Shown here: piece after piece, positions 1 to 32,200 of the stretch
Layout: the number at the start of each line of letters is the position of its first letter
Numbering within the stretch: the stretch's first letter is position 1
Assembly (NCBI GenBank): GCA_016926755.1
Contig: JAFGNZ010000260.1
Span: 1-32,200 of the forward strand
Source of the DNA: Myxococcaceae bacterium
Lineage (GTDB): Bacteria > Myxococcota > Myxococcia > Myxococcales > Myxococcaceae
DNA length: 32,200 nucleotides
Reading direction: 5' to 3'
Program-made: the position numbers and the translations under genes
The notes under the pieces: generated by a model
Databases searched by the model: none
What the model was told of the DNA's origin: nothing
What the model saw: the letters and a program-made list of their open reading frames with translations, nothing else

Positions 1-1176
1 CTCGTGATGGACTGGGTGGAGGGAGTGCCGCTGTATGACCAGGCACGGCAGAGCAATCCCTCCTCCCAGCAGGTGCTCCAGTGGCTGGCCCAGCTCGCGC
101 GTGCGCTCCAGGCCGTGCATGCCCAGGGCTGCATCCACCGGGATGTCAAAGGTGACAACGTGCTGGTGCGCCACTCCGACAGCCGTGCCCTGCTCACCGA
201 CTTCGGCTCAGGCCGCTACCCGGACGCTGCCACGCTCACTCCGGACATCCTGCCTCCGGGCAACCCGGCCTACCGCTCCCCGGAGGCCTGCCTCTTCGAG
301 CTCCAGCACTTCCGTGAACCCACGGCTCGCTACTGCGCACAGCCGGCCGATGACCTCTACGCGCTGGGTGTCACCGCCTATCGGCTCGTGACGGGCCAGT
401 ACCCCGAGCTGGGGGAACCTCTCCAGGATGAGGCCGGCCTCTGGCGCCTGGAGGGCCTCGCCTCCCCTGCTCCGCTCTTGCACAACCCGCGCATCACGCC
501 GCGGCTCGATGCGTTGATTCTTCGCATGCTCTCGGTGCGCCCCGAGCAGCGTGGCACCGCGGCGGAGTTGGCCAAGGCGCTGGAGCAGGCCGCACAGCTC
601 ACCCATCCCGAGAGCACCCGTTCGCTCTTCGCCCAGGAGCTGCGGCCCTCGGGCAGCCCAGCCAAGGTGTCCTCTCGTACTCCGGACTCCACCGAGCGTG
701 ACAGCCCCCCAGCACGCGCCCGCCCTTGGGGGCGGCAGCTCGCGACGGCGGCAGCGCTCCTGGCGCTCGGGGCTTGGGTCTGGTGGAGCATTCCCAAGAA
801 GTTCCCGGAGCAGCCCACTGTCGTCATCCACGAGGCGGGACGGGCCCGCCTGGAGGACGGGGGGACCTCAGGGCTCGGCGATGAGGCGGCGACCGCCTCC
901 ACGCTGGCCTCCCCCGTTCCCTCCGTGCCAGGAGTGCGCGCCGAGGAGACGCTCCCCGAACCCTTGCCGGGCCAGGCGCGACCCGACGCGAAAGGACGCT
1001 GCCCTCACCCACGGCAGGTCCCCCTTGGCGGTGGGTGTTGGATCAAGAGCTCGTTCAATCGCGAGGAGTGCGAGCTGCTCAAGCCCATCGGCGGGTACAT
1101 GTTCAAGGGCACCTGCTACATGCCCGTGATCCTCCCCGGCCGCCATCCCACCTCCGATCCCGTACGCAAACCGTAG
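1..1176 (+). CDS. Ser/Thr protein kinase, membrane-anchored (5' end outside window)
   Basis: The reading frame is open to the left window edge, so the ATP-binding lobe is missing; the GTG at 4 and ATG at 7 are internal codons, not a credible start. Counting from the GTG at 4, the catalytic loop HRDVKGDN lies at residues 45-52, the metal-binding DFG at 66-68, and the SPE of the activation segment at 92-94, so the visible lobe looks catalytically intact. One membrane helix follows at about 245-262. The last 128 residues should be periplasmic or extracellular and carry four cysteines (333, 345, 356, 371), suggesting a small disulfide-bonded domain. The family phosphorylates Ser/Thr on partner proteins; no substrate can be inferred. 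It is convergent with the NACHT gene across a 217-nt gap in which I see no gene. Confidence 0.9.
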   Translation, partial: LVMDWVEGVPLYDQARQSNPSSQQVLQWLAQLARALQAVHAQGCIHRDVKGDNVLVRHSDSRALLTDFGSGRYPDAATLTPDILPPGNPAYRSPEACLFELQHFREPTARYCAQPADDLYALGVTAYRLVTGQYPELGEPLQDEAGLWRLEGLASPAPLLHNPRITPRLDALILRMLSVRPEQRGTAAELAKALEQAAQLTHPESTRSLFAQELRPSGSPAKVSSRTPDSTERDSPPARARPWGRQLATAAALLALGAWVWWSIPKKFPEQPTVVIHEAGRARLEDGGTSGLGDEAATASTLASPVPSVPGVRAEETLPEPLPGQARPDAKGRCPHPRQVPLGGGCWIKSSFNREECELLKPIGGYMFKGTCYMPVILPGRHPTSDPVRKP

Positions 1177-1393
1177 CGGGACGCGACGCTTCGGGCCAGC
1201 CCGGTACACAGGAGGAAAAGCCTCAGAGGGTGTTGAGCAGGCACAGGCAAGCACAGGATGCGGCGCTTACCCCCCACGGCATTCAGCGGGAGATGCACCC
1301 GACCGTAAGGAGATGCAACGTCAGCACCGACTGCATCCCGAACTGCGGGAACCCTTCCGCGAAGCGCCCGAGGCGCTCCATTGGTAGTTCGCA

Positions 1394-4300
1394 TCAGGCA
1401 GAGGCGATGGCCCAGAGGGCGTTGAGGGCCGCGTCCCGCTCGGCTGCATCGGACGAGGAGGTCATGCGCACGAGCGGCTCAATGGCTTCTTCGGCCTTGA
1501 GCGAACCCAGGGACGAGGCTGCGCGCTCGCGGACTCCCTGATCAGGATCGTTCAGAAGACTGATCAGACACGACTTGGATTCAGGAGACTGCCAGCGCTT
1601 AAGCCCATGGGCCACCTGTTGACGGACGGCCACGTCACTGTCTTTGCTGGTGGCAAGGAGGACGGGAAGCACCTCTTTTTCTTGGTCGCTAGACAGGTAG
1701 GCGATGGCATTCCGTCGCACTTCCACATCTGGGCTCTGGGTGAGGTGAATGAGGGCCCGAATACCCTCTGGATGTCCCTTGAGCAAGACGGCAACCATCA
1801 ACTTGGTACTTGGATTGGATACCTGGAGTAGCCTAAGCGCCAGGTTCATTTCATCTGCCTGTGGAGAGCCCTGCAGCAATAAATACTCCGACGAAGTCAA
1901 CTCCTGTTTCGCGCAGGCGAGCAACAGTTGCCGCAAGGTCATATCGCGCGTCGACAGAAAGATCCGTAGCAACCTCAAGAACGCGCTGGATAACTGGTCT
2001 TGCTCGGGGGCGAGAAGTGCACTGTCACTGCCTGCCGACACTTCTGAGGTTTCCTTGGCCGCACTCAGCACCTCGGAGAGCACTTGGAGCACTTGGAGTA
2101 AGGGGTTCTCGGATCCTTTCCAGCTTGTAATTAACTTCCCGGCAAAGCCTGCTCCCGCTGGAGTCCTGCCAAGGCCGGGAACGATAACCATTGCGAAATT
2201 AGTCGCGAAATCGCCTTGCTGTTCCCACGAGCGCATAATCTCCAAAAGTCGCTTTGGACGAAGCACAAGCAGCGCGGAAGCAGCACTGGCCTTGACCTCT
2301 GTATCATGCTCCGACAGCAACTCCTCTAGTCTCTCGCTGGCGGCAGCAAGGCGCATGGCTTCAACGGCGGCAGCCGCTGCTGCTCGAACCTGGGCGACGT
2401 TGTCGTCCAGCGCAGAGATGATGACAGATGCAGCGGCTGGAACCTTCAACCTGCCCAGATGAAAAATCGCCTGTGCTCGCACCCTGGGTTGGTCGCTCCC
2501 CGCCAGTCGGAGAAGCGGCTGGGCAAGCCGGCCTGAGAAATCCGACAAGCGCACATCGTTGAAGGAGGCCTCGCTGATGGATGGAGGCATTGTGCAGAGC
2601 CACTCGCTGAACTGCTCCGCGAGCCTGTCCTGCAAGGCAGCGGGGAGGGTGTCTCCCGCTTCCGTCGCGAACAGGACCGCGAGAGGGATCTGCTTGCGCA
2701 ACACCTGGGTGATATAGGCTCGGCGCCCGCGCTCCTGGTGATTCAGGGTGTCCTGAATGAAGCGGCGGGCCCCCTCCGCGCGCTTCTGCACGAGCGCCAT
2801 GTAGCCAACGCCCAGCCGAAGGATCTCCTCCCAGCGGGACTGAAAGAGGCGAGCCCTCCCCTCCTCGAAGAACTGCTCGGCCGCGTGGAGCCCCATGGCG
2901 GCAAAGAACTCCTGGAAGGTGAGGTGCAGGAAGCCCCACCTCCCCGCGCCGCGCTCTAGGAGGATCTGGACGTCCGCTCCTGCCTTCTTCAAGAACTCGC
3001 GAGCGGAGCGGCTCGCCGTCTCGGGAGCCGTGCCCTCACGCTCCTGGATGGCGCTCGTCAGGACCTCCACGATGAAGCTCTCCGGAGCGACACCTGTCGG
3101 CCACTTTCGGTGCATCTCCAGCGCGAGCCGTCCGAGGATGGGGACCGCCTCTTCCTCGTAGCGAAGCTGCTCTTCCTCCGGCCCTCCCGCGACGATTCTC
3201 CGGGCCTGTCCCCAGGTCTCGCAGAGGGTCCGCGCGAAGATCTCATACGCCTGGACCCGATGGCGCGGCAGCTGCCCCTCCGCGCGGTGGATGAGCGCGA
3301 GCGAAGAGAGGATGAAGGGGTTGCGAGACAACTCGTGAAGCCGCTGGTTGGCGAAGAGCGCCTCCAGGAGCTGGGTGGCGCTCCGGTCCGCCGTCACATC
3401 ATCCGGGCTCCCTTCCTCCCAGGCCTTGTAGGCCCGCTGGAAGGAGTGGACGTAGCGCCGCACCTGCTCATCCTCGAAGGGGCCCAGCGTGACTTCGGCG
3501 GCGCCGGGCAGGTCCAGCCCCACGTAACCGACCTGCCGCGCCGAGGCGATGAAGCGGTTGGCGGGGTACTGGATCGCGAAGGACTCCAGCCACCGCATCA
3601 CGCCCTCCCGGGCTTCGCTATGGACTTCATCCAGGCCGTCCAGGAGCACCAGGCATCGCCCCTGGCGCAGCATTTGGTCGAGGAACTCCCTCACCCCCGC
3701 CTCATCCTCATCCACATTGCGCTCACGGAAGTAGCGCGCCATCACGTCGACGACAGCGGCGGCCTCGCCCAGCGTGCTCCGGAGCTCCGCGAGCCGCCCG
3801 ACACTGATGAGGAGCGGCAGCAGGTGGAGCGCCGTCCCGAGCACCGCGTGCGTGGTGAGCGGGCCCCTGGCGGCCAGCAGCGCCAGCCACTTCAGCAGGG
3901 TGGTCTTCCCTGAGCCAGGATCCCCCAGGACGATGAGGACCTTGTACTGCTGGAGCGCCTGCGGAAAGGGCAGAGCCTTGGGAAGGGAGATGCCACCCGC
4001 ATGCAGCCCAAGGTCCACCAGCAGCTCCGGCGACATCTGGGCGAGCGGCTCGGTACCCGGGGCAGGGAGCTTGCGAACGTCGACCTTCGGGACCACGAAG
4101 ACATCGAAGATGTCGAGGCTGGGGGGCTCCTTCTTCTGCAGCCGGAAGCCGACGTAGCGCAGGCGCCGCACCGCTGAGCTCTCCAGATAGCCGCGGAACT
4201 TCGCCCCGTACCTCTCTGGCCCGCTCTCGCGGAGCGTGCTCGGAGCCTGCGCGGCCAGCGCCGGGAAGATCGACGCCGTCAGGCCGTCACCCTCCAGCTC

Positions 4301-4819
4301 CACCAGCGGCGAGAGGTGCCGCCGGTCGGCATCGGAGAGAGAGAGAAAGATTTCGGGCGACACCGCGAGGGTGTCTGCCGGCGTGGCTCGCTGGAGCCGC
4401 TCGCAAGTCCTCCGCACCTCTCCGCGGAACCGCTCCACGTCATCAAACTCAGGGCGCACGGCCGCATGGACCGCCAGACACGCCGTCAGATCGAGATCGA
4501 CCAGCAGCCGCTCCCGGAGGAGCCGGGCCGCCTGGAAGGCGCGCTGTGCCAGCGCCGGCCCTTCCGCTCCCTCGAAGGACATGAGCGCGCTCATGTCAGG
4601 AGCCGAGACGACCTCCCTGGCCCCCCAACCCGTGGCAATGGCCTGGAGGCTGGCCACATAGCGGGCTCGAAGCGCAAGGGCTTCGCGCTCCGTCAGGCTC
4701 CTGTTCGGGGTCGCAACCCTGCCAACCTGCACGACAGCCAAGACAGCGGGGGGTCCCTCGTCGCTCGTCTGCCGGTCTCCAGACAGGGCCGGTGTTGGCT
4801 CGGTTGGCACGTCACTCAT
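1394..4819 (-). CDS. Cyclase-like / NACHT NTPase / HEAT-repeat STAND protein
   Basis: A 1141-residue multidomain protein. Residues about 25-190 look like a degenerate class III nucleotide-cyclase homology domain: the beta-alpha order and the phrases around LAVHAAVRPEFDD (115-127) and ERLQRATPADTLAVSPEIF (140-158) fit, but the first metal-binding Asp position reads VVQVG, so catalysis is doubtful. Residues about 200-250 resemble the linker that often precedes NACHT in NACHT-HEAT proteins. The NACHT NTPase has Walker A GDPGSGKTT (299-307), Walker B LVLLDGLDEV (390-399) and a sensor-like FIASARQ (423-429). The C-terminal half, from about 700 to the end, is PBS-lyase/HEAT-type alpha-helical repeats, a typical ligand-sensing region of STAND proteins. 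The ATG overlaps the stop of the upstream AlbA_2 gene by 4 nt (ATGA), so the two are translationally coupled. Bacterial NACHT proteins include anti-phage proteins; defence is my inference, and signalling or development is the alternative. Confidence 0.85.
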   Translation of the reverse strand: MSDVPTEPTPALSGDRQTSDEGPPAVLAVVQVGRVATPNRSLTEREALALRARYVASLQAIATGWGAREVVSAPDMSALMSFEGAEGPALAQRAFQAARLLRERLLVDLDLTACLAVHAAVRPEFDDVERFRGEVRRTCERLQRATPADTLAVSPEIFLSLSDADRRHLSPLVELEGDGLTASIFPALAAQAPSTLRESGPERYGAKFRGYLESSAVRRLRYVGFRLQKKEPPSLDIFDVFVVPKVDVRKLPAPGTEPLAQMSPELLVDLGLHAGGISLPKALPFPQALQQYKVLIVLGDPGSGKTTLLKWLALLAARGPLTTHAVLGTALHLLPLLISVGRLAELRSTLGEAAAVVDVMARYFRERNVDEDEAGVREFLDQMLRQGRCLVLLDGLDEVHSEAREGVMRWLESFAIQYPANRFIASARQVGYVGLDLPGAAEVTLGPFEDEQVRRYVHSFQRAYKAWEEGSPDDVTADRSATQLLEALFANQRLHELSRNPFILSSLALIHRAEGQLPRHRVQAYEIFARTLCETWGQARRIVAGGPEEEQLRYEEEAVPILGRLALEMHRKWPTGVAPESFIVEVLTSAIQEREGTAPETASRSAREFLKKAGADVQILLERGAGRWGFLHLTFQEFFAAMGLHAAEQFFEEGRARLFQSRWEEILRLGVGYMALVQKRAEGARRFIQDTLNHQERGRRAYITQVLRKQIPLAVLFATEAGDTLPAALQDRLAEQFSEWLCTMPPSISEASFNDVRLSDFSGRLAQPLLRLAGSDQPRVRAQAIFHLGRLKVPAAASVIISALDDNVAQVRAAAAAAVEAMRLAAASERLEELLSEHDTEVKASAASALLVLRPKRLLEIMRSWEQQGDFATNFAMVIVPGLGRTPAGAGFAGKLITSWKGSENPLLQVLQVLSEVLSAAKETSEVSAGSDSALLAPEQDQLSSAFLRLLRIFLSTRDMTLRQLLLACAKQELTSSEYLLLQGSPQADEMNLALRLLQVSNPSTKLMVAVLLKGHPEGIRALIHLTQSPDVEVRRNAIAYLSSDQEKEVLPVLLATSKDSDVAVRQQVAHGLKRWQSPESKSCLISLLNDPDQGVRERAASSLGSLKAEEAIEPLVRMTSSSDAAERDAALNALWAIASA

Positions 4820-5991
4820 GCCCCCGCGCTCCGTGTCGTCCAGAGGATCAGCTTGAAGTGCCCTCCGATGACCTCAATCGAGGGCTCCCGGAAGCCGAGT
4901 TCCTTCATCCGGCGGATCATCTCCGGGACACCGAACCCCAGGCTCTCACTGCGCCGGGCCTTGTTCAGCACCGAGGCGAGCACCGGGTTGCGTTTCTGGC
5001 TGATGCCCCCCACGCGGATGTTCTCCAGCGTGAGCTGGTTCAACAGATCGCCCGGGTTGATCACCTCAATCCGGTCATCGAATACGAGGAGCCGCGTCTG
5101 CGAGGCGATGCGGTAGTCACGGTGGAGCACGGCGTTCGTGATGGCCTCGCGCACCACGTCGAGAGGGAGGCCTCCCTCGATCCGCACCAGCCCCTCGACG
5201 CGCGAAGGAGCCGCGACGTTGCGCTGGATGAAGGCGCTCGCCGCGTCGAGTTGATCGAGGACGCGCCCCTCGATCTCCTGCTTGTCCAGGAACGTGCGAG
5301 AGACATCGGTCCCCGGGATGCGCACGGCGGAGATACGGGCGTCTACGAGCCAGCGCGTGGGCTCACGCCCGAACATCAGCACCCCCGTCACGGTGGGCAC
5401 GCCCGTCCGATCGACACACTTGAGGGATCCCAGCAACGGAGTGATGTGCTGCTCCGAGGCCCGCCCCGGATATGCAGCGGCGAGGAAGGCACGCACGGCG
5501 TCCCGGTCGAGATCATCCAGCGTCGCGCCCGCGACCGGCTGCTCGTCGAAGTGGTAGTCCGTGGACTGAATCAGCTTGACCAGATCCTCGCGGCGAGCCT
5601 GGCGCGAGCGGTTGCCATCCCGGATGTAATAGATGCTCGCGGCCCGGTGTGGCCTGCTCGGGCTGAAGGGGACCTCCACCACGAGGATGGGCGTGCCGCG
5701 GACCTCTCGCTTCACCACGTTGCACAGGAGGGGTGGTTCGATGGTGTCCTGGCAGAGCTGAGTGACCTGGCGCATCAGCTCATCGGCCTGCTCCATCGTG
5801 CCCACGCCCGTGGGCGTCCCGTCGTCCTCGACGCCGAGGAGAAGATGGCCCCCACGCGTATTGGCCAGGGCCGTGATGGCCTTGGCCAGGTCCGATCTGT
5901 CCGCCTTGTAGTTGCTCTTGCTGACCCCCTTGAACTCGGTCACCGAGTCCTCTCCCAACCGCAGGGTCTGTTCCAGGGTCTCTTCGTTCAT
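4816..5991 (-). CDS. Schlafen-type AlbA_2 / HATPase_c_4 protein
   Basis: A 391-residue protein of the RecG-like/Schlafen AlbA_2 group. The N-terminal AlbA_2 domain (about 10-130) shows GEDSVTEFKG (13-22) and the hallmark LANTRGGHLLLGVEDDG (42-58). The C-terminal half is an ATPase fold of the HATPase_c_4 type, with an N-box-like REAITNAVLHRDY (281-293), a DDRIEVINPG strand (305-314) and a glycine turn SLGFGVPE (350-357). Such proteins are annotated as putative transcriptional regulators or nucleic-acid-binding ATPases, and Schlafen-domain proteins occur in defence contexts. I chose the ATG at 5991 because MNEETLEQTLRLGED matches the usual N-terminus. An in-frame TTG at 6012 would add seven residues; neither has a strong ribosome-binding site. 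It lies 99 nt downstream of glmM on the same strand and overlaps the NACHT gene by 4 nt. Confidence 0.87.
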   Translation of the reverse strand: MNEETLEQTLRLGEDSVTEFKGVSKSNYKADRSDLAKAITALANTRGGHLLLGVEDDGTPTGVGTMEQADELMRQVTQLCQDTIEPPLLCNVVKREVRGTPILVVEVPFSPSRPHRAASIYYIRDGNRSRQARREDLVKLIQSTDYHFDEQPVAGATLDDLDRDAVRAFLAAAYPGRASEQHITPLLGSLKCVDRTGVPTVTGVLMFGREPTRWLVDARISAVRIPGTDVSRTFLDKQEIEGRVLDQLDAASAFIQRNVAAPSRVEGLVRIEGGLPLDVVREAITNAVLHRDYRIASQTRLLVFDDRIEVINPGDLLNQLTLENIRVGGISQKRNPVLASVLNKARRSESLGFGVPEMIRRMKELGFREPSIEVIGGHFKLILWTTRSAGA

Positions 5992-6090
5992 GGCGTCCGG
6001 TGCTTGGGGCAAACGGTACGGGGGAACGACTTATCACCTTTCCAGCCCCCCGCTTCTCCCCATCCGGCCCCCTGAGAGAACAAGAGCCCC

Positions 6091-7482
6091 TCAGCTCAGG
6101 GCGCGGGAGAGCGCCTCGGCGATCTCCTTCGCGTACGCCTCGTTGCGCGCCGCGTCCTCGCCCTCGATCAGGATGCGCACCTTGGGCTCGGTGCCCGAGA
6201 AGCGCACCAGCACCCGGCCCTCGCTGCCCAGCCGCTGCTCCACGCCCTGGATGACCTTCATCACCTCGGGCAGCTCGCCCAGCTCGCGCCGCTCCTTCAC
6301 CACCACGTTCAGCAGCGTCTGCGGCACCGGCTCGAAGATGGAGGCCAGCTCGCTCAGCGGCTTGCCCTCCCGGCACATCACCGCCAGCAGCTGCAGCGCC
6401 GCCAGCGTCCCATCCCCCGTGGTGGAGTGATCCAGGAAGAGCAGGTGCCCGCTCTGCTCGCCACCCAGGTTGTAGCCGTGCTTGCGCATCTCCTCGACGA
6501 CGTAGCGATCCCCCACGCGCGTGCGGGCCACCTTCACGCCCCAGCGCGCCACCGCGCGCTCCAGGCCGATGTTGCTCATCACCGTGGCCACCAGCGTCTT
6601 CTTCTTCAGCTCCTCGCGCGCCACCAGGTTGCCCGTGCAGATGGCCATGATGGCGTCCCCGTCCACCACCTTGCCCTTCTCGTCCACCACGATCAGCCGG
6701 TCCGCGTCCCCGTCCAGCGCCAGGCCCAGGTGCGCCCCGTGCTCCACCACCGCGCGCGCCAGCCCCTCCGGGTGCAGCGCGCCGCACTTCTCGTTGATGT
6801 TCTTGCCGTCCGGCGACACGCCCAGCGAGATCACCTTGGCGCCCAGCTCCTCCAGCACCGAGGGCGCCGTCTTGTAGGCCGCGCCGTTGGCGCAGTCCAC
6901 GACGAGGGTCATCCCCTCCAGCGTCAGCTCGCGCGGGAACGTGGCCTTGAGGAAGACGATGTAGCGGCCCCGCGCGTCCTCCAGGCGGATCGCCCGGCCG
7001 ATGTTGTCCGCCGTGGGCCGGATCGCGTCCATCGCCCCCGTGGACAGCAGCTCCTCCAGCTTCGCCTCCGTCTCATCCGGCAGCTTGAAGCCGTCGCGCC
7101 AGAAGAACTTGATGCCGTTGTCCTGGTACGGGTTGTGCGAAGCGGAGATCACCGCGCCCGCATCCGCGCGCATGGAGGTGGTGAGGTTGGAGATGGCCGG
7201 CGTGGGCAGCGGGCCCGTCAGCCACACGTCCACGCCCATGGAGGTGATGCCCGCCGCGAGCGCCTGCTCCAGCATGTACCCGGACAGCCGCGTGTCCTTG
7301 CCGATGATCACCCGGTGCCGGTGCGGCCCGTTGCGGATCAGGTACGCGAGCGCTCGGCCGAGCTGCATCGCCACCTCGACCGTCATCGGGAAGACGTTCG
7401 CCACGCCACGGACGCCGTCCGTCCCGAACAGCCGCTGCGAGGGCCGCTCCTCCTTGGGAGACAGATTCATCTTGTAAGCCAT
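6091..7482 (-). CDS. glmM: Phosphoglucosamine mutase GlmM
   Basis: Cytosolic enzyme that interconverts glucosamine-6-phosphate and glucosamine-1-phosphate for UDP-GlcNAc, hence peptidoglycan and LPS synthesis. It is 463 residues, slightly longer than the usual 445-455 because of an N-terminal extension before [10 protein letters not shown]. All key motifs are intact: phosphoserine loop ISASHNP (112-118, Ser115 being the phosphorylated residue), metal loop DGDADR (257-262), sugar-binding GEQSGH (341-346) and phosphate-binding RFSGTEP (427-433). The ATG at 7482 has an AGGTGAGAGG-like ribosome-binding site just upstream. It is downstream of folP on the same strand, the ftsH-folP-glmM order known from enterobacteria. 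The cdaA and ybbR genes that often sit between folP and glmM in other delta-proteobacteria and Firmicutes are absent. Confidence 0.97.
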
Positions 7483-7637
7483 GTGTGCCGCCTCTCACCT
7501 TTTCCCGCGCCGGACTCCCTCCGGCTTCCCGCCCCGAGGCCTCAGACAGCGCCTTGGACACGGGTTCGAAACTAGGGACCCGACGTCATCTGGGCAACCA
7601 CCCCAGGTGTGCGTCATCCCGGGCCTTACCTGCACCT

Positions 7638-8888
7638 TCAGTCGCCCACCCTGGAACTTCCGAACAGAGCACCGCCCTCCGTCGCCGTCCGAATCCCCTC
7701 TACCACCGCGAGCGCATCTCGCGCCTCTGCCACGTCGTGCACCCGGACGAAATCCGCCCCGCCCAGCGCCGCCACCGCCGCCACCGAGCCCAGCGTCGCC
7801 GCCAGGCGCTCACCCGCCGGCTTGCCACCCGTGAGAGCCCCCAGGAACCCCTTTCGGCTCGGGCCCACCAGCACTGGCAGCCCCAGCACCCGGAGCTCGC
7901 CCAGCCGCCGCAGCAGGAACAGGTTGTGCCCCAGCGTCTTGCCAAACCCGATGCCCGGGTCCACGAGGATGGACCCGCGCGTCACACCCGCGGCCACCGC
8001 GCGCGCCACGCCCTCCTCCAGGAAGGTGAGCACCTCGCCCAGGAGCTCCTCGTAGGCGGGCGCCTGCTGCATCGTCTCCGGAGTGCCCTGGATGTGCATG
8101 AGGCAGCAGGCGGCCCCCGCCTCGGCGACGACGCGCGGCAGCTCCGGATCGAAGTGGAAGCCGCTGATGTCGTTGATCAGCGCCGCGCCCGCCTGGAGCG
8201 CCTCGCGCGCGACGGCCGCCTTGGTGGTGTCCACCGAGAGGGGCACCTGCGTACGAGCGCGCAGCCCCTCCAGCACGGGCAGCACGCGGGCGAGCTCCTC
8301 CTCGGCGGAGACGCGCTGCGAGCCAGGCCGGGTGGACTCGCCGCCCACGTCCAGCACGTCCGCGCCCGCCTCGGCCAGCCGCAGCCCGTGCGCGATCGCG
8401 GCGTCCGCCGAGGCGTACCTGCCCCCATCCGAGAAGCTGTCCGGCGTCACGTTCACCACGCCCATCACGTAGGTGCGCGCCCCGAAGGTGAAGGTGCGGC
8501 CTCCGAGCGTGAGCGGCGCCGGCGGCGCCACTGCCTCCAGGCCCCGAGCGAGCGCCCCGGCCAGCTCGGCGAGCTGGGGATCGGCCCGGGCGGCGGCGAT
8601 CAGCCGCTCGAACTGCTCCTTGCGCCCCGTGAGCAGGCCCGAGCCCAGGCGGGTGCGCGGATCCCCGGCCACGTAGACGGGGTACTCCTCCCGGCCCGGA
8701 GCGCTGGAGGCCTCGAAGCGCCCCTGGAGGAAGCGCCCCTCCACGCGGCTCAGCCCGGTGAGCAGGAGCCGGTACAGGGGCAGCTTCTCCAGCAGGTACT
8801 CGCGGGCGGGCGTGGGCAGCCCCATCCGGCGGAAGGCGAGCTGGAGCTCCTCCGGGCGCTCGGCGAGCAGGGGGTGGGCGCGGATCAT
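7638..8888 (-). CDS. folP: Dihydropteroate synthase FolP, with N-terminal extension
   Basis: Folate biosynthesis enzyme that joins 6-hydroxymethyl-dihydropterin diphosphate to p-aminobenzoate; target of sulfonamides. The catalytic TIM barrel starts near residue 128 and carries VNVTPDSFSDGG (145-156) and GGESTRPG (182-189), then the NDISGF, KGFLG and RVHD motifs of later strands. At 416 residues it is about 130 longer than the classical 270-285-residue enzyme. The extra N-terminal domain, residues 1-125, is in frame and codon-typical; I do not recognise its function, though delta-proteobacterial FolPs are often long. The ATG at 8888 is preceded by CTGGAG at a suitable distance. A strong terminator lies between ftsH and this start, so folP probably depends on readthrough or its own promoter. 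Confidence 0.95.
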   Translation of the reverse strand: MIRAHPLLAERPEELQLAFRRMGLPTPAREYLLEKLPLYRLLLTGLSRVEGRFLQGRFEASSAPGREEYPVYVAGDPRTRLGSGLLTGRKEQFERLIAAARADPQLAELAGALARGLEAVAPPAPLTLGGRTFTFGARTYVMGVVNVTPDSFSDGGRYASADAAIAHGLRLAEAGADVLDVGGESTRPGSQRVSAEEELARVLPVLEGLRARTQVPLSVDTTKAAVAREALQAGAALINDISGFHFDPELPRVVAEAGAACCLMHIQGTPETMQQAPAYEELLGEVLTFLEEGVARAVAAGVTRGSILVDPGIGFGKTLGHNLFLLRRLGELRVLGLPVLVGPSRKGFLGALTGGKPAGERLAATLGSVAAVAALGGADFVRVHDVAEARDALAVVEGIRTATEGGALFGSSRVGD

Positions 8889-8917
8889 GACGAGGGCTCC
8901 AGGACAGCGGCGGAAGC

Positions 8918-8952
8918 AAAAAGGCCCTCCCGGCGCGAGGCGGGGAGGGCCT
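8918..8952 (-). terminator. Rho-independent terminator after ftsH
   Basis: Perfect 10-bp inverted repeat (AGGCCCTCCC at 8922-8931 with GGGAGGGCCT at 8943-8952, 11-nt loop), followed on the minus strand by a run of five T (8922 down to 8918). It lies in the 86-nt gap between the ftsH stop and the folP start, so it should end or attenuate the ftsH transcript. Confidence 0.8.
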
Positions 8953-8974
8953 GGGTTCTACCGGAGCTTCAGGC

Positions 8975-10891
<1,917 letters not shown>

Positions 10892-11068
10892 GTGTCTGCT
10901 GCCCTTTCGATGCTCGGCGGGATGCGGGCCGCGCAAAAACGCCCAGCTATTTCAACAATTTGGGCCGACGCCTGGCGAACCACCCTGCCCCGGACCGTAT
11001 CAGCAACAGCAAAAACCCCTCAACTATTTACGGGATCGCGGCCTACCTCCATCCACCCGATGCTGATT

Positions 11069-12421
11069 CTATAACGGAGCGCTGCCCGCGCCGCTCGGGC
11101 TGGGGGGAATCGCCCACAGCGACTGTCCGGAACCGGCCGTCCCCTCGGGCGGAGCCCAGAGTCCAGGGACCCAGAGCAGCCGCCCCGCGGCGTCCACCAC
11201 CACCGGCTGGAGATCACGACGCTCGGCGGGCACCCGGAGGTCCACGAACACGTCCTGCAGCCTGCGCGAGCCCCGAACCCCCTGAACCCGGTCCCCCCGC
11301 CGCCGCGTGCGCACGGTGAGCGGCCAGCGCGTCTGCGCGGGCAGGGCCAGGCCCAGCGCGCCCGGGGGGGCTGGGTGAGTGCCCACCACGAAGCGCCAGC
11401 CGGTCCCCGCCAGGGTGCCCGAGGCGCCGCTGCCCTCCAGGGACAGCGCGCCGTGCACGGGAGCCTGGGGGCGGACACAGCGCACCCGCCCGCTCGTGGC
11501 GCGGAGCTGGAGCCCGGCGCTCAAGGTCGTGGACCTGCCCTGAGCCACCGCGGCGAGCGCGCGCTCCAGCGTCGCCCCATCCACGACCGCCCCCTCCTGG
11601 GCCAGCAGGCGTGCGAGGACCCGGCGCCGCAGCGGCGGCTCCAGCGCGCGGACCCCCACCGCGTCCAGTGCTCCTCCGGGGAGCGCCAGGCGCAGCCACG
11701 CCGTGTCCGCCATCTGGCTCAGCAGGGCATCGTCCTCGAAGGCCAGCCGGGCGAAGGAGGCCAGCCGCTCCTCCACCGGATAGCCCGCCGCGCGAGCGAG
11801 CGCGGGGAGCACGTCCTGGCGGACGCGGACACGGAACAGCCGAGGATCCTCGTTCATCGGATCCCTCACGAAGCCGATCCCCTGCTCGTGAAGAAAGGCC
11901 TCGATCTCCTCGCGCGTCCGCTCGAGCAGGGGACGGACGAACGGGCCCCTCTGGCTCAGGACACCCGCCCCACCCCGCAGGGCCGAGCCTCGCGCCAACC
12001 GCATGAGGAGTGTCTCCGCCTGATCTGAAGCCGTGTGCGCGGTGGCCACCGCCACCAGCCCGCGCTCCGCGCGAAGCTGCTCGAGCACCTCATAGCGAGC
12101 CTGCCGCGCCCGCTGCTCCACGCCAGGCCCGGCGCGCAGGTGGAGCTGGCGCACGTGGCACGGGAGCGCATGGAGCGCGGCCAGCCGCTCGACCGTTCGC
12201 ACCTCCTCCGCGGCCTCGAGCCGCAGGCCGTGATCGAGCGTGGCCACCTCCACCGTGAGCCCCAGCCGTGCTCGGACGAGCGCCGTGCCGACGAGCAGCG
12301 CGGTGGAGTCCGCGCCCCCCGAGACGGCGAGCAGCACCGAGCGGCGCGCCAGCCCGAGGTGCCGGTAGGCGGCCTCGAGTGTCAACGCGATCAAGGTGGA
12401 AGCGCGGCCAGTGCGAGGCAT
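11069..12421 (-). CDS. tilS: tRNA(Ile)-lysidine synthetase TilS
   Basis: Converts C34 of the CAU-anticodon tRNA-Ile to lysidine so that it reads AUA; essential in most bacteria. The 450-residue protein has the N-type ATP-PPase signature SGGADS (34-39), a conserved AHTASDQAET motif of the catalytic domain, the middle helical domain (about 215-290), and a C-terminal TilS_C substrate-binding domain with the typical RRRGDR...GSRRLQDVFVDLRVPAERRD region. Length and domain order are normal. The ATG at 12421 lacks a strong Shine-Dalgarno. It is divergent from the candidate sRNA unit that begins about 55 nt away on the plus strand. The downstream neighbour is ftsH, a pairing common in bacteria (tilS-ftsH). 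Confidence 0.95.
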   Translation of the reverse strand: MPRTGRASTLIALTLEAAYRHLGLARRSVLLAVSGGADSTALLVGTALVRARLGLTVEVATLDHGLRLEAAEEVRTVERLAALHALPCHVRQLHLRAGPGVEQRARQARYEVLEQLRAERGLVAVATAHTASDQAETLLMRLARGSALRGGAGVLSQRGPFVRPLLERTREEIEAFLHEQGIGFVRDPMNEDPRLFRVRVRQDVLPALARAAGYPVEERLASFARLAFEDDALLSQMADTAWLRLALPGGALDAVGVRALEPPLRRRVLARLLAQEGAVVDGATLERALAAVAQGRSTTLSAGLQLRATSGRVRCVRPQAPVHGALSLEGSGASGTLAGTGWRFVVGTHPAPPGALGLALPAQTRWPLTVRTRRRGDRVQGVRGSRRLQDVFVDLRVPAERRDLQPVVVDAAGRLLWVPGLWAPPEGTAGSGQSLWAIPPSPSGAGSAPL

Positions 12422-12476
12422 CGGACAGAAGGGGGAATGGTTTCTCCAACAGCCGGGTTTACACGATCACCGTCGG

Positions 12477-12505
12477 TTGAAGGTGATGGGGTCGGTTCTT
12501 ATGAT
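12477..12505 (+). promoter_or_regulatory. Sigma70-like promoter of candidate sRNA
   Basis: TTGAAG (12477-12482), a 17-nt spacer, and TATGAT (12500-12505). Each hexamer is near consensus (TTGACA and TATAAT) and the spacing is optimal, which stands out in this GC-rich genome. The predicted start is near 12512. No good coding start follows before the terminator at 12664-12697, so it probably serves a non-coding transcript. Confidence 0.55.
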
Positions 12506-12511
12506 CTCCAG

Positions 12512-12703
12512 GCCGGGTGGTGGGGCGGAATGGAGTGGGCGACGGCCGGTGTTGAGAATGATGATTTTGCAGACTTCATGGCGTTGGGCCTAGGGGTCCC
12601 CCCCCTCCCCCTCTGGGCCCACGGGGCCGCTAGGCCAGTTCCTGGCGGTCCCTCTTTCCGGAGCGCCCCGGACCTCTTCACGAGGTCCGGGGCGTTTCCC
12701 TTT
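12512..12703 (+). ncRNA. Candidate small RNA (about 190 nt), family not assigned
   Basis: The 508-nt gap between tilS and the first ribbon-helix-helix-like gene contains a complete-looking transcription unit: a sigma70-like promoter ending at 12505, a structured body, and an intrinsic terminator at 12664-12697. The body has a stem-loop closed by GGCCTAG (12587-12593) with CTAGGCC (12630-12636), whose loop side holds eight consecutive C (12598-12605), then T and five more C. A second hairpin, GCCAG-TTC-CTGGC, is at 12634-12646, partly competing with the first. No open frame here has a ribosome-binding site or recognisable protein. It does not match what I know of SRP RNA, tmRNA or RNase P. The 5' end is only estimated; a 6S-like or Pxr-like RNA are possibilities I cannot confirm. 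Confidence 0.42.
12664..12697 (+). terminator. Rho-independent terminator of candidate sRNA
   Basis: Perfect 13-bp stem, 12664-12676 with 12682-12694, closed by the 5-nt loop TTCAC and followed on the plus strand by TTTCCCTTT. On the minus strand no T-run follows, so it acts for plus-strand transcription, where the only candidate gene upstream is the sRNA. Confidence 0.8.
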
Positions 12704-12849
12704 GCGGGCTCTGGAGCGCCTCGGCGGCCTCCCCTGCACACCTCTCGCCCATCAGCAAGCGGTTTCATGCTCCCGGGAGGCTTCCACACCGGGTAGAAAT
12801 GCTCCTGCATGTCACACCTGGGGCTTATTCAGGGGATACGCCGAAACCG

Positions 12850-12878
12850 TTGACGCACCAGACTGTCTGTCGGATAAC
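12850..12878 (+). promoter_or_regulatory. Sigma70-like promoter of the paired RHH-like genes
   Basis: TTGACG (12850-12855, five of six consensus), a 17-nt spacer, then GATAAC (12873-12878, four of six). The predicted start near 12885 leaves a leader of about 45 nt before the ATG at 12930. Confidence 0.45.
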
Positions 12879-12929
12879 CCCCGCAGTGTGTCTCAGGTCG
12901 TCACCTCGCATCCGCTCCGGAGACTCGGT

Positions 12930-13133
12930 ATGGCAGGCACCGACAAGCGCAAGCAATCGCTGTACTTCCCCGAAGAGATGTTGAAGGAAATCCAGGAGGA
13001 GGCGAACCGACAGGACCGCTCCCTGTCTTGGGTCGTGCAGCAGGCGTGGAAGATCGCCCGCGAGCGCATCAAGGCCTTCCCCGCCGTCAACGACGTCACC
13101 GGCGATGAACGCCAGGATCCCCGTGAGGAGTAG
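12930..13133 (+). CDS. Small ribbon-helix-helix-like protein, first tandem copy
   Basis: A 67-residue protein starting at ATG 12930, with GGAG seven nt upstream; the open frame runs further upstream, but the paralogue next door starts at the same aligned position. The core KQSLYFPEEMLKEIQEEA (residues 8-25) followed by RQDRSLSWVVQQAWKIAR (27-44) has the form of a ribbon-helix-helix/CopG-type domain: one short strand, then two helices. Such proteins usually dimerise and bind operator DNA, but no target can be inferred here. The C-terminus is charged and variable. It is nine residues from the next gene's start in operon arrangement, and the two cores differ only at scattered conservative sites. 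A myxobacterial small-protein family of unknown function is the likely home. Confidence 0.82.
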   Translation: MAGTDKRKQSLYFPEEMLKEIQEEANRQDRSLSWVVQQAWKIARERIKAFPAVNDVTGDERQDPREE

Positions 13134-13141
13134 GAACGCGC

Positions 13142-13381
13142 ATGTCGTCCACTGATCATCGTAAGCAAAGTCTCTACTTCCCCGAGGATATGCTCGAGGA
13201 GATCCAGCGGGAGGCGACGCGGCAGGATCGCTCGCTCTCCTGGATCGTCCAGCAGGCATGGAAGGTGGCCCGCGGGGATATCCGCAAGATGCCCTCGGTC
13301 AATGACGTGCTCACCCCGTCGCCCAAGCCGGCGGCGGTGGCGGCGCCGCCGCCCATGCCCGACCCTGAGCCCAAGCCCTGA
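13142..13381 (+). CDS. Small ribbon-helix-helix-like protein, second tandem copy
   Basis: A 79-residue paralogue of the preceding gene, eight nt downstream of it. GAGGAGTAGGA, which overlaps the first gene's stop, serves as ribosome-binding site for the ATG at 13142, so translation is probably coupled. The core KQSLYFPEDMLEEIQREA (residues 8-25) and RQDRSLSWIVQQAWKVAR (27-44) is near identical to copy one, while the tail is a proline/alanine-rich segment (PSPKPAAVAAPPPMPDPEPKP region, about 58-79) absent from copy one. As for its partner, a DNA-binding dimer is the likely fold. Co-expression of two close paralogues suggests heterodimers or distinct tails for partner binding; that is inference. 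Confidence 0.83.
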   Translation: MSSTDHRKQSLYFPEDMLEEIQREATRQDRSLSWIVQQAWKVARGDIRKMPSVNDVLTPSPKPAAVAAPPPMPDPEPKP

Positions 13382-13391
13382 CGGGCGCGCC

Positions 13392-13425
13392 AGCCCCGGC
13401 CCTCAGCGCGAGGGCCGGAGGGGCT
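13392..13425. terminator. Convergent hairpin, probable bidirectional terminator
   Basis: A 9-bp perfect stem (CCGGCCCTC 13396-13404 with GAGGGCCGG 13410-13418, loop AGCGC), extended by AGCC/GGCT (13392-13395, 13422-13425) past a 3-nt bulge. It sits between two convergent genes and overlaps the lipoprotein stop. There is no T-run on either side, so termination is likely but not certain. Confidence 0.45.
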
Positions 13426-14230
13426 TCGCACAGTTCAGGAAGGTGATGCGGCCTGCCTCGAGCAACGGCCGCGCCTCCGGGTACGTGGCCTTCATGTAGG
13501 CCGCGGCGATGTTGGAGTCCACGCCCGACAGCTTGCGCGCCTGCACGGGGTTGCGGTCCGGATCCTGTCCGGCGCTGCCGAAGATGGGCCCGTAGCCGTC
13601 TCCCCCGTTGAGGAGGAAGTCGGGCATGGCCACCCGGTAGCGGGCGCTCGGGTCCGTCCGGGGCGGCAGCGGCACCGGAGAGCCGTTCACCAGGAGCTCC
13701 CGCACGCGCTGGCCGCGAGGGTACTCGCAGTCCACGCGCAGCGTGGTGCTCTCGGAGACGTGCAGGAAGCCGCCGAAGGGCGTGGGGATGGGCTGCCCGG
13801 CCGGGGTGAGGCTCCCCACCGAGTGCTCGAACATGTCCACCAGCTCCTGCTCGGTGAGGTCCACCGTCACCACGCGGTTCTCGAAGAGGAGGACCTCGTG
13901 GAGCACGCCGTCGGTCAGCGCCCCCGCGCGCAGCGAGGTGCGGGTGACGCACAGCCCCTCGGCGCGGATGGCGCCACCATTGAGGATGCCCAGGTTGGCG
14001 GGATCCGCGGAGTCGTCCTCCACGTGCTGGAAGGCGTCCGCCGCCAGCTGGCCCAGGGCGTTGTTGTCGTGCCGGGCGAAGGGCCGGTCCAGGAACACCT
14101 CCTCGCCCAGGAAGCCAATGACGGCGTCCGGGTTGTCCACCAGGGGCTGGCACGGATCGTTGTAGGCCAGGCAGCCGAGGCCAGGGACGAGCGCGGCGGC
14201 CAGGAGCGCGGCGAGCAGCGGGCGGGTCAT
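13403..14230 (-). CDS. Lipoprotein with stand-alone 5'-nucleotidase C-terminal domain
   Basis: A 275-residue protein beginning with a lipoprotein signal peptide (MTRPLLAALLAAALVPGLGC; lipidated Cys20). The mature part matches the 5'-nucleotidase/UshA C-terminal domain, which binds the nucleoside in full-length enzymes: DNNALGQLAADAF, LNGGAIRAEG, the ENRVVTVDLTEQEL strand and FLLNGGDGY are all present. The N-terminal metallophosphatase domain with its metal ligands is missing, and the signal peptide joins almost directly to the C-terminal domain, so this is not a local frameshift. Catalysis is therefore unlikely; ligand binding at the outer membrane is plausible. The ATG overlaps the stop of the TonB receptor by one nt (TGATG), suggesting that the two act together, for instance as a surface lipoprotein partner of the receptor (inference). 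Confidence 0.85.
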   Translation of the reverse strand: MTRPLLAALLAAALVPGLGCLAYNDPCQPLVDNPDAVIGFLGEEVFLDRPFARHDNNALGQLAADAFQHVEDDSADPANLGILNGGAIRAEGLCVTRTSLRAGALTDGVLHEVLLFENRVVTVDLTEQELVDMFEHSVGSLTPAGQPIPTPFGGFLHVSESTTLRVDCEYPRGQRVRELLVNGSPVPLPPRTDPSARYRVAMPDFLLNGGDGYGPIFGSAGQDPDRNPVQARKLSGVDSNIAAAYMKATYPEARPLLEAGRITFLNCAKPLRPSR

Positions 14231-17061
14231 CAGTAGCGAGCCCTCACGGTGAGGTAGACGGACTGTCCGTCGCGCGGCAGCAGGCCGGTGACGCGGTCCG
14301 GCCGGGGCACATCGTCGCGCAGGTCATGATCGAAGAGGTTGTGGGCCACCAGCGCCGCCTCGAAGTGCTCCATGATGGGCTCGGTGCGCAGCTGCGCGGT
14401 GATCAGGCTGTAGGCGGGGATCTGGTAGCGGCGGATCAGCTCCAGCACGGAGCGGCTGTTGTTGCGCCGCTCGGCGCCCGCGCGCACCACCACGTCGAAG
14501 TTCACCCAGTCGCCAATGGGCATGGACACGCCGGCGTTGAAGCGGGCCTGGGGGGTGTCCGTGAGCAGGCGCGACTGGGAGGGCAGCTCCAGATCCTCGG
14601 CGCGGAAGAAGCTGGCGTTGACCCAGGCGTTGGCGCGCTTGGAGGCCTCCAGGCGGGCCTCGCCCTCCACGCCGAACACGCGCACGCCCAGCTCGCGGTT
14701 GCGCAGCGGGGTGATGTTGCCGGTGGTGTCCACCGGGATGATGGGCGAGTGGAAGTGCTGGTAGAAGGCGTTGCCGCGCAGGCGCACGCGCGAGTCGCCC
14801 GCGGCCTGGATGAGATCCACGCCCAGCTCCACGGTGTCCACGGTGACGGGGCGAAGGGACGGGTTGCCCTCGAAGCGGCCCTGGTTGTAGTTGCTGTCGG
14901 GGATGACCTCGACCAGCTCCTGCAGCGTGGGCGAGCGGAAGGCCCGGCCATAGAGCGCCTTGAGCACGAACGCCTCGGTGGCGGCGAAGACGAGCCCCAC
15001 CCGCGGGTTGATGCTGGGGACGAACTCCGTGCCGGTGATGGCGCCGGTGGTGTCATCCGTGGTGGGCAGCTCGGTGACGTCCACCCGCAGGCCGAAGGTG
15101 AGCGTCAGCGGGTTGATCACCGTCCACTGATCCTGCGCGAAGAGCCCCAGCGTGGTGCGCCGGGTGGCGGCGCCGCCGGCGATCTGCTCCACGTCCACCA
15201 GCCCCTCGGGGGTCGCGAGCGTGGGCCGGAGCCGGTTGTCCAGGGTGTAGTTGGTCTCGTACTCGTAGCCGGCCAGCATCTGCAGCTCGGCCACCATGCC
15301 CATGGAGAGGCGGTTCGCGCTGCTGAGCACCCAGTCCGCGTCCACGCCCAGGCCCGCGGTGCGCACGGTGACGCGCGTCTGCTCCAGCAGGCCGTCCGGG
15401 AAGAGCTGGTCCCCCGCGTCCCCCGTGCGGAAGTCATCCGGGGTGATCTGGAAGAGGCGGCTGGTGTCCTGCTGCTCGCCGTAGCCGCGCACGCGCAGCA
15501 GGAGGCCATCGGCCAGCGTGCGCTCGTACTCGACGTCCAGCATCACCATGGTCCAGCTCAGGTCCGAGTCCTCGCCCACCGAGTCGAACAAGCCGATGAG
15601 GGCGGTGCGCTCCTCGGCGAGGAAGCGCACGGAGGAGCGCACGCGGCCGGCGGCGCCGAAATCGTAGGACATGCCCAGGCCCAGGTTGAAGAGCAGGCGC
15701 TCGTCCTGGGTGTTCCCGGCGGGCTCGGTGGGGGCGCGCAGGTTCTGGTTGAGCGTGTCCTGGTCCAGCGCGTCCTTGTCAATCGCGGAGGAGTCTCCCT
15801 CCTGGCCCCACACGTCCAGATCCCCGAAGAGGCGCAGGCTGCCGGAAGTCATCGCGGCGGAGGCGTGGCCGTCCAGCGTGAGGGGGAGCCGCTCCCCCTG
15901 GCTGGGGAAGCCGCCGCCGGAGACCGCGGCGCGCACCCCCTCGCTGCGGTCGGTGACGAGGTTGACCACGCCCAGGAAGGCGCCCGCGCCGTACAGGGCG
16001 GAGCCCGGGCCGCGGATGACCTCGATGCGATCCAGGTTCTCCACCGGCAGGTTCATCAGCGCCCGCCCGTCGAAGAAGTTGTTGAGCCGGTGCCCGTTGA
16101 GCAGGAAGAGCACCTCCGCGTCATTGCGCAGCCCGCGGATGGCGACGCGGTGGAAGCCCTGGACGTCCCGGCTCACGGTGAGCCCGGGCACCACGTCCAG
16201 CACGTCCGCCACGGTGCGTGCGCCGAGCGCGCGGAGCTGATCGCGCCCGAAGGAGGCGGCGATCGCGGGCACCCGGGTGACCGACTCCGTGTGGCGCGTG
16301 GCGAGCGCGAGGGTGTCCTCCGCGCTGTAGAGGGCCAGATCCTCCTCGAGCTCCGAGCGCGGTGGGGCCTTCGCGCCGCTCGGGGAGGCCAGGAGCGGCG
16401 AGCTCTTCGACTCCAGGGGTTGCGCGACAGCCCCCTTCCCTGGGGCCTCCGGTGCGGGCTCCGAGGGCGTGGAGCCCTTGGGAACGATGGCCTCCCCGGG
16501 CCTGCGCGCGCCGGCCTGAGCAGAGGGCTCCGGCGCCTCCCCGTCATCCGGCAGCTCGGCGGAGAGCGCGGCCATGGCCTCATCGGCCTCCCCGCCGCTG
16601 CCAGGCTCGGGCTCGGGCTCGTCCCCCCTGTCGGGAGGGCTGCCCGTGGAGGCCTCGGGAGGGAGCGGCAGCTCTCCCTGGATGATGACGCGGGCGGGCC
16701 GGGCCTCCGACTGGAACACGGGGACGCGGCGGCCGCCCTTGAGGGTGCCCTCCACGTAGTACTCGACGCCGGGAGGGATCAGGTGCTCGGCGGGGATGGC
16801 GCCGCGGAACAGCCTGCCGGGCTGCCGTGCCATGGGCGCGCTGGCGTACGGCTCACCCGGCCCCCGGTAGCGGATGATCAGGCCGGTGATCCGCCGGGCC
16901 CCATCGACCAGGGTCCCCTCTATCCGGAGCGGACGATTGGCCTCGGCCTGGGACGGCGCGGAGTGCAACAGGGCCGCCTGCTCCTCGGCGCGGGCGGGGG
17001 ACGCCACGAGGAGCACGACGGAGAGAAGCGTCGTTCGTGCGAGAGCTGTCTTCAAGAGCAC
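14230..17061 (-). CDS. TonB-dependent outer-membrane receptor with periplasmic N-terminal extension
   Basis: 943 residues. A signal peptide ends at ARA (about 25). Residues about 30-130 form an Ig-like beta domain (IRYRGPGEPYASAPM, IPPGVEYYVEG), and 131-235 is a Pro/Glu/Ala-rich low-complexity linker. The plug domain starts near 260 with RVPAIAASFGRDQL, followed by VADVLDVVPGLTV, IRGLRNDAEVLFLLNGHRLN and the IEVIRGPGSALYGAGAFLGVVNLVT signature (346-370). The remaining about 570 residues are the 22-strand barrel, ending in an aromatic residue (Tyr) as outer-membrane barrels usually do. It imports a scarce ligand using TonB-ExbBD energy; the plug resembles the CirA/FepA/BtuB group, but the substrate is not determined by sequence. 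It is translationally coupled to the nucleotidase-domain lipoprotein and divergent from a ChaN-like gene, which leaves haem/iron or a nucleotide-like ligand open. Confidence 0.93.
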   Translation of the reverse strand: MLLKTALARTTLLSVVLLVASPARAEEQAALLHSAPSQAEANRPLRIEGTLVDGARRITGLIIRYRGPGEPYASAPMARQPGRLFRGAIPAEHLIPPGVEYYVEGTLKGGRRVPVFQSEARPARVIIQGELPLPPEASTGSPPDRGDEPEPEPGSGGEADEAMAALSAELPDDGEAPEPSAQAGARRPGEAIVPKGSTPSEPAPEAPGKGAVAQPLESKSSPLLASPSGAKAPPRSELEEDLALYSAEDTLALATRHTESVTRVPAIAASFGRDQLRALGARTVADVLDVVPGLTVSRDVQGFHRVAIRGLRNDAEVLFLLNGHRLNNFFDGRALMNLPVENLDRIEVIRGPGSALYGAGAFLGVVNLVTDRSEGVRAAVSGGGFPSQGERLPLTLDGHASAAMTSGSLRLFGDLDVWGQEGDSSAIDKDALDQDTLNQNLRAPTEPAGNTQDERLLFNLGLGMSYDFGAAGRVRSSVRFLAEERTALIGLFDSVGEDSDLSWTMVMLDVEYERTLADGLLLRVRGYGEQQDTSRLFQITPDDFRTGDAGDQLFPDGLLEQTRVTVRTAGLGVDADWVLSSANRLSMGMVAELQMLAGYEYETNYTLDNRLRPTLATPEGLVDVEQIAGGAATRRTTLGLFAQDQWTVINPLTLTFGLRVDVTELPTTDDTTGAITGTEFVPSINPRVGLVFAATEAFVLKALYGRAFRSPTLQELVEVIPDSNYNQGRFEGNPSLRPVTVDTVELGVDLIQAAGDSRVRLRGNAFYQHFHSPIIPVDTTGNITPLRNRELGVRVFGVEGEARLEASKRANAWVNASFFRAEDLELPSQSRLLTDTPQARFNAGVSMPIGDWVNFDVVVRAGAERRNNSRSVLELIRRYQIPAYSLITAQLRTEPIMEHFEAALVAHNLFDHDLRDDVPRPDRVTGLLPRDGQSVYLTVRARY

Positions 17062-17174
17062 ACCGATGGTCCTTTGCCACTCCCTGGGAAGTCAAGGAAG
17101 GGGGACAGGGGGGCCCCGCCGTTTTTTTGCCGCCCTCGAAAGTGCGTGCGACCTTGATCACCGCCTTCTCTCCC

Positions 17175-18728
17175 ATGCGCGCGTCGCTCGCCCTCCACCT
17201 CGCTCTCTTTCGCCGGCAGAAGGCACAGATTGCCCGTGCCGTCGATGGCCAGCCCCCCGCCTTCCGGGCCTACGAGGCCCGCTACCGGCGGCGGACGGCG
17301 AGCTACCGACATGTCCTCTCCCTCGCCGCGGTGCACCAGCGGGTGCGGGCAGCGGACATCCTCTACGTGGGCGACTACCACACCCTGCCGCTGGCCCAGG
17401 AGACGTACCTGGGGCTGGTGGAGCGCGCTCTGGAGTCCGGTCGCCGGGTGGTGATGGCGCTGGAGTGCGTGGAGGGGCGGCACCAGGCGGCGCTGGAGGA
17501 CTACTTGACGGGCCGTCTCCCCGAGCGCGCACTGCTGGAGCGCCTCGGCCGCGCGCCGGGGCCCAGCCTGGACGGCGGGTCTGGCTTCCGTCCCCTGCTC
17601 GCCTTCGCCCGGCGCCACCGGCTCCAGGTGGTGGGCATCGATCGGCGCGTCCACGGGGAGCGCTCGCTGGAGCTCCGGGACGCGTATGCCGCCGAGCGCA
17701 TTGCCCGGGTGGCGCGCGCGGAGGATCGCCCGCAGGTGCTGGTGCTGGTGGGCCAGTACCACGTGGCGCCGTGCCACCTGCCGGCGCAGGTGGAGCGGGC
17801 GCTCGGAGAGGCACACGCGCGGCGCGGGTTGGTGGTGTACCAGAACTGCGAGGGCGTCTACTGGCGGCTGGCCCACGAGGGGCGGGCCGGCGCGGTGGAG
17901 GCGGTGGAGCTGGCGGACGAGTCGCTCTGCCTGCTCAATGCCTCGCCGGTGGTGTGCCAGCAGAGCTTCCTGGACTACCTGGAGGCCGAGTCCGGGGACA
18001 CGCCGCTGTGGGATCGGAGCGCGGCGGAGCGCTTCCGGGAGATGGCGAGCCTGATCGCCCGGCTCGCGGGCGTGCAGCCAGGCCGGGCGCTGGACGAGGT
18101 GGAGGTGGCGACGGCGGCGGATGGGGACGTGCTGGCGCGCATCCAGCAGCGCGGGCGCTTCACCCAGGCGGAGCTGGCGCAGCTGCGGCGGCACATCCTC
18201 TCGCGGGAGAGCTGCTACATCCCCCGGGCGCGGCTGGCGTACCTGGCCTCGCTGTCGCTGAACCACGCGGCGGAGGAGGCAGCCCACTTCGTGCGCCACT
18301 GCGCGGTGGGAGACGCGATGGAGGCGCCGCGGCGGGCCTCGGAGGCCTTCTACGCGCGGTGCCTGGAAGAGGCGCTGGGCTTCTTCGGCTCGAAGCTGGT
18401 GAACCCGCGGCGGGGCTGCGCGGGGCCGGCCGAGTGGGCGCGGCGGGTGGCGAGGATGAAGGGGGTGGAGCGGCAGATCGCCGCCTTCGTGCTGGCCCAC
18501 AAGGCCGCGGAGGCCGAGGGACCGGACGAGGCGGTGAAGCTGCTGCCGCTGCGGCGGGACCGGCTCTTCCATGGGGTCAGCCATGCCCTGGGGTACCTGC
18601 TCGGGGACGCGCTGTACCGGGCGTTCGACACGGGGCGGGTGGAGAAGGCGGATCTGCGAGCCCTCTTCCGCGACCCGCTGTCGGATCCCCGGAGCACGTA
18701 CTTCCAGTGGGTGCTGCGGCTGGGCTGA
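17175..18728 (+). CDS. ChaN-like (haem-binding uptake/Tiki superfamily) protein
   Basis: A 517-residue protein from the ATG at 17175. The frame is open upstream but without conservation, and no start has a clear ribosome-binding site. Residues about 58-215 match the ChaN/EreA-Tiki fold: ILYVGDYHTLPLAQETYLGL (62-81), VVMALECVEGRHQAALEDYL (92-111), and VLVLVGQYHVAP (188-199), with the histidines of the family's motif retained. In Campylobacter, ChaN is a haem-binding lipoprotein linked to iron uptake. This protein has no signal peptide or lipobox and carries about 300 extra C-terminal residues, mostly helical, that I do not recognise. It is divergent from the TonB receptor across 113 nt and 60 nt upstream of a kinase gene on the same strand. 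A role in haem or iron handling is possible; a cytosolic hydrolase-like function is the alternative. Confidence 0.72.
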   Translation: MRASLALHLALFRRQKAQIARAVDGQPPAFRAYEARYRRRTASYRHVLSLAAVHQRVRAADILYVGDYHTLPLAQETYLGLVERALESGRRVVMALECVEGRHQAALEDYLTGRLPERALLERLGRAPGPSLDGGSGFRPLLAFARRHRLQVVGIDRRVHGERSLELRDAYAAERIARVARAEDRPQVLVLVGQYHVAPCHLPAQVERALGEAHARRGLVVYQNCEGVYWRLAHEGRAGAVEAVELADESLCLLNASPVVCQQSFLDYLEAESGDTPLWDRSAAERFREMASLIARLAGVQPGRALDEVEVATAADGDVLARIQQRGRFTQAELAQLRRHILSRESCYIPRARLAYLASLSLNHAAEEAAHFVRHCAVGDAMEAPRRASEAFYARCLEEALGFFGSKLVNPRRGCAGPAEWARRVARMKGVERQIAAFVLAHKAAEAEGPDEAVKLLPLRRDRLFHGVSHALGYLLGDALYRAFDTGRVEKADLRALFRDPLSDPRSTYFQWVLRLG

Positions 18729-18788
18729 CGCCCTGGGGCTTCGACTCCGCGAGCAGGTCCCCCCTTCCCTGAGTAGAATGGCGGCCGC

Positions 18789-20477
18789 ATGGCCCTTCAA
18801 CCCGGAAAGCGGTTCGGCCGCTACGAGCTGGTGTTCCGGCTCGGCCACGGCGGCATGGCCGAGACCTGGCGCGCCAGGCTGCTGGGAGAGGCGGGCTTCA
18901 CCAAGACCGTCCTCATCAAGAAGGTGCTGCCCGAGTACGCCGACGACTACGCCTTCACCAGCATGTTGATCAGCGAGGCGCGCATCTCCGGCACGCTCAC
19001 CCACAACAACATCGCCCAGGTCTTCGACTTCGGCCGCGTGGACAACGAGTACTTCCTGGCGATGGAGTACGTGGACGGCCAGCCGCTCCACGGCATCATC
19101 CACCGCGCGCTCCACTCCGGCTTTCCCGCGGTGCCCGTCGCTCCCGCGGCCTTCATCGGCCTGGAGCTGTGCCGGGGCCTGCACTACGCCCACACCCGCA
19201 AGGACGAGAGCGGCAAGCCGCTGGGCGTCGTCCACCGCGACATCTCTCCGGAGAACGTGCTCGTCAGCTACGAGGGCCAGGTCAAGATCATCGACTTCGG
19301 GCTGGCCAAGGCCCGCGAGCTGCGCGGGTTCACCACCGAGCCCGGGGTGGTGAAGGGCAAGTACCTGTTCTTCTCCCCCGAGCAGGCACGAGGCGAGGAG
19401 GTGGACGCGCGCACGGACGTGTGGGCCACCGGCATCGTCCTCTACGAGATGCTGTGCGGGAAGCTCCCGGTCGAGGGCCCCGAGTACGTCGTGCTGCCCA
19501 AGCTCAGCCAGGGCCAGTTCCCCCGCCCCCGAGAGCTCAACCCGAGGGTGCCCAAGGAGCTGGAAGACATCATCATGGGGGCGCTCGCCCTCCGCCGGGA
19601 GGAGCGCTACGCCTCCTGCCATGTCTTCGGAGACGCGCTGGCGCGCTTCCTGGTCTCCGCCGCGCCGAGCTTCTCCTCGATGGCGCTCTCGTACCTCGTC
19701 CAGGAGCTGTTCCGCGAGGAGATGAGGCGCGAGGGGCGGGACATCCACATGCCCGCCTCGTTCCAGCAGGAGCTCGCCTCATGGCGGGCCGAGCCTCAGG
19801 CCCCCGCCCCCGCGCAGCCGCCCCCAGCACCACCGGCGACCGTCTCCGAGAGCCCTCGCCTCGCGGAGCCCCAGAAGCCCACCCTCCTCGCGAAGTGGAA
19901 GCAGTGGCGCCTGGCAGGCGGCGCGGCGCTCGCGGTGCTGGCCGTCGCCCTGTTCTTCATCCTCCGGAGCGAGCCGCAGCCTGAGCCCCAGGAAGCTCCC
20001 GCGGTGTCCCAGCCAGCACCGCAGGAGCCCCCCGCGGCAGCCCCCCCCACCGAGGTGGCGCCTCCCGCCGCGAGCGCGAAGCCGCCGGTTCCCTCGCCAG
20101 ACTACGATCGGCTCCTCGAGCGGGCGGGGGCGGCCCTCTCGAGCCGGCGCTACCGGGCCGCCGAGGGGAACTATCGCATGGCCCTGAAGCTCTACCCGGC
20201 CTCGCTGGAGGCGAAGGAGGGGCTGGGCTTCTCGCTGGTGCTGGGAAGAAACAGCGACGAGAGCTACGAGGAGGCGGCGACACTGCTGAAGGAGGTCGTC
20301 GAAGGGGACCCCATGAGTGCCCGCGCGTGGTTTGCCCTGGGCCTGGCGCTTCAGGGGCTCCAGGACGAAGACGAGGCGGCCGACGCCTACAGGAAGACCC
20401 TGGTCCTGGAGCCTTCCGGGAGGTTCGCCTCCGACGCCCGCCGCGCGCTCAGTCAGATGGGCAAGCGCGAGAGATAG
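18789..20477 (+). CDS. Ser/Thr protein kinase with membrane helix and TPR domain
   Basis: 562 residues. The N-terminal eukaryote-like kinase (about 11-290) has the glycine loop GHGGMAETW (19-27), ATP-binding Lys44 in VLIKK, catalytic loop HRDISPENVL (149-158), DFG (169-171) and SPE (196-198), all intact. The Ile-Ser-Pro-Glu form of the catalytic loop is typical of myxobacterial kinases. One transmembrane helix (375-392) follows an Ala/Pro-rich juxtamembrane stretch, and another Pro-rich segment (about 395-440) leads to TPR-like helices (about 446-555) on the far side of the membrane. The kinase thus probably senses through a periplasmic TPR region and signals in the cytosol. The ATG at 18789 has only a weak ribosome-binding site. 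It is 60 nt downstream of the ChaN-like gene, so co-transcription is possible. Confidence 0.94.
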   Translation: MALQPGKRFGRYELVFRLGHGGMAETWRARLLGEAGFTKTVLIKKVLPEYADDYAFTSMLISEARISGTLTHNNIAQVFDFGRVDNEYFLAMEYVDGQPLHGIIHRALHSGFPAVPVAPAAFIGLELCRGLHYAHTRKDESGKPLGVVHRDISPENVLVSYEGQVKIIDFGLAKARELRGFTTEPGVVKGKYLFFSPEQARGEEVDARTDVWATGIVLYEMLCGKLPVEGPEYVVLPKLSQGQFPRPRELNPRVPKELEDIIMGALALRREERYASCHVFGDALARFLVSAAPSFSSMALSYLVQELFREEMRREGRDIHMPASFQQELASWRAEPQAPAPAQPPPAPPATVSESPRLAEPQKPTLLAKWKQWRLAGGAALAVLAVALFFILRSEPQPEPQEAPAVSQPAPQEPPAAAPPTEVAPPAASAKPPVPSPDYDRLLERAGAALSSRRYRAAEGNYRMALKLYPASLEAKEGLGFSLVLGRNSDESYEEAATLLKEVVEGDPMSARAWFALGLALQGLQDEDEAADAYRKTLVLEPSGRFASDARRALSQMGKRER

Positions 20478-20496
20478 CCACCGCCTGAGCCTCGGC

Positions 20497-20973
20497 TCAC
20501 CGCGCCTGCTTCGCGCGGGTCCCCGCCTGCTTGCGCGCCCCGGACTTCTTCGCGGCCGTGCGCTTCTTCACGGGCGCCGCCTTCTTGGGGCCCGCCGCCT
20601 TCGCGCCGCTGCCAATCTGCGCCACCAGCGTCTTCGGGGCCACGGCGCGGTAGCTCTCGTCGATCCACTGGCGCAGCAGCTCCAGCGGGGGCTTCTCGCC
20701 CTTGGCGAAGCTGGCGGAGACCCAGCCGCTCTTGCCCAGGCCATAGCCGGTGGGCGTGGCGAACGGCATCATCAGGGCGGCGGCATTCGAGTGCGGCAGC
20801 TTGACGGACAGCCCGAGCCCCCCCGCCTCATGCCCCATGAAGAGGAAGGCCTTGCCCTTCACCTTGATGGCGCGGTGGCCCCAGGGGAAGTCCTCCTGGG
20901 CGCCGGGGTAGCCGAGCGAGAAGTCTCGCAGGGCCAGCTCGTGCGGGTTGTCCAGACTGTTGGATTGGGACAT
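20497..20973 (-). CDS. MmcQ/YjbR-family protein with basic C-terminal tail
   Basis: 158 residues. Residues about 10-112 match the MmcQ/YjbR (CyaY-like fold) family: FPWGHRAIKVKGKAFLFMG, LSVKLPHSNAAALM and the GWVSASF segment before an LLRQWIDESYRAVAPK helix. The biochemical role of the family is unsettled; double-stranded DNA binding has been proposed from structure. From about 118 the protein has a Lys/Ala/Arg-rich tail (PKKAAPVKKRTAAKKSGARK and onward) like the tails of H1-like or HU-fusion proteins of high-GC bacteria, which favours nucleic-acid binding. The stop is 19 nt from the stop of the convergent kinase; a small hairpin (20486-20499) covers this gap. The start ATG at 20973 is preceded by an AGGAACCCC stretch. 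Confidence 0.85.
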   Translation of the reverse strand: MSQSNSLDNPHELALRDFSLGYPGAQEDFPWGHRAIKVKGKAFLFMGHEAGGLGLSVKLPHSNAAALMMPFATPTGYGLGKSGWVSASFAKGEKPPLELLRQWIDESYRAVAPKTLVAQIGSGAKAAGPKKAAPVKKRTAAKKSGARKQAGTRAKQAR

Positions 20974-21066
20974 GGGGTTCCTCGGATTCGCGGGCGCCTC
21001 ACTCTACCCTTCCGATTCTCCCCTCAAGCGGGTTTGATTCGGGAATCAACGCCGGGAGCAGACCGA

Positions 21067-22650
21067 ATGAAGATGAAGGACCGCGTGGAGAAGCTGGCCG
21101 AGCACCGCCGCCGCAACGAGGGCATGGGCGGCCCAGAGCGCGTGGAGCGCCAGAGGGCCAGGGGCAAGCTGGACGCCCGCTCGCGCATGAAGCTCCTCTT
21201 CGATCCGGGCACCTTCGAGGAGCTGGGGCTGCTGGCGGCGCATCACGGCAACCTCCCGGAGGAGGAAGAGGCGGACAAGCCCTCTTCGGCGGACGGCGTC
21301 ATCACGGGCACGGGAGAGATCGACGGGCGCCCGGTGGCCGCGGCGATCTACGACTTCACGGTGTTCGGCGGCTCGATCGGCGAGATCGGCGAGCGCAAGG
21401 TGGCGCGGCTGAGGGATCTGGCGCTCAAGAACCGGATCCCCATGGTGTGGCTGGTGGACTCGGGTGGAGCGCGGCTGGATGCGTCGGCGGGGATCGATCC
21501 GCGGCGCATCGCGGGCTTCGCGGACACGGGCTACCTCTTCCGCGAGCAGGTGGTGATGAGCGGGGTGATCCCGCAGGTGGCGGCGATGATGGGGCCGGGG
21601 GCCGCGGGCACGGCGTACATCCCGGCGCTGGCGGACTTCCTGCCCATGGTGAAGGGGACGAGCTCGATCGCGATCGGCGGCCCGTACCTGGTGGAGTCCG
21701 TGGTGGGCGAGAAGGTGACGGAGGAGGAGCTGGGCGGCTCCAAGGTGCACAACGAGCTCTCGGGCGTGGCGGACGCGGAGTACGCGGACGACAAGGCGTG
21801 CCTCGAGGCGGTGCGCGAGTACCTGTCCTTCTTCCCCTCGCACTGCGAGGACAAGCCGCCGCGGCGGCCCACGGCGGATCCGTTCGATCGGCGGGACGAG
21901 GATCTGCTGAAGGTGGTGCCGGAGAGCACGCGGCAGGCGTTCGACATGCACAAGGTCATCCTGTCGCTGGTGGATGACCGGAAGTTCTTCCCGCTCAAGC
22001 CGCGCTGGGCGCGCAACGTGATCACGGGGCTGGCGCGGATCGACGGCTACCCGGTGGGCGTGGTGGCGAACAACTCGATGTTCATGGGCGGCATCCTCGA
22101 CGTGAACTCGGCGGACAAGGCGGCGCGGTTCATCAACCTGTGCGACGCCTTCAACATCCCCCTGGTATTCCTGCAGGACGTGCCGGGCTTCATGGTGGGC
22201 ACGAAGGTGGAGCAGCAGGGCATCATCCGCCACGGGGCGAAGATGATGTACGCGGTGGCGAGCGCCACGGTGCCCAAGTTCACGGTGGTGGTGCGCAAGG
22301 GCTACGGCGCGGGCTACTACGTGATGAACGGGCGGGCGTTCGAGCCGGACCTGCTGCTGGCGTGGCCGGGGGCGGAGATCGGGGTGATGGGGCCGGAGGG
22401 GATGGTGTCGATCGCGGCGCGCAAGCTGCTGCAGAGCGCGGAGAGCCCCGAGGCGGCCGAGGCGATGAAGAAGGAGCTGGCGGAGAACCTGCGCCAGCAC
22501 ATCCGCATCGAGCGCACGGCGGCGCTGGCGATGGTGGACGACGTGGTGGATCCGCGGGACACGCGCCGGCTGCTGGCGCGGGCGCTCAAGCGCACGGCGC
22601 ACAAGAAAGTGGAGCGCCCCTTCCGCCGCCGGGAGATCTCCCCGGTCTGA
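21067..22650 (+). CDS. Acyl-CoA carboxylase, carboxyltransferase (beta) subunit
   Basis: A 527-residue member of the PccB/MccB-type carboxyltransferase family; it transfers CO2 from carboxybiotin to an acyl-CoA such as propionyl-, acetyl- or methylcrotonyl-CoA. Two crotonase-like halves are present. The N-terminal half has the oxyanion-type VWLVDSGGARLDASAG and GPGAAGTAYIPALADF segments. The C-terminal half has ANNSMFMGGILDVNSADKAARFI, LVFLQDVPGFMVGTKVE and KGYGAGYYVMNGRAFEPD. The sequence looks catalytically complete. I chose the ATG at 21067, with GGGAG about 8 nt upstream; the open frame extends further but over the neighbouring gene. No biotin carboxylase or carrier gene lies next to it, so the alpha subunit must be elsewhere. 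The substrate is not decidable here, though proximity to the lysine-to-crotonyl-CoA operon is suggestive. Confidence 0.94.
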   Translation: MKMKDRVEKLAEHRRRNEGMGGPERVERQRARGKLDARSRMKLLFDPGTFEELGLLAAHHGNLPEEEEADKPSSADGVITGTGEIDGRPVAAAIYDFTVFGGSIGEIGERKVARLRDLALKNRIPMVWLVDSGGARLDASAGIDPRRIAGFADTGYLFREQVVMSGVIPQVAAMMGPGAAGTAYIPALADFLPMVKGTSSIAIGGPYLVESVVGEKVTEEELGGSKVHNELSGVADAEYADDKACLEAVREYLSFFPSHCEDKPPRRPTADPFDRRDEDLLKVVPESTRQAFDMHKVILSLVDDRKFFPLKPRWARNVITGLARIDGYPVGVVANNSMFMGGILDVNSADKAARFINLCDAFNIPLVFLQDVPGFMVGTKVEQQGIIRHGAKMMYAVASATVPKFTVVVRKGYGAGYYVMNGRAFEPDLLLAWPGAEIGVMGPEGMVSIAARKLLQSAESPEAAEAMKKELAENLRQHIRIERTAALAMVDDVVDPRDTRRLLARALKRTAHKKVERPFRRREISPV

Positions 22651-22664
22651 GCCTTGAGGCCGGA

Positions 22665-22681
22665 GGGGAGAAGCCCTCCCC
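22665..22681. terminator. Convergent short hairpin
   Basis: GGGGAG (22665-22670), loop AAGCC, CTCCCC (22676-22681), in the 30-nt gap between the convergent carboxylase and methyltransferase stops. The position fits a bidirectional terminator, but the stem is only 6 bp and has no T-run. Confidence 0.3.
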
Positions 22682-23472
22682 TACCGTGCCGCCGGTTTCA
22701 CCGCGCGCGTCGCGCAGAGGGTGGACATGTGCTCCGAGAGCCGGTCTCCCTCGACGTGCTTGTCCTCGTAGAAGCCCGCGAGGAGGAAGCCCGCGTCGAG
22801 CTGCCCGCCGATCTGGTCCTCCAGCGAGTGCGCGATGCACAGGGGCTCGCCCTTGTCCGTGTACCGGCGCCGCTCCTCATCCGTGAGGCTGGTGAAGTCC
22901 GAGTAGGGCATCTTGTACTTGAGCTGCAGGACGCCCTTCGGCTCCAACTCCGGGTCGATCAAAAACATGATCGGGTTGCAGAACCCGGACAGCAGCGTGC
23001 CTCCCGGGCGCAGCACACGGTACGCCTCACGCCACACGCGCCGGATGTCCTCCACGAAGCAGTTGGAGCACGGGTGGAAGATCAGATCGAAGCTCGCATC
23101 CGGGAAGACAGAGAGATCCCGCATGTCACCCTCGACGAGCCGGATCGACAGGCCCTCCCGCTCCGCCACGAGCCGATCCTGCCCGAGCTGCGCCGGCGAG
23201 TTGTCGAAGATCGTCACCCGAGCCCCCGCCGCCGCCAGCACCGGCCCCTGCTGTCCGCCCGCGCTCGCCAGCCCCAGGAGCTCCTTGCCCCTCAGCTCCC
23301 CGAACCACTCCCGGGGCACGGGCTTGTGAGGCGTCAGGATGACGCTCCACTCCCCCCTGCGCGCGGCGGCGATGACCTCCGGGCCCACGGGCACCGTCCA
23401 CATGTCCCCCTTCGCCACCTGCCGATCCCACGCCTCGCGGTTGTACGCGCGGACATCCACTTCAGCCTTCAT
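22681..23472 (-). CDS. Class I SAM-dependent methyltransferase
   Basis: 263 residues with the Methyltransf_11/25-type core: motif I region [20 protein letters not shown] (65-84), acidic strand end VTIFDNS (86-92, Asp90 for the SAM ribose), [19 protein letters not shown] (114-132), and motif IV-V region [16 protein letters not shown] (148-163). The C-terminal part carries an unusual [10 protein letters not shown] segment and a [13 protein letters not shown] insert that probably shapes the acceptor pocket. The substrate is unknown; small-molecule methylation is more likely than nucleic acid. The start overlaps the last 11 nt of the SDR gene upstream, so it is the last gene of the lysine catabolic operon by arrangement, though its role there is unclear. 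Confidence 0.9.
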
Positions 23473-24238
23473 GCAGCACCCGGCCTTCCATGCCGCCGGC
23501 CACGGTGACGATCTCGCCTGTCACGTGCCCGGAGACGCGATCCGACGCGAGCGTCACGATGACTCGCGCCACGTCCTCGGGCTGCCCCACCTTGCGCAGC
23601 GCCATCGTCCGCGTCACCCGCGAGAGGAACGCCGGATCCTGGAGCTTCGCCCGGTTGCGATCCACCTCCGTCCACCCCGGGCACACCACGTTCACCCGCG
23701 CCCTCGGCGCGATGCGGCCCAGCTCGTTCTTCAAGCTCTTCACGAAGCCGTTCGCCAGCGCGCCCTTGGCCGCCGCGTAGTCCGAGTGCCCCGCCTCGCC
23801 GAAGAGGCCCGCCGTGGAGCTGACCAGCACCAGGCTGCCAACCTTCGTCGTCTCCACGTGGCGCAGGAAGGCCCGGCACGACAGGAACACGCTGTCCAGG
23901 TTCTCCGCCAGCGTCCGGCGCCACCGCTCCAGGGACATCCGCCACACGGGCTCATCCACGGGGGGCCAGTAGCCCGCGTTGGCCACCAGCACATCCAGCC
24001 GCCCGAGCGCCTTCACGGCCTCGGGGATGAGCGCGTCCACCTCGGCCTCGGACGTCAGATCCGCGCGCAGCGCCACGCCCCCCACCTCCGCCGCCAGCGC
24101 CCGCGCCTGCTCCTCCTTCGTCCGGTAGTGCACCGCCACCCGCGCGCCCTCCTCCGCGAACGCGCGCACCGTGGCCGTGCCGATTCCTCCCGCGCCCCCC
24201 GTCACGAGGACGCCCTTCCCTCTCAGCTCCGTGTCCAT
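23462..24238 (-). CDS. Short-chain dehydrogenase/reductase
   Basis: A 258-residue classical SDR, NAD(P)-dependent. The cofactor motif TGGAGGIG is at 13-20, NAG at 87-89, catalytic Ser at 140/141 and YAAAK at 154-158 (Tyr154, Lys158); the C-terminal [15 protein letters not shown] and [10 protein letters not shown] blocks are normal. The start is the ATG at 24238, which shares one nt with the kce stop (TGATG), so the two are translationally coupled. In this operon it could reduce acetoacetate to 3-hydroxybutyrate or act on another 3-oxo product of lysine breakdown; annotation as FabG would be generic. An HYRTKEE segment after the second beta strand might point to NADPH. Substrate is inference only. 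Confidence 0.92.
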
Positions 24239-25065
24239 CAGGTCAGCCGCAGGATCTTCCGCGCCTCGGCCGGCGTCGCCAGCGTGCGCCCCTTCGCCGT
24301 CGCGCGCTTCGCGGCCTCGGCCACCAGCTCCCAGTTGCCCTTGGCGAGCACGCCCTTGGACACGTAGATGTTGTCCTCGAGCCCCACCCGGGCGTTGCCG
24401 CCACGCTCCGCCGCCAGCTCCACGAACGGGAGCTGGTGCCGCCCCATGGCCGCCACCGTCCACGTGCTCCCTTCGGGCAGCGACTTGATCATGAAGTCCA
24501 GCGCGTCCTCCCGCGCCGACAGCGCCCCCGGCACCCCCAGCACGAAGTCGTAGTGCGCCGGCAGCTCCACCAGCCCCTCCTTCGCCAGGGCGTTGGCCTC
24601 GTCGATCATGCCCACGTCGAAGCACTCGATCTCCGGCTTGATGCCCAGCGCCCGGATCCGCTTCGCGATGTCCCGCACCAGCGGGCGCGGGTTCCAGAAC
24701 ACGTCCGGGCCGAAGTTCACCGTCCCCGTCGTGAGCGTGGCCATGTCCGGCCGATCCTCGCCCGTGAGCGTGAGCGGCCCGCAGCGCTCGTCCACGCCCA
24801 TGCCCACCGCGCCGCCCGTGGAAGTCTGGATGATGATGTCCGTGCGCTTGCGGATCGCCCGAATCGCCGCGCGGAACAGCTCCGCGTCCTGCGACGGCTT
24901 GCCGTCCGGCGTGCGCACGTGGAGGTGGACCATCGCCGCGCCGGCCTCGCGGCACCTCACCGCGTCCTCGGCGATCTCCTCCGCCGTGATGGGCAGGTAC
25001 GGCGTCTGCTCGCGCGTGGTCTCCGCCCCTACCATCGCGGCCGTGATGACCATGGGCATGCTCAT
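24238..25065 (-). CDS. kce: 3-keto-5-aminohexanoate cleavage enzyme (BKACE family)
   Basis: A 275-residue TIM-barrel, zinc-dependent beta-keto acid cleavage enzyme (formerly DUF849). Kce condenses (S)-5-amino-3-oxohexanoate with acetyl-CoA, giving acetoacetate and 3-aminobutyryl-CoA. The zinc ligands characterised in the clostridial-type enzyme (two His in HLHVR and a Glu near position 230) are matched by His47, His49 and Glu230. The sequence from IITAAMVGAETTREQ-type N-terminus to VGLEDNIYVSKG is of the Kce subgroup. The ATG at 25065 has AGGAGG about 9 nt upstream; kal ends 18 nt before it. Among the broad BKACE family this assignment rests mainly on its neighbours kal, kamDE and kdd, which together make it secure. 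Confidence 0.93.
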   Translation of the reverse strand: MSMPMVITAAMVGAETTREQTPYLPITAEEIAEDAVRCREAGAAMVHLHVRTPDGKPSQDAELFRAAIRAIRKRTDIIIQTSTGGAVGMGVDERCGPLTLTGEDRPDMATLTTGTVNFGPDVFWNPRPLVRDIAKRIRALGIKPEIECFDVGMIDEANALAKEGLVELPAHYDFVLGVPGALSAREDALDFMIKSLPEGSTWTVAAMGRHQLPFVELAAERGGNARVGLEDNIYVSKGVLAKGNWELVAEAAKRATAKGRTLATPAEARKILRLT

Positions 25066-25083
25066 GACTTCCCCCCTCCTGGG

Positions 25084-25476
25084 TTACCGCGGGATGCGCT
25101 GCTTGTCCTTGGGAACGACGCAGGTGCCCGAAGCACGGCACACCACCACCGGCTCCGACAACAGCTCCGCCGCCGAATCGTTCACATCCGTGCGCGGCCG
25201 GATCACCTTCCGCGCCTCGAACCGCATCTTCCGCGAGGTGTTGCCCACGCTGACGATCTCGCCCTCGGCCTCGATGAAGTCCCCCGCGTACACGGGCGCC
25301 AGGAACTCCACCGAGTCATACGCGCGGAACAGCCCCTCGTCCCCGTCGTGCCGGATGCACAGCTCGGTGGCCACGTCCCCGAAGAGCCCCAGCATCCGCG
25401 CCCCGTCCACCAGGTTGCCGCCGTAGTGCGCGTCATGGCTGCTCATGCGCAGCCGGATGATGGCCTTGGTGCTCAC
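25084..25476 (-). CDS. kal: 3-aminobutyryl-CoA ammonia-lyase
   Basis: A 130-residue hotdog-fold protein that eliminates ammonia from L-3-aminobutyryl-CoA to give crotonyl-CoA, the last specific step of the beta-lysine pathway. The segment [25 protein letters not shown] (about 15-39) is characteristic of Kal, and the length is usual for it. The start is a GTG at 25476 whose GTGA overlaps the kamE stop by 4 nt. The ATG at 25443 would remove conserved N-terminal strand residues. The kamE-kal-kce order is the one seen in fermentative lysine clusters. Confidence 0.92.
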
Positions 25477-26258
25477 GTGGGCTCCCCCTGGTAGTGCGCG
25501 TTCGGATCTTCCTTGCCCAGCTTCTTCAGCAGCGCGTGGACGATGAAGTTCGCCACGTCCGAGGGCTTCGTCCCCGGCCCGAAGCCCGCGTCGAAGCCCA
25601 GCTCCAGCGCCAGCTTGTGGTCCACGCGCGGCCCGCCCAGCAGCAGGATCGTCTTGCCGTGGAGGCCTCGGGCCTTGGCCGCCTCGATGAACTGGCGCGA
25701 GTTGTCCTTGTGCACGTCCCGCTGCGTCACCACCTGGCTCACCAAGATGGCGTCCGCGCTCTTCGCCAGGGCTTTGGTGATGAGCTCCTCGTTGGGCACC
25801 TGGCTGCCCAGGTTGTACGCCTCGAACCACGGGTAGCGCTCCAGGCCGTAGTCGCCCGCGTACCCCTTCATGTTGAGGATCGCGTCGATGCCCACCGTGT
25901 GCGTGTCCGTGCCCGTGCACGCGCCGAAGACGACGATCCGCCGCCCCACCTTCTGCTGGATGAAGGCGTTGAGATCATCGAACCCCATCTTCTTGATGAC
26001 GAGCTCGGGGACGTCCACCTCGGCGTAGTCGATGTACATGCCCGAGCGGGCGTACACGATGAAGAAGGTGTAGTTGTCCGCGGCGCGCTCGGCGGAGGCC
26101 ACCTTCACGTCGGAGAAGCCCATCTTCCGCACGAACTGGGCGGCGGCCTCCTTGGCCTTCTCCGACAGCGGCACCGGGAACGTGAACGAGAGCTGCACCA
26201 CCCCGTCATCCCGACGGTCCCCGTAGGGGCGGATGATCTGCTTGGTCGGCTTCACCAT
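25473..26258 (-). CDS. kamE: Lysine 5,6-aminomutase, beta subunit
   Basis: A 261-residue cobalamin-binding subunit. With KamD it uses adenosylcobalamin and PLP to move the terminal amino group of D-lysine or L-beta-lysine to the adjacent carbon. After the dimerisation domain (about 1-105) comes the B12-binding Rossmann domain with [10 protein letters not shown] (116-125). His120 matches the cobalt-ligating His of the C. sticklandii enzyme, and Lys131 lies 11 residues later, the same spacing as His133 and the PLP-binding Lys144 there. Later glycine-rich loops ([17 protein letters not shown]) complete the nucleotide-tail pocket. The ATG at 26258 has GGGGAAG about 10 nt upstream. It follows a small secreted-protein gene by 5 nt, an unusual separation from kamD. 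Confidence 0.95.
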
Positions 26259-26263
26259 GAGGC

Positions 26264-26743
26264 TCACTTCCCCTTCAAGTACGAGACGCTCTGGGCGATC
26301 TTCGTCGCCAGCGGCTCGAACCGCTCCTGCTTCTTCTCGTTCATGGAGAAGATCAGCGACCAGGTCGTCTTCCCGTTGCAGCCAATGAAGGTGACGGTCC
26401 TCACCTTGTCCGTGCCGTCCTCGGTGGCGTTGTCCACGTTCACCCGCTTCGCCGCGGGGTTGGAGCCCAGGGTCGTCTTCTCCCAGCCCTCGCCCCCCAT
26501 GGCGGCGAGGATCTTGTCCAGGCACACCTTGGGCTTCATCCCCGCCGTCTGCACGGCGCCCACGTCCAGCAGGAAGAAGGCCTCACCGGAGGGGGCCTTG
26601 AACTTCTCCGTCCCCTCCTGGTTGCTGCGCTCCCAGGCGGCCGGCACGCTGAGCTTCAGCGCCTTCGCCTGGTGCTTCACCAGCGCATCCGCCGAGCCAC
26701 CCGCGCCCGCGGCCAGCACCACCATCAGCAGGGAACCCATCAT
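26264..26743 (-). CDS. Small secreted protein inside the kam operon, unknown function
   Basis: 159 residues with a short N-terminal signal-like segment (MMGSLLMVVLAAGAGGSADA) and a mature domain of about 140 residues. The mature part has two cysteines (PKVCLDKI and FIGCNGK segments) and alternating hydrophobic strands resembling a lipocalin/PsbP-like small beta domain, but I do not recognise a family. The ATG at 26743 overlaps the kamD stop by 4 nt (ATGA), and kamE starts 5 nt after its stop, so it is translationally coupled to both aminomutase subunit genes. An exported protein between the two subunits of a cytosolic enzyme is odd. It could be a late insertion into the operon or a periplasmic or surface factor used when feeding on protein or lysine. 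No lipobox is seen. Confidence 0.82.
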   Translation of the reverse strand: MMGSLLMVVLAAGAGGSADALVKHQAKALKLSVPAAWERSNQEGTEKFKAPSGEAFFLLDVGAVQTAGMKPKVCLDKILAAMGGEGWEKTTLGSNPAAKRVNVDNATEDGTDKVRTVTFIGCNGKTTWSLIFSMNEKKQERFEPLATKIAQSVSYLKGK

Positions 26744-28296
26744 GACGTCGTACCCTCCAGGATCTCCAGGAACGGATTGAAGTAGTCCGGCGCCTTCTCC
26801 AGCACGCCATCCAGGCCCTTGCCGCCCAGCTCCGAGCGCTTCACGTCGCCGAAGCGGCCCTTGCCGATGGCGGCCACCATGCCCTCTTTGTGGCACTCCT
26901 CCAGCAGCTCCATGGCCTTGGAGAACACCTCGCGCGCGCGGTTGGCGATCTTGCCGTCCTCGCGCACGGTGAACTCCTCGTCGATGCCGCGCGCCGCGCG
27001 GTGGACGTACGCGGCCGACTTCAGCGCCACGTACCGGTCCGCCAGCAGCGGGGTGTGCATGGCCTCGGTCATCATCCCCAGCAGCTGGATGCCCTGCCGC
27101 GTCCAGATGGCCACCAGGTCCGCCATCACGTCGTACGCGTGGCTGAAGAAGATGTCCGTCTCCTTGTGCTTGGTGGGCGGCATGTACTTGAGCGGGGCGT
27201 TGGGGAAGCAGCGCCGCACCAGCATGGCCTGGGACAGCTCCAGCAGCAGCGTGTCCGCGCGATACGGATCGATCTCGTACGAGTGGCCGATGCCCAGCTG
27301 CCAGTCCTTCAGGCCCGCGCGCTTGGCGAAGCTCTCGTTGATGAACTGGCTGGCGATGACGGTGTGGGCCGCCTCGTAGGCGTCCGCGGTGGTGATGTAG
27401 TTGTCCTCGCCGGTGTTGATGATGATGCCGGCCAGGGCGCAGATGCGGCGGCTGAAGTACTGATCGATGAACGTGCGCCGCATGTTGATGTCGCGGAAGA
27501 GGATGCCGTACATCGCGTCATTGAGCAGCATGTCCAGCCGCTCGTACGCCGCGCAGAAGGCGATCTCCGACATGCACAGGCCGGACGAGTAGTTGGTGAG
27601 CTGGATGTAGCGCTTGAGCTTCTGGCTCTCCTCGTCCAGCGCCTCCCGCATGATGCGGAAGTTCTCCTGGGTGGCGTAGGTGCCGCCGTAGCCCTCGGTG
27701 GTGGCGCCGTGGGGCACGTAGTCCAGCAGCGACTGGGCCGTGGAGCGGATCACCGCGATGACGTCCGCCCCAGCCTGGGCCGCCGCGCGCGCCTGGTCCA
27801 CGTCGTCGTAGATGTTGCCCGTGGCGACGATGACGTACTTGTGTGGCGCCGGGGACATGGGGAACTGCTGGCGGATCGCGTTGCGGTGGGCGATGCGCGA
27901 GCGGAGATCATCCAGCGCGGCGCGGGCCTCGGCGCGCACCTCGGCGCGGAGGTTCTGCTCCATGTCCGGCGACAGCGGGCCCAGCTTGTCGGTGGGCAGC
28001 GCCGTCAGCCGCTCCACCGCCTCCAGGGGGCTCTTGGCGCCCATCTGCAACGCGCGGCCATACCAGTAGGCCGCCCCGCGGTTGAGCACCCCGGCGGCCT
28101 TCAGCTTGTCCACCATCAGGTTGGCCAGCGGCACCCCTCGGGTACCCGCGCCCGAGATGCCGAAGAAGCGCAGCACGGTGCGCTCGTTGGACACGGTCGT
28201 GTTGCGGCGGATGAGCTCGAAGATCGGATTGACGATCTCCTCCGCCAGCTTGCGCGCGTGCGCAATCTGCTCGTCTTGGATGAACGGTCCCGACAT
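26740..28296 (-). CDS. kamD: Lysine 5,6-aminomutase, alpha subunit
   Basis: A 518-residue catalytic TIM-barrel subunit, the normal length for KamD. Recognisable family segments include NERTVLRFFGISGAGTRGVPLANLMVD (from about 37), YVIVATGNIYDDVDQARAAAQAGADVIAVIRSTAQSLLDYVPHGATTEGYGGTYATQENFRIMR region (about 155-215), and DIFFSHAYDVMADLVAIW. Those loops bind PLP phosphate and adenosylcobalamin in the known structure. The ATG at 28296 is preceded by AAGGTG about 8 nt upstream. A 122-nt gap separates it from kdd and contains two palindromes that may control transcription from here on. Reaction: L-beta-lysine to 3,5-diaminohexanoate (or D-lysine to 2,5-diaminohexanoate) with KamE. Lysine 2,3-aminomutase, needed to make beta-lysine from L-lysine, is not in the window. 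Confidence 0.96.
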   Translation of the reverse strand: MSGPFIQDEQIAHARKLAEEIVNPIFELIRRNTTVSNERTVLRFFGISGAGTRGVPLANLMVDKLKAAGVLNRGAAYWYGRALQMGAKSPLEAVERLTALPTDKLGPLSPDMEQNLRAEVRAEARAALDDLRSRIAHRNAIRQQFPMSPAPHKYVIVATGNIYDDVDQARAAAQAGADVIAVIRSTAQSLLDYVPHGATTEGYGGTYATQENFRIMREALDEESQKLKRYIQLTNYSSGLCMSEIAFCAAYERLDMLLNDAMYGILFRDINMRRTFIDQYFSRRICALAGIIINTGEDNYITTADAYEAAHTVIASQFINESFAKRAGLKDWQLGIGHSYEIDPYRADTLLLELSQAMLVRRCFPNAPLKYMPPTKHKETDIFFSHAYDVMADLVAIWTRQGIQLLGMMTEAMHTPLLADRYVALKSAAYVHRAARGIDEEFTVREDGKIANRAREVFSKAMELLEECHKEGMVAAIGKGRFGDVKRSELGGKGLDGVLEKAPDYFNPFLEILEGTTS

Positions 28297-28361
28297 GGAT
28301 GCACCTTAAACGCCAAACGAGCGGAAGTACTCAACCTTATTGCCCCACCAGCGGTCCAAAT

Positions 28362-28375
28362 ACCGACATATCGGT
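28362..28375. promoter_or_regulatory. Palindromic operator candidate, site 1 (kamD side)
   Basis: Inverted repeat ACCGA-CATA-TCGGT, 66 nt upstream of the kamD start. It has the same five-base arms and four-base spacer as site 2. A dimeric regulator is the likely ligand; I cannot name it. Confidence 0.55.
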
Positions 28376-28387
28376 GCCAACAGCGAG

Positions 28388-28401
28388 ACCGATATTTCGG
28401 T
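28388..28401. promoter_or_regulatory. Palindromic operator candidate, site 2
   Basis: Inverted repeat ACCGA-TATT-TCGGT, centre-to-centre 26 bp from site 1, about two and a half helical turns. Both copies lie in the 122-nt gap upstream of kamD and nowhere else that I noticed in the window. Confidence 0.55.
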
Positions 28402-28418
28402 GATTGCTCCACCGAAGC

Positions 28419-29450
28419 TCAGACGTAGCGCGTCTCGAAGAGCTTGCGGAGGGCGGGCTCGGCGCGCAGCAGGTCCAGGGTCAGCTCGGCGTGGCCGGGC
28501 GCGTAGCCGTTGCCCACCAGCATGGTGACGTCCTTGCCCACGCCCTCCGCGCCCAGCGCCGCCGCGGTGAAGCTGGTGGCCATGGAGAAGAAGATCACCG
28601 TCCCCCCATCCTTCACCGACAGGATCGAGGCCATCTCCGTGTTCCCCACCGAGGCGCAGTTGATGACGAGATCGCACAGCCCGCCGCCGGTGGCCTGGGA
28701 GACCGCCTCCATCACGTCCACGCCCTGGGTGGCGTCCACCTTCAGCGCCACATCACACAGGCCGATGCCGGACAGCGCCTCCAGCGCCTTCTCGGAGATG
28801 TCCAGCGCCAGCAGCCGCCCCTTCCCCTGGAGATCCCGCCGCGCCTGGGCCAGGCACAGCGCCCCGCTCTTGCCCGCGCCCAGCACCGCCACCGTCATCC
28901 CCGGGCGGACGTAGCGCGCCACCAGCGCAGGCGCTCCGCACACGTCCAGCGCCGCCAGGGCCAGCGTGTCCGGCATGTCCGTGGGCAGCTTCGCGTAGAT
29001 GCCCGAGGCGAAGAGGATCGCGTGGCCTCGGAGGTCCACCCGGTCGATCTCCGGGTGCACCGCCTTGATCTCCTCGATGACGAGCGGCGTGAGGGACAGG
29101 CTCACCAGCGTGGCGATGCGATCTCCCGGCGCGAGCGTCTCGCGCGCCGGATGCCTGGGGCCGATCTCCTTCACCCGCCCGAGCAGCATGCCCCCCGAGC
29201 CCGTGACGGGGTTCTGCATCTTCCCCCGCTCGCGGACGATCTCCTGGATGCGCGCGGCGATGCGCGCGGGCTCGGCGCCCACCTCGCCCTGGATCTGCTT
29301 GAAGGACGCGGCGTCGATGTTGAGGCTCTCCACGTCGATGAGCAGCTCCGCCTCGCGACACGGCAGCGCCGGATCCAGCTTGCGCGCCCGCTGGGGAAGC
29401 ACGCCCTTCTCGCCCACGACGCGGGACAGTCCATAGAGGTCGATGTTCAT
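28419..29450 (-). CDS. kdd: L-erythro-3,5-diaminohexanoate dehydrogenase
   Basis: A 343-residue NAD-dependent dehydrogenase that oxidises 3,5-diaminohexanoate to 5-amino-3-oxohexanoate with release of ammonia, between KamDE and Kce. The N-terminal GroES-like half contains LLIDVESLNIDAASFKQI and NPVTGSGGMLLGRV (80-93). The Rossmann half has VAVLGAGKSGALCL (187-200) and the VINCASVGNTEMASI loop typical of Kdd rather than of general zinc alcohol dehydrogenases, whose zinc-ligand pattern is absent. The start is the ATG at 29450, eight nt after the esterase stop; the open frame extends upstream into that gene without conservation. Length matches the family (about 345). Confidence 0.94.
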   Translation of the reverse strand: MNIDLYGLSRVVGEKGVLPQRARKLDPALPCREAELLIDVESLNIDAASFKQIQGEVGAEPARIAARIQEIVRERGKMQNPVTGSGGMLLGRVKEIGPRHPARETLAPGDRIATLVSLSLTPLVIEEIKAVHPEIDRVDLRGHAILFASGIYAKLPTDMPDTLALAALDVCGAPALVARYVRPGMTVAVLGAGKSGALCLAQARRDLQGKGRLLALDISEKALEALSGIGLCDVALKVDATQGVDVMEAVSQATGGGLCDLVINCASVGNTEMASILSVKDGGTVIFFSMATSFTAAALGAEGVGKDVTMLVGNGYAPGHAELTLDLLRAEPALRKLFETRYV

Positions 29451-29458
29451 GATCCCAA

Positions 29459-30466
29459 CTACTCCCGCGCCATGCGCGGCACCAGGAAGCCGAGCGAGCG
29501 CTCGAAGCGGTAGGACACGCCCGAGTGCGAGTCCTCGAACTCCTCGTGGCACAGCTCCGCGCCGCTGGTCCTGAACTCCTCGGCCAGCATGCGCGCGCCC
29601 CAGCGCAGGTTGTACTCATCACGGGTGCCGCAGTCGATGAACACCGTCTTCAGCTTGCGGAACGCGTCCAGGAACTTGGGCACGAAGCGCACCGGATCGT
29701 GCACCAGCCAGCGGTTCCACACGTCCAGCTTCACCCGCGCCGTCTGCGTGTCGAAGGGCAGCTCGATGTTGAGCGGCTCGCCCTTCTTCGGCGAGTACGC
29801 CGCCGCCATCGTCAGCACGTTGATGACCGTGAAGTCGTCCCCGCGCGGCTTCGTCTCCCGGCAGCGCCGCTTGAAGTCCTGGTACCAGGGCTCCACCCCG
29901 CCCGCCTTGAGCAGCGCGCTGGCGGCCTTGGGCAGATCCGGCAGGTAGCAGTACTCGAAGTAGCAGTCCCCGGCGTGGCTGCCGAGGTGGGAGAAGAGCT
30001 CGGGGTGGTAGCGCCCCATCACCATCGCGCCGTAGCCGCCCGAGCTGTGCCCCACCACCGCGCGCGAGGCCGGCTTCGCCAGCGTGCGCCAGGTGCGGTC
30101 CACGAAGCCCAGCACGTCCTTGGCCACGTAGTCCCGGTAGCGCCCGATGGCGTCGCTGTTGACCCACTGGCTGCCTCCGAGCGACGTCCACCCATCCGGG
30201 AACACGCCGATGATGGGCGGGATCTCCCCCGAGGCGACCATCGCGTCCAGCCGATCCAGCACGCTGAGGCCGAACGCGGAGACGTTCGTCCAGGAGGCGC
30301 CGCTGTTGGAGAAGGCGTGCAGGAAGTACACGGTCGGGTAGCGCCGCTCGCCCTCGCTGTACCCGGGCGGCAGGTACACGCGGAGCTGGCGACGGGCGGG
30401 ATCGCCCAGTGGGTTGTTCTCCAGCGCGGGCGCCTGCAGCTCGCGCGTCTCGAGCACTCCCTTCAT
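29459..30466 (-). CDS. Esterase D-like alpha/beta hydrolase
   Basis: 335 residues of the esterase/antigen-85-like family (S-formylglutathione hydrolase/FrsA type fold). The N-terminal strands lead to the LPPGYSEGERRYPTVYFLHAFS oxyanion region, and the nucleophile elbow is GHSSGGYGAM (139-148, Ser141). An Asp after the sixth strand (DCGTRDEYN) and a late His (EDSHSGVSYR) complete a plausible triad. No signal peptide is visible, so it is probably cytosolic. The substrate is unknown: a carboxylic ester or thioester. The ATG at 30466 has GGGGAG about 8 nt upstream. It is 8 nt before kdd, so it belongs to the same transcript; a link to lysine metabolism, for example hydrolysis of a CoA or lactone intermediate, is only inference. 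Confidence 0.9.
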   Translation of the reverse strand: MKGVLETRELQAPALENNPLGDPARRQLRVYLPPGYSEGERRYPTVYFLHAFSNSGASWTNVSAFGLSVLDRLDAMVASGEIPPIIGVFPDGWTSLGGSQWVNSDAIGRYRDYVAKDVLGFVDRTWRTLAKPASRAVVGHSSGGYGAMVMGRYHPELFSHLGSHAGDCYFEYCYLPDLPKAASALLKAGGVEPWYQDFKRRCRETKPRGDDFTVINVLTMAAAYSPKKGEPLNIELPFDTQTARVKLDVWNRWLVHDPVRFVPKFLDAFRKLKTVFIDCGTRDEYNLRWGARMLAEEFRTSGAELCHEEFEDSHSGVSYRFERSLGFLVPRMARE

Positions 30467-30491
30467 CCGTGTCTCCCCCTCCGGTTGACGC

Positions 30492-31433
30492 TCAGGTGCG
30501 AGCGCCGGGTTGCCTACCGAAGATCTTCATCACCTGCTGCAAGTCCTCCCACGCCTTTCGTTTCTCCTGCGGGCTGCGCAGCAGATAGGCCGGGTGGAAG
30601 GTGGGCATCAGCTTCACGCCCTGGTACTCACGCCACTGTCCCCGCAAGCGTGTAATGGGTGTGGAGTCCCGAAGCAATGTCTGTGCTGCGAACTTCCCCA
30701 GCGCCACGATGACCTTGGGCTGGATGGCCAGGAGCTGGGCGCGCAGGAACGGCTCGCAGGCGGTGATCTCGTCCGGCTCCGGGTTGCGGTTGCCCGGCGG
30801 CCGGCACTTCACCACGTTGCAGATGTACACCTGGTCTCGGGAGAAGCCCATCGCCTGGATCATCTTCGTGAGCAGCTCTCCGGCCGCGCCGACGAAGGGC
30901 ACCCCCTGCAGGTCCTCTTGCTCACCGGGGCCCTCGCCCACGAAGACCAGCTCCGCGCGCGGGTTGCCCACCCCGAAGACGATGTTCTTGCGCCCCGAGC
31001 ACAGCTTGCACCGCTGGCAGTCCCCCAGCTCGCGCCGGATCTGATCCAGGGTGGGGCGCTCTCCGTCCGCGACGCCCGGGAGCGGTCCGGCGTGGGGCGG
31101 AGCCTTCTGGGGCACGTCGATGAGCAGCCCGCTGCTCGCCGCCTCGACCGGGCGAACCAGGGCCGGGCGGGGGGCAGGCGCCTGGGGCTCAGCCGCCGGG
31201 CTGGGGCTGGACGGGCGCGCCGGTTCAGGCGTGGCGGGCGCCGCGGCGGGCTGGGACTTCGCCTCGCCCCGAGGAGGCAGCATCGATCGCAGCGCGGCCG
31301 AGCGCTCGGCGGACTGCTTCGCCGCGTCCACCAGCAAGGCCCGGCCCCCGGCCTCCTCCTGCCACAACAGGTGGCGGCGCAGGTCCTCCACGACTTCACC
31401 CAGTTCTTCGGCGGATTCGCGCGGGTCGTTCAC
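30492..31433 (-). CDS. Family 4 (Fe-S) uracil-DNA glycosylase
   Basis: A 313-residue DNA-repair glycosylase that removes uracil from DNA. The catalytic domain (about 128-308) has the 4Fe-4S cysteines Cys139, Cys142, Cys210 and Cys226; the CxxC pair and the 16-residue spacing of the last two match the thermophilic type-4 UDG. Motif 1 is GEGPGEQED (167-174 region), and the late motif is HPAYLLR (His280). The first about 125 residues are extra: a helical start ([24 protein letters not shown]) and a Pro/Ala/Ser-rich disordered stretch, which is common in myxobacterial copies and absent from minimal UDGs. The start is a GTG at 31433 with a weak ribosome-binding site. The stop is 25 nt before the esterase start, so transcription may continue into the lysine operon. 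Confidence 0.93.
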
Positions 31434-31610
31434 GTTTGCCCGATGGGTAATGGAGGCGGTGCCTCCGGTTCAATGAGCCAGCCTGCGCCCGCCTCCCGCA
31501 CGCTTACCGCAGGGGCGAGCATGGCGCCACGGTCCAGTTCACGGCATGGGGCACGGCCCCTCACCTGCCCTCCACTGCGAAGGCAGCCCGGCCGGGTCCC
31601 CACGAACGCC

Positions 31611-31639
31611 ATCTTACAGGTAGGCTCTCACTCTGCCAA
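31611..31639 (-). promoter_or_regulatory. Sigma70-like promoter upstream of uracil-DNA glycosylase
   Basis: On the minus strand, TTGGCA (31639-31634), a 17-nt spacer, TAAGAT (31616-31611): five of six and four of six consensus positions. The leader to the GTG at 31433 would be about 170 nt. It lies in the 220-nt gap after coaBC, which otherwise shows no gene. Confidence 0.35.
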
Positions 31640-31653
31640 CGTGCCACGTCGCC

Positions 31654-32200
31654 TCATGCTCCGGCGTCCTGCTGCTCGGCAGGAGAGGGAGCGAGGCCCA
31701 GGAGCAGCTCCAGGATGCCCTGGGCCACCTCGCGCTTGGAGCCGGACAGCTCCCGCGAGGCGCCCGTCCGGGTCAGCACCGTCACCCGGTTGGTGTCCGT
31801 CCCGAAGCCCGCGCCCGGAGCGGTCACGTCGTTGGCGACGATCGCATCCAGCCCCTTGCGCTCCAGCTTCTCCCGGGCGTGCTCCAGCACCCGCTCCGTC
31901 TCGGCCGCGAACCCCACCAGCAGCGGCCGCCTCCGCGCTCCCGCCACCTTGCGCGAGGCCTCCGCGAGCACGTCCGGCGTGCGCACCAGCCGCAGCGCTT
32001 CGGGCCCCTCGCCCTTCTTCACCTTCTGCGGCGCCCGCGCCTCGGGCCGCCAGTCGCTCACCGCCGCCGAGGCGATGAACCAGTCCGCCGCCTCCACCCG
32101 CGAGAGCACCTCGCGCGCCATGTCCTCGGCGCTCACCACGTCCACCACCTCGAGCCCGGTCCGGTCCACCGCCGTCCCCACCGGCCCGAGCACCACCGTC
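31654..32200 (-). CDS. coaBC: CoaBC, phosphopantothenoylcysteine synthetase part (5' end outside window)
   Basis: The reading frame is open to the right window edge; only the last about 182 residues, belonging to the CoaB half, are visible. CoaBC makes 4'-phosphopantothenoylcysteine using CTP and then decarboxylates it, in coenzyme A synthesis. Visible CoaB motifs are WFIASAAVSDWRP (dimer and substrate loop), LLVGFAAETE, and KGLDAIVANDV followed by GFGTDTNRVTVL, which bind the nucleotide and substrate. The first half (CoaC, flavin-dependent decarboxylase) must lie beyond the window. The C-terminal about 20 residues are a variable Pro/Ala/Gln-rich tail. Confidence 0.93.
   Translation of the reverse strand, partial: TVVLGPVGTAVDRTGLEVVDVVSAEDMAREVLSRVEAADWFIASAAVSDWRPEARAPQKVKKGEGPEALRLVRTPDVLAEASRKVAGARRRPLLVGFAAETERVLEHAREKLERKGLDAIVANDVTAPGAGFGTDTNRVTVLTRTGASRELSGSKREVAQGILELLLGLAPSPAEQQDAGA

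Follow-up and report, generated by a model that had tools for sequence, protein, structure and literature searches.

Bacterial NACHT (bNACHT) proteins consist of a C-terminal sensor, a NACHT switch and an N-terminal effector (PMC12169576). SAMD9 and SAMD9L carry AlbA_2, SIR2-like, STAND NTPase, TPR and OB domains, in this order, on one polypeptide chain (PMC5445408). Schlafen RNases with a minimal histidine kinase were described in a survey as auxiliary effectors in BREX (PMC12839542), and the "Bacterial Schlafens" preprint cited in that survey appears, as far as the citation tells, to concern the same AlbA_2 and HATPase_c_4 family. No description of a Schlafen–NACHT gene pair was found in the searchable literature, although this preprint may contain one, and a full-text search combining AlbA_2 and NACHT returned nothing related.

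The window, i.e., the whole stretch of 32,200 nucleotides analyzed here, is the entire contig C360 of the 9.59-Mb genome of a Myxococcaceae bacterium, a soil-dwelling predatory bacterium. Two genes on its minus strand form the pair. The Schlafen gene (5991..4816) encodes 391 aa from an ATG codon, with an alternative TTG start at 6012 that would add 7 aa, and the NACHT (STAND) gene (4819..1394) encodes a 1141-aa protein comprising a pseudo-cyclase fold, a NACHT domain, a helical region and HEAT repeats. The genes are coupled by an ATGA stop/start overlap of 4 bp on the minus strand (4816–4819). The position of the locus (1394–5991) and the overlap reported in the original prediction proved exact on recheck. 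The AlbA_2/HATPase_c_4 protein that it described was recovered with Pfam SLFN_AlbA_2 (5.7e-21) and HATPase_c_4 (2e-19), and its NACHT–HEAT STAND protein with Pfam NACHT (4.6e-15) and HEAT_2 (1.5e-31). The neighbor named there as glmM (6091..7482, minus strand) matched TIGR01455. The kinase named as the other neighbor is also present, as a convergent Ser/Thr kinase gene (1..1176, plus strand), but it is only partial here, because the contig edge cuts off its 5′ end and the N-terminus begins contig C355 (locus L090). Elsewhere in the window (12930–13381), two neighboring small genes (67 and 79 aa) with similar products and near-identical ribbon-helix-helix-like starts were noted, and these are conserved in congeners.

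The search covered 96 genomes from the family and, for Myxococcota as a whole, 195. The NACHT protein was detected above background in seven of the 195, namely the window genome, four Corallococcus genomes (L064, L065, L067 and L068) and two genomes of the genus g12 (L056 and L057), and the pair was intact in all seven. The Schlafen gene was always immediately upstream of the NACHT gene, with an overlap of 4 bp in the window genome and Corallococcus and of 8 bp in g12. Pairwise identities of the Schlafen proteins correlated with those of the NACHT proteins (residues 26–735) with r = 0.996, the best value among all 5040 label permutations. Because the pair was retained in 7/7 carriers and the two proteins diverged in a coupled manner, these data support the view that the two genes are one conserved module. 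The original prediction had named separate carriage of the two genes as evidence against it, and no such case was observed in the close family. The nearest NACHT gene outside Myxococcota, in a Planctomycetota genome (L066:9893-14164, 44% identity), lacks an accompanying Schlafen gene but also lacks the pseudo-cyclase fold, and adjoins a Septu-like PtuA/PtuB pair. This single case, which is no proof, suggests that the pseudo-cyclase may be the part that couples the NACHT protein to the Schlafen protein.

In each of the three genera the pair occupies a different, unrelated site, and pair-less relatives show the matching empty site, which points to independent acquisition three times or more (or to repeated losses). 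At the site of the window, glmM is followed by pdxJ in six congeners, one of which has an extra gene between them, and the alignment of the window with these genomes ends at the glmM stop codon. This synteny agrees with the predicted insertion next to glmM and rules out that the pair is part of a glmM operon. In the window genome, pdxJ is located on contig C355, after an outer-membrane-like gene and the missing kinase start, so the insertion here comprises the pair, the kinase gene and the outer-membrane-like gene. This rest of the insertion, at the beginning of contig C355 (L090:1-1241), consists of the N-terminal part of the kinase and an OMP_b-brl-like gene (237 aa), with pdxJ following. 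The kinase is an accessory neighbor; a role for it as a third component was rejected, since neither of the other two genera has it next to the pair. The Corallococcus insert of ~4.24 kb contains only the pair and ~100 bp upstream; at the empty site, relatives (e.g., L091, L093, L094 and L097) show roughly a dozen bases. In g12, a 4.74-kb pair-only block corresponds to 77 bp in genome G054. The pair does not form a fixed housekeeping locus, a setting that the original prediction had named as a second kind of contrary evidence. No integrase or transposase was found with the unit. Carriage of the pair by phages or plasmids was also rejected: no relative was found in IMG/VR and phage records, and plasmids gave only general NACHT matches (<30% identity among the matches listed) and SLFN matches of ~33%.

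The NACHT NTPase core (3428..3949, minus strand; residues ~291–464, Pfam NACHT 294–461) scored above the Pfam cut-off. The predicted Walker A (GDPGSGKTT, residues 299–307) and Walker B (LLDGLDE, residues 392–398) motifs are both present, intact and unchanged in the seven homologues, which identifies the protein as a STAND/NACHT NTPase. Residues 1–200 had no Pfam match, and a profile of residues 1–240 found no cyclase among PDB sequences. When residues 22–227 of the AlphaFold2 (AF2) model (4139..4756, minus strand) were compared with known structures, class III cyclases were the best 32 matches (Z 12–15), the first being CyaB (Z 15.1). The full-length model had a mean pLDDT of 53.5, with values of ~65–78 across most of residues 23–165 and low confidence past ~165, and the AF2 models of both proteins are weak except in the cyclase and HEAT parts; Foldseek matches of the full-length model were dominated by HEAT proteins. 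Active class III cyclases possess two metal-binding Asp residues and a catalytic Asn/Arg pair. At the positions expected for the catalytic motifs of the family, strand 1 (VLAVVQV and its counterparts) contains no Asp in any of the seven homologues, the next hairpin contains no conserved Asp, and the NxAxR motif bearing the catalytic Asn/Arg is replaced by xxCExL in 7/7. The cyclase-fold domain is thus very probably catalytically dead and would not be a signal-producing enzyme, and active cyclic-nucleotide signaling by the NACHT protein was rejected on the same grounds. The "cyclase-like" label of the original prediction accordingly holds for the predicted fold, but very probably not for an enzyme.

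The C-terminal HEAT module (1394..2614, minus strand; residues 736–1141, Pfam HEAT_2 3.5e-33) is hypervariable. The four Corallococcus alleles, which share one site, were 87–93% identical in the Schlafen protein, 87–92% in the NACHT segment and 80–88% in the whole NACHT core, and only 31–36% identical in amino acid sequence from residue 736 onward. At the DNA level, identity was mostly 80–98% across the Schlafen gene and the NACHT gene outside the HEAT block, dropped to ~40–45% over the ~1-kb HEAT block, and was 88–96% in the outer flanking DNA to either side, where the value past the end of the NACHT gene comes from the three assemblies reaching that far. The dN/dS ratio in the block was 0.26–0.42 where calculable, and synonymous sites were near saturation. 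Since the synonymous sites are affected as well, the block is better explained by its replacement as a unit or by long-maintained alleles than by point-by-point positive selection, which was unsupported. A general tendency of HEAT repeats to evolve rapidly was ruled out by an unrelated HEAT-repeat protein that is 93–97% identical in the same four strains. Borrowing of the module from a different HEAT protein within the family was also rejected, because no donor was found at E<=1e-6 in the 96 genomes and all matches were within the pair itself. In g12, the NACHT tails end in an ECF sigma-70-like module (L056:7149-7721, minus strand, and L057:11146-11715, plus strand; TIGR02937 1e-8 and 1e-7, Sigma70_r2 2e-6), which may serve to contact or imitate an RNA polymerase partner and indicates that different recognition modules can hold the C-terminal position. 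The best reading of these sequences is that the HEAT module is a fast-diversifying, exchangeable, putative sensor.

The Schlafen-type protein has an N-terminal AlbA_2 (SLFN) nuclease-like domain and a C-terminal HATPase_c_4 (GHKL) domain, whose N-box REAITNAVLHRDY is conserved in the seven homologues; no wHTH was found C-terminal to HATPase_c_4. PDB profile matches were Schlafen 5, 8(13), 11 and 14, and 3LMM. Residues E14, E19 and D57 are invariant in the seven homologues, and their spacing (5, then 38) is that of E205, E210 and D248 of SLFN13 when aligned to 5yd0. Mutation of these SLFN13 residues abolishes or diminishes tRNA cleavage (PMC5862951). Foldseek searches with the AF2 model retrieved SLFN13, SLFN14 and the SAMD9 tRNase domain, but this low-confidence model (pLDDT 41.6) is too poor for fold conclusions alone. 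The Schlafen-type protein is therefore a predicted RNase, on the basis of its conserved residues. Its sequence also hints at kinship to the N-terminal regions of some Argonaute systems.

The original prediction suggested a check for nearness to defense genes; the myxobacterial copies sit among ordinary genes, and none is in a defense island. Its statement that no described system has this pair held in the PADLOC check, in which no PADLOC or NCBIfam model scored the pair as a known system; there was no full-length model match, and such matches as were obtained were partial ones to NTPase, HEAT or pAgo regions. Scores of 1e-14 to 1e-12 were recorded for the middle region and HATPase domain of the Schlafen-type protein against the PADLOC pAgo and PNTD1-PNTD2 models. 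Schlafen–HATPase relatives (~33% identity) are often located in defense loci. On IncC plasmids from both E. coli and Klebsiella (L129:2377-6164), a Schlafen–HATPase gene overlaps a TrlF-family ATPase gene in a type I RM operon, and in Azotobacter a relative lies within a BREX locus. At five further loci from myxobacterial genomes (L110, L112, L113, L115 and L122), a Schlafen–HATPase gene immediately precedes a ParA/MinD-like ATPase gene with an ATGA-type overlap, and these genes apparently represent a second recurrent Schlafen–NTPase pair. With its TrlF, BREX and ParA-like partners, this subfamily recurs as a partner of different NTPases. As a whole, the earlier interpretation is supported in part: it stands as regards the conserved module, the insertion at glmM and the lack of a known-system model, and its defense role is a presumed one.

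We consider it moderately probable that the pair is a two-gene, mobile, NLR-like immune switch that employs a Schlafen RNase as an effector in trans and aborts infection. Strict pairing, mobility, the arms-race-like divergence of the HEAT block, the conserved nuclease residues, the defense loci of the Schlafen–HATPase relatives and the Septu-like neighbor of the Planctomycetota NACHT gene speak for this reading. The ordinary surroundings of the myxobacterial copies, the dN/dS values with near-saturated synonymous sites, the lack of matches in IMG/VR or phage records and the weakness of the AF2 models speak against it. Beyond the domain identities, the steps of such a mechanism are what we infer. 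The HEAT tail would recognize an infection-related protein, presumably of phage origin, and the NACHT core would oligomerize in an ATP-dependent manner. Oligomerization would cluster the N-terminal pseudo-cyclase domains, which would act as an adaptor and, by a putative trans-activation, switch on the co-translated Schlafen protein. The AlbA_2 domain, gated by the GHKL ATPase domain, would then cleave tRNA or rRNA, translation would stop and the infection would abort. On this reading the pair would belong within STAND/NLR-type defense and would not constitute a new category, its defense role being a presumed one. A more elaborate version, which we regard as rather unlikely, is that the pair amounts to a SAMD9-like bacterial NLR divided over two genes: the dead cyclase would be the adaptor to a Schlafen RNase acting in trans, and the sensor would be block-swapped between strains, so that one locus would provide polymorphic recognition, immune and/or self/non-self, in social bacteria.

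The hypervariability of the HEAT module among close Corallococcus strains at one site could also reflect allorecognition or kin discrimination, in which the module would tell a self from a non-self partner or delivered protein and a mismatch would lead to growth arrest by the Schlafen protein. The sporadic presence of the pair would suit such a function, and fungal NACHT-repeat HET incompatibility, as quoted in PMC7159879, offers a precedent. However, no gene for an exported toxin, a cell-surface receptor or an immunity protein adjoins the pair in a conserved manner, most social relatives lack the pair, and the SLFN–HATPase relatives point to defense loci. We therefore think this analogy quite improbable as an explanation.

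The effector assignment is what separates the immune switch from a further alternative, in which the Schlafen-type protein would bind nucleic acids and regulate the NACHT gene or others, and the pair would be a signaling or regulatory unit. Annotations of AlbA_2/HATPase_c_4 proteins as RecG-like or as transcriptional regulators are widespread, the pseudo-cyclase is a signaling-type domain, and the g12 tail has its ECF-sigma-like module, all of which are consistent with regulation. The invariance of the catalytic triad argues against it, as does the lack of a detectable wHTH in the Schlafen-type protein, and a STAND protein with no effector would be left without an output domain; a purely regulatory pair seems to us distinctly unlikely. 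Both families are abundant in myxobacteria (the window genome alone has nine NACHT matches), and an accessory NACHT signaling protein might thus adjoin an unrelated Schlafen gene by chance. Retention of the pair in every carrier, its occurrence at three sites, the coupled divergence and the conserved overlap strongly disfavor this explanation, which has hardly any probability left: the pairing is beyond chance.

NLR-type NTPases and Schlafen RNases, both of them families with antiviral members in humans, are united here in a compact, transferable bacterial operon. The putative sensor, probably replaced as a block between near-identical neighbors, makes matched alleles from nature available for a search for the trigger. 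The pair is also a direct test case of whether a cyclase domain that has lost catalysis can link an NLR to an effector encoded by another gene.

Compared with known systems, the NACHT protein shares the tripartite STAND order and intact NACHT motifs with bNACHT proteins (e.g., bNACHT25; PMC12169576) and AVAST/Avs. In those systems, however, the effector, such as a PD-(D/E)XK nuclease, is fused in cis at the N-terminus, whereas the pair has a pseudo-cyclase at that position and its presumed effector is the separate Schlafen protein. The Schlafen–HATPase(–wHTH) RNases of BREX and RM loci (PMC12839542) belong to the same AlbA_2 and HATPase_c_4 family, but they are partnered with BREX, TrlF or ParA-like NTPases, while the present protein lacks a wHTH, has a NACHT–HEAT partner and resides in a stand-alone two-gene insert. 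Fungal NACHT HET proteins likewise carry, besides NACHT, repeats that differ greatly from strain to strain; they have a different effector and come from a different kingdom, and the likeness is an analogy only. SAMD9 and SAMD9L similarly couple an AlbA_2/Schlafen-type nuclease fold to a STAND NTPase with helical repeats, a likeness to which the Foldseek link adds weakly. Pfam gave no SIR2, TPR or OB match in the pair, which places it outside the SAMD9 family. One polypeptide in SAMD9 corresponds to two here, an Apaf1-like NTPase to NACHT, and TPR/OB to HEAT, and the GHKL domain and the pseudo-cyclase are additional in the pair. The resemblance to SAMD9 is probably one of convergent architecture, and it is the closest architectural parallel to the Schlafen–NACHT pair.
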